Source: an uncultured Maribacter sp.
GTDB taxonomy: Bacteria; Bacteroidota; Bacteroidia; Flavobacteriales; Flavobacteriaceae
NCBI GenBank assembly: GCA_938038975.1
Contig: CALHVP010000189.1
Location: 1 to 58,512, forward strand
Length of the DNA stretch: 58,512 bases
Reading direction: 5' to 3'
Part shown: piece after piece, positions 1-58,512 of the stretch
How the letters are laid out: every line of letters starts with the position of its first letter
Numbering within the stretch: position 1 is the stretch's first letter
Translations under genes and position numbers: made by a program
Notes under the pieces: model-generated
Seen by the model: the letters and a program-made list of their open reading frames with translations, nothing else
Told to the model about the DNA's origin: nothing
Database searches by the model: none

Positions 1-179
1 GATTCTAGATTTTCCCAATAACTAACTGTAATACCAATAGCCTCCTTAGCACTTTCAACTCCTAAAAACCCAGGTTGACTCTTTGCTAAATTTTCCATTT
101 CAATAGCCATATCTCCATACCCTTGGTCGCCTTCTGTTCTATTAGATGTAAAAATAACAGCGTAATATGGTTCTTTCAT
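1..179 (-). CDS. Antibiotic biosynthesis monooxygenase-like protein (partial, 3' end outside window)
   Basis: The first 59 codons are present and the rest lies beyond the window's left edge. The N-terminus MKEPYYAVIFTSNRT and the later segment MENLAKSQPGFLGVESA match the ABM / YqjZ-like ferredoxin-like fold. Members are small cytosolic proteins of about 95-110 residues, often of unknown substrate. The ATG at 177-179 lies just downstream of the stop of the minus-strand gene at 183-539, so the two are probably one transcription unit. The family call is from memory of the motif and function is not predicted. Confidence 0.6.
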   Translation of the reverse strand, partial: MKEPYYAVIFTSNRTEGDQGYGDMAIEMENLAKSQPGFLGVESAKEAIGITVSYWENLE

Positions 180-182
180 TTA

Positions 183-539
183 TTAAGAAATAAAATCTCG
201 TACTAAGAAATAATCTACAATTGCTTGTTTCATTAACACAGATTGCTCACCTGCTTTTAAAGGCGGTAATTCTTCTTTTGTAATATAATGAGGCCAGCCT
301 TCTTCATCAAAAAAATCAAATTCATAGTAACCATATGGCTCTAATAATCTACAAATTGCGATATGCATTAGATCTAATTTATCATCTTTCTTATATTTTT
401 TATGGTACTGTCCCAATTCCTGAATACCTACCAAATAGATTATAGCGTCCAATTCTAACGGGTCACCGTCCGCAAATTGAGCAGACAGTTTACTTACCAA
501 AATTTCCCATCTATCCTTTAACTGTGTATCCCTTGCCAT
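183..539 (-). CDS. Conserved hypothetical protein, 118 aa
   Basis: A short soluble protein rich in acidic and aromatic residues, with no signal peptide or membrane segment. I do not recognise a named domain. The composition (DGDPLELDAIIYLVGIQELG near residues 25-45 and a YGYYEFDFFDEEGWPHY patch near 70-86) looks like a genuine globular protein. It lies 3 nt upstream of the ABM-like gene on the same strand, suggesting co-transcription. It is divergent from the CvpA gene, and the 81-bp gap between them holds the plus-strand promoter. Confidence 0.6.
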   Translation of the reverse strand: MARDTQLKDRWEILVSKLSAQFADGDPLELDAIIYLVGIQELGQYHKKYKKDDKLDLMHIAICRLLEPYGYYEFDFFDEEGWPHYITKEELPPLKAGEQSVLMKQAIVDYFLVRDFIS

Positions 540-595
540 TTTTTACGTTTAAAACTATAATTGTTTTACGAAAGTAAAGGTACTAATCAATGTTC

Positions 596-603
596 TATAT
601 TTG
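596..603 (+). promoter_or_regulatory. Flavobacterial -7 element TATATTTG upstream of the CvpA gene
   Basis: TATATTTG fits the Bacteroidota consensus TAnnTTTG and ends 17 nt before the ATG at 621. A clear -33 TTG at the usual spacing is not obvious. The element lies inside a longer open frame beginning at a TTG at 561, which argues that translation starts at 621. Confidence 0.45.
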
Positions 604-620
604 TTCCAAACTGTTTCGAA

Positions 621-1124
621 ATGGCCGTATTAGATATAATTTTAGGAATCTTACTCCTTTTAGGTTTATGGAAAGGATTTAACAACGGACTCCTTATTGA
701 GCTTGCATCTATTGTTGCACTAATTGCAGGTATATATGGCGCTATTCATTTTTCATATATCGCTGGTGATTATCTTACAGAGCAAATGAATTGGGAAGAA
801 CGCTATATAAACCTTACAGCCTTTGTCATAACTTTTATAGCAATTGTAATCGCAGTTCATTTCGCAGGCAAACTACTCACTAAAGTAGCTAATATTGCCC
901 TATTGGGACTTTTAAATAAATTAGCAGGAGCAGCTTTTGGTGCTCTAAAAGTAGCTGTGATTCTAGGGGCAATAATTATTTTCTTTAATCGTGTTAACAA
1001 TAACCTTAAACTACTATCAGAAGAGGCACAGAATGAATCTGTACTTTATACTCCAATAAAAGAAATTGGTGCTGTTGTATTTGATACGATTTTAAGAGAG
1101 GAAACTCCTCAATTGGAAGAATAA
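621..1124 (+). CDS. CvpA family membrane protein
   Basis: The 167-residue protein starts MAVLDIILGILLLLGLWKGF and has about four hydrophobic helices (residues roughly 3-20, 25-45, 65-85 and 100-125). The early GxWKGFxNGL motif is typical of CvpA. Family members are inner-membrane proteins linked to colicin V production and, more broadly, envelope homeostasis. The upstream TTG frame from 561 would add 20 polar residues, but a -7 promoter element lies in that stretch, so the ATG at 621 is preferred. The gene appears monocistronic; the next gene is 215 bp away. Confidence 0.8.
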   Translation: MAVLDIILGILLLLGLWKGFNNGLLIELASIVALIAGIYGAIHFSYIAGDYLTEQMNWEERYINLTAFVITFIAIVIAVHFAGKLLTKVANIALLGLLNKLAGAAFGALKVAVILGAIIIFFNRVNNNLKLLSEEAQNESVLYTPIKEIGAVVFDTILREETPQLEE

Positions 1125-1339
1125 TCACAGTCGTTGAAATACGTAAAAAAGAGATTAAAAGCAGATTCTCCTTAATTCATGTCATTTCATCGAATAAAAA
1201 ATAATTTTTAACGTACCAACCTTAATTTTATTTAATATTACATCGTTGATATCCCCTATTGACACGAGAACAAAGAATACCCAATTCTTATAGACCTACT
1301 TCCCTGCGTTGAGCGACCTGCTTACAAATAGAACATTAT

Positions 1340-1819
1340 ATGAAAATGAGAGCGCAACACGCTGTCCTTGTTTTGTTTGTATTTATTTTAGGGTCTTGCT
1401 CAACAGAACCAATAGATGATACAATCATTAGTACAGCAGCAAACGTAGTATCCTTAGAACAGGAAGTACTAGATATTGTAAATTCCCATAGGGTTGACTT
1501 AGGAGCAAATACCTTAGTTTTTAGCGCTGTAGCATATGAGTATGCTAACCAGCATACAGACTACATGATTAATAAAGGGAGCCTTAGTCATGATAACTTT
1601 AGCTCAAGAGCTTCTAACATAGCCTCAAAAGTAGAAGTGCAAATGGTTGCAGAGAATGTAGCTAAAGATTATAGTACCGCACAAGAAGCATTTGTAGGTT
1701 GGTACGAAAGTACGAGTCATAAAAAAACTATGGAAGGTGATTTTACACATACTGCGGTAAGTGTTAAGGAAGATGAAAACGGTAACTTTTACTATACTCA
1801 GCTCTTTTATAAAGAATAA
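1340..1819 (+). CDS. CAP-domain lipoprotein (SCP/PR1-like), copy 1
   Basis: A 159-residue protein with a lipoprotein signal (hydrophobic stretch at residues 7-18, lipobox LGSC with Cys20) and a CAP domain from about residue 40 to the end. CAP features include EVLDIVNSHR, an HTDYM helix, SHDNF, the segment VAENVAKDY and the end FTHTAVSVKE...YYTQLF. Such proteins are secreted or outer-membrane anchored; bacterial roles are poorly defined. A paralogue of almost the same length follows at 2105, so this is a tandem duplication. The ATG at 1346 is an alternative start. Confidence 0.8.
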   Translation: MKMRAQHAVLVLFVFILGSCSTEPIDDTIISTAANVVSLEQEVLDIVNSHRVDLGANTLVFSAVAYEYANQHTDYMINKGSLSHDNFSSRASNIASKVEVQMVAENVAKDYSTAQEAFVGWYESTSHKKTMEGDFTHTAVSVKEDENGNFYYTQLFYKE

Positions 1820-1975
1820 CCTAATTATTGTATAATTTATATGTTCACCGATAATAGTAAGCAGTGTGTCGACAATCACATTGAAAAAAACCCGACCAAT
1901 AGTTTTTTTTCTGTGACCAAAGGTTATTAAGCACTTGAAACGTATGTTTTTTTCGATGAAAATAGGATGTATTAA

Positions 1976-2086
1976 GCCTATAAGCTCCTGTTTAACAAGA
2001 TTGTACCACTTGGCGTAAATTATAGTACACTTGCAGATATTTTAGTGGGTTTAGATGCTATTGGTACTAGCTTTGCTTCAGCATAA
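1976..2086 (+). pseudogene. Possible coding relic between the CAP paralogues
   Basis: A stop-free stretch of 36 codons without an ATG ends in TAA at 2084-2086. It reads as plausible protein (..FNKIVPLGVNYSTLADIL.. then VGLDAIGTSFASA). It sits in the 285-bp gap between the two CAP-domain genes and may be the 3' remnant of a decayed gene. I do not recognise the family. The rest of the gap shows nothing I can name. It could equally be a chance open frame. Confidence 0.2.
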
Positions 2087-2104
2087 CTTGTTAAACCCCG
2101 AACA

Positions 2105-2611
2105 ATGAAGCTTAACAGTATTTATTTATTAGTAACTATATTTTTTATTTCTTCATGCAGTAGACATGAGTTGTCATCATTTGACTATGAACAGCTTGAT
2201 GAGTCAGAAAAAGAAGTTTTTCTGGTTTCTACCGCAGAGCATTCAACTCAAGAAGCGGAGTTATTGGAATTAATAAACAACTATCGTTTAAGTATAAATT
2301 TGAATGTACTTAGTTTTGAGGGTTCTTCCTACTACTTCGCAAAGAAACATTCCACATATATGATTAGTCAAGGCATTACGAGCCATGCTAATTTTGCAAA
2401 CCGAGCAAAACAAATTTCGATGAATACTGGAGCTATTTATGTTGCTGAAAATGTAGCAAAAGATTACGATACTATTAATGAAGCTTTTGAGGCATGGTTG
2501 GCAAGTGAAGGACACAGATTGAATCTTGAAGGGGACTACACCCATTCTGCAATTAGTATTAAAGAAAACGATGAGGGCAATCTTTATTTTACTCAACTCT
2601 TTTTTAGATAA
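2105..2611 (+). CDS. CAP-domain lipoprotein (SCP/PR1-like), copy 2
   Basis: The 168-residue paralogue of the gene at 1340 has a hydrophobic signal followed by lipobox ISSC (Cys18) and a CAP domain from about residue 50. It shares with copy 1 the VAENVAKDY motif, the EAFEAW helix and the EGDYTHSAISIKE...YFTQLFF C-terminus. The mature N-terminal linker differs from copy 1. A strong intrinsic terminator follows 24 nt after the stop, so it is the last gene of the unit. Role unknown beyond being an exported CAP protein. Confidence 0.8.
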   Translation: MKLNSIYLLVTIFFISSCSRHELSSFDYEQLDESEKEVFLVSTAEHSTQEAELLELINNYRLSINLNVLSFEGSSYYFAKKHSTYMISQGITSHANFANRAKQISMNTGAIYVAENVAKDYDTINEAFEAWLASEGHRLNLEGDYTHSAISIKENDEGNLYFTQLFFR

Positions 2612-2635
2612 AGAGCCATCCCATTTAAATTTATA

Positions 2636-2663
2636 AGCCTTAGGGAAACCCTAAGGCTTTTTT
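2636..2663 (+). terminator. Intrinsic terminator after the CAP-domain pair
   Basis: A perfect 10-bp stem (AGCCTTAGGG / CCCTAAGGCT) closed by an AAA loop is followed by six T. Confidence 0.9.
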
Positions 2664-2723
2664 ATGTCTTGGTTTTTAGGTACAATTGGCACTATTCTTT
2701 AACTTACCATAAAATACACAGTT

Positions 2724-3263
2724 ATGCCTATTAGTAGACCATTTAACTTAACCAAATGGATAGAAGAAAACAGACATACATTAAAACCACCTGTAGGTAA
2801 CAAGAACCTTTATAAAGATGCAGGGGATTACATTGTTATGATAGTAGCGGGACCAAATGCTAGGAAAGACTACCATTATAATGAGACGGAAGAACTATTT
2901 TATCAATTAGAAGGTACCATTGAAATCCATATTCAAGAAAACGGTCAAAAAAAAACTATGGAATTAGGCCCTGGAGATATGTATTTACATCCTGCAAAAG
3001 TGCCGCACTCCCCAGTAAGACATGAAAACTCAATAGGTTTGGTTATAGAACGAAAACGGAACCATATGAAAGTTGACGATGGCTTACTTTGGTTCTGCGA
3101 TAACTGTAATCATAAATTATACGAAGCATACTTTACTTTAAATAACATAGAAAAAGATTTCTTGAGCCATTTTAAGCATTTCTATGCTTCAAAAGAGTTA
3201 AGAACTTGTAGTAATTGCGGCACCATAATGCCTACAGATAAACGTTTTATAAAAGAAGACTAG
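2724..3263 (+). CDS. nbaC: 3-hydroxyanthranilate 3,4-dioxygenase
   Basis: A 179-residue cupin dioxygenase that opens the ring of 3-hydroxyanthranilate in tryptophan/kynurenine catabolism, giving 2-amino-3-carboxymuconate semialdehyde. The iron ligands are in place: His51 and Glu57 in HYNETEE, and His95 in VPHSPV. The C-terminal rubredoxin-like zinc site typical of bacterial enzymes is present (Cys125/Cys128 in CDNC and Cys162/Cys165 in CSNC). Length is normal. The three genes downstream abut or overlap it, so it likely heads an operon. No other kynurenine-pathway gene is in the window. Confidence 0.93.
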   Translation: MPISRPFNLTKWIEENRHTLKPPVGNKNLYKDAGDYIVMIVAGPNARKDYHYNETEELFYQLEGTIEIHIQENGQKKTMELGPGDMYLHPAKVPHSPVRHENSIGLVIERKRNHMKVDDGLLWFCDNCNHKLYEAYFTLNNIEKDFLSHFKHFYASKELRTCSNCGTIMPTDKRFIKED

Positions 3264-3626
3264 ATGGGAATCACTATTAAAATTACAATTGTATTTATAT
3301 CAATGCTACATCTTTATTTTCTTTGGTTTGAAATGTTCGCGTGGACCAGCAAAGGGCCTAAAATATTTAAAAGCTTTCCAAAAGAACTTTTTGGCCAAAC
3401 TAAATCAATGGCAGCAAACCAAGGCTTATATAATGGCTTTCTGGCTGCAGGTTTACTATGGACTTTCTTTATAGATAACACAGAATGGATAACAAATATT
3501 TCTCTCTTCTTTCTAGGGTGCGTGGCTATTGCAGGAATATATGGAGCATTTACAGTGAGTAAAAAAATATTTTTCATTCAAGCTGTCCCGGCAATAGTTG
3601 CGATTATTCTAATTTTACTATCATGA
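3264..3626 (+). CDS. DUF1304 family membrane protein
   Basis: A 120-residue protein with four predicted membrane helices (about 5-23, 50-68, 75-95 and 100-118). The family pattern is visible in HLYFLWFEMFAW near the N-terminus and in AANQGLYNGFLAAGL at residues 50-64. The function of DUF1304 (YqjF-like) proteins is unknown. The ATG follows directly on the stop of the dioxygenase gene and its 3' end overlaps the next gene by 4 nt, so translation is probably coupled. Confidence 0.85.
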   Translation: MGITIKITIVFISMLHLYFLWFEMFAWTSKGPKIFKSFPKELFGQTKSMAANQGLYNGFLAAGLLWTFFIDNTEWITNISLFFLGCVAIAGIYGAFTVSKKIFFIQAVPAIVAIILILLS

Positions 3627-4033
3627 AACCCATTTTTCTCTTCCTTTTTCTATTTTATTCTACACTTACCTTAATTGCACAAGAAATGACACCAGAGCAA
3701 GTAGTTCAAAAATCAATGGAAAGCTACAACAGTCGAAATATAGAAGAATTTATGACGGTTATAGATACGAATGTGACTTTCTATAATTTTTCCGATGGCA
3801 ACATCACCATGAAAGGTGCAGTAGCATGTATGAAATTCTACAGTGCGCTCTTCGATGCTTCTCCCGATCTTAACTCTACCGTTCTAACGCGCACCGTTTT
3901 TGGAAATAAAATCATAGATCATGAATATATCGTTGGTAGAAATGGTAGTAAAGAAGCGATAGAATTAGTTCTCATTTACGAGGTTGAACATGAAAAAATA
4001 ACCAAGGTTACCGTTATTCGTAAAGAATCCTGA
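3623..4033 (+). CDS. Exported SnoaL/NTF2-like protein
   Basis: A 136-residue protein with a signal peptide (MKPIFLFLFLFYSTLTLIAQ, cleavage near residue 19-20). An NTF2-like domain follows, seen in MTPEQVVQKSMESYNSRNIE, FMTVIDTNVTFYNF and a C-terminal beta pattern. The family includes small-molecule isomerases and binding proteins, and no specific substrate can be inferred. Its ATG overlaps the stop of the DUF1304 gene by 4 nt (ATGA), placing it in the same operon. Confidence 0.7.
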   Translation: MKPIFLFLFLFYSTLTLIAQEMTPEQVVQKSMESYNSRNIEEFMTVIDTNVTFYNFSDGNITMKGAVACMKFYSALFDASPDLNSTVLTRTVFGNKIIDHEYIVGRNGSKEAIELVLIYEVEHEKITKVTVIRKES

Positions 4034-4093
4034 TCCAAAGGATTATTCGTAACTTTGAAAAAATCTAACAATACATATTTAAAAAGTTATAAA

Positions 4094-5647
4094 ATGTCAA
4101 AAATAGCTACCGAATTCGGAATCAATGATGCATTAAAAGCATTGGGAGTCAAAGATGTAAATGAAGGAACCTCTACAGGTTCAAATAATTTTTCTAACGG
4201 ACAATTAATTGAAAGTTATTCGCCTGTTGATGGCCAGTTGATAGGAAAAGTTAAAGCAACAACCCGCGCAGATTACGATAAAGTAATGGATTCGGCCACA
4301 AGCGCATTTTTATCTTGGAGAGAAATGCCAGCACCCCAACGGGGTGAAATTGTGCGCCAATTTGGAAACAAACTAAGAGATTTAAAAGAACCTTTAGGGA
4401 AATTGGTCTCTTATGAAATGGGTAAATCTTTACAAGAAGGTTATGGCGAAGTGCAAGAAATGATTGATATATGTGATTTTGCAGTTGGTTTATCAAGACA
4501 ATTAAACGGACAAACAATACCATCTGAACGTCCTTTTCACGTGATGAGAGAACAATGGCACCCAATAGGCGTTGTTGGTATTATATCAGCATTTAATTTT
4601 CCAGTTGCAGTTTGGGCATGGAATACAGCTTTGGCTTGGATTTGTGGTGATGTTTGCGTTTGGAAAGGGTCTGAAAAAGCACCTTTATGTACCATCGCCT
4701 GTCAAAATATTATTGCAGAAATAATAAAAGAAAATAATTTACCAGAAGGTATTTCTTGTATCATCAATGGTGATTATAAAGTTGGTGAAATGATGACAAC
4801 AGATACTAGAGTTGCATTAGTTTCTGCAACAGGTTCTACGCGTATGGGACGCATAGTTGGAAAAACAGTTGCCGAACGTTTTGGTAAATCTTTATTAGAA
4901 TTAGGTGGAAACAACGCTATTATCATTACTCCAACAGCTGATTTAAAAGTTGTTGTTCCTGGCGCTGTGTTTGGCGCTGTCGGAACTTGTGGGCAACGTT
5001 GTACATCTACCCGTCGCTTAATTATACATGAATCAGTTTATGCTAAAGTAAGGGATGCCATAGTTGGTGCTTATGGGCAATTAACGATTGGAAATCCATT
5101 GGATGAGAAGAATCATATTGGACCATTAATAGATAAAGATTCTGTAAACACCTATTTAGCCGCTATTGAAAAAGCAAAAGCTGAAGGTGGTAACGTATTG
5201 GTAGAAGGTGGTGTATTAGAAGGTAAGGGTTACGAAAGTGGTTGCTATGTAAAACCAGCCATAATAGAAGCAGAGAATCATTTTGAAATTGTTCAACACG
5301 AAACGTTTGCGCCAATTTTATATATCATAAAATATTCTGGTGAAGTAGAAAATGCAATCGTACAACAAAACGGAGTAGCTCAAGGTTTATCTTCTGCAAT
5401 TATGACTAACGATTTGAAAGAGGCTGAGAAATTTTTATCCTATGCAGGTTCAGATTGCGGAATAGCTAACGTTAATATCGGAACTTCTGGCGCAGAAATT
5501 GGTGGTGCTTTTGGAGGTGAAAAAGAAACCGGTGGCGGTCGTGAGTCTGGTTCTGATGCTTGGAAAGTATATATGAGAAGACAAACAAATACTGTTAATT
5601 ACTCTGACGAATTGCCTTTAGCGCAAGGTATTAAGTTTGATTTATAA
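4094..5647 (+). CDS. ALDH7 family aldehyde dehydrogenase (piperideine-6-carboxylate / aminoadipate semialdehyde dehydrogenase type)
   Basis: A 517-residue NAD-dependent aldehyde dehydrogenase. The general base lies in LELGGNNAIII and the catalytic Cys in GQRCTSTRR. The C-terminal run SGAEIGGAFGGEKETGGGRE with SGSDAWKVYMRR and LPLAQGIKF closely resembles antiquitin (ALDH7A1). The family oxidises alpha-aminoadipate semialdehyde in lysine breakdown. The neighbouring hydroxyanthranilate dioxygenase leaves open a role with a muconate semialdehyde, but the family signature favours lysine. The ATG at 4094 is chosen; an upstream in-frame TTG at 4055 would add 13 residues not expected in the family. 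Confidence 0.85.
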   Translation: MSKIATEFGINDALKALGVKDVNEGTSTGSNNFSNGQLIESYSPVDGQLIGKVKATTRADYDKVMDSATSAFLSWREMPAPQRGEIVRQFGNKLRDLKEPLGKLVSYEMGKSLQEGYGEVQEMIDICDFAVGLSRQLNGQTIPSERPFHVMREQWHPIGVVGIISAFNFPVAVWAWNTALAWICGDVCVWKGSEKAPLCTIACQNIIAEIIKENNLPEGISCIINGDYKVGEMMTTDTRVALVSATGSTRMGRIVGKTVAERFGKSLLELGGNNAIIITPTADLKVVVPGAVFGAVGTCGQRCTSTRRLIIHESVYAKVRDAIVGAYGQLTIGNPLDEKNHIGPLIDKDSVNTYLAAIEKAKAEGGNVLVEGGVLEGKGYESGCYVKPAIIEAENHFEIVQHETFAPILYIIKYSGEVENAIVQQNGVAQGLSSAIMTNDLKEAEKFLSYAGSDCGIANVNIGTSGAEIGGAFGGEKETGGGRESGSDAWKVYMRRQTNTVNYSDELPLAQGIKFDL

Positions 5648-5661
5648 ACCTAATACCTTTA

Positions 5662-5787
5662 TTAAGCAGTATTTCTGCCATGATTTTCAGGAGACCAACT
5701 GCCTCTTAATAAGGTTTGTGTTCCCAAAATAACAATCATTAAAAGAAACTTAACAGCTGTAACGATTCGTTTTTTGATTTTTTTCAT
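5662..5787 (-). CDS. Small membrane or exported protein, 41 aa
   Basis: A short minus-strand frame starts MKKIKKRIVTAVKFLLMIVI and ends WSPENHGRNTA. It combines a lysine-rich N-terminus, a hydrophobic segment at residues 11-22 and a polar tail. That is the look of a small membrane-anchored peptide or a very short secreted protein. The ATG follows a purine-rich stretch. It is antisense to no other gene and sits alone in a 557-bp gap, converging on the ALDH7 gene. I know no family for it; length makes it uncertain. Confidence 0.45.
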   Translation of the reverse strand: MKKIKKRIVTAVKFLLMIVILGTQTLLRGSWSPENHGRNTA

Positions 5788-5894
5788 TCTTATATCCTAG
5801 TGATATGAAGATAAGGGAACAGTTAACAAATTATATTTATTACTGTACAAGTAGACACAAAACTTGTATAACTGGTAAAACTAAAGATTAAATT

Positions 5895-5928
5895 AAAGCC
5901 CTGTCATCAATTCTGTTGACAGGGCTTT
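5895..5928. terminator. Strong hairpin with flanking A and T runs
   Basis: The 12-bp stem AAAGCCCTGTCA / TGACAGGGCTTT has a 10-nt loop. It could terminate transcripts on either strand. It lies 250 bp past the ALDH7 gene, so it may end that operon or belong to an unannotated transcript. Confidence 0.65.
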
Positions 5929-5975
5929 TAATAACCAACTAATTCAAATTAAGTACATAAAACCATAGCACAGTG

Positions 5976-6029
5976 CCGGAACTTTGTCGGGAGTGATAAG
6001 GTGAGATTTACCTATATCCTAAAGTTCGG
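5976..6029 (+). other. Possible structured RNA element upstream of the OmpA-like gene
   Basis: The outer arms CCGGAACTTT (5976-5985) and AAAGTTCGG (6021-6029) pair with one bulged G. Inside them GGGA/TCCT and AGGT/ACCT (5999-6002 with 6010-6013) can form further nested helices. It lies about 180 nt before the OmpA-like ORF in a long leader or intergenic region. No known riboswitch class is recognised. The remainder of 5930-6210 shows no other feature I can support. Confidence 0.25.
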
Positions 6030-6210
6030 TAAAAAAGTACTTTCACATCAATAAATTATACCATTAAGAACAACCCTTGTACCAATGGAAACAAATAATG
6101 TGTAACTGGAAATTTCACTTTAGTCTGATTACTAGCAATTAACAAGTCTATTATTCAAAATTTTAAGATTTTTTTAATACATTGTAGCCAACACTAAACC
6201 ATTATTGAAA

Positions 6211-7116
6211 ATGACAAGAACAACAAAGTATCTATTATTGATGCTTCTAACCATTCTACTGGGCACGTATTTTTACATAACCTGTTGTAGTGAATGTGGA
6301 GCAAATACACCCGAGCCACCCTCCCAGGAGGCTATCATTCCTAAGGTGCCAGAGGTAACTTCTTATCCTTTTGCATTTAGCGATGGTGACTATGCGTATA
6401 GCGCAAACGAAAACTTCAACTTCAATACATCATCATCAGATGTATTAATGCCTTTAGGTGCAAGTATTGGCACTGGCATAACAAGTCTCAAAGGCTTTTT
6501 ATCCGAGAATACTGGAAAAATTATCAATGTTACCGGGTATTTTAAAAGCGATGAAACTAATAGCTCTGCTTATCCTAATTTAGGATTGGCGCGTGCCATT
6601 GCAGTAAAAAATCATTTGGTTTCTAATGGAATTTCATCTGCTAGAATCAACACCATGGGTAAGTTAATGGACGATATGATTGCTAAGGACGATGTTTATT
6701 TAGGCCCTATAACATATAGTTTAAGTGGTGAGTCTGAAACTGCAGGTGAAGAACTTAAAGCGTTGTATGATACAATTAAATCTGACCCATTGGTGCTTTA
6801 TTTCAACACTGCTGAAGCATCTATTAATTTATCTGAGCAACAACGCCAAAAAGTAGCTAATATTTCTAGGTATTTAGATAAGGTAGAAGATGCAACTGTA
6901 AATGTTGTTGGCCATTCAGATAACACTGGATTAGCATCTACCAACCAAAAACTTGGATTAAACCGTGCAGATTTTGCAAAAGCCTACCTTATGAGAAATG
7001 GGATTTTAGAATCTAAAATTAATATTTCTTCACTAGGACAAACGGCACCTGTTGCAACAAACGATACCGAAGAAGGACGTTCAAAAAACAGAAGAACTGT
7101 AGTAACACTAAACTAA
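6211..7116 (+). CDS. OmpA family protein with two OmpA-like domains
   Basis: A 301-residue protein with an N-terminal hydrophobic anchor (residues about 8-25) ending in a Cys-rich TCCSECG stretch. A divergent OmpA-like domain follows (about 70-165; PNLGLARAIAVKNHLVSNGI). A canonical OmpA C-terminal domain occupies about 195-300, with VNVVGHSDNTG, LGLNRADFAKAYLMRNGI and GRSKNRRTVV. Such domains bind peptidoglycan noncovalently. The first ATG after an in-frame TTG is used. The helix-hairpin-helix gene 29 nt downstream is likely co-transcribed. Confidence 0.85.
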   Translation: MTRTTKYLLLMLLTILLGTYFYITCCSECGANTPEPPSQEAIIPKVPEVTSYPFAFSDGDYAYSANENFNFNTSSSDVLMPLGASIGTGITSLKGFLSENTGKIINVTGYFKSDETNSSAYPNLGLARAIAVKNHLVSNGISSARINTMGKLMDDMIAKDDVYLGPITYSLSGESETAGEELKALYDTIKSDPLVLYFNTAEASINLSEQQRQKVANISRYLDKVEDATVNVVGHSDNTGLASTNQKLGLNRADFAKAYLMRNGILESKINISSLGQTAPVATNDTEEGRSKNRRTVVTLN

Positions 7117-7145
7117 ATAATCACTAAAACTTAAATTAAGAAAAA

Positions 7146-7703
7146 ATGGATATTGAAAATATGAACATCTGGTGCTGGTTAATTCCCTTATTAGTAGGAG
7201 CAATTTGTGGAATTTTAGGCTACCTACTAGGAAGTCGTGGTGATACAACTATAGATAACTCAGCAGACTTAAAACTATTAGAAGATAAAAACCTAAGACT
7301 TCAAGCAGATTTAGACGCTTGCAATAAAAAAGCAACTGCGACGAGTACTAATCTTGCTGCTTCCGCTGCTAGTTTTGCTGCAGGAGCCGCTATAGCTTCT
7401 ATTCCTTTTGACGCTGCAGCTGCAAAAGCTGCAATTGGCAAAACCATTAAACAGGATGACCTTAAAGTAGTAGAAGGTATTGGTCCGAAAATAGAAGGAA
7501 TGTTTAAAGAAGCAGGTATCAAAACATGGAAAGCACTTTCAGATTCTAGTGTAGCTGATTGTCAAAAAGTTCTTGACGGTGGTGGAAAAAGGTACCAAGT
7601 ACACGATCCAGCTTCATGGCCAATGCAATCTAAAATGGCTTATGAAGGTAAGTGGAAAGAACTATCTAAATGGCAGGATGAACATGACCATGGAAAGTTA
7701 TAA
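7146..7703 (+). CDS. Membrane-anchored protein with helix-hairpin-helix-like domain
   Basis: A 185-residue protein with one N-terminal membrane helix (residues 9-29, WCWLIPLLVGAICGILGYLL). A short coiled-coil-like and Ala-rich linker (about 40-95) follows, then a domain around LKVVEGIGPKIEGMFKEAGI. The GIGPKI motif is the helix-hairpin-helix type found in nucleic-acid binding proteins and in small C-terminal modules of flavobacterial membrane proteins. The pairing with an OmpA-like gene suggests an envelope role, although the HhH fold would suggest DNA contact. Function is not assignable. Confidence 0.7.
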   Translation: MDIENMNIWCWLIPLLVGAICGILGYLLGSRGDTTIDNSADLKLLEDKNLRLQADLDACNKKATATSTNLAASAASFAAGAAIASIPFDAAAAKAAIGKTIKQDDLKVVEGIGPKIEGMFKEAGIKTWKALSDSSVADCQKVLDGGGKRYQVHDPASWPMQSKMAYEGKWKELSKWQDEHDHGKL

Positions 7704-7720
7704 CTAACCAACCTTAATGC

Positions 7721-7754
7721 AAAAACCCCGATTCTAAATAGAATCGGGGTTTTT
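7721..7754. terminator. Bidirectional terminator between convergent genes
   Basis: The 14-bp stem AAAAACCCCGATTC / GAATCGGGGTTTTT with a 6-nt loop serves the plus-strand OmpA/HhH unit and the minus-strand desaturase. Confidence 0.9.
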
Positions 7755-7775
7755 AATTTTTAATACTTTTCTTAT

Positions 7776-8774
7776 CTATAATCTACCATTAGCTTCCACC
7801 CACTTAAAATTATATTGATCCTCTGGAAATTTCATTCTAGAAGAAATTCGTTCTAATCTTTCTGGAAGCTTCATTAAATAATCTCGTGCTTTTTGTGCCT
7901 CATCATTCAATCCTCGAATACCATCTATCTCCCAAAAAGCATTTAGTTTACTTAAAATATCTATATAATCTTGGGCTGTATAAACTCCTAAACGTTGGGC
8001 ACAGTTAGAGAAATTCTCAAATGCAGCTCCAATAGTTCCTCCAGATTCCCTTAAAAAGTGAGCTGGCATTACAATTTTCTGTTTCATCATATCAGCGAAA
8101 GCCACCATCATTCCGTTGGGATCATGGCCTAATATAGTTTTTACAAATTCTCTATAAGCCAAATGGTGACGCATTTCATCACCTGCAATGATTGTACACA
8201 TTTTTCCTAATAATACATTCCCCTTTTTCTTTGCCATTTGTCCAACACGTTTGTGTGAAATATTAGTAGCTAATTCTTGAAAAGAAGTGTATATAAAATT
8301 CTTATATGGATCTCTATCGGTTCCAATATCAAAACCATCAGAAATTAAATGTTGTGTGGTAATCTCTATTTCTCTCATGTTTACTCTACCAGACAAATAC
8401 AAGTATTTGTTTAGCACATCACCATGACGATTTTCTTCAGCTGTCCAAGCACGAACCCATTTAGCCCATCCATTGGTTTTATTTTCTCCATGCTGATCAA
8501 TTCCTACAACATCCATTAACCAAGACTCATATGTAGGTAATGCTTCTTCAGTAATTGTATCAGCAACCATGGTAACCCAGAAGTCATATCCAAGCTCTTT
8601 AGATTCTTCGCGCAACTGCTCTACATGATCTAAAAAACCATCACTTTGCGGATCTGGTAAAAAATCAGTTGGCTGCCAAATATCTTCTGGTTTAATTAGA
8701 AAATTATCCATAAAACCTTCAACTTCAGGCTCAATTGCCTGCATTACTTCCAATCTTATATTTTTTTCTGACAT
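7776..8774 (-). CDS. Acyl-ACP desaturase (soluble stearoyl-ACP desaturase type)
   Basis: A 332-residue ferritin-like di-iron enzyme that introduces a double bond into acyl chains on ACP to make unsaturated fatty acids. The di-iron ligands appear in two EExxH-type motifs, EENRH (Glu113-His117) and DEMRH (Glu200-His203). Further Glu ligands lie near residues 76-77 and in SFQELATNISHKR around 167. Length is typical of the family. It is a single gene on the minus strand with its own terminator. Confidence 0.93.
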   Translation of the reverse strand: MSEKNIRLEVMQAIEPEVEGFMDNFLIKPEDIWQPTDFLPDPQSDGFLDHVEQLREESKELGYDFWVTMVADTITEEALPTYESWLMDVVGIDQHGENKTNGWAKWVRAWTAEENRHGDVLNKYLYLSGRVNMREIEITTQHLISDGFDIGTDRDPYKNFIYTSFQELATNISHKRVGQMAKKKGNVLLGKMCTIIAGDEMRHHLAYREFVKTILGHDPNGMMVAFADMMKQKIVMPAHFLRESGGTIGAAFENFSNCAQRLGVYTAQDYIDILSKLNAFWEIDGIRGLNDEAQKARDYLMKLPERLERISSRMKFPEDQYNFKWVEANGRL

Positions 8775-8835
8775 CTCTATCTTTTTATCAAAGTTCGCTA
8801 TTATTAACTAAAATACCATAAAACCATCTCAATTT

Positions 8836-9570
8836 TCAGTTCCTACCCTTTTCTTTTGAATAGAATGTATGCACTGGCCTACTCTGCCAATACTCCTTAG
8901 TATCAATATCCATAAGAGTCAATGGCCCTTTAAATGCTGCTCCTGTATCTAGATTCCAAACGTTTGCTGCATTTATGGGGGTAGTTTCTCCTATTCGTGT
9001 AACTGGTGTATGACCAATATAAATTTCTGAATAATGAGACAATCTTTTAGGGTAGTAAGCGTCTGTTTTTTCCAATTTAGGATTTAAAGAAAGTACCAAT
9101 TCCCAAAGCGTTCTATCCCAATAAAAAGTTACATTAGAATACTCATATTCCACTCCTTTTAAATTGGTAAATCCTGCATGTAAAAAAAGTCTGTTTTCAC
9201 TATCTAGATAATAATCTCTTAAGTTTTTATAGAATTCTATATGTTTGGTTTTTGTCTCTGTATCGGCCTTTTCATATGAATTAACGGTAGCTTCACCGCC
9301 ATGCTTAAACCACAAAGGATTATCTGCTGCTTCAACTAACCATTCATAACAAAGGGCATCATGATTTCCACGTAGAAAAATACAATCATGGGTTCTATTT
9401 AGCTCTAAAAGAAAATCAACTGTTTCTACTGCTTCACTCCAGCCATCTATATAATCACCTAAAAAAATAAGCCTATCATCAAAAGAAACTTCAGCCTTAA
9501 CCATCACTTCTTTTAAACCTTTTAATCCAGAGTGAATATCACCAATCACTAAAACTCTTGATTTTTTCAT
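8836..9570 (-). CDS. Metallophosphoesterase (Ser/Thr protein phosphatase-like)
   Basis: A 244-residue calcineurin-like phosphoesterase. The metal-binding motifs are in order: GDIHSG near residue 10, GDYIDGW near 38, GNHDAL near 70, and a late GHTPVTR. The ATG at 9568-9570 overlaps the stop of the upstream zinc-ribbon gene in an ATGA junction, which fixes this start; a further upstream frame would add 22 non-family residues. The substrate could be a phosphoprotein or a nucleotide. It is last in the SPFH / zinc-ribbon operon. Confidence 0.85.
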   Translation of the reverse strand: MKKSRVLVIGDIHSGLKGLKEVMVKAEVSFDDRLIFLGDYIDGWSEAVETVDFLLELNRTHDCIFLRGNHDALCYEWLVEAADNPLWFKHGGEATVNSYEKADTETKTKHIEFYKNLRDYYLDSENRLFLHAGFTNLKGVEYEYSNVTFYWDRTLWELVLSLNPKLEKTDAYYPKRLSHYSEIYIGHTPVTRIGETTPINAANVWNLDTGAAFKGPLTLMDIDTKEYWQSRPVHTFYSKEKGRN

Positions 9571-10691
9571 TTTGCAAAAATGACAATTAGTCCAATAATT
9601 ACAAGGATAAAAAGTACTAAAAAGAAAATTTTCCAAAAAGAATAAGGCCTAGATCCACTTAAAACTCCTGTTTGTCCGTTTACATAAAAATGATATTCTT
9701 TTCCGCTATAACGATACGAGCTTATGTATACTGGGAGTAACATATGCTTAAAGGTTTCTTTTGATAATTTTATATCTGCATTAGAGATACGCTGCGTATC
9801 ACCTCCAATATCTCTTCGTATCCAATTATAAGCTCTATGCTTAGCTTCTTGAAAGGACTGATGGTGACCTTCTTTTAGGGAGATCGTGTATTTTTCCGTT
9901 ACAAAACCTGATAGGTATTTAGAATTAAAACCTACCAGTTCCTTTAAATTCCAATAAGCAACTTCCGCAGGAATATCTCTTCTTTTTTTCTGGGAAGCGT
10001 TAATAAGAATATCATCTACAAAACCATCTACGTTACCCGCTGCGTATGACCACTTGGTTTTACGTACTTGCCTTGTTTGCCTCCCCTTACTTGTTTTATA
10101 CGTTTGCGTCTCATAATAATAATCCCCTCGTTGTCCTTGGTAAGAAGCAAAAAGACTAGCATCAAAAGTCCAATAGGGAACATAAAGTCCATGAAGACCT
10201 TCTGGGTCTAGAGCTGCCCGCTTAAGGTTATTTGGAGCAAACCACAAACCATTTACCCAGCTCTTGAACACAGCTCTAGCCTTTTTAACGTCTAATTTAA
10301 AAGGCACTAATGCACCAGGTAATATCCAACCTTCTTGCTCTATATCCTCACGAATAAGAGGTTCGCTGCAATAGACACAGGCTAGAGATTTGTAATTTTC
10401 TTCTACGTGTTGGTTGGCTCCACAACTTTTACAGTGTAAAAGTTCAATGGTTTCGGTGTACGCATTTTCACCAACTATTTTCAAATAATGGGTAAGCTCT
10501 AGCTCCTCAAAACTACTTTTTGATTGTTCTATAAATTCCTCGTAACCACAATACTCGCAATTGAGCTGATGGGAACCTGGTTTAAATTTCAGTTCCGCAC
10601 CGCAACTAGCGCATGGTTTTTTATGTTCGGATGCTTGGATTTCTTCCATGAAACATTTACTAAAACTGGGGCTTGCGCCGCAGTTTTTCAT
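9567..10691 (-). CDS. Zinc-ribbon membrane protein (often labelled primosomal/PriA-like)
   Basis: A 374-residue protein with two N-terminal zinc ribbons (CASCGAEL...CEYCGYEE at about residues 27-50, and CKSCG...CVYCSEPL at about 87-108). A long central beta-rich region follows, and a C-terminal membrane helix (about 352-372). Databases often call this family a PriA-like helicase, but no helicase motifs are present. An internal ATG at 10649 (MEEIQASEHKK) may be the true start, since the first 14 residues look atypical. It lies 21 nt after the SPFH gene and overlaps the phosphoesterase, so the three probably act together. Confidence 0.75.
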   Translation of the reverse strand: MKNCGASPSFSKCFMEEIQASEHKKPCASCGAELKFKPGSHQLNCEYCGYEEFIEQSKSSFEELELTHYLKIVGENAYTETIELLHCKSCGANQHVEENYKSLACVYCSEPLIREDIEQEGWILPGALVPFKLDVKKARAVFKSWVNGLWFAPNNLKRAALDPEGLHGLYVPYWTFDASLFASYQGQRGDYYYETQTYKTSKGRQTRQVRKTKWSYAAGNVDGFVDDILINASQKKRRDIPAEVAYWNLKELVGFNSKYLSGFVTEKYTISLKEGHHQSFQEAKHRAYNWIRRDIGGDTQRISNADIKLSKETFKHMLLPVYISSYRYSGKEYHFYVNGQTGVLSGSRPYSFWKIFFLVLFILVIIGLIVIFAK

Positions 10692-10712
10692 CTTTAAATA
10701 GGACTAGATAAA

Positions 10713-11852
10713 TTATGCTGTTGGTAATGGAGGTGGGGTATTACCACCCAGAAATGATTTTAATTCCTCTATTTCCTTCAAAGCACTCCAATTGACCATC
10801 CCTTGCTTCCAAACCAAAGAATCTTTATTTATAGTTCGGTTAGCAAATAGCTCTTTAAGTTTTTCAAAAGAGACAGGACCAATTTGCTGTCCATTAGCAG
10901 CATAAAAATAACTCGCTTGAACGGGGATAGGTGGTGGTGCCGTTTGCTGTACTTGTTGAGGTTGCCCTCCAAATGGTTGTCCTGATGGTTGCCCCATTAG
11001 CCCACCCATTTGCTGTGCTAAGACAAAGCCCATGCCCATACCCATACCTGCGCCAGCTGTACCACCTTCGTTGGCAGCTGCTAACTCCATGGCTTTAGCT
11101 GCCTTAAATTGGGCTAACTTTGTCATGTCTAACTTATCTAGTCGGCTGTATTCAAAAATCTCTTTTTTAAGCTCTTCCGGCATAGAAACATTCTCTATAT
11201 AGAATTTCTCTAACTCAATACCAACACGATTGAATTCTGGTTGCATTACAGATTGGCAGGTTTCTGATAACTCTGTCGTATTTGCAGCGTATAACTCTAT
11301 AGGTAAATTAGCCTCTCCTACCGTATCTGTAAAACGAGTAACTATTAAGCTTTTAAGGTGTTCATTTATTTCATAGTTGGTAAAATTACCATCTGTACCT
11401 ACTACATCTACAACAAATTTTCCTGGGTCATTTACTCTAAAACTGTAGGTTCCAAAGGCCCTAATCTCTACCAAGCCAAAACGTTCATCGCTTAACATAA
11501 ACGCATTTTTAGTTCCCCATTTTTCATCTGTAAACAACCGTGTATTTACAAAATACACTTCAGCTTTAAAAGGGCTATTAAATCCATATTTCCAACCCTT
11601 AAGCGTGGTCAAAATAGGAAGATTTTGAGTGTTTAAAGTATACGTACCTGCTGTAAAGACATCGGCTAATTGACCTTCGTTTATAAACACCGCAGTTTGT
11701 CCTTCACGTACAATCAACTTAGCATTGTTCTTTATTTCATTTTGATATCTCTCAAATCTGTGAACAATGGTCTCATTATTAGTATCCAGCCATTCTATTA
11801 TATCTATAAACTCATGACTCAGTTTTTTCTTTATTTCATCAAATAAGCTCAT
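10713..11852 (-). CDS. SPFH-domain protein with C-terminal GYF_2 domain
   Basis: A 379-residue protein. Residues about 50-240 form an SPFH/band-7 domain of the YdjI (virion core protein-like) type. A Gly/Met/Gln/Pro-rich linker (about 262-310) follows. Residues about 315-370 match a GYF_2 domain (ANGQQIGPVSFEKLKELF, then VWKQGMVNW). There is no N-terminal membrane anchor, as usual for this SPFH subgroup. It is first in an operon with the zinc-ribbon protein and phosphoesterase. Role is unknown, plausibly membrane-stress scaffolding. Confidence 0.85.
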   Translation of the reverse strand: MSLFDEIKKKLSHEFIDIIEWLDTNNETIVHRFERYQNEIKNNAKLIVREGQTAVFINEGQLADVFTAGTYTLNTQNLPILTTLKGWKYGFNSPFKAEVYFVNTRLFTDEKWGTKNAFMLSDERFGLVEIRAFGTYSFRVNDPGKFVVDVVGTDGNFTNYEINEHLKSLIVTRFTDTVGEANLPIELYAANTTELSETCQSVMQPEFNRVGIELEKFYIENVSMPEELKKEIFEYSRLDKLDMTKLAQFKAAKAMELAAANEGGTAGAGMGMGMGFVLAQQMGGLMGQPSGQPFGGQPQQVQQTAPPPIPVQASYFYAANGQQIGPVSFEKLKELFANRTINKDSLVWKQGMVNWSALKEIEELKSFLGGNTPPPLPTA

Positions 11853-12053
11853 TTTTCTATATTTTTTAATTGAAGTAAAAAGGTAGGCAATTCATGAAGA
11901 TTCAACAAGCATACGGCTGCTATATTCTTAATCTGAAGGCAATACACAGGCTTTATTCCTTACAAGCCTTCAAAAAAGGAATAATTCACAACAAAATGTA
12001 TATCAAACTATATTTTCTATTTACCTTAGAACTACGAATTTCCATATCCTATT

Positions 12054-12998
12054 ATGAAGAAAGTGTTTTGTATTGGCGAATTACTGATAGATTTTGTTGC
12101 AGAAAATCAGGGTAGCGATTTATCAAAAGCCAAAGAGTTTACAAAAAAAGCAGGTGGTGCCCCAGCAAATGTGGCATGTGCAATCAGCAAACTAGGAGCT
12201 AAAAGCATATTTGTTGGTTGTGTTGGAGATGACCCTTTTGGGATATTTCTTTTAAATATATTAGAAGATGTTAATGTAGATATCTCATTGGCTCAAAAGT
12301 CGGAAACCTTTACTACGTTAGCTTTTGTTTCCATTGATGCTGATGGAGAACGAGATTTTGTTTTTAGCCGAGGTGCAGACAAGGAATTAAAATATGACCC
12401 GTCTATAAAAAATGATTTCAAGGGTAATATGGTGCATTTTGGTGCTGCAACTGCGCTCTTAGGAGGTAAATTAGAAGATGCTTACGGAAGGTATTTTTTT
12501 GATGCACTGACCCAAAATTCGTTCATTAGTTTTGATCCAAATTATAGAGTAGATCTTTGGAAAAATAAAGAAGAACAGTTCATTAAAAAATGTATGCCGT
12601 TTGTACAAAAATCGCATCTATGTAAATTTAGCTTAGAAGAGGCACAATTGCTCTCTGGAAAAACTGATTTGACTGAAGCTTGTGATGTTCTTCATGAAAT
12701 TGGCACAGAAACAATTGTAATTACATTAGGTGGTGAAGGCACACTATTAAGCACACCCAAATACAAAAAAACAATACCAAGCATCTCTGTGACACCAATA
12801 GACACTACTGGAGCAGGAGATGCTTTCATAGGCTGTCTTTTAAAACAAATTTCCACTTCTACCAATTTTGAGGATGTTCTAAATGACGAAACAATACTCA
12901 CGCAAATGGTAGCTATGGCGAATAAAGCAGGTGCCATCACTACTACTAATTTTGGAGCTATAGAGGCGCTACCCTCTCAAAATCAACTAGAATCCTAG
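12054..12998 (+). CDS. Fructokinase (PfkB family)
   Basis: A 314-residue ribokinase-fold sugar kinase that phosphorylates fructose. The N-terminal signature KAGGAPANVACAISKLG (about 32-48) and the C-terminal DTTGAGDAFIG (GAGD at 253-256, catalytic Asp256) are present. The gene ends one nucleotide before the start of an amylosucrase-type GH13 gene, whose reaction releases fructose from sucrose, supporting fructokinase over other PfkB activities. No signal peptide; it acts in the cytoplasm. Confidence 0.85.
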   Translation: MKKVFCIGELLIDFVAENQGSDLSKAKEFTKKAGGAPANVACAISKLGAKSIFVGCVGDDPFGIFLLNILEDVNVDISLAQKSETFTTLAFVSIDADGERDFVFSRGADKELKYDPSIKNDFKGNMVHFGAATALLGGKLEDAYGRYFFDALTQNSFISFDPNYRVDLWKNKEEQFIKKCMPFVQKSHLCKFSLEEAQLLSGKTDLTEACDVLHEIGTETIVITLGGEGTLLSTPKYKKTIPSISVTPIDTTGAGDAFIGCLLKQISTSTNFEDVLNDETILTQMVAMANKAGAITTTNFGAIEALPSQNQLES

Positions 12999-12999
12999 T

Positions 13000-14934
13000 A
13001 TGAACCAAGCCAAATTACATCGTTTAATGACCTCAAAAAGGTCAAGCGCAAACACCGATAGTCTGGAGAATCAATTCCAACAGAGACTATCAACGAACCT
13101 TACTCTAATTAGTTCTCTATTTTTTTCATTGTATGAGAAAGAAAAGAATGCCGTATTCTTTTATCGTCTTTTAAATACTATGGAAGATTTGTTCCATAAA
13201 AGACCAAAAGATTTAAAAAATCTGGACATTGATCGTTTACAAAAAGGAAACTGGTATCAAAGCGAGCAGCTGGTAGGAATGCAATTATATGTAGATAGAT
13301 TTAATAAAGACATTAAAGGACTAGACGAAAAACTCTCATACTTTGATGAACTGGGTATAAATTTTCTTCATCTTATGCCAATAACCACAAGACCAGAAGG
13401 AGAGAATGACGGTGGCTACGCGGTGAACAGTTATCATGAAATTGATCCTACATACGGTACCAAGAAAGATTTTGCCAACTTTAGTAAAAAAGCAAGGTCT
13501 AGAGATATGATTCTGATGTTAGATTTTGTTGTGAATCATACCTCAGACGAATTTGAATGGGCAAAAAAAGCTATTACTGGAGAAGAAAAATATCAAGACT
13601 TCTACTACACGTATCCAGATAGGGTAATTCCTGATGAATTTGAAAAGACATTACCAGAAATTTTCCCAACTACTGCGCCAGGAAGTTTTACCTATAACCA
13701 CGAGATGAAAAAATGGGTCATGACCTGTTTTAATGCGTATCAATGGGATTTAAATTATACAAATCCAGAGGTGTTTATAGAAATGCTAACCAACTTATTA
13801 AAGTTGGCAAATATGGGCGTAGATGTTATTCGTTTTGATGCACTAGCTTTTCTTTGGAAAAAAATTGGCACTGATTCCCAAAACCTTCCAGAGGCGCATC
13901 AACTTATCGCCTTGTTTAGAATGTGCTTGCAAGTAATAGCTCCAGGTGTTATACTCCTAGCCGAGGCCATAGTTGCACCTAGGAATATAATTAAATACTT
14001 TGGGGAAGGTACTTTAGAAGGTAATGAATGTGAAGTTGCCTATAACGCATCTTTAATGGCGTTACTATGGAACTCTATTGCCACAAAAAAGACTTCTTTA
14101 CTTTATAAAAGTTTAATAGAAGTTCCTTCTAAGCCCATGGACGGCACATGGATAAATTATGTAAGATGCCATGACGATATTGGCTTAGGGTATGATGATG
14201 ATTTTATTCGTCACATGGGATGGTCTCCGACTGAACATCGAAAATTTTTGCTGGATTATTACTGTAGAGACTTGGAATGGTCTCCTTCCAAAGGGATTGT
14301 TTTTATGTACAATCCTAAAAATGGGGATGGTAGAATTACGGGTAGCACTGCATCTTTACTAGGCTTAGAAGAAGCCATAACACAAAAGGATGAGCAAAAA
14401 ATAAAACAAGCGATTGCAAAAATCTTAATGCTTCATGGTATTATTCTCAGCTACGGCGGCATACCACTAATTTACGCCGGAGATGAAATTGGAACTTTAA
14501 ATGACTACACATTTAAAAAACATCCAGACCATAAAGACGATAGTCGTTGGGTAAATAGACCAATGCAAGACTGGGATACTGTAGCTAAATTAGATAGTGC
14601 TAAAAACCATACTACAGAAATTTTCAATGGCTTAAAACAACTCATAGCTTTACGTAAAAAATTGCCAGTTTTTGCTGATACGCAGGCTCCAATTATTCAT
14701 CCAAGTCCTAATGAACATATTTTTCTTTTTGAGCGAAAGAACTTAGAACAACGTGTTTGGGTACTTTCTAACTTTGATGAAAACAGTCACTTTATCCATG
14801 TTTCCTGGTTGTTATCTGTTGGGATGCTTTCTAATGAAAAATTTGTAGATTGTATAAGTGGGAAAGAATTAGAAATAGAAAATAATCTATTAAAAATAGC
14901 TACCTATCAACATATGTGGATAGTTAAAGCTTAG
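13000..14934 (+). CDS. Amylosucrase / sucrose hydrolase-type GH13 enzyme
   Basis: A 644-residue alpha-amylase-family enzyme of the sucrose-specific GH13_4 type. It either transfers glucose from sucrose to an alpha-1,4-glucan or hydrolyses sucrose. Catalytic motifs are DFVVNH (175-180), the nucleophile Asp280 in DVIRFDALAFLWK, the acid/base Glu322 in LAEAIVAP and His391-Asp392 in YVRCHDDIG. The ENDGGYAV and GDGRITGSTASLLGL segments are amylosucrase-like. No signal peptide. It is coupled to the fructokinase gene. Its stop overlaps the convergent minus-strand gene by 4 nt. Confidence 0.85.
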   Translation: MNQAKLHRLMTSKRSSANTDSLENQFQQRLSTNLTLISSLFFSLYEKEKNAVFFYRLLNTMEDLFHKRPKDLKNLDIDRLQKGNWYQSEQLVGMQLYVDRFNKDIKGLDEKLSYFDELGINFLHLMPITTRPEGENDGGYAVNSYHEIDPTYGTKKDFANFSKKARSRDMILMLDFVVNHTSDEFEWAKKAITGEEKYQDFYYTYPDRVIPDEFEKTLPEIFPTTAPGSFTYNHEMKKWVMTCFNAYQWDLNYTNPEVFIEMLTNLLKLANMGVDVIRFDALAFLWKKIGTDSQNLPEAHQLIALFRMCLQVIAPGVILLAEAIVAPRNIIKYFGEGTLEGNECEVAYNASLMALLWNSIATKKTSLLYKSLIEVPSKPMDGTWINYVRCHDDIGLGYDDDFIRHMGWSPTEHRKFLLDYYCRDLEWSPSKGIVFMYNPKNGDGRITGSTASLLGLEEAITQKDEQKIKQAIAKILMLHGIILSYGGIPLIYAGDEIGTLNDYTFKKHPDHKDDSRWVNRPMQDWDTVAKLDSAKNHTTEIFNGLKQLIALRKKLPVFADTQAPIIHPSPNEHIFLFERKNLEQRVWVLSNFDENSHFIHVSWLLSVGMLSNEKFVDCISGKELEIENNLLKIATYQHMWIVKA

Positions 14935-16067
14935 TTGTAATCTACTTTCCTTAAAACCCGTAAGGCAGCTTGTAAAGCTAAAAATACCTTTGGATGGTTT
15001 TCTTTTGTACCGTTTTTTGCCCATTCCATCTGTTCTTTAGCTTCATCAAATCCGTTTAGATAGCATATTAGATGCGTATCCGGCAGATGCCTTAAATCTT
15101 CAAGTTCCAAAGGCGTTAAAACACTTCCGTTTTCTAGTTTTGATAGTATACTATTGTTGGTGTTAAATATATGATGTAATACCTTTTTATCATATTGAGG
15201 AGGCTGAAACACCAAATTGGTATGTATTTGGTAGGTGCCATTTTCTTGAAAAGTAATTCTCAATTCTTCCAAAGGATAATAACGTTGCTTATCACCTAAT
15301 CCCAATCTAACAAACTCCATAGTGGTGAACGAATCCTCGTTAAAAGTTATCGTAACCTCATCCAAATTCGAATAAAACAACTTTACTTGCTCATTTATCA
15401 ATTCTATGTCTACCCTATAATAATAGGTTTGTCCTTTAACTACTTTTCTGTTACCTGCCCAACAGACAACAAATTGTTCTTTGAATACTTTGTAGTTACT
15501 TTCTAGGTCTTTGTGCCTATTATTTATAAAATCAATTACACCATCTAAGGTCAATTCAATGTTGTTTCGAGCATGTTGCTCTATGGTTGCAACGGCTTCA
15601 GAATTCAGGTCCTTTAATTCAATACCATATGCTTTTGGCAGACTAATACTACCTTCTCTAAAAAAAACGGAACCTCCGTAGTATTTCCATATATTCTTAC
15701 GTAACGTGCAGATGTTCCCATTAGATTTTATGGTTACCAAGCCAACGACTTTACCTTCTTCTAAATGTGGAAACGGAATATTTTCATAGGAGATTAAAGG
15801 AGGATTGTCCAGATAAGCATTTACAAGGTTTTGAATCTTGCTGTCATCAAAAAAATCTACACCAACAATTTTATTATCCTCATCCTCTACTCCTATTACA
15901 ATAAAGGAGTTGTTATTAGGATTACTGTTAGCCAAAGCACAAACATGTTTTAGAAATTTTGCCTTTCCTTCTTTTTGATTAATAGAAATAAAACGTTTTT
16001 TATCGTAGAAACTATTCTCGTCATTATGTGCGAGCAAGTTCTTGACCAATAAACGTTTATTGATCAT
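14931..16067 (-). CDS. AlbA_2 / Schlafen AAA_4 domain protein
   Basis: A 378-residue protein whose N-terminal third (residues 15-150) matches the divergent AlbA_2 domain (formerly AAA_4), with LKHVCALANSNPNNN, FIVIGVEDEDNKIVGVD and later FFREGS. These domains are linked to nucleic-acid binding in regulators and Schlafen-like proteins. The C-terminal half is not recognised. The 5' end overlaps the SDR gene by 4 nt (ATGA). The 3' end overlaps the convergent amylosucrase gene by 4 nt, leaving no room for a separate terminator. Confidence 0.75.
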   Translation of the reverse strand: MINKRLLVKNLLAHNDENSFYDKKRFISINQKEGKAKFLKHVCALANSNPNNNSFIVIGVEDEDNKIVGVDFFDDSKIQNLVNAYLDNPPLISYENIPFPHLEEGKVVGLVTIKSNGNICTLRKNIWKYYGGSVFFREGSISLPKAYGIELKDLNSEAVATIEQHARNNIELTLDGVIDFINNRHKDLESNYKVFKEQFVVCWAGNRKVVKGQTYYYRVDIELINEQVKLFYSNLDEVTITFNEDSFTTMEFVRLGLGDKQRYYPLEELRITFQENGTYQIHTNLVFQPPQYDKKVLHHIFNTNNSILSKLENGSVLTPLELEDLRHLPDTHLICYLNGFDEAKEQMEWAKNGTKENHPKVFLALQAALRVLRKVDYN

Positions 16068-16819
16068 AGATTCTTATTAACTATAGTTGAAGATGCTTGT
16101 GCCGTTGGCATAACTACCAAATCTGCAATATTTACGTGATATGGCCTAGTAACTACAAAGTGAATAATATCTGCTATGTCTTCAGGCTTTAATGCCTGAA
16201 ACCCTTTGTAAACATTTTCCGCACGTTGCTCATCACCTTTAAACCTAACAGCACTAAACTCCGTCTCTACCAATCCCGGATTAACTGCTCCAACTCGAAT
16301 ACCGTGTTGGTTCAAATCCATACGCATACCTTGGTTTATAGCATCTACTGCATGCTTACTAGCACAGTATACATTCCCCTTTGGATACACTTCTTTTCCT
16401 GCTGTTGAGCCAATATTTATGATATGTCCGCTCTTGTTAGCTATCATTTGAGGAATTATAGCCTTAGATACATATAATAAACCTTTGACGTTGATATCTA
16501 GCATAGCATCCCAATCTTCTAAATTACCCTCCTGAATGGTATCCATACCATGGGCATTACCTGCATTATTAACCAAAATTGAAATCTCTTTAAAGGGTGA
16601 GGGCAAAGAATCAATTGCATTTTGAACAGCGGCCTTGTCTCTAACATCAAAGTTCAAGGTATGAACTTTGGTATGAGAACTTAATTCTTGATTCAATTCA
16701 TCTAATCTACTTTGTCGTCTTCCGCAAAGCACCAAAGGATACCCTTGTTTCGCAAAAAGTTCAGCCGTTGCCTTTCCAATTCCGCTTGTAGCTCCTGTAA
16801 TAAATACTGTCTTCTTCAT
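16064..16819 (-). CDS. SDR family oxidoreductase (YdfG-like)
   Basis: A 251-residue classical short-chain dehydrogenase. The cofactor motif TGATSGIGKAT lies near residue 7, NNAG near 85 and the catalytic YCASKHAV (Tyr and Lys) near 150. The arginine-rich RRQSR after the second strand favours NADP(H). It resembles 3-hydroxy-acid or serine dehydrogenases of the YdfG group; the substrate is uncertain. It is operonic with the AlbA_2 gene downstream and lies 29 nt after the aldo/keto reductase gene. Confidence 0.85.
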   Translation of the reverse strand: MKKTVFITGATSGIGKATAELFAKQGYPLVLCGRRQSRLDELNQELSSHTKVHTLNFDVRDKAAVQNAIDSLPSPFKEISILVNNAGNAHGMDTIQEGNLEDWDAMLDINVKGLLYVSKAIIPQMIANKSGHIINIGSTAGKEVYPKGNVYCASKHAVDAINQGMRMDLNQHGIRVGAVNPGLVETEFSAVRFKGDEQRAENVYKGFQALKPEDIADIIHFVVTRPYHVNIADLVVMPTAQASSTIVNKNL

Positions 16820-16848
16820 CTTAAGTTATTGAATATATTTATAACTAA

Positions 16849-17724
16849 TTAAGCTACTTGGTGGCCTCTTGCTGCTTCCAGCAATATAAACCAATCTTCT
16901 AATTCCATGTCAATTTGCACTGCTTTCATAGCCAATGCGAGTCTTTCAGGTGTTGCAGTACCTACAACTGGATACACTTTTGCTGGATGCTTTAATACCC
17001 AATTCAATAAAAGTTGATCTTCTGTTGCCTCATATTTATCACACAACCTATTTAGGACTATTTTAATTCGTTTTACCTGTTGGGAATCTTCCTTGAAGTA
17101 GGTGCCAAGTGGGCTCCAAGACATGGCTAAACGTTTATTTATAATACAATCATCCAAAGAACCATCATCTATTGCAGTATTTGCTGTAAGTGAAAACTCT
17201 ACTTGATTACCTTCTACAGGGACTATCGTTTCAATCATTTCTATCTGAGAAGTAGTGAAATTAGAAACTCCAAACTGCCTTATTTTACCCTCTTTTTTTA
17301 ATTGGGAAATAGCTTCAGAGACTTCTTCAGGATGCATTAAAGGACTTGGTCTATGTAACAATAGTACATCCAAATAATCAGTTTGTAGCATTTTCAACGA
17401 ACGCTCCGCGGACCAAATAATATAATCTTTACTATAACTGTAATGAGCTACTTTATTACCTCTGCTTTCTCCATTTAATTGAATACCGCATTTACTAATT
17501 AAATGTATATCTTCTCGTTTAATACTGCTATTTGCAAAGGCAGCACCAAACTGTTCTTCGGTAGTATAATCACCATAAATATCCGCATGATCAAACGTAT
17601 TAATTTTAAGGTCTAAACAGTGATGCATTAGTTGCTCCATTTGTTGTTGAGAAAGTTGTTTTCCCCATTTACCCCAGGTCATAGTGCCTGCAATTATTCT
17701 AGAATAGTTATCGGTATCTTTCAT
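16849..17724 (-). CDS. Aldo/keto reductase (YdhF-like)
   Basis: A 291-residue NADPH-dependent reductase of the TIM-barrel aldo/keto reductase superfamily. The catalytic Asp and Tyr lie in FDHADIYGDYTTE (near 45), the Lys in LISKCGIQ (near 78) and the His in LLLHRPSPLMHPEE (near 125). A TIM-barrel end with VVGTATPERLALA follows. The ATG at 17722-17724 is used rather than a TTG two codons upstream. It probably forms one unit with the SDR and AlbA_2 genes. Confidence 0.85.
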   Translation of the reverse strand: MKDTDNYSRIIAGTMTWGKWGKQLSQQQMEQLMHHCLDLKINTFDHADIYGDYTTEEQFGAAFANSSIKREDIHLISKCGIQLNGESRGNKVAHYSYSKDYIIWSAERSLKMLQTDYLDVLLLHRPSPLMHPEEVSEAISQLKKEGKIRQFGVSNFTTSQIEMIETIVPVEGNQVEFSLTANTAIDDGSLDDCIINKRLAMSWSPLGTYFKEDSQQVKRIKIVLNRLCDKYEATEDQLLLNWVLKHPAKVYPVVGTATPERLALAMKAVQIDMELEDWFILLEAARGHQVA

Positions 17725-17884
17725 AAGCAAGTGAAATTAAAAAGAAATCCCTTAAAATCTTGATAAAAACATAGGCTTTTCGCAATTTTTAACCAATCAT
17801 TAACAGCTACTCAGTGAATAAATTTTCAATTTGCACAACTGTTAAAATAGTAACTGATTTTTACTAAAAAATATAGCTTAGTAC

Positions 17885-18886
17885 ATGGAACAAAATACAC
17901 CAGTAGACATTAGTGCCGTAAATGAGAAAATAGCTCAGGAAAGTGCTTTTATAGATTTGCTTATCATTGAAATGAACAAAGTAATCGTTGGTCAAAAACA
18001 TATGATCGAAAGATTATTGATAGGCCTCTTAGGACAAGGACACATTTTATTAGAAGGTGTTCCAGGACTAGCAAAGACCTTAGCCATTAATACATTATCA
18101 AAAGCAGTTAAAGGTAGTTTTAGTAGGATACAATTTACACCAGATTTACTACCTGCTGACGTTGTAGGCACCATGATATATAATATGAAGGAGAATGACT
18201 TCTCTATTAAAAAGGGTCCTATTTTTGCAAACTTTGTTCTCGCAGATGAGATTAACCGTGCTCCGGCAAAAGTACAATCAGCGCTATTAGAGGCCATGCA
18301 AGAAAAGCAAGTAACTATTGGTGATGAAACCTTTATACTTGACAAGCCATTTTTGGTTATGGCTACTCAAAACCCAGTAGAACAAGAAGGAACATATCCT
18401 TTACCAGAGGCTCAAATTGACCGTTTTATGCTGAAAACGGTAATTGACTACCCAAAGATGAATGAGGAGCAGATGGTGATGCGACAAAATCTTTCCGGGA
18501 AGTTCGAGACAGTTAACCCTGTAGTTTCTATAAAACAAATTTTAAGTGCTCAAGAAGCCGTTCGTGAGGTCTACATGGATGAGAAAATTGAAAAATATAT
18601 ATTAGATATCGTATTTGCTACTAGGTATCCAGAAAAATACAACCTAGAAAGCTTAAAACCTTTAATTAGTTTTGGAGCATCACCTAGAGGAAGTATCAAC
18701 CTTGGTACCGCTGCTAAATGCTATGCGTTTATTAAAAGAAGAGGTTATGTAGTGCCAGAAGACGTTAGAGCAATAGTTCATGATGTACTGCGCCATAGAA
18801 TAGGAATCACCTATGAGGCTGAAGCCGAAAACATTACTTCGGTAGATATTATTAATAAAATTGTAAACGAAATTGAAGTACCATAG
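17885..18886 (+). CDS. MoxR family AAA+ ATPase
   Basis: A 333-residue chaperone-like ATPase with Walker A GVPGLAKT (58-65), Walker B FVLADEIN (117-124) and a sensor motif ATQNPVEQEGTYPLPEAQ near residue 160. MoxR ATPases assemble or activate von Willebrand factor A (VWA) domain proteins. The DUF58 and Bat genes downstream on the same strand are the expected partners. The 90-bp gap to the next gene holds an imperfect inverted repeat. Confidence 0.93.
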   Translation: MEQNTPVDISAVNEKIAQESAFIDLLIIEMNKVIVGQKHMIERLLIGLLGQGHILLEGVPGLAKTLAINTLSKAVKGSFSRIQFTPDLLPADVVGTMIYNMKENDFSIKKGPIFANFVLADEINRAPAKVQSALLEAMQEKQVTIGDETFILDKPFLVMATQNPVEQEGTYPLPEAQIDRFMLKTVIDYPKMNEEQMVMRQNLSGKFETVNPVVSIKQILSAQEAVREVYMDEKIEKYILDIVFATRYPEKYNLESLKPLISFGASPRGSINLGTAAKCYAFIKRRGYVVPEDVRAIVHDVLRHRIGITYEAEAENITSVDIINKIVNEIEVP

Positions 18887-18897
18887 AGCAAAGTTTT

Positions 18898-18966
18898 CAG
18901 TAGGTAGTATTAGTAAGCAACACTGTATTGTCTACGACTGCCAACTGCTACTGAATACTGCTAACT
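18898..18966. repeat. Imperfect inverted repeat (REP-like) in the moxR-DUF58 gap
   Basis: The left arm 18898-18925 (CAGTAGGTAGTATTAGTAAG..) pairs imperfectly with the right arm 18937-18966 (ACTGCCAACTGCTACTGAAT..). The shared core is G(C/T)AGTATT..AGTA..GCA. The CAGTA-rich composition differs from flanking DNA. I saw no second copy in the window, so dispersal in the genome is an inference. Confidence 0.4.
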
Positions 18967-18976
18967 AATATTTAGA

Positions 18977-19843
18977 ATGGATACTAAGGAATTACTCAAA
19001 AAGGTTCGTAAAATAGAGATAAAGACTAGGCGTCTTTCTGACCATATTTTTGGTGGAGAATACCACTCTACGTTTAAGGGACGGGGTATGACTTTTAGTG
19101 AAGTAAGACAATATCAATTTGGAGATGATATTAGAAGTATAGATTGGAATGTTACGGCCAGATACAACGAACCCTATGTAAAAGTATTTGAAGAAGAAAG
19201 AGAACTTACTATGATGCTTTTAGTAGATGTAAGTGGCTCAGAGCTTTTTGGAACTACTAATCAATTTAAAAATGATATAGTTACAGAAATTTCTGCAACG
19301 CTAGCATTTAGTGCGTTACAGAATAATGATAAAATAGGACTCATCTTATTTTCAGATCAAGTAGAGCTTTTTATTCCTCCAAAAAAAGGAAAGACACACG
19401 TGCTTCGTATTATTAGAGAGCTGTTGGAATTTAAGCCTAAAAGCAATAAAACAGATATTGCTCAAGCCTTAAAATATCTAACCAATGTGATGAAGAAAAA
19501 GGCAATTGTCTTTGTCTTGTCTGATTTCATAGCAACTGACTATGAAAGAACGCTAAAAATAACTGGAAATAAGCATGACGTAACAGGGATACGTGTTTAT
19601 GACGAACGGGAACAGCGCATTCCTAACTTGGGAATTGTTCAAATGATGGATGCAGAAACAGGCTCAAAACAATTAGTAAATACCCAGTCTAAAAAAGTAA
19701 GAACTGCTTATGCCAATTTTCATAAGGAGAGCGTAACTTACTTCAAAGAGACGTTTACAAAATCAGGTTGTGGAGTATTGGACTGCCGCGTAGATGAAAG
19801 CTACGTTAAAAAACTACTAGGTTATTTTAAACGAAGAGGATAA
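18977..19843 (+). CDS. DUF58 domain-containing protein
   Basis: A 288-residue protein with the DUF58 signature GEYHSTFKGRGMTFSEVRQY (27-46), GDDIRSIDWNVTAR, and a VWA-like fold with LLVDVSGSE (MIDAS DxSxS) and FVLSDF. It acts with the MoxR ATPase encoded just upstream. Its stop codon shares a base with the next start (TAATG), showing translational coupling to the BatD-like gene. Confidence 0.9.
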   Translation: MDTKELLKKVRKIEIKTRRLSDHIFGGEYHSTFKGRGMTFSEVRQYQFGDDIRSIDWNVTARYNEPYVKVFEEERELTMMLLVDVSGSELFGTTNQFKNDIVTEISATLAFSALQNNDKIGLILFSDQVELFIPPKKGKTHVLRIIRELLEFKPKSNKTDIAQALKYLTNVMKKKAIVFVLSDFIATDYERTLKITGNKHDVTGIRVYDEREQRIPNLGIVQMMDAETGSKQLVNTQSKKVRTAYANFHKESVTYFKETFTKSGCGVLDCRVDESYVKKLLGYFKRRG

Positions 19844-21519
19844 TGCGAGCTAAGATAACTACAACTAACATATTGTCTCAAAGACAAAGTCGTAACAGCA
19901 TCCAAATGATTGGATGTGTGTTAGTACTTATGCTTTTCTTTGGTTTTAATGGGAATGCTCAAACAAAACCTACTATTAAGACGAATGTTGATACCACTTA
20001 CATAAGAATTGGAGAACAGATAAAATGGGAGATAACTGTTGGTATAGATTCTACTGATCAGGTTATTTTTCCTGAAGGTCAAACTTTTTCTCCGTTGGAA
20101 ACAGTAGAAGCCTATGCAACAGACACCACACGAAAGAATGACCGTCTCACATTACAAAAAATCTACGCTCTTACGCAATTTGAATCTGGTACGTACAAAC
20201 TTCCCAGTCAACGCATAGAGATAAACGGAGTTGGGTATTTCACAGATTCTCTACAAATTAATGTAGAAACAATTCCTGTAGATACCTTAGCCCAAAAAAT
20301 GTATGATATTAAACCCCTAATGGTGGTTGATAAAACCAATCCAGATTTATGGAAATATCTTTTAGGAGCAGTTCTAGTTTTATTATTAATAGGCGGACTA
20401 TTTTACTGGTTCGTATTCCGTAAAAAACCATTGACCGAAGAGGAAAAGGTTGCTTTGCTCCCTGCTTATGATCGTGCTCTTTTAGAGCTTAAGCGTTTAG
20501 AAAACTCTAAGTACCTAATCCAAGACGAGTACAAAGAATACTACTCTGAACTTACAGATATCGTTCGTTCTTACCTAGAAGAAGATGCGAACATTTCTGC
20601 TATGGAAAGCACCACAGGCCAATTGATAGAAAAATTAGAGCTGTTAAGTGATTCAGGGGATTTAGAACTAGAAAAAGACACTATTAGTCAGTTTAAAAAT
20701 ATACTGCAAACCGCAGATTTAGTAAAGTTTGCTAAATCAAAACCTTCCATGTCTGTTGCTGAGCAGGATAGGAAAATTGTAGGGCTTATTGTAGAAAAAA
20801 CTCATGAAGCAATTCCAGAACCAACAGAGGAAGAGTTAATGCAGCAAGCAGAATACCAAGAAGAATTAGAGCGAAAAAAGCAAAAGAAAAAACTGATAAT
20901 TGGAATAGCTTCGTTAGCTGCCCTTGTAATTATTGGTACTACCATTGCAGGGTTTCAACTTGGATTTACATATCTAAAAGATACCATAATTGGACACCCT
21001 AGTAAGGAATTACTGGAAGGAAATTGGGTCTCCAGTCGTTATGGATTTCCATCCGTTATTTTAGAAACGCCAAAGGTACTTATTAGAAAAGAAGTAAAAC
21101 TACCGCCAGAAGCAAAGGCGAACATTAACGAGATACAAGCCTTTGAATACAGAAGTGCTATGAGTCTTTTTAGCATTGGCGCTACTTCTATTACTCTTAG
21201 TGAAGAAACAGAAACTGACTTTGCCCAAACCATTGAGCAAATTGTCAAAAATTTTGAAGTTCAAGGAGCCAAGAATATCATTACTAAACAAGAAGACTTT
21301 GTAACCATAAGCGGTGTTAAAGGACTTAAAGTATATGGTAGCGGAAAATTTGCTGTGCCTGGTTCTAAAGATCTAATGAAGGGGAAATATACCATCCTTT
21401 TATTTGGTGGAAAAGGGTTCCAACAATATGTGATTTTATCTTGGAAAGATGATGATACCTATGCCCAAGAAATTGTAGATAGAATATTAACCACGGTTGA
21501 GGTAAAAGCAGAAATTTAG
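19843..21519 (+). CDS. BatD-like protein with extra C-terminal domain
   Basis: A 558-residue protein with a signal sequence (MIGCVLVLMLFFGF around residues 22-35) and a BatD-like beta-rich exported region (45-155). A membrane helix (about 168-190) precedes a cytosolic helical region resembling BatD C-termini (PAYDRALLELKRLE..). A second membrane helix (about 351-375) is followed by a 180-residue domain of unknown type ending KGFQQYVILSWKDDD. That last part loosely resembles a PsbP/DcrB-like fold (inference). The N-terminus before the signal is long; an internal ATG at 19906 is possible. Confidence 0.7.
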   Translation: MRAKITTTNILSQRQSRNSIQMIGCVLVLMLFFGFNGNAQTKPTIKTNVDTTYIRIGEQIKWEITVGIDSTDQVIFPEGQTFSPLETVEAYATDTTRKNDRLTLQKIYALTQFESGTYKLPSQRIEINGVGYFTDSLQINVETIPVDTLAQKMYDIKPLMVVDKTNPDLWKYLLGAVLVLLLIGGLFYWFVFRKKPLTEEEKVALLPAYDRALLELKRLENSKYLIQDEYKEYYSELTDIVRSYLEEDANISAMESTTGQLIEKLELLSDSGDLELEKDTISQFKNILQTADLVKFAKSKPSMSVAEQDRKIVGLIVEKTHEAIPEPTEEELMQQAEYQEELERKKQKKKLIIGIASLAALVIIGTTIAGFQLGFTYLKDTIIGHPSKELLEGNWVSSRYGFPSVILETPKVLIRKEVKLPPEAKANINEIQAFEYRSAMSLFSIGATSITLSEETETDFAQTIEQIVKNFEVQGAKNIITKQEDFVTISGVKGLKVYGSGKFAVPGSKDLMKGKYTILLFGGKGFQQYVILSWKDDDTYAQEIVDRILTTVEVKAEI

Positions 21520-22518
21520 ATGTTAGAGAATATAACGTTCGCAAATCCAGATTTCTTTTGGCTGTTTCTATTACTGCCATTTGCTATCCTATGGTATATT
21601 TTTAAACAGAAAGAAGAAACGGCTTCCTTAAGAATATCTAGCTTAAAAGGATTTAGTTATGCTAGTTTTTTACCTAAGCTTAAACCCATTTTATTTGCTT
21701 TTCGTCTACTTGCCCTTGGCGCTATTATCGTTGCTATGGCAAGACCTCAAACAGAGGATATCTCCACAAGAACTAAAACCACCAAGGGAATAGATATCGT
21801 TATGGCAATAGATGTTTCTTCTAGTATGCTGGCAAGAGATCTTAAGCCTAACAGATTAGCAGCTCTTAAAAAGGTTGCAGCGGATTTTATAAAAAAAAGA
21901 CCAAACGACCGTATTGGCTTGGTTGCTTACGCAGGTGAAGGATATACCAAAACACCAATTACTACAGATAAAACTATAGTACTAAACTCACTTCGAGAAA
22001 TAACTTATGGTCAATTAGAGGATGGTACTGCAATTGGAATGGGCTTAGCTACCTCTGTAAACAGACTAAAAGAAAGTAAAGCAAAAAGTAAAATTATTAT
22101 TCTTTTAACGGACGGTGTCAATAATTCTGGCTTTATTGAACCTCAAACCGCTGCAGAACTAGCTGTAGAATATGGAATAAAGACCTATACTATTGGCCTT
22201 GGAACAAATGGGAATGCGTTATCACCAATAGCCTACAATGCAGATGGGTCTTTTAGATACGGTGCAAGGCAAGTAGAGATAGACGAAGAGTTATTAAAAG
22301 AAATTGCGAATGCTACTGGCGGTAAATATTTTAGGGCTACCAATAACGAAACTCTAGAAGAAATTTATGATGAAATTAATAAGTTAGAAAAAACAGAAAT
22401 AGAAGAGTTTAAATACTACCGCTACGAAGAACGGTATAGACCTTGGATATGGCTAGCAGGTGTGCTCCTTTTATTAGAATGGGTATTACGAAATACGGTA
22501 TTTAGAAGCTTTGTTTAA
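21520..22518 (+). CDS. batA: BatA: VWA-domain membrane protein
   Basis: A 332-residue protein with two N-terminal membrane helices (about 10-28 and 55-73), a von Willebrand A domain with intact MIDAS (Asp98-Ser100-Ser102 in AIDVSSSM) and LLTDGVNNSG, and a C-terminal membrane helix (about 308-325). The Bat genes were first linked to aerotolerance in Bacteroides fragilis. The ATG directly abuts the preceding stop. Confidence 0.92.
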   Translation: MLENITFANPDFFWLFLLLPFAILWYIFKQKEETASLRISSLKGFSYASFLPKLKPILFAFRLLALGAIIVAMARPQTEDISTRTKTTKGIDIVMAIDVSSSMLARDLKPNRLAALKKVAADFIKKRPNDRIGLVAYAGEGYTKTPITTDKTIVLNSLREITYGQLEDGTAIGMGLATSVNRLKESKAKSKIIILLTDGVNNSGFIEPQTAAELAVEYGIKTYTIGLGTNGNALSPIAYNADGSFRYGARQVEIDEELLKEIANATGGKYFRATNNETLEEIYDEINKLEKTEIEEFKYYRYEERYRPWIWLAGVLLLLEWVLRNTVFRSFV

Positions 22519-22521
22519 ATT

Positions 22522-23568
22522 ATGATACAGTTCGACGAAAAAATATATTTTTATTTGCTGTTCATCATCCCGGTGATCATAATCCTATTTGTGCTTTTAC
22601 TAATTTGGAAAAAGCGAATTCAAAAGAAGTTTGCAAATTATGAACTTTTAAAAAGACTTACTCCAAATCGCTCTCAAAACAAAGCTACATTTAAGGTCAT
22701 CATTTTTCTTTTAGCATTAACCGCATTAATAGTTGGATTGGTAAATCCAAAAATTGGTACGAAGCTAGAAACTGTAAAAAGAGAAGGAGTAGATATTGTA
22801 TTTGCAGTAGATGTATCTAAGAGTATGTTAGCCGAGGATATTGCACCAAATAGGATTGAAAAAGCTAAGAGATTAGTTTCGGAAATTATAAACCAACTAG
22901 CAAGTGACCGTATTGGTATTATAGCATATGCAGGGCAAGCATTTCCTCAATTACCAATTACAACAGATTACGGAGCGGCTAAAATGTTTTTGCAAAGCAT
23001 GAATACTGACATGTTAAGCTCACAGGGCACAGCCATAAATGAAGCTATAGAATTAGCTACTACATTTTATGATGATGAAGAACAGACCAACAGAGTGTTA
23101 TTTATCATATCAGACGGTGAAGATCATTCCGAAGGAACAACTTTAAGTGCAGTAGAAGACGCCGTAGAGGAAGGTATTCAAATTTACACTATTGGTGTAG
23201 GCAAATCAAAAGGCGCACCTATTCCTTTAAAAAGAAACGGTATACTTGAAAGTCTAAAAAAAGATTCACAAGGAGAAGTAGTAATAACAAAATTGAATGA
23301 AAAAGTTCTTGTAGATATTTCTGATGAGGGTAACGGCAAATATATTGATGGGTCCAATACAGATGAAGCTGTTGAAATTATAAAAGAGGAGCTGCTACAA
23401 ATGGATAAAAAAGAGTTTGAGGCAAAACAGTTTGCAGAGTATAAAGACCAATTTCAATGGTTTCTAGGAGCCGGGCTTTTACTTCTATTCTTGGATGTAT
23501 TTATCTTAGATAGAAAAACCAAATGGTTGAAAAAATTAAATTTGTTTAACGAAAAACAGATAGACTAA
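22522..23568 (+). CDS. batB: BatB: VWA-domain membrane protein
   Basis: A 348-residue paralogue of BatA. It has N-terminal helices (about 9-28 and 56-73), a VWA domain with MIDAS Asp97-Ser99-Ser101 in VDVSKSM, FIISDGEDHSEG, and a C-terminal helix near 315-332. It lies 3 nt after batA and 1 nt before batC. BatA and BatB are thought to interact in the membrane and be acted on by MoxR. Confidence 0.92.
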   Translation: MIQFDEKIYFYLLFIIPVIIILFVLLLIWKKRIQKKFANYELLKRLTPNRSQNKATFKVIIFLLALTALIVGLVNPKIGTKLETVKREGVDIVFAVDVSKSMLAEDIAPNRIEKAKRLVSEIINQLASDRIGIIAYAGQAFPQLPITTDYGAAKMFLQSMNTDMLSSQGTAINEAIELATTFYDDEEQTNRVLFIISDGEDHSEGTTLSAVEDAVEEGIQIYTIGVGKSKGAPIPLKRNGILESLKKDSQGEVVITKLNEKVLVDISDEGNGKYIDGSNTDEAVEIIKEELLQMDKKEFEAKQFAEYKDQFQWFLGAGLLLLFLDVFILDRKTKWLKKLNLFNEKQID

Positions 23569-23569
23569 T

Positions 23570-24424
23570 ATGAAAAAAACACTATTTATTCTTCTGACGT
23601 TTTTCGTAGGCACATCTTTGTTTGCCCAGGAAGAAGACTTAAAAGCGAAGGAAAAAAGTCTAAAAACTTCTAAAAACTATACTTGGGAAGCAAATAAAAA
23701 ACTATCTGAAGATGATTTTATTTCTGCCGAGGCGGACTACAGAATAGCAATATCCGAAAGTGCCGAAAATGCTGCAGCTCCATTTAATTTAGGAAACGCG
23801 TACTATAACAAAGAAACGTATAGTGAAGCTTTTGATAGATTCAAAGAGGCCGGAGAAACTGCTTCTTCTAAAGGAGATAAGCATAATGCCTACCATAACA
23901 TGGGTAATGTTTTTATGAAGCGCAAAGATTACGCCCAAGCTGTAGAAGCTTATAAAGAAGCCCTTAGAAATGATCCTACAGACGAAGAAACGCGCTATAA
24001 CCTTGCTTTAGCGAAGGAGCTTTTGAAAAAAGACGAAGAAAACAAAGATCAAAACCAAGACGATCAGGACAAGAAGGATGAAGAGGATAAAAAAGATGAA
24101 GATAAGAAAGACGAGGGCGATAACAAGGATGATCAAAACCAGGATAAAAAAGACGAAGGAGACAAAGGTGATGAAGGTGATGAAGGAGACGAAAAGAAAG
24201 ATGAAAATAAAGAAGGAGACGGTGATGAGAAAAAAGAGCAAAACAAAAAGCCTGAGCAAGGAGACAATCCTCAAGACCAGCCAAAGCCTAGACCAAATCA
24301 ACTCTCCAAACAGCAAGTAGAAAATCTGTTGCGAGCAATGCAAAATGCGGAGAAAAAAGTAAAGGAAAAAATTGATGCCAAAAAAGTGCAAGGAGCAAAA
24401 GTAAAAACAGAAAAGGACTGGTAA
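23570..24424 (+). CDS. batC: BatC: TPR protein with charged low-complexity region
   Basis: A 284-residue exported protein with a signal peptide (1-20, ending LFAQ). TPR repeats span about 38-150 (NLGNAYYNKETYSEAFDRFK and HNMGNVFMKRKDYAQAVEAY). A highly charged Asp/Lys/Glu/Gly/Gln stretch runs at about 153-240, then a Lys-rich C-terminus. The tract is almost free of hydrophobics and produces long spurious frames on both strands. It probably serves as a disordered linker. The gene is tightly spaced within the Bat operon. Confidence 0.88.
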   Translation: MKKTLFILLTFFVGTSLFAQEEDLKAKEKSLKTSKNYTWEANKKLSEDDFISAEADYRIAISESAENAAAPFNLGNAYYNKETYSEAFDRFKEAGETASSKGDKHNAYHNMGNVFMKRKDYAQAVEAYKEALRNDPTDEETRYNLALAKELLKKDEENKDQNQDDQDKKDEEDKKDEDKKDEGDNKDDQNQDKKDEGDKGDEGDEGDEKKDENKEGDGDEKKEQNKKPEQGDNPQDQPKPRPNQLSKQQVENLLRAMQNAEKKVKEKIDAKKVQGAKVKTEKDW

Positions 24425-24431
24425 TAACTTT

Positions 24432-26210
24432 ATGAATTATAAAAAATTATTCATTTTCGTTTCTTTCATCCTATTCGCCTTTCTAGTAAAGGCGCAGGAT
24501 AATAGTGCTGTAACTTTTGAGATGAAGCTAAGTAAATCTAAGCTTGGTCTTAATGAACGTTTACGGGTAGATTTTATGATGAACAAGGATGGTGATAATT
24601 TTGACCCACCTAACTTTAATGGTTTTCGTGTTCTCATGGGACCTTCACAATCTATTAGTTCCTCATGGGTTAATGGTGTACGTAGTTATTCTAAAACCTA
24701 TTCATATACTTTAGCTCCAACAGCAAAAGGAACATTTAGAATCAACCAAGCTACTATTGTTATAGATGGTAAAATTTATAAATCATTAGCGGAGAATATT
24801 GTGGTTACTGCGGCTGTAGACAAACCAAGCGACCAAATGACTGCGGATGATGTAGCGGATGAAAACCTACATTTGGTTGCAGAAGTCTCCAAAACAAATC
24901 CATATTTAAATGAAGCAATTACTGTAGTATATAAACTATATGTAAGTCCTTCGATTAGCGTGTCAAACTATCAACCGTTAGACAATCCTACTTATAATAA
25001 TTTCTGGAGTCAAGATATCAAGGTAACAAGCCTTAATGCCCAAAACGGCACGTACAAAGGAAAACCTTACCGTTATGTAATATTAAAAAGAGTTGTTTTA
25101 TATCCACAAAAATCTGGTAAGCTAGAAATTGAACCACTTTCATTAGATGTCACTGTAGATGTACCAACAAACAAACGTGACTTTTTTGGAGGCCGTGTTT
25201 ACGCGCAAACAAACAAGACAGTATCTGCTGGTAATCGTACGATAAATGTAAAAGAATTACCCCTAAAAAATCAGCCTCCAAGCTTCAATGGTGCTGTTGG
25301 AGAGTTTGATTTTGTAGTGAAAACTAGCAAAAACAGTCTAAATGCCTCAGAATCCTTACAAGCAACTGTAGAAGTAAATGGAAAAGGTAATCTAAAGTTA
25401 TTTAAACTACCTGAATTGGACCTTCCTAGCTCGTTAGAGGTATATGAACCAGAATTTACAGAAGCCGTTCGTACCAACCTTGCTGGTATGCAGGGGAAAG
25501 TAAGTAACAGTTATACTGTTGTTCCTGCGTTTAGAGGTAAATACCCATTACCATCTATTCCTTTTAGCTTTTTTAATCCCAAAAAGGGAACCTATACCAC
25601 GCTTAACTCTGAAGAAATTGTAGTTAATGTTTTAGAAGGACCTAATAACTCAGCAAATACTGGACTTGCATCTAATGGCACAAACAAACAAACTGTAATT
25701 GCTGCTAACAATCAATTTAATTTTATAAAGCTTGATGCTAATCTTAGTGCAGTTGGCGAAAACTATTTCTTTAAATCAAACCTATTTTATCTTCTTCTTT
25801 TAGTTCCTCTAATATTTATTCCAATAGCTATTCTATTCCGTAAAAAAAGAGAAGAAATTGCAAGTGATGTAGTTGGAAATAAAGTTAGAAAAGCAAATAG
25901 ATTAGCTAGAAAATATCTTTCTAAAGCAAAGAAAGAATTAGGTAATAAAGAATCCTTTTATGTGGCTCTAGAAAAAGCGCTACATAATTACCTAAAGGCC
26001 AAATTAAAGATAGAGACCTCAGAATTCAGTAAAGACAAGATTTCTGAGTTATTAAGGAAAAAAAACATAGAAGACCATACAGTAAATGGCTTTCTAGATG
26101 TACTAAAGAACTGTGAAGCAGCAAGATATAGTCCTTTTTCAAATGTTCAAATGCAACAGGACTACGAAAAAGCAGGTGAAATAATATCATTAATAGACAA
26201 GCAATTATAA
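24432..26210 (+). CDS. batD: BatD family protein
   Basis: A 592-residue exported protein with a signal peptide (to about residue 21, ending LVKAQ). Repeated beta-rich oxygen-tolerance (BatD) domains include GPSQSISSSWVNG and VVLYPQKSGKLEIEPL. A membrane helix lies near 449-467 and a helical cytosolic tail follows. This is the canonical BatD of the operon; the protein at 19843 is a second, divergent relative. It lies 7 nt after batC and 1 nt before batE. Confidence 0.9.
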   Translation: MNYKKLFIFVSFILFAFLVKAQDNSAVTFEMKLSKSKLGLNERLRVDFMMNKDGDNFDPPNFNGFRVLMGPSQSISSSWVNGVRSYSKTYSYTLAPTAKGTFRINQATIVIDGKIYKSLAENIVVTAAVDKPSDQMTADDVADENLHLVAEVSKTNPYLNEAITVVYKLYVSPSISVSNYQPLDNPTYNNFWSQDIKVTSLNAQNGTYKGKPYRYVILKRVVLYPQKSGKLEIEPLSLDVTVDVPTNKRDFFGGRVYAQTNKTVSAGNRTINVKELPLKNQPPSFNGAVGEFDFVVKTSKNSLNASESLQATVEVNGKGNLKLFKLPELDLPSSLEVYEPEFTEAVRTNLAGMQGKVSNSYTVVPAFRGKYPLPSIPFSFFNPKKGTYTTLNSEEIVVNVLEGPNNSANTGLASNGTNKQTVIAANNQFNFIKLDANLSAVGENYFFKSNLFYLLLLVPLIFIPIAILFRKKREEIASDVVGNKVRKANRLARKYLSKAKKELGNKESFYVALEKALHNYLKAKLKIETSEFSKDKISELLRKKNIEDHTVNGFLDVLKNCEAARYSPFSNVQMQQDYEKAGEIISLIDKQL

Positions 26211-26211
26211 T

Positions 26212-26973
26212 ATGGTGAAAAATTCTATCGTCATTATCATTTTCTTGTTTTGCCTATTAGGTAGCGCACAGAAAGACTCTAATTTTGAAAAAGCCACTAC
26301 GGCCTATAATGAAGGTGCATTTAGTGAGGCAATAGACCTTTATGTAGCGATTTTGGAAGATGGTCAGCATTCAGCTGCCTTATACTATAATTTAGGAAAT
26401 TCCTACTATAAGCTAAATGACATTCCAAACAGTATCTATTATTATGAAAAAGCACTTCTACTGTCACCTAAAGACCCTGAAATATTGAATAACTTGGGTT
26501 ATGCACAACAAATGACCTTAGATGCTATTGACACAATGCCAGAAACCGGTTTGTCAAAGTTTTATAAAAGTATTCTCCATACGTTTACTTTTGACCAATG
26601 GGCCTATATGGGTGTTGCGTTTATTTGCCTCTTTGTATTTTTTTACATTCTGTTTTATTATTCTGAATACTCATCTAGGAAAAGATGGGCTTTTATTTGC
26701 AGTACCACTTCTCTAATAATTGCTATTGTTAGCGTTGCTTTTGCATTTATAACTTTTAATGATTTTAAAGCAAATAAGCCAGCTATTATTTTCACGGACG
26801 AAATTGAAATACAAGCAGAGCCAAATACATCTAGCGATACGGTTTTTGTGCTTCATGCAGGAACGAAAGTAAACGTCTTAGAGGAGCTAAAAGACTGGAA
26901 AAAAATTAGAATTATTGATGGCAAAACTGGCTGGATTCCATCTAATAATCTTAAACTGCTTAAAGATTTTTAA
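26212..26973 (+). CDS. batE: BatE: TPR plus SH3-like protein
   Basis: A 253-residue protein with a signal peptide (to about 19) and TPR repeats (YNLGNSYYKLNDIPNSIYYY near 60-80). Two membrane helices follow (about 130-150 and 160-180). A C-terminal SH3-like domain contains AEPNTSSDTVFVLHAGTKVN and GKTGWIPSNNLKLL. It is the last gene of the Bat operon. A TATCTTTG promoter element follows 34 nt downstream for the next gene. Confidence 0.88.
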   Translation: MVKNSIVIIIFLFCLLGSAQKDSNFEKATTAYNEGAFSEAIDLYVAILEDGQHSAALYYNLGNSYYKLNDIPNSIYYYEKALLLSPKDPEILNNLGYAQQMTLDAIDTMPETGLSKFYKSILHTFTFDQWAYMGVAFICLFVFFYILFYYSEYSSRKRWAFICSTTSLIIAIVSVAFAFITFNDFKANKPAIIFTDEIEIQAEPNTSSDTVFVLHAGTKVNVLEELKDWKKIRIIDGKTGWIPSNNLKLLKDF

Positions 26974-27006
26974 AATATCTTTAACATAAAACAACAGTAA
27001 TACTAT

Positions 27007-27014
27007 TATCTTTG
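27007..27014 (+). promoter_or_regulatory. -7 element TATCTTTG before the 100-aa small protein
   Basis: A perfect TAnnTTTG match 19 nt before the TTG start at 27034. A weak TTTA near 26981 could serve as the -33 element. Confidence 0.5.
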
Positions 27015-27033
27015 TTTTCATTAAAATAGTTTA

Positions 27034-27336
27034 TTGAAAGCATTAATATCTTTTATATCATCACTTCTCTTAACAGCGTTTCTTTTGGCGCCTAGTATTC
27101 TTATAATTGAGAATGACCAAAATATTTTTGGTATTGAACTTAGCGAGGATGAAAAAAACAAGGAAGAAAAAAAAGAGCTTTGTGAGGATGACTTCTTACT
27201 AGATAATTATTTTCAAAAATTTAAACTCACTCAAGATAGCTCGTTAAACTCTACCCTTGCTCTAATTGTATATTTAGATAAAAGCTACACAAACACGCTT
27301 GAAATTTTTCTTCCTCCACCTAAATCATTTAGTTAG
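27034..27336 (+). CDS. Small exported or membrane protein, 100 aa (TTG start)
   Basis: The first codon is TTG. The N-terminus KALISFISSLLLTAFLLAPS is a signal or anchor sequence. A short acidic/lysine stretch (about 38-52) and a tail ending TLEIFLPPPKSFS follow. No ATG is available that keeps the signal. It has its own -7 promoter element and stands directly before the SulP gene, 68 nt away, so it may be co-transcribed. I do not recognise the family. Confidence 0.55.
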   Translation: MKALISFISSLLLTAFLLAPSILIIENDQNIFGIELSEDEKNKEEKKELCEDDFLLDNYFQKFKLTQDSSLNSTLALIVYLDKSYTNTLEIFLPPPKSFS

Positions 27337-27404
27337 ATTATCTTAAGTTCTAAATAGTTACTATTCATCCTTCAATAACCACTGAAGGAATAAATCATTA
27401 CATT

Positions 27405-28997
27405 ATGTTTAAAAATTTAAAAAGTGATCTACCCGCTAGTATAGTGGTGTTTTTTGTTGCATTACCTCTTTGTTTAGGAATTGCCTTGGCAAGTGGCGCG
27501 CCTCTGTTTTCTGGCGTAATTGCTGGTATTATTGGTGGTATTGTTGTTGGTGGCCTTAGTGGGTCTAAAATAGGGGTAAGTGGTCCCGCTGCTGGTTTAG
27601 CAGCAATAGTTCTTACCGCTATTGGTGCTCTTGGTGGTTATCAAAATTTCTTACTTGCAGTAGTCTTAGGTGGTATAATACAAATAGTATTTGGAGTATT
27701 GAAAGCAGGTATTATAGGTTATTACTTTCCTTCCTCTGTAATTAAAGGAATGTTAACAGGCATTGGTATTATTATCATATTGAAACAAATACCTCATTTC
27801 TTTGGTTATGACCCTGATCCTGAAGGTGACTTTGCATTTTTCCAAGTTGATGGCCAAAACACATTCTCTGAAATAATAGAAACAGTCAATAATATTAGTC
27901 CAGGAGCAACATTGATTGCTTTTGTGGCTTTAGGTATTTTACTTTTATGGGATAAAGTCCTTTCCAAAAAAGGAAAGATTTTTAAACTAATTCAAGGCCC
28001 TTTAGTCGCTGTTGCGGCAGGTATTGTATTCTATATTCTTTCAAAAGACTCAGGTTCTCTTTCTATCTCATCAGACCATTTAGTTAGTGTACCAATTCCT
28101 ATAGATGCAGCTTCATTTTTTGGACAATTCAGTTTTCCTAATTTTAGCGCCATCACCAATCCACAGGTTTGGATTACTGCATTTACCATTGCACTGGTAG
28201 CTAGTTTAGAGACTTTACTTTGCGTAGAGGCAACCGACAAACTTGACCCTGATAAGAACGTTACTCCAACCAACCGAGAATTACTTGCTCAAGGCACAGG
28301 GAATATTATTTCAGGTATGATTGGTGGACTCCCAATTACTCAAGTAATAGTAAGGAGTTCTGCAAACATACAATCCGGAGGCAAATCAAAACTGTCTGCA
28401 ATAATACATGGTTTTTTTCTTCTGATTTCAGTTATTCTTATTCCCCGTTTATTAAACATGATACCGCTTTCTGTTTTAGCGGCTATTCTTTTTATCGTAG
28501 GATTTAAACTAGCAAAACCTTCATTATTCAAAAAGATGTATGCTATGGGGTGGAAACAGTTTATCCCTTTTACAGTTACCGTTGTTGGTATTATTTTTAC
28601 TGATTTACTTATAGGTATAGGTTTAGGGCTAGCTGTTGGAATTATAGTTATCTTGATAAAAAGTTATCAAAATTCTCATTTCCTACATATTGAGGATAAA
28701 AGTAATGGGAAGCATAGAATTAAGATGACACTTGCAGAAGAAGTTACTTTTTTTAATAAAGGGGCTATTCTTAAAGAGTTGGATAGTTTGCCTAGAGATA
28801 CTTACTTGGAATTAGATGTGAGAAAGACCAGATATCTAGATAATGATATTATTGAAATATTAGATGATTTTGCTTTTAAAGCCAAAGAGCGAGATATTGA
28901 CATTCAATTAATCTCGGAAAGAGGAATTCTTGAGAATCCAGAAAGCTTTATTGAATTTTTTAAGTTAAGGCCCAAAGAAAATGAAGCTAAATCATAA
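27405..28997 (+). CDS. SulP family anion transporter, probably bicarbonate (first copy)
   Basis: A 530-residue SLC26/SulP transporter with about 10-12 membrane helices, the GVSGPAAGLAAI motif near residue 58 and ITQVIVRSSANIQSGGKSKL near 305-325. A C-terminal STAS-like domain spans about 435-520. SulP proteins carry sulfate, bicarbonate or other anions. A Usp-like gene, a beta-carbonic anhydrase and a second SulP follow, so bicarbonate is the likely substrate. It overlaps the next gene by 1 nt (TAATG). Confidence 0.88.
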   Translation: MFKNLKSDLPASIVVFFVALPLCLGIALASGAPLFSGVIAGIIGGIVVGGLSGSKIGVSGPAAGLAAIVLTAIGALGGYQNFLLAVVLGGIIQIVFGVLKAGIIGYYFPSSVIKGMLTGIGIIIILKQIPHFFGYDPDPEGDFAFFQVDGQNTFSEIIETVNNISPGATLIAFVALGILLLWDKVLSKKGKIFKLIQGPLVAVAAGIVFYILSKDSGSLSISSDHLVSVPIPIDAASFFGQFSFPNFSAITNPQVWITAFTIALVASLETLLCVEATDKLDPDKNVTPTNRELLAQGTGNIISGMIGGLPITQVIVRSSANIQSGGKSKLSAIIHGFFLLISVILIPRLLNMIPLSVLAAILFIVGFKLAKPSLFKKMYAMGWKQFIPFTVTVVGIIFTDLLIGIGLGLAVGIIVILIKSYQNSHFLHIEDKSNGKHRIKMTLAEEVTFFNKGAILKELDSLPRDTYLELDVRKTRYLDNDIIEILDDFAFKAKERDIDIQLISERGILENPESFIEFFKLRPKENEAKS

Positions 28998-29824
28998 TGA
29001 AAAATAACAGATACAAAATACTAGTACTTTCAGATTTAAAAAAATCTACAGCTACAATGCTAAAAAGCACAGTTGGTTTAGCTAAAATAATTGATGGAGA
29101 TATTTCACTGTTTCATGTAAAGAATCCTTTCGATCTAGTTAAAAAGGAAAGCCAATTATCTGCAATACGTTCAATGAACCAAGAACACACAGCTGTGAAT
29201 AAGAAAATTCAAAAACTGGCAACTTCTTTTTCTAAAGAATATGGCACAGAAATGAATTGCACATTCACTTTTGGTCATGTTAAAAATGAGATTGAAGCGC
29301 ATATAAAACAAGAGCAGCCGGACATAATTATTCTTGGCAAAAAAAAATCAAACGCATTTGATTTCATTGGAGATAACATCACCCAGTTTGTTTTAAAAAA
29401 ACACAGTGGCGTAGTTATAATTGTTGATGAAAAGAATGCTATTAAACCAGGTGAAGACTTGTCCTTAGGGCTTTTTAATAGTGAAGAAAGCAAACTCAAT
29501 ATTCACTTTGCAGATGCGTTGGTTTCGAACATGAAAAAACCCTTAAAATCGTTCAAAGTAATTCAAAGTAACGCTACAGCTGAAACAAAAGACACTTTAT
29601 TAGATTATAATATTGTTGAATATGTTTTTGAGAAAGGGGATAACTCGTTAAAAAATCTTTCAAATTATCTTATTAAGAATAAGATTAACTTGTTACATGT
29701 AGATCGAGCAGAAGAATCTACAAATGACGCCATGGAAAACGCGACCATAACATTCGATATTAAAGATATTATTAGTAATCTTAATGTCTCTTTATTGCTT
29801 ACAGGCAAAACATTATCGACTTAA
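28997..29824 (+). CDS. Universal stress protein-like, 275 aa
   Basis: An N-terminal Usp-like fold (about residues 5-145) has YKILVLSDLKKSTATMLKST at the start and ILGKKKSNAFDFIGDNITQF near 115-134. That matches the family's GxxG...S nucleotide region only loosely. The second half (about 150-275) may be a degenerate repeat of the fold. It is coupled to the SulP gene by TAATG and lies 21 nt before the carbonic anhydrase gene, so it may regulate the transporter pair. Confidence 0.7.
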   Translation: MKNNRYKILVLSDLKKSTATMLKSTVGLAKIIDGDISLFHVKNPFDLVKKESQLSAIRSMNQEHTAVNKKIQKLATSFSKEYGTEMNCTFTFGHVKNEIEAHIKQEQPDIIILGKKKSNAFDFIGDNITQFVLKKHSGVVIIVDEKNAIKPGEDLSLGLFNSEESKLNIHFADALVSNMKKPLKSFKVIQSNATAETKDTLLDYNIVEYVFEKGDNSLKNLSNYLIKNKINLLHVDRAEESTNDAMENATITFDIKDIISNLNVSLLLTGKTLST

Positions 29825-29845
29825 TTTTTAAAAATTAAAACTACA

Positions 29846-30475
29846 ATGAAAACACATACTAAAGAAACACAAGCGGCAATGACACCAAATTCCGCGATAC
29901 AATTATTAAAGGAAGGAAACGAGAGGTTTATAAACAATACTATGATAAAGCGTGATCTACTTAATCAGGTTACGGACACAGCAACAGGGCAATATCCTTT
30001 TGCTACAATTTTAAGTTGCATAGATTCCAGGGTTTCTGCAGAGCTCATTTTTGATCAAGGTGTTGGAGATATTTTTAGTGCAAGAGTAGCTGGTAATATT
30101 GTGAATGAAGACATTTTAGGTAGTATAGAGTTTGCCTGTAAACTAGCTGGAACAAAAGTTGTTATGGTTTTAGGACATACGGCATGTGGAGCAGTAAAAG
30201 GAGCCTGTGATAATGCCAAAATGGGTAACCTAACCACACTTTTACACAAAATTAGGCATGCTGTAAAAGCTGTATCAGAACCAACGGATACCACTATGCG
30301 AAATTCTAAAAATATTGATTTTGTGAATGAAGTAGTAATTAAAAATGTTCATTTAACTATAGAGGATACTCGAAGCTTAAGTCCAATATTAACAGAAATG
30401 GAAGATAATGGAGAAATTAAAATCATAGGTGCCATTTATGATATTGCAACTGGGAAAGTCTCCTTCTTAGATTAG
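29846..30475 (+). CDS. Beta-carbonic anhydrase
   Basis: A 209-residue zinc enzyme that interconverts CO2 and bicarbonate. The zinc ligands are Cys58 (with the Asp60-Arg62 dyad in CIDSR), His111 and Cys114 in GHTACGA. Length is normal. It lies between two SulP transporters with a Usp-like gene, so it probably handles imported bicarbonate in the cytoplasm. An intrinsic terminator follows 18 nt after the stop. Confidence 0.92.
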   Translation: MKTHTKETQAAMTPNSAIQLLKEGNERFINNTMIKRDLLNQVTDTATGQYPFATILSCIDSRVSAELIFDQGVGDIFSARVAGNIVNEDILGSIEFACKLAGTKVVMVLGHTACGAVKGACDNAKMGNLTTLLHKIRHAVKAVSEPTDTTMRNSKNIDFVNEVVIKNVHLTIEDTRSLSPILTEMEDNGEIKIIGAIYDIATGKVSFLD

Positions 30476-30493
30476 TTTTAAAAAGCTTATTAT

Positions 30494-30520
30494 AAAGCCA
30501 ATGCATTGCATTGGCTTTTT
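30494..30520 (+). terminator. Intrinsic terminator after the carbonic anhydrase
   Basis: AAAGCCAATGCA and TGCATTGGCTTT form a near-perfect hairpin with a tiny loop, followed by a T run. Confidence 0.85.
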
Positions 30521-30576
30521 TAATTACATCTAAAATAAACTACCTTTCTATTAAGGAATACCACTTATAATAATTT

Positions 30577-32448
30577 ATGAAAAAACTTTTCTCTAATCTT
30601 AAAGGAGACCTTTTTGGCGGTGTTACAGCTGGCATTGTTGCATTACCATTAGCACTAGCTTTTGGTGTTAGCTCAGGTTTAGGGCCTAGCGCTGGTCTTT
30701 ATGGTGCAATCTTTATAAGTTTTTTCGCAGCAATGTTTGGTGGAACTAATACGCAAATATCCGGCCCTACTGCTCCTATGACAGCAGTAAGCATGGTTGT
30801 TATTGCAAGTATTGTAGCTCTTAATGACGGTAATCTGCAAAAAGCATTGCCTGCTATTTTAATTGTCTTCTTCTTAGCTGGACTTATGCAGGTAGGTTTA
30901 GGCTTAATGGGTATTGGTAAATATATAAGGTATATCCCTTACCCAGTTGTATCTGGTTTCATGACAGCGATTGGAGTTATCATTTTAGTCACACAAATAC
31001 TTCCAGCAATAGGGTACTATCCCAAAGAAGATGTAGAATTTGTCAATAAATTTAAACCTCATGCAGAAGAAATCATATTAGATAACATTCTAAAAGATGA
31101 AGCGGGTGAAGGTATTCTAGTGCTCGAAGATTTTGAAGAAACGATTAAACGAGCTAAGAAAACCACCGAGGATGAAATATTAGAAGAAGCCAAAACACTG
31201 GCTAAAAGCGAAGCCTCTGGGGTTATAGGAGCATTCAACGTACTACCTAGAGCTTTGAAAAATATAAATTGGCTGGAATTAGCATTAGCATTAGCCACCA
31301 TTATAATTATTTACGGCTTCAAAAGAATTACTACAACAATACCTAGTGCGCTAGTTGCCCTTGTCGTAGTCTCAGGTGTGGCATATGCTTTCGGGTTAGA
31401 ATACCGTCCTATTGAAGAAATTCCAGGTGGATTTCCAGTACCCAATTTTATGATATTTACACAGTTTAAGCTAAGCTCTGTGTCTCCCTATATTTTTACT
31501 TCTTTAACCTTAGCTCTTTTAGGTGCAATTGATTCACTACTCACTTCAGTTGTAGCAGATAACATGACCAAAACCAAACACAAACCAAACAAAGAACTAG
31601 TAGGGCAGGGAATTGGAAATAGTATCGCTGCTATTTTTGGCGGTATTCCAGGTGCCGGTGCTACTATACGAACAGTAGTCAATATCAACGCTGGAGGTAA
31701 AACAAAGTTATCCGGTATGATTGCTGGAGTAATGCTTTTAATAATTATGCTTGCTTTGGCACCTGTCGCATCTCAAATTCCAGCAGCAGTTCTTGCAGGA
31801 ATTTTAGTAACGGTTGGTATTGGTGTAATGGATTATAAAGGACTTAAAGCAATCCCAAGTTTACCCAGAGATATAACATTAGGTCCTTTGAAACTTAGTT
31901 CAGAAGTTCTAATTATGCTCACCGTTTTGGTTTTATCTTCTGTTTGGAACTTAGTTTATGCAGTAGGTATTGGTTTGGTTATAGCATCATTAATGTTTAT
32001 GAAGAAAATGGGAGATCTTACTGCTGAACGTTCAAACGTAAAGTCCTTGGAAAAAGAAAAAGCATGGCCAGATGAGTCTGAATTTCCTAAAAACCTTAGA
32101 GAGGAAGTATTTATAAAACATATTAAAGGACCCTTGTTTTTTGGTTCAACTAGCGAATTTCAAGCACTGGCGCAGCAAATTCCAGATACCGCCTCTACCG
32201 TAATTATACGAATGGGTCGGATGCAATATATGGATCAAACCGGGCTTTATGCTTTGGAAGATGTTCTTATAGATTTAAGTAAATCGAACATAAACGTACT
32301 CTTCGTTAATGTCCTAAAACAACCTCGATATATGATGGAACGTGTGGATATTATTCCAGATTTAATTCCTGAGGAACATATTTTCAAAACCTTTGATGAA
32401 TGTCTTTTGTGGATTAAAAATAATGTCAAAGACAATTACATAACTTAG
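30577..32448 (+). CDS. SulP family anion transporter (second copy, with STAS domain)
   Basis: A 623-residue SulP protein with about 11 membrane helices, GPTAPMTAVSMVV near residue 64 and IPGAGATIRTVVNINAGGKT near 360. A well-formed C-terminal STAS domain (about 510-610) includes IIRMGRMQYMDQTGLYALED. It is longer than the copy at 27405 because of a roughly 80-residue hydrophilic insert (about 150-225). A terminator separates it from the carbonic anhydrase, so it has its own promoter. Confidence 0.88.
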   Translation: MKKLFSNLKGDLFGGVTAGIVALPLALAFGVSSGLGPSAGLYGAIFISFFAAMFGGTNTQISGPTAPMTAVSMVVIASIVALNDGNLQKALPAILIVFFLAGLMQVGLGLMGIGKYIRYIPYPVVSGFMTAIGVIILVTQILPAIGYYPKEDVEFVNKFKPHAEEIILDNILKDEAGEGILVLEDFEETIKRAKKTTEDEILEEAKTLAKSEASGVIGAFNVLPRALKNINWLELALALATIIIIYGFKRITTTIPSALVALVVVSGVAYAFGLEYRPIEEIPGGFPVPNFMIFTQFKLSSVSPYIFTSLTLALLGAIDSLLTSVVADNMTKTKHKPNKELVGQGIGNSIAAIFGGIPGAGATIRTVVNINAGGKTKLSGMIAGVMLLIIMLALAPVASQIPAAVLAGILVTVGIGVMDYKGLKAIPSLPRDITLGPLKLSSEVLIMLTVLVLSSVWNLVYAVGIGLVIASLMFMKKMGDLTAERSNVKSLEKEKAWPDESEFPKNLREEVFIKHIKGPLFFGSTSEFQALAQQIPDTASTVIIRMGRMQYMDQTGLYALEDVLIDLSKSNINVLFVNVLKQPRYMMERVDIIPDLIPEEHIFKTFDECLLWIKNNVKDNYIT

Positions 32449-32500
32449 CGGCATATGTCGCAATTCCCGTAAAAAAAGAGCCTTAGTCCTATAAAAGTTA

Positions 32501-32508
32501 TAAATTTG
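32501..32508 (+). promoter_or_regulatory. -7 element TAAATTTG before pheS
   Basis: An exact TAnnTTTG match ends 18 nt before the ATG at 32527. The in-frame TTG at 32506 overlaps this element, favouring the ATG as the start. Confidence 0.5.
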
Positions 32509-32526
32509 CCTCTTTATGATACTGTT

Positions 32527-33546
32527 ATGATTGATACTATTAAGGGGCATATTTTAGAGGTGAAAAACTTTACTGCAGAAAGTAAAGATGCAGTAGAAGC
32601 ATTCCGAATAAAGTATTTAGGCAAAAAAGGGCTGTTGACTGATTTTTTTGCTGAATTCAAAAATGTTCCGAACGAACAAAAAAAGGAGTTTGGGCAAACT
32701 ATTAATGAGTTAAAACAAGCAGCAACAGATAAAGTAAATGATCTTAAAGCCGCATTGGATAATACTGTTGAGGAAAATGGTATATATGGCGATTTAACCA
32801 GACCTGGAAACCCTATTGAACTAGGGGCAAGACATCCTATATCTATTGTAAAAAACCAAATTATAGAGATTTTTTCACGAATAGGTTTCAACGTTTCTGA
32901 AGGTCCTGAAATAGAGGATGATTGGCACAACTTTACTGCATTAAATTTACCAGAGTATCATCCTGCACGAGATATGCAAGACACTTTTTTTGTGCAAACA
33001 GATCCAGATATTCTGTTACGAACACATACTTCGTCTGTTCAGGTGCGTTACATGGAAAATAATAAGCCACCTATACGAACCATATCACCAGGCAGAGTAT
33101 ATAGAAACGAAGCAATATCAGCACGCTCGCACTGTTTTTTTCATCAAGTAGAAGGGTTATATATTGATAAAGATGTATCCTTCGCAGATCTTAAACAAAC
33201 GCTGCAATACTTTACAAATGAACTTTTTGGCAAATCTAAAATACGTCTTAGACCTTCCTATTTTCCGTTTACAGAACCTAGTGCAGAAGTAGATGTATAT
33301 TGGGGACTAGAGACTGAAACGGATTATAAAATGACTAAAGGTACTGGATGGTTAGAAATTATGGGATGTGGAATGGTAGATCCTAATGTTCTTAAAAATT
33401 GTGGTATTGATTCCGATGAATATTCTGGATTCGCTTTTGGTATGGGTATAGATCGTATTGCATTATTACTACACCAAATTTCTGATATTCGTTTATTAAG
33501 CGAAAATGACATTCGCTTTTTAGAACAATTCAAAAGTGCTTTATAA
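32527..33546 (+). CDS. pheS: Phenylalanine-tRNA ligase alpha subunit
   Basis: A 339-residue class II aminoacyl-tRNA synthetase subunit that charges tRNA-Phe with PheT. It has an N-terminal coiled coil (about 1-85) and motif 2 (TISPGRVYRNEAISARSHCF, about 180-199). Motif 3 GFAFGMGIDRIALLLHQI lies near residue 305. Start at 32527 gives the usual length. The beta subunit gene is not in the window; split pheS/pheT is common in this group. Confidence 0.95.
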   Translation: MIDTIKGHILEVKNFTAESKDAVEAFRIKYLGKKGLLTDFFAEFKNVPNEQKKEFGQTINELKQAATDKVNDLKAALDNTVEENGIYGDLTRPGNPIELGARHPISIVKNQIIEIFSRIGFNVSEGPEIEDDWHNFTALNLPEYHPARDMQDTFFVQTDPDILLRTHTSSVQVRYMENNKPPIRTISPGRVYRNEAISARSHCFFHQVEGLYIDKDVSFADLKQTLQYFTNELFGKSKIRLRPSYFPFTEPSAEVDVYWGLETETDYKMTKGTGWLEIMGCGMVDPNVLKNCGIDSDEYSGFAFGMGIDRIALLLHQISDIRLLSENDIRFLEQFKSAL

Positions 33547-33596
33547 AGTTTTATTCCTTTTTTACTTTTTAATAAAGAACAACAGCACCGTGTTTT

Positions 33597-33992
33597 ATGA
33601 AAAAAGATATAGAGATTCCCATTGCAAAAGATGTTTACATAGCAATAGTTAGCGAATGGAATGAAGAGTTCTCATCTAAAGATTGGAACGCTTATGTCCT
33701 TAATGACAGAAATACAGCAATAGAAATGGCTATAGTTGTCTCCAAAGGATTTAAAGGAGATAAGAAAACATCTACTATGCGACACTCTGTTGGGACCATA
33801 GAAGAGAAGTCATTTAAAAAAATAGAAGTAGTACAAGAAGATGTGCTTGCATTTAATAATGAATTTTTTCTTACATATTTTGCGGACGATAAGCTTTATG
33901 AAAAACGATTTTTATTTGAGAGTGGTAGCGTAGTTCCTGCAAATTTAAAACCTATTCCCCTTATTGAAAAAGATGGCGTCGTAGTAAAATAG
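33597..33992 (+). CDS. Conserved hypothetical protein, 131 aa
   Basis: A soluble 131-residue protein beginning MKKDIEIPIAKDVYIAIVSE and rich in charged residues. No signal peptide, membrane helix or known catalytic motif. It lies 50 nt after pheS on the same strand and may be co-transcribed with it. Databases sometimes give proteins in this position a pheS-related name, but I see no synthetase motif. Function unknown. Confidence 0.6.
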   Translation: MKKDIEIPIAKDVYIAIVSEWNEEFSSKDWNAYVLNDRNTAIEMAIVVSKGFKGDKKTSTMRHSVGTIEEKSFKKIEVVQEDVLAFNNEFFLTYFADDKLYEKRFLFESGSVVPANLKPIPLIEKDGVVVK

Positions 33993-34070
33993 TCCTACTT
34001 CTATATTATTAAGAGGTAATACTTCGTATGCTTTAAAACCTGATTTTATAAATAAATAAAAAGGAAACTC

Positions 34071-34088
34071 ATCCTTTATTTGAACTTT
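34071..34088. repeat. 18-bp direct repeat, copy A
   Basis: ATCCTTTATTTGAACTTT is repeated exactly at 34441-34458, 370 bp away. The pair brackets the N-acetylglutamate synthase-like gene. Confidence 0.85.
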
Positions 34089-34147
34089 TACTTTTAAATT
34101 TCTACGTATTCAGATAGACCTTTCTCATCTTCATTTGTCAACCATTC

Positions 34148-34435
34148 TCAATCTAGAGATAGTTTGAGTTTTCCGTTATCTGTAAAGGTAATTATGCCAG
34201 TTGCTTTTCCGGCTTTGAGCTCGTTGTCAGTCGTTGAACATTGATAAAGCATGTCCAATTTCTCATCTTCTAGTAGCGCTATTATTTTTCCATATTTTAT
34301 GGGGCCACCAAAATAATCCGCTGTGACCAAATTACCATTCTGTTTATATTCGAATATAGTCTCAGAATCTACCCTCCCCTTATCTGTGTTTTGAACAAGC
34401 GAAAAAACCTTATTATTAAAATTAATATTCACCAT
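34148..34435 (-). CDS. N-acetylglutamate synthase-like small protein, truncated by an in-frame TGA
   Basis: A 95-residue beta-rich protein beginning MVNINFNNKVFSLVQNTDKG with an ETIFEYKQNGNLVTADYFGG repeat, as in the roughly 115-residue family usually named N-acetylglutamate synthase (true activity unproven). Reading through the TGA at 34148-34150 in the same frame continues for 17 residues (EWLTNEDEKGLSEYVEI) to TAA at 34094-34096. That tail resembles the family C-terminus. The TGA sits where I recall a conserved Trp, so TGG to TGA is likely. The gene lies between 18-bp direct repeats. Confidence 0.6.
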   Translation of the reverse strand: MVNINFNNKVFSLVQNTDKGRVDSETIFEYKQNGNLVTADYFGGPIKYGKIIALLEDEKLDMLYQCSTTDNELKAGKATGIITFTDNGKLKLSLD

Positions 34436-34440
34436 TTAGT

Positions 34441-34458
34441 ATCCTTTATTTGAACTTT
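34441..34458. repeat. 18-bp direct repeat, copy B
   Basis: Identical to copy A at 34071-34088. It lies just upstream of the start of the N-acetylglutamate synthase-like gene and 14 nt from the end of the thioesterase gene. Confidence 0.85.
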
Positions 34459-34472
34459 AGTTGGTTTTACTA

Positions 34473-34910
34473 TTATTTCAAAATGACTTCTCCGTAAAAA
34501 TCAATGAAAGATTTTCTCCAAGCTTGTGGAAAAGGATGTTTTTTTAATTCCCTTGTATCATAAGCCATTAATAGAGACTTAGATATGGCTACAATACGTT
34601 CGTGCTTCTTACTATATATTTTCCCTTCACAGAGTACCCGGTCTTCATGTAATTCTAAAATATTCAAACTTATAAAAATACGATCCGGAAATGTTACTGG
34701 AAAGATATACTTACAATCTTGCCAGGCCAGAATGGGAACAATCTTATTAAAATCCAATTTGCCATCACTCATTTTCAAAAACATCTCAATACGTGCAGAT
34801 TCCATCCAACGCAGATAAACAGTATTGTTCACATGTTGAGCGGCATCCATATCGCCCCATTGCACAGGTAGTTCAAGCGATGTATAACTGTCGGGGATAT
34901 TATTATTCAT
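34473..34910 (-). CDS. Acyl-CoA thioesterase (4HBT hotdog family)
   Basis: A 145-residue hotdog-fold thioesterase. The motif QWGDMDAAQHVNNTVYLRWM (about 17-36) carries the usual catalytic Asp and the H-V-N-N segment. The remainder matches the family (KIVPILAWQDCKYIFPVTFP). It hydrolyses acyl-CoA thioesters in the cytoplasm; substrate length is unknown. An 18-bp direct repeat begins 14 nt past its stop. Confidence 0.85.
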   Translation of the reverse strand: MNNNIPDSYTSLELPVQWGDMDAAQHVNNTVYLRWMESARIEMFLKMSDGKLDFNKIVPILAWQDCKYIFPVTFPDRIFISLNILELHEDRVLCEGKIYSKKHERIVAISKSLLMAYDTRELKKHPFPQAWRKSFIDFYGEVILK

Positions 34911-34978
34911 AGAATCCTTTTTTTAAACTAGATATGAAAATAACAGGTTTAGATTAAGACTTTAACATGGTTCAAATC

Positions 34979-35077
34979 TCACTTGTTCTTTTTTAATCTC
35001 TTTTCTTGTTTCTTTTCTTTCGCCGTTTTTTCAGGGGCTTTTTTTACATTTTTCTTTGCGTCTTGAGCTTTCCCCAT
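34979..35077 (-). CDS. Lysine-rich small protein, 32 aa
   Basis: A 32-residue frame MGKAQDAKKNVKKAPEKTAK followed by EKKQEKRLKKNK. It is extremely basic and probably disordered, so it could bind nucleic acid or ribosomes. It has a clear ATG and sits alone between the thioesterase and CYTH genes. It does not match the ribosomal THX peptide as I know it. Small size keeps this uncertain. The rest of the 274-bp gap shows nothing I can name. Confidence 0.45.
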   Translation of the reverse strand: MGKAQDAKKNVKKAPEKTAKEKKQEKRLKKNK

Positions 35078-35184
35078 AATTATAGTATTTAATGATTAAT
35101 TATTTTTTCTGAAACTAACGAAATCAATTGTAGCTTCATGACTCGCAACTAATGGTACACTTTTTTGTTGCAAGTACTATTTTT

Positions 35185-35652
35185 TTACCATTCTTTAAAT
35201 GGCAATTTACTTAGTTGCGAATTATAGTAACGAACATCTCCTGTAACTTCTTTTCCTAACCATTTGGGTTTTTGAAAAGATTCGTTCTCTGAATTTAATT
35301 CTACTTCGGCAATAATCAAACCTTCATTTAATCCATAGAATTCATCAACCTCGTATACGTGGTTTCCAAAAGGGATTTCAAATCTGGCCTTTTCTATAAC
35401 GCCCTTCTCACAAAGGGTTAATAAATCTTCTGCCTCCTTCAAAGGAATTTCCTTTTCCCACTCAAAGCGTGTAGTACCAGATGTATTAGACCTTCCTTTT
35501 ATAGTAATATATCCCTGCTCTCCTTTGATTCTAACACGCACAGTTCTATCAGCATGCGTGTTTAAAAACCCTTGAACAATTCTTGTTTTTGAAGTAGCAT
35601 GCTCTTTATATTGATTCGAACTTATTAAAAACTTGCGTTCAATTTCTATCAT
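35185..35652 (-). CDS. CYTH domain protein (triphosphate tunnel metalloenzyme)
   Basis: A 155-residue protein with the diagnostic ExExK motif IEIERKFLI at residues 2-10. Alternating acidic/basic strands of the tunnel fold follow (RVRIKGEQGYITIKG, EVDEFYGLN, IIAEVEL). Members hydrolyse inorganic triphosphate or thiamine triphosphate. It is divergent from dinB, whose start lies 51 nt away. Confidence 0.9.
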   Translation of the reverse strand: MIEIERKFLISSNQYKEHATSKTRIVQGFLNTHADRTVRVRIKGEQGYITIKGRSNTSGTTRFEWEKEIPLKEAEDLLTLCEKGVIEKARFEIPFGNHVYEVDEFYGLNEGLIIAEVELNSENESFQKPKWLGKEVTGDVRYYNSQLSKLPFKEW

Positions 35653-35703
35653 TCTTTTAAATCTGGATTTAGTATCTGAGATAACTTGTTATAAATTTAC
35701 AAT

Positions 35704-36807
35704 ATGATATCCGATTTACCCTTGCGAAAAATAATTCATGTAGATATGGATGCTTTCTATGCCTCGGTAGAGCAGCTAGATAACCCAGAACTAAGAGGAA
35801 AACCTATAGCTGTGGGCGGTAGCTCTCAAAGAGGTGTAGTCGCAGCAGCTAGTTATGAGGCACGTAAATTTGGTGTTCGTAGTGCTATGAGTAGTGTTAT
35901 AGCAAAACGCAATTGTCCAGAATTGATATTCGTAAAAGCGAGATTTGATCGCTATAAAGAGATTTCACAAAAAATAAGAGCTGTCTTTTTTGAATATACA
36001 GATCTGGTAGAGCCTTTATCCTTGGATGAGGCCTATTTAGATGTAACTATAAATAAAAAAGGAAACCCCTCTGCCTCATCAATTGCAACTGAGATAAGGT
36101 ATAGAATTCTACAGGAGACCGGCTTAAACGCATCTGCAGGAATATCTATAAATAAATTCATTGCAAAAGTAGCAAGTGATATCAATAAACCTAACGGTCA
36201 AAAGACTATAAATCCAGAAGAAGTACTTCAATTTTTAGAAGCATTAGACATAAGGAAATTTTATGGTGTTGGTAAGGTCACCGCTGAGAAGATGTACAAA
36301 CTTGGTATTTTCACCGGAAAAGATTTAAAAACAAAACAAATTGAATTTTTAGACAATCATTTTGGTAAAAGTGGAAGCTATTATTATAATGTAGTAAGAG
36401 GAATTCATAAAAGTGAAGTTAAGCCACATCGCGTTCCAAAATCTGTAGGTGCAGAACGAACATTTAATAAGAACCTGAGCAGTGAGGTTTTTATGTTAGA
36501 GCGTTTAGAACAAATTGCTGCCGAATTAGAAAGGCGACTCAAAAAGACAAATATAGCTGGTAAAACAGTGACCTTAAAAATCAAGTATAGTGATTTTACA
36601 TTGAATACGAGAAGCAAAACACTACTGTACTACATAGCAAGTAAAGATTTAATTTTGGAAACCGCTAAAGAATTATTGTATCAAGAAGAGCTTCAAAACT
36701 CTGTAAGATTACTAGGTATTTCACTTGCCAATCTTAATACTGATAAAAAAGAAAAAACCAAAACGGAACAAGAATCCATTTTGGTTCAATTAAAATTTGA
36801 TTTCTAA
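35704..36807 (+). CDS. dinB: DNA polymerase IV (Y-family translesion polymerase)
   Basis: A 367-residue Y-family polymerase that copies past damaged template bases. Catalytic carboxylates are in HVDMDAFYASVEQ (about 13-25) and SLDEAYLDV (about 100-108). The steric and finger region AASYEARKFGVRSAMSS and a C-terminal little-finger domain are present. It lacks an obvious C-terminal clamp-binding extension beyond ESILVQLKFDF, whose QLKF-like end may serve as one. Regulation is not evident from the sequence. Confidence 0.93.
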   Translation: MISDLPLRKIIHVDMDAFYASVEQLDNPELRGKPIAVGGSSQRGVVAAASYEARKFGVRSAMSSVIAKRNCPELIFVKARFDRYKEISQKIRAVFFEYTDLVEPLSLDEAYLDVTINKKGNPSASSIATEIRYRILQETGLNASAGISINKFIAKVASDINKPNGQKTINPEEVLQFLEALDIRKFYGVGKVTAEKMYKLGIFTGKDLKTKQIEFLDNHFGKSGSYYYNVVRGIHKSEVKPHRVPKSVGAERTFNKNLSSEVFMLERLEQIAAELERRLKKTNIAGKTVTLKIKYSDFTLNTRSKTLLYYIASKDLILETAKELLYQEELQNSVRLLGISLANLNTDKKEKTKTEQESILVQLKFDF

Positions 36808-36865
36808 CAAAAACCCTCACACAGCAAAAAACTGTGCAAGAGCTCTTTACTCCATTTACCAACTA

Positions 36866-37273
36866 TTACTCAACTGTTAACGTATTGTCTGTGGCTGTAG
36901 GGTTTAAGGGGCAAAAGTACACATACTCCCCTTTTACCAAGGTAGTAGGATTAGACATTTGTTTTTTTCCATCAGCTACTTGTTCTGTTACATAGGCAGT
37001 TTTGATATGGTTTTCAGGATTAGAAATATCTTCACCTTTTTTTACTAAAACAAAACCAACGTTATGACCTACTGCATTATTAGAAATCTCAAAAACATAG
37101 GTTCCTTCTGAAACTGTCATCTGTTTTTGTGTAAACTCTCCACTTGTTTGCTCCAAAGAAATGGTTTTAGAAGCAGACTTCATCATCTTGTCTTTCTGCA
37201 TCATTTTGTCTTGAGCACTTAATGACAATACTGTTCCAACTGCTAATACTAATACTGCGATTATTTTTTTCAT
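36866..37273 (-). CDS. Exported cupredoxin-like protein with Met-rich linker
   Basis: A 135-residue protein with a signal peptide (1-20, ending LSLSAQ), a Met-rich linker (DKMMQKDKMMK, about 22-32) and a cupredoxin-like domain (about 40-135). A candidate copper His (NNAVGHNVGF) and Cys (VYFCPLNP) are visible. The usual second His and axial Met after the Cys are absent, so a type 1 copper site may be incomplete. Met-rich linkers can bind Cu(I). It converges with dinB and lies downstream of the AhpD-like gene. Confidence 0.65.
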   Translation of the reverse strand: MKKIIAVLVLAVGTVLSLSAQDKMMQKDKMMKSASKTISLEQTSGEFTQKQMTVSEGTYVFEISNNAVGHNVGFVLVKKGEDISNPENHIKTAYVTEQVADGKKQMSNPTTLVKGEYVYFCPLNPTATDNTLTVE

Positions 37274-37367
37274 GTTTTCTAGTTTAATTTTGCTTCCATA
37301 TTAATAGAAGCACTTCGTTATATGAATTCTATTTATTAACCGGAATTGAACGACCGGTTTTCGCTTT

Positions 37368-37916
37368 TTATAATTCAACTGTCTCCAAAGGTTGTGCTAT
37401 TGGGAAATCTACAGGCACATCAGTAGTTTTATGTAGGTAATTAGAAATCGTCTTATCCCCTACTAAAACAATGGTGTCAACTAGATTTTCTTTTGTCCAA
37501 CCCGTGTTTAAGAAATGATCTACAACATTGCTATCTGTACCACCTCTATTTTCCGTCATATTTTTTGCTAATTTGGCTAAAGCATCCAACTTAGTATCAA
37601 AAGAAGCTTTACCGCTTCTAAGCTCCAAAATTTCAGCGTCGTTAAAACCATTAATTTTGCCAATGGCAGTATGGGCAGCCAGACAGTAAGAACATTCGTT
37701 AACTTGGCTAACAGCAAGGTTCACGACCTCCTTTTGTTTTGCATTTAAAGAAGTTTTAGCTCCACTAAGTGCTAGGTAATTACCTAGTGCGTTTGTTGAA
37801 TGCGCGTAGGTTGCATAAAGATTGGGTACAAAACCAAGAGCATTTTCAAGATTATCAAAAATTACTTGGTTACTTTCAGTTACTTCTTCTCTCGTTGGTA
37901 CGTTAAATGTGCTCAT
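37368..37916 (-). CDS. Carboxymuconolactone decarboxylase / AhpD-like protein
   Basis: A 182-residue protein of the alkylhydroperoxidase AhpD-core superfamily. The redox motif CSYCLAAH (CxxC, about 83-90) with a trailing His is intact, pointing to a peroxidase or redox function rather than decarboxylation. It lies downstream of an AraC regulator on the same strand and just upstream of the cupredoxin gene. A stress-responsive group controlled by the AraC protein is plausible (inference). Confidence 0.85.
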   Translation of the reverse strand: MSTFNVPTREEVTESNQVIFDNLENALGFVPNLYATYAHSTNALGNYLALSGAKTSLNAKQKEVVNLAVSQVNECSYCLAAHTAIGKINGFNDAEILELRSGKASFDTKLDALAKLAKNMTENRGGTDSNVVDHFLNTGWTKENLVDTIVLVGDKTISNYLHKTTDVPVDFPIAQPLETVEL

Positions 37917-37994
37917 ACTATTAATTTTTTATTGTCTATCAGTAAAGTCAGAGGCATTTCCTAATCCTTCACTTCAATACTGGTTACTATTTAA

Positions 37995-38150
37995 TTAAAT
38001 TGATATAAAAGATTTCTCTGAATCACAATAGAAATCATGATGATGCTTTTGATCACAATGTGCTTCTGTGTTAATACTGGTTGATTCAGATTTTTTTGTT
38101 TGTCTAAAGATTTCAATTAGATTGAAAATGGAAGGGTGTTTTATTTGCAT
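37995..38150 (-). CDS. Possible His/Cys-rich small protein, 51 aa
   Basis: A short frame begins MQIKHPSIFNLIEIFRQTKK and ends EAHCDQKHHHDFYCDSEKSF plus ISI. The C-terminal CxxxHHHxxxC cluster could bind metal. An in-frame TTG at 38190-38192 would extend it by 14 residues. It lies in the 326-bp gap between the AraC regulator and the AhpD-like gene, on the same strand. No family is recognised, and it may not be translated. The rest of this gap is otherwise featureless. Confidence 0.35.
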   Translation of the reverse strand: MQIKHPSIFNLIEIFRQTKKSESTSINTEAHCDQKHHHDFYCDSEKSFISI

Positions 38151-38242
38151 CTCTCTTTGTGTTTTAAGTTCACTACAAAGATGCGATGACAAACAGGGTA
38201 TTTTTTAGGAGCTATTGCCCGACTACTTGTACAAATTTCCCT

Positions 38243-39091
38243 TTATGAAGATAAATTGATGTTTTCCCTGTATTGCGAGGGCGATTTGCCAGTCATTTTT
38301 TTGAAAAAGCGACTAAAATGGGAAGGATCATTAAATCCAAGTTCAAAAGATATTTCCTGATTCTGTTTATCCGTAAAATTAATTAGTCGTTTGGCTTCTA
38401 ACGTTAAACGCTCTAAAATTATCTGTTGCGGGGATTTTTGATTATAAAGCGCAAATAGGTTAGATAAAGTCTTAGGGCTTTTAAAAAGAAGCGCTGCATA
38501 ATCACTTACCTTTCTCTTAGTCTTAAAATGAGTATCCACTAAAACATTAAACTTACGCACTACATTTATCTGCTCGTTGTTCATTGTTTTAACAATCAGC
38601 TGTTCTTTTGCCAATCTAGTACAGATTATGATTAGACGTTTTAAAAGCATTTGAAGCATATCTCCCTGAATTTGATCCGAAGTGGAAAACTCCTCAATAA
38701 AAATATCATGAAGAAGGTTAAACTTTGATAATTGACTTTCTGGAATTGTTATAATTGGTAAATCTTGTGTGCCAAAAAACAATATCCCATTACAAGAAAC
38801 CTCACTATCATGATCATTTATACAGTAAAACTCTCTATTAAAAAGAAAGGCTGTTAATGGAGCTTCATTTATATGATAAGAAACATGCTGTAAATAAGTA
38901 ATTGTTACCAGTTGGTTGGGACTTAATTGTATCTCTAAACCATCAATACTAAAAGGTACATTACAATCATTTCTATTCCATAAAACAGCAATCATAGTTG
39001 AAGCTTGCGGAAAATGATTTTGATCATTATAGACATCATTACTATAGCCAAGAATGGCTTCTAATTTAATATCATGATACTGGTAATGCAT
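38243..39091 (-). CDS. AraC family transcriptional regulator
   Basis: A 282-residue regulator with an N-terminal cupin-like sensing domain (about 1-150) and a C-terminal double helix-turn-helix (about 185-280). The AraC signature is EISFELGFNDPSHFSRFFKK followed by MTGKSPSQYR. It is divergent from the PAS gene and upstream of the small ORF and AhpD-like gene on the same strand, which are likely targets. Confidence 0.92.
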   Translation of the reverse strand: MHYQYHDIKLEAILGYSNDVYNDQNHFPQASTMIAVLWNRNDCNVPFSIDGLEIQLSPNQLVTITYLQHVSYHINEAPLTAFLFNREFYCINDHDSEVSCNGILFFGTQDLPIITIPESQLSKFNLLHDIFIEEFSTSDQIQGDMLQMLLKRLIIICTRLAKEQLIVKTMNNEQINVVRKFNVLVDTHFKTKRKVSDYAALLFKSPKTLSNLFALYNQKSPQQIILERLTLEAKRLINFTDKQNQEISFELGFNDPSHFSRFFKKMTGKSPSQYRENINLSS

Positions 39092-39289
39092 AAAAAAATA
39101 GTTTAAAAAGGAATATTTTAATCAATCAGTCTCTTTTTTTGTTCAGCCTTTACAGAAAAAAAGAAAATAATACCTACCAACTATTAAACAAGAGTGTTAA
39201 TCATTCCTATTAATTTGAACTCAATAAATGCTTTTAATAGCTTTATAGGAAATTGCTATGAAAAAGATTTTAAACATTATTGAATAATT

Positions 39290-39811
39290 ATGGATATTGG
39301 AAACTATGATGATGCTATAAGAAAGTTTCATAAATCATTAGACATAAAGCCCCTACCTATTTCATCATGGGATTTTTATGCAGTTAATTTTGATAAAAAA
39401 TGTGATGAAGTCAATGACTTAAAATCACTTTCTAGATTAGCGAAGGAAAACTCATGGGCGTTTAACCAAAACGTAATTAAAGAAGAGCTCCAAGACAAAG
39501 GTCATGTAATCGTAATTACAGATGCTAAATTGAATATTGTTTATGCAACTAAAAACATCTGGCAAATGAATGGTTACAAACCTGAGCAGATTATTGGTAA
39601 TAAACCTAAGATGTTCCAGGGTGAAAAAACATGTAAAAAATCATTGAATTTAATCTCCTCAGCAATAAAAGAGCAAAGATCATTTGAAACTATTGTGACT
39701 AATTATAGAAAAGATGGATCTACTTACAAATGTTGGATTCACGGGCAACCAGTGCTCGACAATAAAGGAAAAGTAGTAAACTTCATCGCCTTTGAGCGTG
39801 AGGTAGCATAA
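39290..39811 (+). CDS. PAS-domain protein, 173 aa
   Basis: A single PAS domain (about 70-172) follows a 65-residue helical N-terminus. Visible motifs are VIVITDAKLNIVYATKNIWQ, GYKPEQIIGNKPKMFQGEKT and YRKDGSTYKCWIHGQPV. The loop resembles that of LOV domains, but the flavin-adduct Cys is replaced (NKPKMFQ instead of NCRFLQ), so blue-light photochemistry is not expected. No output domain is attached. It is divergent from the AraC regulator. Confidence 0.8.
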   Translation: MDIGNYDDAIRKFHKSLDIKPLPISSWDFYAVNFDKKCDEVNDLKSLSRLAKENSWAFNQNVIKEELQDKGHVIVITDAKLNIVYATKNIWQMNGYKPEQIIGNKPKMFQGEKTCKKSLNLISSAIKEQRSFETIVTNYRKDGSTYKCWIHGQPVLDNKGKVVNFIAFEREVA

Positions 39812-39822
39812 GACTCTAAAAT

Positions 39823-39849
39823 AAAAAACCCGCTTATAGCGGGTTTTTT
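39823..39849. terminator. Bidirectional terminator between the PAS gene and pyk
   Basis: AAAAAACCCGC pairs with GCGGGTTTTTT over 11 bp around a TTATA loop. It serves both convergent genes. Confidence 0.9.
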
Positions 39850-39871
39850 AATACTACTTATTGATCTGTCT

Positions 39872-41314
39872 TTAGAAGTTACAGCTTTCAATTTCTGTTA
39901 CTCTAAGCGTATTAACCATTCCTTTTTCTTTAATTGGCATAGCGGCTAAACTAACCAACATATCTCCAACCTCTAAGAATCCCTTCTTGCATGCCATTCT
40001 ATTGACATCATCTATAGTTTCGTCTGTAGAAACAAATTTGTCATAATAGAACGCTTTTACTCCCCACAATAAATTTAACTGAGTAAGTATTCTTTTATTA
40101 GAAGTAAATACTAAGATATGTGCACTTGGTCTCCAAGCAGAAATCTGAAAGGCAGTATACCCACTATTAGTCAAAGTTGATATTCCTTTTGCCTTAATTT
40201 CATTTGCCATTAAAGCAGCATGATAACAAATTGATTTTGTAATGTACCGTTTTGTTCTCACATGAGGCGGTTCGTGCGGAACTTTTATAAGTTCACTTCC
40301 CTCAACACTTTTTAAGATACTGGTCATTTTCTCAATCACCTGCACTGGATAATTACCTACAGAAGTCTCACCAGATAACATTACAGCATCTGCTCCATCC
40401 ATAACTGAGTTTGCTACATCATTAACCTCAGCTCTAGTTGGTGTAAGGCTAGTAATCATAGTCTCCATCATCTGTGTGGCAATGATTACCGGAATTCTTG
40501 CCTTTTTTGCACGTAATACTAATTGTTTTTGAATCAACGGAACTTCGTGTGCAGGAACTTCTACACCTAAATCTCCACGGGCTACCATTAAACCATCACA
40601 ATATGCTACAATTTTATCTATATTCTTAACAGCTTCTGGCTTTTCAATTTTTGCTATAATTGGAATTTTGTGCTCAGAATGTTTGCTAATAATATTTTGC
40701 AAATCGATAAGATCTTGACTAAATCTTACAAAAGAAAGTGCTATCCAGTCAACATCTAAAGAAATTGCATACTCTGCATCCTTAATATCCTTTTCTGTAA
40801 GTGCAGGCAAGGATATATCTGTATTAGGCAAGTTTACTCCTTTTTTAGATTTTAAAGGCCCACCTTGTATAACCTTGGCTTTAACCTCGTTTTTTCCATT
40901 CGTAGCAACAACTTCAAACATAAGTTTTCCGTCATCTAAAAGTATACGTTCACCAGCTTTTACATCTCTAGGAAATTCTTTGTAATTCATATACACTCGT
41001 TCCGCAGTACCTTCAAAAGGTTTTCCAGTTGCGAATGTAATTTCATCTCCAGGGCTAACTACAACTTCACCTGCCATTACACCTACCCTTAGTTTTGGGC
41101 CTTGTAAATCTGCTAGGATAGAGGTGCTAATTTCTAGTTCTTGATTAAGTTCACGAATCATAGCAACACGTTCCTTCACATCTGCATAATCTGCATGTGA
41201 AAAGTTGATTCTGAAAACATCTACCCCTGCTAACATCATGCTTCTTAGCACTTCTTTAGTACTAGTAGCTGGTCCTAAAGTGGCTACAATTTTTGTCTTT
41301 TTTAAAGTTGGCAT
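39872..41314 (-). CDS. pyk: Pyruvate kinase
   Basis: A 480-residue glycolytic enzyme that transfers phosphate from phosphoenolpyruvate to ADP. Signature segments are KIVATLGPAT, INFSHADYADV, the active-site IIAKIEKPEAVKN and the MVARGDLGVEVPAHEVPLIQ motif. DAVMLSGETSVGNYPV and a full C-terminal domain follow. Only 2 nt separate it from the IPExxxVDY gene upstream. Confidence 0.95.
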   Translation of the reverse strand: MPTLKKTKIVATLGPATSTKEVLRSMMLAGVDVFRINFSHADYADVKERVAMIRELNQELEISTSILADLQGPKLRVGVMAGEVVVSPGDEITFATGKPFEGTAERVYMNYKEFPRDVKAGERILLDDGKLMFEVVATNGKNEVKAKVIQGGPLKSKKGVNLPNTDISLPALTEKDIKDAEYAISLDVDWIALSFVRFSQDLIDLQNIISKHSEHKIPIIAKIEKPEAVKNIDKIVAYCDGLMVARGDLGVEVPAHEVPLIQKQLVLRAKKARIPVIIATQMMETMITSLTPTRAEVNDVANSVMDGADAVMLSGETSVGNYPVQVIEKMTSILKSVEGSELIKVPHEPPHVRTKRYITKSICYHAALMANEIKAKGISTLTNSGYTAFQISAWRPSAHILVFTSNKRILTQLNLLWGVKAFYYDKFVSTDETIDDVNRMACKKGFLEVGDMLVSLAAMPIKEKGMVNTLRVTEIESCNF

Positions 41315-41316
41315 AC

Positions 41317-41781
41317 TTAAAATATTAAGTTGTTCTTTGATTTTAACTTGTCTGTCTCTAATGCATATGCTGTAATTACCTTGGGCATTTTCATTAGTGT
41401 TTTTACTGTTTTTTCTATATCTATACTTTCATCATCTTCTATCTTTAGAAAATAATCAACATCCTTGTGTTCTGGTATTAATCGTGGTATACTAAACGTT
41501 GTTTCATTCTGAAACAAGTCCTTGTTCACTTGCTTCTCTTTTTTCACGCTTAGATTTGCAACCAGAACCCAATAGGTATCTTGAAATTCATCTGACCACT
41601 CAAACCAAGGAAAACAACTATTTTCTGTGAGCTCAAAATCGCTCTTGGACCTTTTAAAACTTGTTTGAAGCATCTGGTTTACACCATATGCTAAAGCAAA
41701 GTCCTCCAATGTGCTATGTATCGCAATCAAAGCAAATGAATCATCGTAAAAATCTTCGTTTAATTTGTATACTGCTGCCAT
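41317..41781 (-). CDS. IPExxxVDY family protein
   Basis: A 154-residue protein carrying the family-defining motif in RLIPEHKDVDYFLKIEDD (about 110-127). The family is known only from Bacteroidota and has no assigned function. Its constant place between rnc and pyk suggests a conserved housekeeping role. It is translationally close to pyk (2-nt gap), while 113 nt separate it from rnc. Confidence 0.92.
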   Translation of the reverse strand: MAAVYKLNEDFYDDSFALIAIHSTLEDFALAYGVNQMLQTSFKRSKSDFELTENSCFPWFEWSDEFQDTYWVLVANLSVKKEKQVNKDLFQNETTFSIPRLIPEHKDVDYFLKIEDDESIDIEKTVKTLMKMPKVITAYALETDKLKSKNNLIF

Positions 41782-41894
41782 AGATACAGAAAGACGTAAA
41801 TATAGAACTATTAAGGAATAATGCCTAACAAGAGTAGGCTTTAAGCGGTATTAAAAGTTACGCAAACGTTAGCGTTTTGTTGCATTTTCATTTT

Positions 41895-42629
41895 TCAACG
41901 CTTCATTTTGTCTTGAAGCGCAAAAAATGCTCTTTTAGATGCTCGTTCTTCCGCTTTCTTTTTTGAAGTTGCTCTTGCTTTTGCAACCACAGTGCCTCCG
42001 ATAGAAAGTTTAACCGCAAAATGCTTTAAAGAATCATTCCCAGTATCCTCGTAGACATTAAAATCAAAAGATTTTTTTTGCTTTTGGCACCATTCTATTA
42101 CCAAACTCTTGTAGCTGATAACCCTACCTTCTAGTTGTTCTATATCTACGTATGGCTCTATGACTCTTTTCTTAATAAATTTATTGCAGTACACATAACC
42201 TCTATCCAAATAGATAGCACCAACTAGCGCTTCAAAAACGTTTCCGTGAATATTTTCCCCAAAATGTGATTTAGGAATCCTACTCTCTACGAAATCTATA
42301 AGTTTAAGGTCTTTTCCTAATTCATTTAGGTGTTCCCTACTAACAACTTTACTACGCATTTTAGTAAGGTAGCCCTCATCACCATTTGGCACTTCGTTGT
42401 AAAGATGTTTAGATATAATAGTTCCTAACATGGAATCACCAAGAAACTCTAACCGCTCATAATTCAACGCATTTCCGTCTTCATCCCTTTTATTCATGGA
42501 ACGATGCAGAAAAGCTTTCTTATAAAATGCGATGTTTTTAGGTTTAAAACCTAGTATTTTTTTAATTCCTAAAAAAAAGTCCCCATCCATTTTTGAATGG
42601 GAACCAAATATATTTTTAGGAAATTCCAT
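41895..42629 (-). CDS. rnc: Ribonuclease III
   Basis: A 244-residue double-strand-specific endonuclease. The catalytic domain carries the signature ERLEFLGDSMLGT (about 59-71) and the second acidic motif VFEALVGAIYLDRGY. A C-terminal double-stranded RNA-binding domain follows (about 165-240, KAEERASKRAFFAL). It lies 8 nt after fabF. It processes rRNA and small RNAs, so it could act on duplexes formed by the RNAs near 49 kb. Confidence 0.95.
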   Translation of the reverse strand: MEFPKNIFGSHSKMDGDFFLGIKKILGFKPKNIAFYKKAFLHRSMNKRDEDGNALNYERLEFLGDSMLGTIISKHLYNEVPNGDEGYLTKMRSKVVSREHLNELGKDLKLIDFVESRIPKSHFGENIHGNVFEALVGAIYLDRGYVYCNKFIKKRVIEPYVDIEQLEGRVISYKSLVIEWCQKQKKSFDFNVYEDTGNDSLKHFAVKLSIGGTVVAKARATSKKKAEERASKRAFFALQDKMKR

Positions 42630-42637
42630 AAACTAGT

Positions 42638-43888
42638 CTAGTTTATTTTCTTGAAGACGACACAAGCATTGTGTCCTCCAAAACCAAAAGTATTGCTCAT
42701 AGCAACATTTACTTCTCGTTTTTGAGCTTTATTTAAGGTAAGATTTAAACTAGGGTCTATATTCTCATCCACAGTAGTATGGTTAATTGTTGGTGGTACA
42801 ATGCCGTGCTCCATAGATAGTATAGAAGCGATAGCTTCTATTGCACCTGCTGCACCTAACAAATGTCCTGTCATAGATTTTGTAGAATTGATATTGATAT
42901 TCTTAGCATGTGACCCAAACACCTCTGATATCGCCTTTAATTCGGCCACATCACCTAAAGGAGTAGATGTACCATGTGTGTTTATAGCATCAACCTCTTC
43001 TATTTTTAACCCTGCATCTCGCAAACAGTTTTCCATAACTTTAACTACACCAATACCATCTGGATGAGGCGCAGTCATATGGTAAGCATCACTAGAAAGT
43101 CCGCCACCAGCAACCTCTGCATAAATTTTAGCTCCTCTTGCTTTTGCATGTTCATATTCTTCTAGAACTAGTGCTCCTGAGCCTTCTCCTAGAACAAAAC
43201 CATCTCTAGTAGCATCGAAAGGTCTCGAAGCTGTTTCTGGGCTATCGTTTCTAGTAGATAAAGCGTGCATAGCTCCAAACCCACCCATACCTGCAATCGT
43301 TACTGCAGCTTCACTACCTCCTGTAATAATGACGTCACAATGTCCTAAACGGATATAGTTCAAGGCGTCTATCATTGCATTTGCAGCAGATGCACAAGCA
43401 GAAACTGTTGTATAGTTAGGACCCATAAAACCATGTTTTATAGAAATGTTTCCAGGTGCAATATCCGCAATCATTTTAGGGATAAAGAAAGGATTAAATC
43501 GAGGAGTTCCGTCACCGGCAGCAAAATTCATAACCTCATTTTGAAAGGTTTCCAATCCGCCAATACCTGCGCCCCAAATTACTCCTACACGGAATTTGTC
43601 TATTTTATCTAAGTCTAGCTTAGAGTCTAATATAGCTTCATCTGAAGATATAAGGGCGTATTGCGCAAATTTATCTAGCTTACGTCCTTCTTTTCTGTCA
43701 AAATGATCGTTGATATCATAATTTTTTAACTCACAGGCGAATTTTACCTTGAATTTTTCTGTATCATAATAGGTAATTGGCGCTGAGCCACTTTTACCAT
43801 TTATAAGACCGTCCCAATATTCCTCTATATTATTACCTATTGGTGTTAGTGCACCCAATCCGGTAACCACAACTCGCTTTAATTGCAT
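42638..43888 (-). CDS. fabF: Beta-ketoacyl-ACP synthase II
   Basis: A 416-residue condensing enzyme of fatty-acid elongation that uses malonyl-ACP. The catalytic Cys lies in TVSACASAANAM, with His residues in NTHGTSTPLGD and in the SMTGHLLGAAGAIEA segment. Length and N-terminal MQLKRVVVTGLGALTP are typical. It lies downstream of acpP in the standard order acpP-fabF-rnc. Confidence 0.96.
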   Translation of the reverse strand: MQLKRVVVTGLGALTPIGNNIEEYWDGLINGKSGSAPITYYDTEKFKVKFACELKNYDINDHFDRKEGRKLDKFAQYALISSDEAILDSKLDLDKIDKFRVGVIWGAGIGGLETFQNEVMNFAAGDGTPRFNPFFIPKMIADIAPGNISIKHGFMGPNYTTVSACASAANAMIDALNYIRLGHCDVIITGGSEAAVTIAGMGGFGAMHALSTRNDSPETASRPFDATRDGFVLGEGSGALVLEEYEHAKARGAKIYAEVAGGGLSSDAYHMTAPHPDGIGVVKVMENCLRDAGLKIEEVDAINTHGTSTPLGDVAELKAISEVFGSHAKNININSTKSMTGHLLGAAGAIEAIASILSMEHGIVPPTINHTTVDENIDPSLNLTLNKAQKREVNVAMSNTFGFGGHNACVVFKKIN

Positions 43889-43997
43889 GAAATTTGTTTT
43901 AGTTGAAAGTACAAACCAATGTAAATTAAAAAAAATTATCCATGCGGAGCATTTACCACATGGATAATTTTAAATTCTATCTAAGAGAAATCATAAA

Positions 43998-44231
43998 TTA
44001 CTTTGCTTCTTCTATGTAGCTGATGGCTTGGCCAACTGTTGCGATGTTCTCAGCTTGGTCGTCTGGAATTTGAATATCAAATTCTTTTTCGAACTCCATG
44101 ATTAACTCAACAGTATCCAATGAATCTGCCCCTAAATCGTTAGTAAAGCTAGCTTCCGTTACCACTTCGTTTTCATCAACTCCTAATTTATCAACGATGA
44201 TAGCTTTAACTCTTGATGCAATGTCTGACAT
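43998..44231 (-). CDS. acpP: Acyl carrier protein
   Basis: The 77-residue acidic carrier has Ser37 in [10 protein letters not shown] as the phosphopantetheine site. It is first in the acpP-fabF-rnc unit and is divergent from purN. Confidence 0.97.
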
Positions 44232-44264
44232 AATAATATTGGTTTTAAAAATTTAAATTGATGG

Positions 44265-44272
44265 CAAAAATA
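44265..44272 (-). promoter_or_regulatory. -7 element TATTTTTG for acpP
   Basis: On the minus strand TATTTTTG fits TAnnTTTG and ends 33 nt before the acpP ATG. No convincing -33 TTG is seen at the expected spacing. Confidence 0.4.
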
Positions 44273-44515
44273 AAAAACTTTGGTTTAATAACACGTTTTG
44301 TCGTTAAAATGTGAGGTAATTTAATAAAATTAAATACAAGAGTGGTAATTTTACCTAGTTAATTATTTTGTTTTGGTGCAGTTTGTGGTTGTAGAAAAAG
44401 TTGTAGAACATGAGATATATACTATTTAACAGGTGAACTCTTATTTCTTTTACTTTATTTCATTTTCCATGGCGGTACTAAAATTACGATATGTCTTTAC
44501 ACTAAAACTTTTTTA

Positions 44516-45094
44516 TTGAAACCTAAACAACTTGTCTTACTTGCCTCCGGTTCTGGCTCTAATGTAGAAAACATAGCTAAGTATTTTGAGACCGCCTCAA
44601 ATATTACCATTGCCACTGTATTAACTAACAAAAGGGATGCCAAAGTTATTGATAGATGCAATAGATTGAAAATCAACTGTTTATATTTTAACAAACAAGC
44701 CTTCTCTGAGAGTGATTGTATCTTAAACCTACTAAAATCTATAAATCCAGACCTTATAGTTTTGGCTGGGTTTCTTTGGAAAATTCCAGAAAAATTAATC
44801 CTAGCGTTTCCAAATAAAATAATAAACATACATCCGGCTCTTTTACCAAAGTACGGTGGAAAAGGCATGTATGGTAATCATGTTCATGAGGCAGTCAAAG
44901 AAAGTAAAGATGCCCAAACTGGTATTACTATACATTATGTAACAGCTAATTATGACGAAGGTGCCATAATCCATCAAGCAACAACGAAAATTCTCCCAGA
45001 AGACAAAGTAGAACAAATAGCAGGGAAAGTTCACCAATTGGAATATGAACATTTTCCAAAAGTGATAGAAGGATTATTATCCAAAGAGAATTAA
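44516..45094 (+). CDS. purN: Phosphoribosylglycinamide formyltransferase (TTG start)
   Basis: A 192-residue enzyme of purine synthesis that formylates GAR using 10-formyl-THF. Family motifs are LASGSGSNVENI near the N-terminus, LAGFLWKIP, INIHPALLPKYGGKGMYG and TGITIHYV. No in-frame ATG or GTG lies upstream before noncoding sequence, so translation must begin at the TTG 44516-44518. It is divergent from acpP and upstream of the RNase H gene. purF lies 1.9 kb further on. Confidence 0.9.
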   Translation: MKPKQLVLLASGSGSNVENIAKYFETASNITIATVLTNKRDAKVIDRCNRLKINCLYFNKQAFSESDCILNLLKSINPDLIVLAGFLWKIPEKLILAFPNKIINIHPALLPKYGGKGMYGNHVHEAVKESKDAQTGITIHYVTANYDEGAIIHQATTKILPEDKVEQIAGKVHQLEYEHFPKVIEGLLSKEN

Positions 45095-45183
45095 TTAAAA
45101 GAAAAATAGAAGTACCGGGGCAATCGTACAGCTTTTCTCTTCATAAAAATAAAAGATTGTATTCCGTGTGACAAAACTAAAAA

Positions 45184-45819
45184 ATGTCTAAAAAAACTAA
45201 ATTCTACGTCGTTTGGAAGGGAAAATATCCTGGTATTCATAAAACGTGGGTGGCATGTAAAAAAGCTATTGAAGGTTACAAAGGAGCTGAATATAAATCG
45301 TTTGAAAATTTTGAATTAGCGCAAAAAGCATTTAACGGCAGCTATGCAGATTATAAAGGAAAAAAGAAAGTGGGGAGCCAACTTTCTTCTCAAGAGTTAT
45401 TAAAAATAGGGCAACCTAATTACCATTCTATTTCAGTAGATGCTGCTTCTAGCGGAAATCCAGGGATAATGGAATATCAAGGTGTAGATACCAAGACAAA
45501 AAAGAAGCTTTTTAGACAAGGTCCTTTTAAACAGGGCACCAATAATATTGGTGAATTTTTAGCTATTGTTCATGGACTTGCATTTTTGAAACAAAATAAA
45601 AGCGACCGCATCATCTATACAGACTCTAGAACTGCCATGAGCTGGGTGCGTAAAAAAAACTGTAATACTAAACTAGCTAAAACAGAGAAGAATAAAGATG
45701 TGTTTGAATTAATTGAAAGGGCTGTAGAATGGTTGAAAAATAATTCATACACTACCATAATAGTTAAATGGGAAACAAAGGCTTGGGGGGAAATTCCTGC
45801 TGATTTTGGAAGGAAATAA
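45184..45819 (+). CDS. rnhA: Ribonuclease H with N-terminal viroplasmin domain
   Basis: A 211-residue enzyme that degrades the RNA of RNA-DNA hybrids. An N-terminal viroplasmin/caulimovirus-type domain (FYVVWKGKYPGIHKTW, about 7-50) binds hybrid substrates. The RNase H domain follows (about 85-210), with acidic residues in ISVDAASSGNPG, an NNIGEFLAIVHGL motif and IIYTDSRTAMSWV. It lies 89 nt downstream of purN. Confidence 0.9.
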   Translation: MSKKTKFYVVWKGKYPGIHKTWVACKKAIEGYKGAEYKSFENFELAQKAFNGSYADYKGKKKVGSQLSSQELLKIGQPNYHSISVDAASSGNPGIMEYQGVDTKTKKKLFRQGPFKQGTNNIGEFLAIVHGLAFLKQNKSDRIIYTDSRTAMSWVRKKNCNTKLAKTEKNKDVFELIERAVEWLKNNSYTTIIVKWETKAWGEIPADFGRK

Positions 45820-45948
45820 ATAGTATTAATAATCTTTTGTACTCTAAACAGCAGATATCCTTACATATCATTTTAACTGCATTATAACTATCTACTTCAA
45901 AATTAAATATTCCATTCAAATCCAATTTAATTTAGGTAATGAAAACAG

Positions 45949-45956
45949 TATATTTG
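45949..45956 (+). promoter_or_regulatory. -7 element TATATTTG before the PfkB kinase gene
   Basis: An exact TAnnTTTG match 21 nt before the ATG at 45978. A weak TTTA/TTAG is the only -33 candidate. Confidence 0.5.
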
Positions 45957-45977
45957 CAGCTTAATCTAAACTAGGAT

Positions 45978-46904
45978 ATGGGTAAGTTAGTTATTGTCGG
46001 GACTGTTGCTTTTGATGAAATTGAAACTCCTTTTGGTAAAACCGATAAAATCTTAGGTGGTGCCGCTACTTTTATTGGTTTAGCAGCTTCACAGTTTGAT
46101 GTAGATTCCGCTATTGTTTCAGTAGTAGGTGAGGACTTTCCTCAAGAACATTTGGACTTACTTTCAAATAAAAATATAGATATTTCCCAGTTAGAAATTG
46201 TTAAAGGAGGAAAGACTTTCTATTGGAAAGGAAAATACCACAACGACCTTAACTCTAGAGATACTTTAGTTACCGAACTAAACACTTTGGCAGATTTTAA
46301 TCCTGTAGTACCGTCCGGTTATACAGACGCTGAAGTGGTGATGTTAGGTAATTTGCACCCCGGTGTTCAAATGAGCGTAATTAATCAAATGACTAAACGA
46401 CCAAAGCTCATAGTATTGGACACTATGAATTTTTGGATGGATAATGCATTGGATGTTTTGCTAGAAACCATTAAACACATAGATGTCCTTACTATAAATG
46501 ACGAAGAGGCTCGCCAGCTTACTGGAGAATATTCTTTAGTTAAGGCAGCACATAAGATGTATACTATGGGTCCTAAATATGTGGTAATTAAAAAAGGAGA
46601 GCATGGGGCGTTATTGTTTCATGAAGAGCATATTTTCTTTGCTCCTGCTTTACCTTTAGAAGAAGTCTTTGATCCTACGGGTGCAGGAGATACTTTTGCA
46701 GGTGGATTTTCAGGGTATCTTGCAGCCACAGGAGATATCTCTTTTGAAAACATGAAGAAAGCAGTAATCCATGGGTCTAATCTAGCATCTTTCTGCGTAG
46801 AACGTTTTGGTACAGAACGTATGGTAGATTTGGACAAAAAAGAAGTCAATCAGAGATTACATCAATTTAAGGCATTAACACAGTTCGACATAGAAATACA
46901 ATAA
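45978..46904 (+). CDS. PfkB family carbohydrate or nucleoside kinase
   Basis: A 308-residue ribokinase-fold kinase with ILGGAATFIGLAAS near the N-terminus. The C-terminal DPTGAGDTFAGGFSGYLA contains the catalytic Asp of GAGD. Its specificity is not evident: it differs from the fructokinase at 12054 and stands next to purF. A nucleoside or ribose substrate is therefore possible (inference). It has its own promoter element, and a terminator follows the stop. Confidence 0.8.
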   Translation: MGKLVIVGTVAFDEIETPFGKTDKILGGAATFIGLAASQFDVDSAIVSVVGEDFPQEHLDLLSNKNIDISQLEIVKGGKTFYWKGKYHNDLNSRDTLVTELNTLADFNPVVPSGYTDAEVVMLGNLHPGVQMSVINQMTKRPKLIVLDTMNFWMDNALDVLLETIKHIDVLTINDEEARQLTGEYSLVKAAHKMYTMGPKYVVIKKGEHGALLFHEEHIFFAPALPLEEVFDPTGAGDTFAGGFSGYLAATGDISFENMKKAVIHGSNLASFCVERFGTERMVDLDKKEVNQRLHQFKALTQFDIEIQ

Positions 46905-46908
46905 TTAC

Positions 46909-46932
46909 AAACCCCATTACTGGGGTTTTTTT
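46909..46932 (+). terminator. Intrinsic terminator between the PfkB kinase gene and purF
   Basis: AAACCCCA / TGGGGTTT around a TTAC loop, followed by a T run. It ends the kinase transcript before purF at 46947. Confidence 0.8.
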
Positions 46933-46946
46933 AATACCTCTTTTCA

Positions 46947-48845
46947 ATGAGTGACGCTATAAAGCATGAATGTGGTATATCGGTTATCCGATTACTAAAG
47001 CCTTTAGAATATTATAAGGAAAAATACGGTTCCGCATTTTATGGTGTGAACAAAATGTACTTAATGATGGAAAAACAGCACAATCGTGGGCAAGACGGTG
47101 CTGGTTTTGCAAGTATAAAATTAGACGTTGATGCAGGGCAACGCTACATGAGTCGTGTGCGGTCTTGTGAGCAGCAACCCATACAGGATATTTTTGCTCA
47201 GATAAATGATCGTATTAATAAGGAATTAAAGGAGCATCCAGAATATGAAAATGATGTAGCCTTACAAAAAAAGAACATTCCTTATATTGGAGAATTACTT
47301 TTAGGTCATGTACGTTACGGTACTTTTGGTAAGAACAGTATAGAAAGTGTACACCCTTTCTTAAGACAGAATAACTGGATGCATCGTAATTTAATTGTTG
47401 CAGGAAACTTCAACATGACCAATGTGCACGAACTATTTGATAATCTTATTCAGCTTGGTCAACATCCTAAAGAAATGGCTGACACTGTAACGGTTATGGA
47501 AAAAATAGGTCATTTCCTAGACGATGCGGTTGCTAAACTTTATAAGGAAATAAAAAAAGAAGGATACACAAAGCAGGAAGCTTCTGCCATAATTGCTGAC
47601 CGCTTAAAAGTTTCAAAAATCCTAAGAAGAGCCGCTAAAAATTTTGATGGTGGTTATGCTATGGCTGGCTTATTAGGCCATGGGGATGCTTTTGTTCTTA
47701 GAGATCCTGCTGGAATACGACCTGCATATTATTATAGAGATGAAGAAGTTGTTGTAGTTGCTTCTGAAAGACCCGCCATACAAACGGTATTCAACGTGCC
47801 TTATGAAGAGGTGAAAGAACTAGATCCGGGACACGCTATCATTATAAAGAAAAACGGCTCATCTGCCATCAAGCGAATTCTTGAACCTACAGAGCGTAAG
47901 GCATGTTCCTTTGAACGCATTTACTTCTCTAGAGGAAGTGATAAAGAGATTTACCAAGAACGAAAAGAGCTAGGAAAACTTGTATTTCCACAAATTTTAA
48001 AGGCGATAGACCACGATATTAAAAACACCGTATTCTCTTATATTCCCAACACTGCTGAAACTTCGTTTTTTGGAATGGTAAAAGAGGCACAAAACTACCT
48101 GAATAAGAAAAAAGAAGAACAAATACTTGCGATAGGTTCTAAAATTACTAGCGAAGAACTACATACTATTTTGGAGGTACGCCCAAGAATAGAAAAAGTA
48201 GCTATCAAAGATGCAAAATTAAGAACTTTTATTACCCAAGACGACAGTAGAGATGACCTTGTAGCGCATGTTTATGATATCTCTTATGGATCTGTAAAAA
48301 AAGGAGATAACCTTGTTATTATAGACGATAGCATCGTTAGGGGTACAACACTTAAAAAAAGTATACTTCGGATCTTAGATAGATTATCTCCCAAAAAGAT
48401 TATCGTAGTTTCTTCTGCACCGCAAATTAGATATCCAGATTGTTATGGGATTGATATGGCCAAACTAGAGGACTTTATTGGTTTTAAAGGTGCATTAGCT
48501 TTACATGAAGACCATGGCACAATGAATATCGTTGACGAGATATATGAAAAGTGCAAAAAACAAGTTAAATCCAAAGATGCGGATGTAGTCAACTACGTTA
48601 AAGAATTCTACGCTCCGTTTTCCGCAGATGAAATTTCGACTAAAATAGGAGAACTTTTAAGTCCGCCAGAGATGAATGCGGAAGTACAAATAATCTACCA
48701 AAGCATTTCTAATTTACATACGGCTTGCCCTAAAAATTTAGGTGATTGGTACTTTACAGGCAACTATCCAACACCAGGAGGAAACAGAGTAGTGAATAAA
48801 GCTTTCATTAATTTCTATGAAGGAAAAAACGAACGTGCCTATTAG
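46947..48845 (+). CDS. purF: Amidophosphoribosyltransferase (large flavobacterial form)
   Basis: A 632-residue enzyme that makes 5-phosphoribosylamine from PRPP and glutamine, the first step of purine synthesis. The N-terminal nucleophile Cys9 in KHECGISV lies after eight residues, so maturation probably removes a short propeptide, as known for Bacillus PurF. NRGQDGAGFAS and the PRPP loop VIIDDSIVRGTT (about 455-466) are present. It is longer than the usual 470-505 residues. A long hairpin begins directly after the stop. Confidence 0.9.
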   Translation: MSDAIKHECGISVIRLLKPLEYYKEKYGSAFYGVNKMYLMMEKQHNRGQDGAGFASIKLDVDAGQRYMSRVRSCEQQPIQDIFAQINDRINKELKEHPEYENDVALQKKNIPYIGELLLGHVRYGTFGKNSIESVHPFLRQNNWMHRNLIVAGNFNMTNVHELFDNLIQLGQHPKEMADTVTVMEKIGHFLDDAVAKLYKEIKKEGYTKQEASAIIADRLKVSKILRRAAKNFDGGYAMAGLLGHGDAFVLRDPAGIRPAYYYRDEEVVVVASERPAIQTVFNVPYEEVKELDPGHAIIIKKNGSSAIKRILEPTERKACSFERIYFSRGSDKEIYQERKELGKLVFPQILKAIDHDIKNTVFSYIPNTAETSFFGMVKEAQNYLNKKKEEQILAIGSKITSEELHTILEVRPRIEKVAIKDAKLRTFITQDDSRDDLVAHVYDISYGSVKKGDNLVIIDDSIVRGTTLKKSILRILDRLSPKKIIVVSSAPQIRYPDCYGIDMAKLEDFIGFKGALALHEDHGTMNIVDEIYEKCKKQVKSKDADVVNYVKEFYAPFSADEISTKIGELLSPPEMNAEVQIIYQSISNLHTACPKNLGDWYFTGNYPTPGGNRVVNKAFINFYEGKNERAY

Positions 48846-48846
48846 A

Positions 48847-48890
48847 TTTTATCGATGAAATACACAATTCTATGTATTTCATCGATAAAA
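48847..48890 (+). terminator. 18-bp hairpin directly after purF
   Basis: Perfect arms at 48847-48864 and 48873-48890 (TTTTATCGATGAAATACA and its complement) with an 8-nt loop. There is no long T tail after it, so it could be a weak terminator or an mRNA-stabilising 3' hairpin. Confidence 0.65.
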
Positions 48891-48934
48891 CAAGCACTTC
48901 AGCGACACAATAGATTCTTTGAGCTTAACAAAAT

Positions 48935-48942
48935 TATTTTTA
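48935..48942 (+). promoter_or_regulatory. Possible -7 element of small RNA copy 1 (TATTTTTA)
   Basis: It differs by one base from TAnnTTTG and lies 13 nt before the conserved hairpin, one more than in the other copies. A TTTG at 48918-48921 is upstream at a short 13-nt spacing, so this promoter looks weaker. Confidence 0.3.
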
Positions 48943-48947
48943 AACTT

Positions 48948-49019
48948 ACCATAGAATAAGTAGGTTAAGTTCATGGTAAGATTTGGGGCAAAAAAGGTGG
49001 AGACTTCTCCACCTTTTTT
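48948..49019 (+). ncRNA. Predicted small RNA, copy 1 of a tandem family
   Basis: A unit of about 72 nt. The 5' hairpin ACCAT/ATGGT encloses the loop AATAAGTAGGTTAAGTT (this copy has GAATAAG instead of GCATAAG). The linker TAAGATTTGGGG follows. The terminator stem AAAAAAGGTGGAG / CTCCACCTTTTTT (49,990s region: 48990-49019) has an ACTT loop. No plus-strand protein gene lies downstream, so it is not a leader. The sequence after it (TTATAAAC) matches that after copy 4, suggesting these two are closer relatives. Confidence 0.65.
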
Positions 49020-49248
49020 ATTTGTTATAAACTACCTGGCGTTGTAACTCCAAATCAATTATAAATATTCATTAGCACATCTATTAAGTCAAGTATCTAA
49101 GCTAGAGTTATTTATTTTTCAATCTTGAAATAAGAAGTAGTCCTTAAAAGTATACAATAGCAACGTCTAACTTCTTCTGAGGTAGATTCCCTTTTTACAC
49201 GTTTATCTCATTCACCTATAGATAAACGCTTTTGAACCCAATAAATTG

Positions 49249-49259
49249 GGTGTTTAACC
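49249..49259 (+). promoter_or_regulatory. Inverted-repeat operator candidate before small RNA copy 2
   Basis: GGTGTTTAACC has GGT/ACC arms around GTTTA. It ends 31 nt before the -7 element, exactly as the related site before copy 3 does. A regulator could bind here. Confidence 0.4.
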
Positions 49260-49267
49260 GATACCTT

Positions 49268-49297
49268 TTTGTACTTTGTATATGTAATATACCTTTG
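49268..49297 (+). promoter_or_regulatory. Promoter of small RNA copy 2 (TTTG, 18 nt, TACCTTTG)
   Basis: TTTG at 49268-49271 and TACCTTTG at 49290-49297 with an 18-nt spacer fit the flavobacterial -33/-7 consensus. The -7 begins 12 nt before the conserved hairpin, so transcription should start at or just before ACCAT. Confidence 0.7.
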
Positions 49298-49301
49298 AAG
49301 A

Positions 49302-49370
49302 ACCATAGCATAAGTAGGTTAAGTTCATGGTAAGATTTGGGGAAAAGACGAAGCTATGCTTCGTCTTTTT
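49302..49370 (+). ncRNA. Predicted small RNA, copy 2 of a tandem family
   Basis: A unit of about 69 nt. The 5' hairpin ACCAT/ATGGT has the loop AGCATAAGTAGGTTAAGTTC, followed by linker AAGATTTGGGG. The terminator AAAAGACGAAGC / GCTTCGTCTTTT (49343-49369) has a TAT loop. The 5' part is nearly identical to the other copies, while the terminator is wholly different from copies 1 and 4 yet still perfectly paired. A canonical promoter precedes it. Confidence 0.75.
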
Positions 49371-49611
49371 ATTTTTACAAAAACCTATGTTTAATTTGCT
49401 TATTATTTTACACTAAGTTGAAATTAAAATACTTTTAAGCAATTCCTTTGAACCTAGAATACATTACAAACAATTACTTCTGAGTTGCTATTGTTTTCTA
49501 GTCATATGTCCTTAAAATAAAAGAGAACTTCTTACAAAGCCGTTAAAGAGCTTATGTATTTTCTTTAATAATCAATCAATTATCTCATAACTGTATTTCA
49601 ACCAAGTAATA

Positions 49612-49623
49612 GGATGTTTATCC
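49612..49623 (+). promoter_or_regulatory. Inverted-repeat operator candidate before small RNA copy 3
   Basis: GGATGTTTATCC is a perfect inverted repeat (GGAT/ATCC). Compared with the copy 2 site (GGTGTTTAACC) the arms have changed while symmetry is kept. It also ends 31 nt before the -7 element. Confidence 0.45.
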
Positions 49624-49653
49624 AATACCTTTTTTTACTTTATACGTGTAGCA

Positions 49654-49661
49654 TATATTTG
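49654..49661 (+). promoter_or_regulatory. -7 element TATATTTG of small RNA copy 3
   Basis: An exact TAnnTTTG match beginning 12 nt before the conserved ACCAT. The -33 region is a T run where copy 2 has TTTTTG. The 37-nt promoter region aligns with copy 2 without gaps. Confidence 0.65.
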
Positions 49662-49665
49662 AAGA

Positions 49666-49736
49666 ACCATAGCATAAGTAGGTTAAGTTCATGGTAAGAT
49701 TTGGGGAAAAAGGTGGAGCTGTGCTTCACCTTTTTT
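49666..49736 (+). ncRNA. Predicted small RNA, copy 3 of a tandem family
   Basis: A unit of about 71 nt. The 5' hairpin, loop and linker are identical to copy 2. The terminator AAAAAGGTGGAGC / GCTTCACCTTTTT (49707-49735) has a TGT loop and one G-U wobble where copy 2 is fully Watson-Crick. The stem-apex similarity (GCTATGC versus GCTGTGC) and the shared upstream operator make copies 2 and 3 a sub-pair. Confidence 0.75.
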
Positions 49737-49859
49737 ATTTTCGTATATATCTTCTTTCAAAAAAGAATACATACACCTACTTTCCTTTTAACAAACACTA
49801 GGTTTAAAAAAGAAATTCATTTTTTTTAACATTTCTTTTTTTATTCCCCACAATACCAG

Positions 49860-49867
49860 TAATTTAG
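49860..49867 (+). promoter_or_regulatory. -7-like element TAATTTAG of small RNA copy 4
   Basis: One mismatch to TAnnTTTG, starting exactly 12 nt before the position equivalent to ACCAT. No upstream inverted repeat like those of copies 2 and 3 is seen. Confidence 0.4.
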
Positions 49868-49871
49868 TCTT

Positions 49872-49943
49872 GCCATAGCATAAGTAGGTTAAGTTTATGG
49901 TAAGATTTGGGACGAAAAGGGTGGAGACTTCTCCGCCCTTTTC
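49872..49943 (+). ncRNA. Predicted small RNA, copy 4 of a tandem family
   Basis: A unit of about 72 nt. The 5' hairpin is GCCAT/ATGGT, where the terminal A-U has become G-U, so pairing is kept. The loop AGCATAAGTAGGTTAAGTTT differs by one base. The linker is AAGATTTGGGA. The terminator AAAAGGGTGGAG / CTCCGCCCTTTT (49915-49942) has an ACTT loop and one U-G wobble. It is followed 16 nt later by the terminator of the convergent superoxide dismutase gene. Confidence 0.7.
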
Positions 49944-49959
49944 TATTTCTTATAAACAC

Positions 49960-49991
49960 AAAAAAACCACTTAGAAAGTTATCCTAAGTGG
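49960..49991 (-). terminator. Terminator of the superoxide dismutase gene
   Basis: On the minus strand, CCACTTAG / CTAAGTGG with a 9-nt loop is followed by seven T. It lies 40 nt past the stop codon of the gene. Confidence 0.8.
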
Positions 49992-50031
49992 CTGTAGTTA
50001 TAGCAATTAACAAGTATTTTCCTATATAATA

Positions 50032-50640
50032 TTACTTGTTTTCTGCGTATAATTTAGATACTTCATCCCAGTTAATTACATTGAAAAATGCATTTACATA
50101 GTCTGGTCGTCTGTTCTGATAATTAAGATAATAAGCATGTTCCCATACATCCAAGCCTAAAATAGGAGTTCCTTCACAAGCAACACCTGGCATTAACGGA
50201 TTATCCTGATTAGGTGTTGAACACACCTCTAACTTACCTCCCTTATGTACACAAAGCCAAGCCCAACCAGAACCAAATCTAGTACCTGCAGCGCTACTAA
50301 ATTTATTTTTAAATTCTTCAAAAGAGCCAAAAGCACTGTTTATTGCATCAGCTACTTCTCCTTTTGGAGTTCCGCCTCCGTTAGGTGATAAAACATTCCA
50401 GAATAATGAATGGTTATAAAATCCGCCGCCATTATTTCTAACTGCGCCGTTATTCATATCCAAGCCACCAAGAATAGTCTCAATTGACTTTCCTTCTAAA
50501 TCAGTCCCTTCGATAGCACCATTTAACTTTGTTGTATATCCGTTGTGGTGTTTTGTATGATGTATTTCCATTGTCCTAGCATCTATGTGCGGTTCTAGTG
50601 CATCATAGGAGTAAGGCAGTTTTGGTAATTCAAAAGCCAT
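50032..50640 (-). CDS. Superoxide dismutase (Fe/Mn family)
   Basis: A 202-residue enzyme that dismutates superoxide. Metal ligands are a His in HHTKHHNGY (about 27-35), a His in YNHSLFWN, and Asp and His in [18 protein letters not shown] (about 162-179). The GSGWAWL motif and NQDNPLM are also typical. The choice of Fe or Mn cannot be made safely from the sequence. No signal peptide, so it is cytoplasmic. It is divergent from the AddA-like gene. Confidence 0.95.
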
Positions 50641-50675
50641 AATAATTTTGTTTTATATTAATACTATTTTCAGCC

Positions 50676-50683
50676 CAAATTTA
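50676..50683 (-). promoter_or_regulatory. -7 element TAAATTTG of the superoxide dismutase gene
   Basis: On the minus strand TAAATTTG fits TAnnTTTG and ends 35 nt before the ATG. Confidence 0.5.
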
Positions 50684-50759
50684 CAGTTTTTAACATTTAT
50701 ATTACCCTAATTATTTGTTAAGAACTGTCCTATATTGCTTATTTTGCAACTAAAAGAAA

Positions 50760-53700
50760 GTGCAGGATAGTCCATTTAAAATATATAACGCATCCGCAGG
50801 TTCTGGAAAAACCTATGCACTTTCCAAAGCCTACCTAAAAATTGTATTAGCTACCCCTCGTGGTTTTACACGTATACTGGCTATAACATTTACCAACAAA
50901 GCGGTAAATGAAATGAAAAAGCGAATTCTAGATAGTCTTTTTGATTTTAGCAAAACATCGGCTACAAAGGAAGCATCACCGTTGTTTCTTGACGTAATGA
51001 AGGATTTAAAAATGACTTCTGAAGCCTTAAAAAAAACCAGTAAACTAAGGCTTAAGGAACTATTACATAATTATGCATTTTTTGATATATCTACCATAGA
51101 TAAATTTACACATAGACTTATCCGCACGTTTGCCAAAGACCTAAAAATTCCTCAGAATTTTGAAGTAGTACTAGACACAGAGAGCTTATTGGATGAAGCT
51201 GTATCAAGAATTATAGCAAGAGCTGGTGAAGATGTAGACTTAACTAATGTGTTGATGGATTTTGCCTTAGAAAAAATAGATGATAATAGAAGTTGGGATA
51301 TTGAATATGATTTAAAACAAATAGGAAGACTTTTATTTAATGAAAATAACGTAGATCATATAAAAAACCTAGAAGACAAAACCTTACAGGATTTTTCAGT
51401 ATTAAAAAAGAATATATCTAAGAATACTATTGGGCTTGAAAAGGAGATAATTACTAAAGCAAATCAGATTTTAATTAGCATCCAAGAAAACAATTTAGAG
51501 TTCAAAGATTTTACGGGGAGTTACTTTCCAAAGTTTATCGCAAAATTTGCCGATGGAAATCTAAAGCAAGATTTTAAAAGTGGATGGAAACAACAATTTG
51601 AAACCAAGCAGCTCTACAATAAAACCTGTAAAGAACCTACCAAAAGCACATTAGATCGACTTCATCCAGAGTTTATACTACTTTTTAGAGCAATTGAGCA
51701 GCATCTAATGAGGTATAATTATTTAAATAATATATATCGTAACCTAGTCCCCCTTACGCTACTAAACGCAATTCGTTTAGAAGTTGCTGCTATTGAAAAA
51801 GAAAAAGACCAGTTATCCATCTCTAGGTTTAACACTTTAATATCTAACGAAATAAAGCATCAGCCTGCGCCATTTATATACGAACGGTTAGGTGAAAAAT
51901 ACCGGCATTATTTTATAGATGAATTTCAAGATACTTCACAAATGCAATGGGAGAACCTCATACCTTTAATAGGAAATGCCCTAGAAAGTGAAGATGAACA
52001 AGGCCAAATAGGGTCACTTTTTCTAGTTGGCGATGCAAAACAGGCTATATATAGATGGCGCGGTGGGCAGGCCGAACAGTTTCTAGAATTAGCCACCTTA
52101 AAGTCAAATCCGTTTTCTATTCAAGGAGAAACAAAAATATTACCCAGAAACTATCGCAGCCATGATGAGGTAATTAATTTTAATAATAGTTTTTTTCAAA
52201 GCATAGGTGAATTTCTAGAAAAACCAGTCTATCGTCAATTTTTTGAAGAAGGGAATAAGCAAGAAACAAATAACAAAGAAGGAGGTTATGTCCATTTGTC
52301 TTTTTTGGATGAAGCAACAGATAATTTTTACGGACTAAAAACAATAAATTTCATTCAAGAGTCTATTTCTAAAGACTTCCAATACAAAGATATTTGCATA
52401 CTTATTCGTAAAAAAAAACATGGTGTTCTTTTAGCAGACCATTTGATGAAAGAAAACATTCCGGTGGTCTCGTCGGAATCTTTATTACTATCAAGCAGCA
52501 ACAAAGTTCAATTTTTAATTCATCTAACCAAACACACTGTTCAGCCTATTGACCAAGAAATTAATTACGAGGTATTAGACTTTTTATCTAAAGATTATGG
52601 AGATAAGGATTTGTTTATTTCTAGTCATTTAAAAAATCTAGAACACTTCCTTTTAGAAGAATTTGAATTTAATAGCTCCTTTTTTAGGCAGTCTGCAATA
52701 TATGATGGTTTGGAACATGCTATAAAAGTATTTAATCTGGCGCCTTCTTCAGATGCCCACCTAACAGCATTTATGGATACTGTTTTTGAGGTACAACAGA
52801 AAAAAGGAGCAGACATACAATCATTACTAAATTATTGGGAACAAAAAGGGAACAAACTAAGCATCAGTACTCCAGAAACCTTAAACGCGGTTCAGATTAT
52901 GACGATACATAAATCTAAAGGACTAGAGTTTCCTGTTGTTATTTTTCCTTATGCTAATACCTATATTTTTGAAGAGATAGATCCAAAACTTTGGACAAAA
53001 GTGTCATCAGAAACATTTTCAGGTTTTAATGAGCTTCTTATTTCTAAGAAAAAAGAAGTAAAAGAATATGGAGAGGTAGAATCACTATTATTTGATGAAG
53101 AGCAACAAAAACTTCATTTAGACGCTTTTAATCTGTTGTATGTTGCGCTTACAAGGGCAGCAATTTCGCTTTATATCATAAGTGAAAAAGATCTTAATTC
53201 TTCCGGAGCATATAAAATAGATTATTTCTCTGGCTTATTCATTCACTATTTACAATCCAATGGACTTTGGGACAGTAATGTTCTAGATTATTATTTTGGA
53301 ACACTCCCAACATTTAAGTCTATTAGAGACCGTAGTTCTCATCTAGAAATACCATACAGATATACCTTTAAAAACAGGCCTAGTTTTAAAATTTTAACCA
53401 AAGCTGGAATGTTATGGGATACCTCTCAAGAAGAAGCTATTAAAAACGGGAATACTATTCATTACATATTGAGTCTTATAGAATCTGCAAAAGATATTGA
53501 TAAGGCAATTGAGATTGTAGTACAAAAAGGCCTTCTTGACCTAGAAGAAATACAAGCAGTAAAAGAGAAGATTGCACAGGTAGTTACCCATCCAAAACTA
53601 ATATCTTTGTTTAGTGAAGAAAAGACTGTCTACAATGAAAAGGAAATACTTTTGGAAAACGGTCAAAAACTAATACCAGATAGAATAGTCATACTAGACG

Positions 53701-53858
53701 GCAAGGCTACTCTCATAGATTACAAAACAGGAAGAAAAAATCCAAAATTTAAGGAACAACTAGTCTCATATGAAACTGCTCTAATAGAAATGGGTTTTAT
53801 CGTAGAAAACAAAATCATTGTTTATATTGACAATGAGGTATCAATAGAATTTATTTAA
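50760..53858 (+). CDS. AddA/RecB-like UvrD helicase with C-terminal nuclease (GTG start)
   Basis: A 1032-residue DNA helicase-nuclease with Walker A ASAGSGKT (11-18) and [11 protein letters not shown]. Walker B IDEFQD lies near 386, and [15 protein letters not shown] and LLYVALTRA are helicase motifs. A C-terminal PD-(D/E)XK nuclease ends with PDRIVIL...LIDYKTG (about 972-990). This is the architecture of AddA, which resects double-strand breaks for recombination. The GTG at 50760 is the only sensible start. Its likely partner begins at 56585; kbl and an OmpA gene lie between. Confidence 0.85.
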
Positions 53859-53865
53859 AACAATT

Positions 53866-55059
53866 ATGTACGGAAAAATTAAAGATCATTTACAAAAAGA
53901 ATTACATCAGATAAAAGAAGACGGTTTATATAAAGAGGAGCGTATAATCGTTTCACCACAAGATGCTGTTATTAAAATCTCAACTGGCGAGGAAGTTATA
54001 AACTTCTGCGCAAATAACTATTTAGGCCTTTCTTCGCATCCAGACGTAGTTCAAGCAGCTAAGGACACTTTGGATTCTCACGGATTTGGAATGTCTTCTG
54101 TACGATTCATTTGTGGCACGCAAGACATCCATAAAACATTAGAAGAAAAAATTGCTGAATTCTACGAAACAGAAGACACCATATTATATGCAGCTGCATT
54201 TGATGCCAACGGAGGCGTTTTTGAACCATTACTTAATGCTGAAGATGCTATTATCTCAGATTCGTTAAACCATGCATCTATAATAGATGGCGTACGATTG
54301 TGTAAAGCAAAAAGATATAGGTATGCAAACAGCGATATGGCCGACCTAGAAAAACAACTTAAACAGGCCAATGAAGATGGGGCTCGTTTTAAGATTATAG
54401 TTACAGACGGTGTTTTTTCTATGGATGGTTTAGTTGCGCCATTAGACAAAATCTGTGACCTTGCAGATGCCTATGATGCGTTGGTAATGATAGATGAATG
54501 TCATGCCACTGGTTTTATTGGAACAAAAGGTATAGGTACTTTGGAGGAGAAAAATGTAATGGGTCGTATAGACATTATTACAGGAACGTTAGGAAAAGCC
54601 CTGGGCGGTGCAATGGGTGGCTATACTACTGGTAAAAAAGAAATTATTCAACTATTACGACAGCGTTCAAGACCTTATTTATTTTCTAACTCTTTAGCAC
54701 CTGCAATTGTAGGTGCATCAATAAAGGTTTTTGATATGTTAAAAAACGATACTTCTTTAAGGGATACACTTCAAGAAAACACAGCGTACTTTAAAAAAGG
54801 AATAAAAGCTGCCGGTTTTGATATTATAGACGGTGAATCAGCTATAGTGCCTGTTATGCTTTATGACGCTAAGCTTTCGCAGACCATGGCAAACATGCTG
54901 TTAGAACGCGGTATTTACGTAATTGGATTCTTTTATCCAGTAGTGCCCAAAGGCAAAGCCAGAATTAGAGTGCAACTCTCTGCGGCTCACACGAAACTGC
55001 ACATAGATAGTGCAATTAAAGCCTTTACAGAAGTAGGTAAAGAATTAAAAATCGTTTAA
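53866..55059 (+). CDS. kbl: Glycine C-acetyltransferase (2-amino-3-ketobutyrate CoA ligase)
   Basis: A 397-residue PLP enzyme of the alpha-oxoamine synthase family acting in threonine degradation: 2-amino-3-ketobutyrate plus CoA gives glycine and acetyl-CoA. Motifs are [43 protein letters not shown] and the PLP-lysine segment [19 protein letters not shown]. It lies 7 nt after the AddA-like gene and may be co-transcribed, although the functions are unrelated. No threonine dehydrogenase is in the window. Confidence 0.93.
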
Positions 55060-55107
55060 ATGCTGCATTTATTCTATCAAATGCGTTAAAAAAAATAGGA
55101 AATTGAT

Positions 55108-55138
55108 TTTGTTAATAATATTTAACAAGTTACATTTG
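55108..55138 (+). promoter_or_regulatory. Promoter of the OmpA porin gene (TTTG, 19 nt, TACATTTG)
   Basis: TTTG at 55108-55111 and TACATTTG at 55131-55138 with a 19-nt spacer, 34 nt before the ATG. This is the best consensus promoter before a protein gene in the window, fitting an abundant outer-membrane protein. Confidence 0.75.
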
Positions 55139-55172
55139 CAGCTAATAAACACTTAAACTTAAAATTTTAAAA

Positions 55173-56513
55173 ATGAAACATCTTAGCAAATTATTAGTTG
55201 TTGCCCTACTAGTGTTAGGTTACAACAACATGCAAGCGCAAGACGAGAATAATCCTTGGCAAGTACAGTTCGGGGTTAACGCAATCGACGTATATCCTAC
55301 TGGTGATGTAAGTTCTTTTGGTAACGAATTCTTTAATGCAAATGATCACTGGAACGTTCTTCCTTCTATCTCTTTCGTAGGCCTTTCTAAAGCCGTAGGT
55401 GATGGTTTCTCTGTTGGAGCAAGAGGATCTTTAAACAAGATTACCAAATTCGGTGACGTTAGTGTTGATGATTTATCTCACTACGCTATAGATGGTACAA
55501 TTAAATATAACTTCCTTGAGAACAAAACTGTTGATCCTTTCTTAGAAATAGGTGGTGGTTACACTTGGGTTGATGAAATTGGAGCTGGTACAGTAAATGG
55601 TGGTGTTGGAGTTAATTTCTGGTTTACAGAAAATATTGGACTTACACTTCAATCTACTTATAAGCATGCTTTTGAAGATTACGGAGTTACACATTTCCAA
55701 CATTTAGCTGGTATTTCTATCAAATTTGGTGGAACTGATACAGATGGTGATGGTATATATGACAAAGATGATGCTTGTCCAGAAGTTGCTGGTCTTGAAG
55801 CTTTCAACGGTTGTCCTGATGCTGACGGCGATGGTATAGAAGATAGCAAAGATAGCTGTCCTAACGAAGCTGGTTCTAAAGAAATGAATGGTTGTCCAGA
55901 TGCTGATGGCGATGGTGTTGCTGATAAAGATGATGCTTGTCCTAATGAAGCTGGCCTTGCTGCTTTAGCTGGTTGTCCTGATGCTGATGCTGATGGTATT
56001 GCTGATAAAGATGATTCTTGTCCTAATGAAGCTGGTCCTGCTGAAAACAAAGGATGTCCTTGGGCAGATGCTGATGGTGACGGCGTATTAGACAAAGATG
56101 ATAAATGTCCAGATGTTGCTGGTACTGTTGCTAACGCAGGTTGTCCTGAAGTAACTGCAGAAGTTCAAAAGCAATTGAATGACTACGCTAGAACTATCTT
56201 ATTTGATACAGGTAAAACTTCTATCAAAGCTGAATCAACTTCTGTAATGGTTGATATTATTGGAATACTTAAAGAATACCCAACTGCTAAATTTACAGTT
56301 GAAGGTCATACTGATAGTGTTGGTAGTGCTAAATTAAATCAAAGCCTTTCTGAGTCAAGAGCTCTTTCTGTAAAAGAGTTCTTAGTAGAAAAAGGAATTG
56401 AAGAATTTAGATTATCTGCTGTAGGATATGGTGAAGACAAGCCTATCGCAACTAATAATACTAGAACTGGTAGAAAGCAAAACAGAAGAGTTGAAATTAA
56501 CTTAGTAAAATAA
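55173..56513 (+). CDS. OmpA family outer-membrane protein with calcium-binding (TSP3) repeats
   Basis: A 446-residue protein with a signal peptide (1-22, ending NMQAQ) and an N-terminal eight-stranded barrel (about 30-185). Five thrombospondin type 3-like Asp-rich repeats (about 188-325; pattern DxDGDGxxDxxDxCP) follow, then a C-terminal OmpA peptidoglycan-binding domain (about 335-446; [41 protein letters not shown]). Such proteins link outer membrane and cell wall and are usually abundant. A strong promoter and a terminator make it monocistronic. Confidence 0.93.
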
Positions 56514-56544
56514 GTAATTAAAAACTTAAGTGTTTTAATATATA

Positions 56545-56572
56545 AAAAGCTCCGCATCTCGCGGAGCTTTTT
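56545..56572 (+). terminator. Intrinsic terminator after the OmpA gene
   Basis: AAAAGCTCCGC / GCGGAGCTTTT (11 bp) with an ATCTC loop and T run. Confidence 0.9.
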
Positions 56573-56584
56573 TATTTTTACCAT

Positions 56585-58512
56585 ATGCGAACTTTCATAG
56601 AAGATGTTGTAGATAAAGTATGGAATCAATATGATACTATAGATCAACTAACTTTTATCTTACCAAGTAAGAGAGCGGGTACCTTTCTAAAAAAAGTGCT
56701 TTCCAAAAAAGCAGGCAAAACTATATTTGCTCCTAACATATATAGTATTGAGGAATTTATTGAAAAAGTTTCAAAACTATCATACGCCACTGCAACGGAA
56801 CAAATATTTGAACTTTATACAGCTTATTTACAAACCGGAGAATTCGAAAAAGATTCATTTGATGCCTTTTTAACCTGGGGTCAAACACTATTACAAGATT
56901 ATAACGAAATAGATCGTTACCTGGTTAATGCTAATACACTACTTTCTAATGTAAGTGCTATTCAAGAGCTAAATCATTGGTCAACATCAGAAAAAAAAAC
57001 AACATTAATAGCTAATTATATTAGCTTCTGGAATAGTATACTTCCTCTTTATCTTCAATTTAACAAAAATCTTCTAGCCAAGGGTATAGCACACCAAGGA
57101 CTAGCATACAGAACAGCTGTAGAAAATATTGGTAATTATACACGAGAAAATCCTAAACCACATATTTTTTTAGGTTTTAACGCTCTTAACGAATCGGAAA
57201 GTACTATTATACAATACCTGCTTGAACATACGACTTCTAGTATCTATTGGGATATTGATCCTTACTTTTTAAATGATCCCATACATGATGCTGGCTTTTT
57301 TATTAGACAGCATAAAAAGAACTGGCCTTTTTTAAAAAATGCTACTTTGAATGGCCTTAGTAATCACTACTTAGAACAGAAACATATAGAAGTAATTGGA
57401 GTACCTAAGAACGTTTCGCAAGCCAAATATGTTGGTGAATTCTTATCTCATTTACAACATAATGATTCTTCTACTTTAAAAAATACTGCATTAATTCTAG
57501 GTGACGAAACCCTTCTAACTCCTCTACTTAATTCCATTCCAGAATCCTTACCTGCCATTAACATAACAATGGGACAACAACTAGGACTTACCCCATTAGC
57601 AGGATTTTTTATGGCTTATATAGAACTTCATGAAACTGCCAATTACAAAGGATGGTTTTATAAAGATTTTTTAGGCTTTCTCTCACATCCATTCTCCAGT
57701 TCCTTATTAATGCATTTTGGTGTTGATGTCAATGTCATTACAAATACTATTAAATCACGAAATTGGACTTACCTGAAATTAAATGACCTTGAAGAGGTAA
57801 TTGATATTACACAACCTGTAATCCAAACGCTTTTCGAACTTAAAAAATTTAAAACTGATACATTTATCCATAATTGCAATGAACTAGTTTTATTTCTAAA
57901 AGAAGTATTTACTTCAAACGATAACGATCTTGGGTTAGAACAGTTATTCCGGTTTGATACCTTATTTAACCAAATAAGCCTTTTAGCTACTCGCTACAAT
58001 TACATTACTAATATTAAAGCTTTAAAAAATCTAGTAAAACAATTACTCTCAAATGAAACCTTAGATTTCCAAGGAGATCCATTAGAAGGCCTACAACTAA
58101 TGGGTATGCTAGAGAGCAGAAACCTAGACTTTGAACATATTATACTAACCTCTGTAAACGAGGGCATACTACCATCAGGTAAATCCAACAACTCCTTTAT
58201 ACCTTTTGATTTAAAACTTGCGTATGGGATGCCTACTTATAAAGAAAAAGATGCCGTGTATACCTATCACTTCTACCGTTTATTACAACGGGCAAAGCAT
58301 ATTTACATTTTGTACAATACAGAACCAGATGTGCTAGAAGGAGGCGAAAAAAGTAGACTCATTTCACAATTATTGACCGAGGATAGTGGTAGAAAGATTA
58401 TAGAAAAAATTGCAGCTCCTAAACTACAGCCTATTGTTAATACACTTATTTCTATTCCAAAGACGGAAACACTCATGAAAAAACTTGAATCCTATTCATC
58501 AAAAGGATTCTC
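56585..58512 (+). CDS. AddB-like helicase/PD-(D/E)XK nuclease family protein (5' part; continues past window)
   Basis: An open frame runs from ATG 56585 to the window's end (642 codons, no stop). It starts MRTFIEDVVDKVWNQYDTID, with LPSKRAGTFLKKVL near residue 25, and later has LEGLQLMGMLESRNLDFEHI then ILTSVNEGILP near 500-525. These fit the AddB-type inactivated helicase region of the PD-(D/E)XK family seen in Bacteroidota. The nuclease domain is expected beyond the edge. It presumably works with the AddA-like protein at 50760 in double-strand break processing. Confidence 0.8.
   Translation, partial: MRTFIEDVVDKVWNQYDTIDQLTFILPSKRAGTFLKKVLSKKAGKTIFAPNIYSIEEFIEKVSKLSYATATEQIFELYTAYLQTGEFEKDSFDAFLTWGQTLLQDYNEIDRYLVNANTLLSNVSAIQELNHWSTSEKKTTLIANYISFWNSILPLYLQFNKNLLAKGIAHQGLAYRTAVENIGNYTRENPKPHIFLGFNALNESESTIIQYLLEHTTSSIYWDIDPYFLNDPIHDAGFFIRQHKKNWPFLKNATLNGLSNHYLEQKHIEVIGVPKNVSQAKYVGEFLSHLQHNDSSTLKNTALILGDETLLTPLLNSIPESLPAINITMGQQLGLTPLAGFFMAYIELHETANYKGWFYKDFLGFLSHPFSSSLLMHFGVDVNVITNTIKSRNWTYLKLNDLEEVIDITQPVIQTLFELKKFKTDTFIHNCNELVLFLKEVFTSNDNDLGLEQLFRFDTLFNQISLLATRYNYITNIKALKNLVKQLLSNETLDFQGDPLEGLQLMGMLESRNLDFEHIILTSVNEGILPSGKSNNSFIPFDLKLAYGMPTYKEKDAVYTYHFYRLLQRAKHIYILYNTEPDVLEGGEKSRLISQLLTEDSGRKIIEKIAAPKLQPIVNTLISIPKTETLMKKLESYSSKGF

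Follow-up and report, generated by a model that had tools for sequence, protein, structure and literature searches.

Four putative small RNA genes between purF and sod in a Maribacter contig, with predicted pairing sites at surface lipoprotein gene starts in Flavobacteriaceae

What lies between purF and the superoxide dismutase gene (sod) of an uncultured Maribacter, where the same short unit recurs four times? The window analyzed here comprises 58,512 nucleotides of one contig. The gene upstream of the gap (46947-48845, plus strand), a conserved neighbor, owes its name purF to the sequence-only reading and to our reading of its protein. The frequent convergent neighbor downstream (50032-50640, minus strand) was identified as sod by synteny and by one matched record annotated as superoxide dismutase. 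The gap holds four units of 70-74 nt starting at 48948, 49302, 49666, and 49872 (spacings of 354, 364, and 206), exactly where the sequence-only reading had placed them when we re-read the sequence. Each unit has a 5' hairpin enclosing the loop AUAAGUAGGUUAAGUU, followed by the linker AAGAUUUGGG and a terminator, i.e., two hairpins per unit. The core common to the four copies is CCATAGcATAAGTAGGTTAAGTTyATGGTAAGATTTGGG, with AGAATAAG in copy 1 at the position of AGCATAAG in copies 2-4. The window contains four exact occurrences of the 15-mer TAAGTAGGTTAAGTT; with up to 2 mismatches 0.40 occurrences are expected, and none of 100 shuffles reached four.

All four copies lie on the plus strand and were delimited by folding and a terminator scan, with scores from a covariance model (R1) built from these same four copies. 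Copy 1 (48948-49021, 100.9 bits) is of the first type and its linker ends in GGGGC; copies 2 (49302-49371, 92.5 bits) and 3 (49666-49738, 97.4 bits) are of the middle type; copy 4 (49872-49945, 99.9 bits) is of the last type, with a linker ending in GGGAC. The shared 5' hairpin of the roughly 70-nt unit, opening with a G-U pair in copy 4, had been described before and is indeed predicted in 4/4 copies and in the consensus fold. Folding z-scores range from -4.24 to -4.46 against dinucleotide shuffles, and the native fold was equalled by 1/200 shuffles for copy 2 and by none for copies 1, 3, and 4. The array would consist of four near-identical sRNA genes, members of an unnamed RNA family.

The region 48700-50100 contains 5 terminator-like sites for 0.6 expected. 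Four are in the copies, each of which has its own intrinsic terminator as proposed earlier, and the fifth (49965-49993, minus strand) lies behind the convergent sod. E. coli-type promoters are not in excess in this region (4 versus 6.9 expected). An exact or near form of TAnnTTTG, which we take to be the -7 box of the Bacteroidota type, is found 5' of each copy. Copy 1 has a -7-like box TATTTTTA (48935-48942, plus strand), read in the sequence and at a position conserved across the family. The boxes TACCTTTG of copy 2 (49290-49297, plus strand) and TATATTTG of copy 3 (49654-49661, plus strand) were read in the sequence and by comparing upstream regions in the family. Copy 4 has an extended promoter element, CAATACCAGTAATTTAG (49851-49867, plus strand), strongly conserved 5' of 43 last-type copies. 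Among the distinct upstream sequences of the fetched loci, a TAnnTT(T/A)(G/A) box is present within 25 nt in 46/48 first-type, 73/80 middle-type, 43/43 last-type, 53/75 type B, and 6/8 unclassed cases; a control window 20 nt further up has it in 1, 3, 0, 12, and 2 cases, respectively.

These boxes, e.g., those of all last-type copies, support the suggestion that the copies are transcribed independently. Since each copy has a promoter box before it and a terminator of its own, the array resembles a set of four distinct transcription units, placed where two convergent genes end. From these signals we infer RNAs of about 70-74 nt, running from the first base of the 5' hairpin to the terminator. 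A long inverted repeat after purF (48847-48891), read in the sequence and absent from the terminator-scan list, is the probable purF terminator and would separate this gene from the array. When CAATACCAGTAATTTAG was used as a probe for co-regulated genes (up to 2 mismatches, 8 genomes), it matched 25 places outside the arrays versus 13 for the reversed pattern; among the three inspected (L278, L281, L289), two are inside ORFs and none precedes a start.

Could the units be leaders or coding sequences? The sequence-only reading had held that they are not leaders, and the neighborhood agrees: the next plausible plus-strand gene 3' of the array starts at 50760, preceded on this strand by two ORFs of only 42 and 47 aa, and sod is antisense to the array. 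We therefore rejected a cis-acting role. We also rejected a coding reading of the units (ATGGTAAGATTTGGG...), because the two types of copies described below, A and B, differ by one base within the conserved core, which argues against coding. Judged by sequence, the units have predicted promoters of their own, intrinsic terminators, and no ORF, as one expects of trans-acting sRNAs.

The sequence-only reading recognized no described RNA class, and no Rfam family reaches its gathering threshold for the array or elsewhere in the window. Flavo-1, the motif it had singled out for comparison, is absent from the 49 Rfam matches at E up to 10. The sub-threshold matches (STnc40, sraA, and others) rest largely on the terminator stem and on A/T runs and were rejected. 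A covariance search of the family had also been suggested by that reading. At E of 0.01, R1 matched 171/199 Flavobacteriaceae genomes, with 1 to 7 matches each and some background. As matches near 30 bits (E about 1e-3) were judged to be background, we counted genomes at a best E below 1e-4, which dropped 7 of the 171 and left 164/199. The 164 include two with a divergent or decayed form (L092, L093). We also searched 296 genomes of the order: 42 family members match (40 at 70 bits or more), at least 8 other members of the family do not, and 10 genomes of other families have only weak matches of 33.7-40.8 bits. In one genome (G350), five copies spaced by 240-243 bp point to a recent tandem duplication.

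A scan of named genomes with TAAGTAGGTTAAGTTYATGGTA returned at least 118 stretches. The 80 titles among the matches listed are either of Flavobacteriaceae genera, e.g., Maribacter, Zobellia, Winogradskyella, Aquimarina, and Flavobacterium, or of unclassed Flavobacteriaceae, Flavobacteriia, Bacteroidetes, or Bacteroidota records. Viral contigs gave no exact match to the core. The named relatives nearest to the window among the compared sequences come from Maribacter and Zobellia, with an identity of about 76-78% across 3 kb. Among the matches listed, purF is upstream on the same strand in 102/118 stretches, and sod is downstream in 93/118, on the opposite strand in 93/93. Eight of the 16 stretches lacking purF have less than 600 bases upstream (L115, L125, L145, L150, L162, L173, L215, L219). 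The other eight have at least 1 kb (L111, L120, L128, L139, L146, L153, L191, L226) and are therefore true exceptions. None of the five neighbor genes is present in 4 listed stretches (L111, L120, L146, L173), and sod is missing from several stretches that have purF and enough space for it (e.g., L134, L156, L193, L197, L205). These counts show that the purF-sod slot is the usual place of this RNA, with exceptions, and suggest that it is probably the ancestral one.

We collected 259 copies (some loci overlap and redundancy was kept). Their core is nearly invariant across genera: nearly all have TAAGTAGGTTAAGTTYATGGTA and then either AGATTTGGG (type A) or GATTTGGG (type B), the type B linker (GGUAGAUUUGG) being one base shorter than that of type A. 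The terminator stem is different. Among 64 distinct copies, in an alignment fitted to the structure used for counting pairs, 11 of its 13 pairs show two-sided changes and 96.6% of the cells are paired; a structure predicted anew from this alignment agrees. Among the 8 outer pairs of the 5' hairpin, 2 never vary and only 1 shows a two-sided change, in one sequence. Hence, the selection on RNA structure proposed in the sequence-only reading is confirmed for the terminator stem and is not supported for the 5' hairpin, which is too invariant to show much covariation. A decayed copy in the purF-sod slot (L093) keeps GATTTGGGG and the terminator.

What could such invariant stretches contact? The loop CAUAAGUAGGUUAAGUU and the linker GAUUUGGGG are two invariant parts complementary, by sequence comparison, to the start regions of putative surface lipoprotein genes. 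In antiparallel order, the complementary leader reads CCCAAAUC...(CUUA)ACCUACUUAUG, where AUG is often the start codon. Leaders with this two-part motif precede lipoproteins with a CAP domain, a lipoprotein that we call T1 and its paralogue T1b, and other exported proteins. A plain DNA search with the sRNA matched, in antisense, a site just before the T1 gene of one genome (G010), and among the matches of CCCAAATCTTA in five genomes of the genus, one leader also held ACCTACTTATG, with its ATG as start codon. Taken singly, these 11-mers show no excess outside the arrays: CCCAAATCTTA occurs in 27 places in 5 genomes versus 22 for the reversed pattern, and ACCTACTTATG in 30 places in 12 genomes versus 57. 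The informative signal is confined to the two-part rule at starts. Among the 30 distinct places of ACCTACTTATG outside the sRNAs, 8 open an ORF, all with CCAAAT 8-45 nt upstream, versus 1 of the 22 others (Fisher 1.5e-6; the rule was set up with these hits already in view).

A gapped two-part pattern, designed to exclude the antisense of the sRNA itself, gave 43 matches in 33 of 120 genomes versus 19 for the reversed pattern; in its strict form it has no match in the other 87, including the assembly of the window. We inspected 42 of the 43 places (leaving out G035:C17). Of these, 20 scored as starts of ORFs. A further 3 (L357, L359, L381), each internal to a longer mechanical ORF, are probably starts as well, and 19 are inside ORFs or away from a scored start, about the number that the control predicts. 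From a reading of their N-termini, 16 of the 20 ORF-start matches are predicted to be exported. They include CAP lipoproteins in seven genera (L351, L365, L368, L373, L377, L379, L384; assigned by PF00188 for L379 and by similarity for the rest), the T1 lipoprotein, a cadherin/Ig-like lipoprotein, a peptidase M57 lipoprotein, and others. Not counted as exported are Fer4_19-type proteins from three genera, assigned by Pfam for L364 only, and an ORF of 42 aa. A second target class, AATCT(T)ACCATGA, was not found outside the sRNA antisense in the loci at hand (2.1 Mb, a non-random sample). In G095, where the loop is altered to AAUUAGG, the compensatory pattern CCTAMTTATGR has 4 matches, as many as the reversed control; two of them lie at an ORF start or close to one (proteins read as NqrC-like and YidC-like), and none precedes a lipoprotein.

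We also fetched target leaders by protein. Protein searches found CAP orthologues in 75/189 genomes, with 58 of the 78 listed matches fetched, and T1 in 31/31 genomes of the genus, reaching the genome of the window only through a 30% relative. We then asked for CCAAAT and, downstream of it, 6 nt or more of the loop complement. This two-seed rule is passed by 35/37 T1 or T1b leaders and 29/58 CAP leaders, the other 29 CAP leaders failing it. It is passed by 0/934 control leaders (mechanical ORFs of loci L010-L239, many from the purF-sod neighborhood; a set including pattern-fetched loci gave 9/1276) and by 0/51 other ORFs with a lipobox-like start under a crude rule, neither T1 nor CAP. The median duplex energy with the sRNA is -29.4 kcal/mol for T1 and -22.5 kcal/mol for CAP leaders, compared with -12.7 and -12.4 kcal/mol for control leaders and with -14.6 and -16.15 kcal/mol when the same T1 and CAP leaders face the reversed sRNA. 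Individual examples are T1 of G001 at -31.0 kcal/mol and T2 of G018 at -34.2 kcal/mol. As leaders within a target family share descent, these tests overstate independence and their p-values do not come from independent draws.

The details of the leaders are in line with pairing. Both motif parts are kept in 25/25 T1 leaders of the genus; in 17 the start codon is within ACCTACTTATG, and in 8 the ATG is 3-4 nt further on. The T1b leaders (n=9) and part of the CAP leaders match a different half of the loop complement, CTTAACC(TA), CTTAACCTA, with CCCAAATC in 8/9 T1b leaders. That the motif is kept while the ATG moves, and that T1b and CAP leaders use another half of the loop complement, argues for pairing and against a fixed start signal. 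In many CAP leaders a box resembling TAATTTTA lies a few nucleotides 5' of CCAAAT, and four CAP leaders (L401, L423, L431, L436) have CCAAATCTTA. The linker types partly go with the letters of the targets, in a contrast that compares different genes in different lineages: in 26 hosts with both sequences, the sRNA copies seen are all of type B, and the CAP leader has AATCTA in 18, AATCTTA in 0, and neither in 8, while other target genes have AATCTTA in the type A hosts G018, G031, and G041 and AATTTTA in G003. In type A hosts the T1 leaders read AATCC, a sequence that agrees with neither linker. Conserved seeds facing recurrent mRNA initiation regions are expected of trans-acting sRNAs, and the earlier suggestion that loop or linker contacts common targets is supported, by complementary leaders, for both.

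The window itself holds one candidate. The sole match to a relaxed two-part rule outside the array, CCCAATTCTTA-TAG-ACCTACTT with one mismatch in the first part (1280-1301, plus strand), lies upstream of an ORF for a CAP-domain lipoprotein (1340-1816, plus strand; PF00188 by Pfam, and similarity). One such site is at chance level (0.46 expected; 38/100 shuffles had at least one), and what makes it notable is that it precedes a gene of a target family, not the count. The leader of this ORF has the lowest duplex energy of the 54 ORF leaders in the window (-28.8), a value reached by 22/2000 shuffles. In the assembly of the window, which is 85% complete, the strict patterns, including ACCTACTTATG, have no match outside the array, and the sole T1 relative (27-30% identical) has no site.

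We consider it likely that the array encodes four paralogous trans-acting sRNAs, present across Flavobacteriaceae, which clamp target leaders with two seeds and block ribosome entry. The loop, as 5' seed, would pair with the 3' part of the leader, often including the start codon, and the single-stranded linker with its 5' part, leaving about 10-11 nt of sRNA between the seeds opposite a spacer of variable length. With a short leader and often its start codon covered, the ribosome would be kept from entering mRNAs, most of which encode lipoproteins or other exported proteins. Having several copies under promoters of different types might raise the dose and feed different signals into one regulon. 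Given invariant stretches complementary to the translation starts of lipoprotein genes, the sRNAs very probably switch off such genes. The longest duplexes require the loop to open its stem.

It is quite unlikely that the sRNAs pair with these leaders to activate or stabilize the mRNAs, e.g., by protecting their 5' end. Pairing does seem to begin near the presumed 5' end of CAP mRNAs, which could shield them from decay, but in many leaders the start codon, or the sequence immediately preceding it, is covered by the second seed, and this would shut out the ribosome; inspection of the leaders, without folding, gave no sign of a start opened by pairing. A signal for translation or transcription start of lipoprotein genes, complementary to the sRNA by coincidence, would explain why the motif is located at starts in a family whose leaders have their own composition. 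We regard this as very unlikely, given that the motif is absent from the control leaders and from the other lipobox-like ORFs, that T1 leaders keep its sequence while the distance to the ATG changes, and that T1b leaders, like some CAP leaders, carry the alternative half of the loop complement.

Protein-binding or titrating RNAs include the 6S, CsrB, and Y types. If the array RNA were mainly of this sort, its near-invariance would reflect protein contacts and the leader matches would be secondary. About 35 nt are nearly invariant family-wide, more than two seeds usually need, and the decayed copy in L093 retains GATTTGGGG with its terminator. We nevertheless find this explanation unlikely, as two separate segments are complementary to the leaders of unrelated gene families, and type A and B linkers partly go with matching target letters in the hosts compared. 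Functionless tandem repeats, left by a mobile element or a duplicated terminator, are extremely improbable: recent tandem duplications such as that of G350 exist, but no exact core match occurs in viral contigs, and retention at one locus family-wide, covarying terminators, and promoter boxes all speak against relics.

The clamping sRNAs that we favor have counterparts elsewhere. Multicopy or envelope-directed sRNAs of the OmrA/B, Qrr, and RybB/MicA types block translation starts in other phyla. The likeness of the array RNA to these and to LhrC (mentioned in PMC11697453) is by description only. Within Bacteroidota, FopS (RF04319) is a set of paralogous Bacteroides sRNAs that represses outer-membrane protein mRNAs by pairing at translation initiation regions, and was shown to stop initiation by covering the leader or start codon. 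It is described (PMC11697453) with a single-stranded 5' stretch, a terminator, and SusC-type targets, its 14 members are 9 intergenic, 4 antisense, and 1 3'UTR-derived, and binding by RbpB is one of its traits. The array RNA is likewise a multicopy Bacteroidota sRNA with a terminator hairpin and predicted start-region pairing, and copy 1 shares UUCAUGGUA--AGAUUU with the model consensus in the Rfam alignment, this consensus being what was compared for the FopS seed sequence (R1). Copy 1 scores 19.8 and 20.2 bits with the FopS model, far from the gathering score of 56, and copies 2-4 are not listed for FopS among the matches at E up to 10. The array RNA differs by a 5' hairpin that would hold one seed, of which FopS has none as described, by having its copies at one locus, with mostly lipoproteins among its predicted targets, where FopS has 14 across these classes and SusC-type targets, and by UUCAUGG, which faces the target spacer here and is not one of the two seeds.

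One may speculate that the array RNA is the core envelope sRNA regulon of Flavobacteriaceae, kept at one locus since the family ancestor and sharing descent with Bacteroides FopS in an ancient Bacteroidota lineage of start-site-clamping sRNAs. The lineage would have diversified by relocating the seed, which lies at a free 5' end in FopS and in a hairpin loop plus linker in the array RNA, with SusC-type targets in one branch and lipoproteins in the other. We hold this to be rather unlikely. Other comparisons are by description. GibS of Bacteroides thetaiotaomicron also has two seed regions, for its two direct target mRNAs (PMC11697453), whereas both seeds of the array RNA would act on one leader. 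Rfp18 of Flavobacterium psychrophilum is, like the array RNA, a flavobacterial sRNA conserved outside its species, but its predicted pairing, with metalloproteases and an adhesin as predicted targets, is in a third stem-loop (PMC9723704), and the array RNA has two hairpins only. Flavo-1 is also a flavobacterial RNA motif and differs in giving no Rfam match here. The literature covered, i.e., openly accessible main texts with passages of PMC9331221, PMC5395568, and PMC5698469 and not subscription papers or supplements, holds no description of the array RNA. It could be identical to one of the 84 further RNAs that PMC9723704 newly describes, or may be among the candidates of the F. columnare study (PMC5395568).

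The new result of this analysis is a set of predicted targets with defined pairing sites. Since most family genomes sampled have this RNA, its locus hardly varies, and such sites are predicted, array deletions and seed swaps can already be planned. Rfam would also gain a family-wide model, and the RNA would suggest a physiological role, the control of surface lipoproteins, for otherwise unexplained exported proteins of Flavobacteriaceae.

Two features of the purF-sod slot can be read beside the sRNA copies themselves. A long inverted repeat (window 48847-48891), read from the sequence directly after purF, is likely a terminator. The last-type copy is preceded by a strongly conserved promoter element, CAATACCAGTAATTTAG (window 49851-49867), which is perhaps the site of a specific regulator or sigma factor. 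With looser matching across 8 genomes, the element was found at 25 other places and its reversed control at 13; 3 of the 25 were inspected.

Copy number and integrity of the sRNA vary among genomes. Genome G350 carries five copies (C4:179087-180134) at a near-constant spacing of 240-243 bp, and this array is a recent tandem duplication. The linker is damaged in two other copies, L018 1102-1179 and L020 790-867 (AAGATATGG and AACATGTGTG, respectively), which are probably decaying paralogues. A decayed form occupies the purF-sod slot of G181 (L093 5450-5525); its conserved loop is gone, and GATTTGGGG and the terminator are kept.

A different relative lies at L092 3365-3448 in genome G045, with the stem ends, linker, and terminator of the sRNA and a quite different loop. 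The 5.8-kb contig that carries it gave no match to purF or sod. This relative is possibly a paralogue with other targets.

A dispersed element occurs in the Maribacter genome itself (contig C269) and in relatives, at L006 1501-1522, L027 1465-1542, L493, L494, L495, and L496. It contains TAAGTTATGGTAAGATTTGGGG or a near form, corresponding to almost the whole 3' half of the core of the sRNA, and adjoining this is a stretch that resembles a hairpin, GCGCCCTAT..GGGTTTTTG..CAAAAACCC..GGATCC. The opposite strand of the element is antisense to the sRNA. Genomes G000 and G016 are identical over the stretches displayed. The element may be mobile or act as a sponge.

The stretch CCCAAATCTTACCAAACCAAnCCTTnATCAAnGGCAAAAGCC is common to two species of the genus near position 1500 (L241 and L265), with no recognised gene start after it at either locus. 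The leader CCCCAAAT(A/T)ATGATCTACTTATGG precedes Fer4_19-type proteins in three genera (L364, L367, and L391), of which the L364 protein is assigned to Pfam family PF06902. These proteins may represent a non-exported target of the sRNA.
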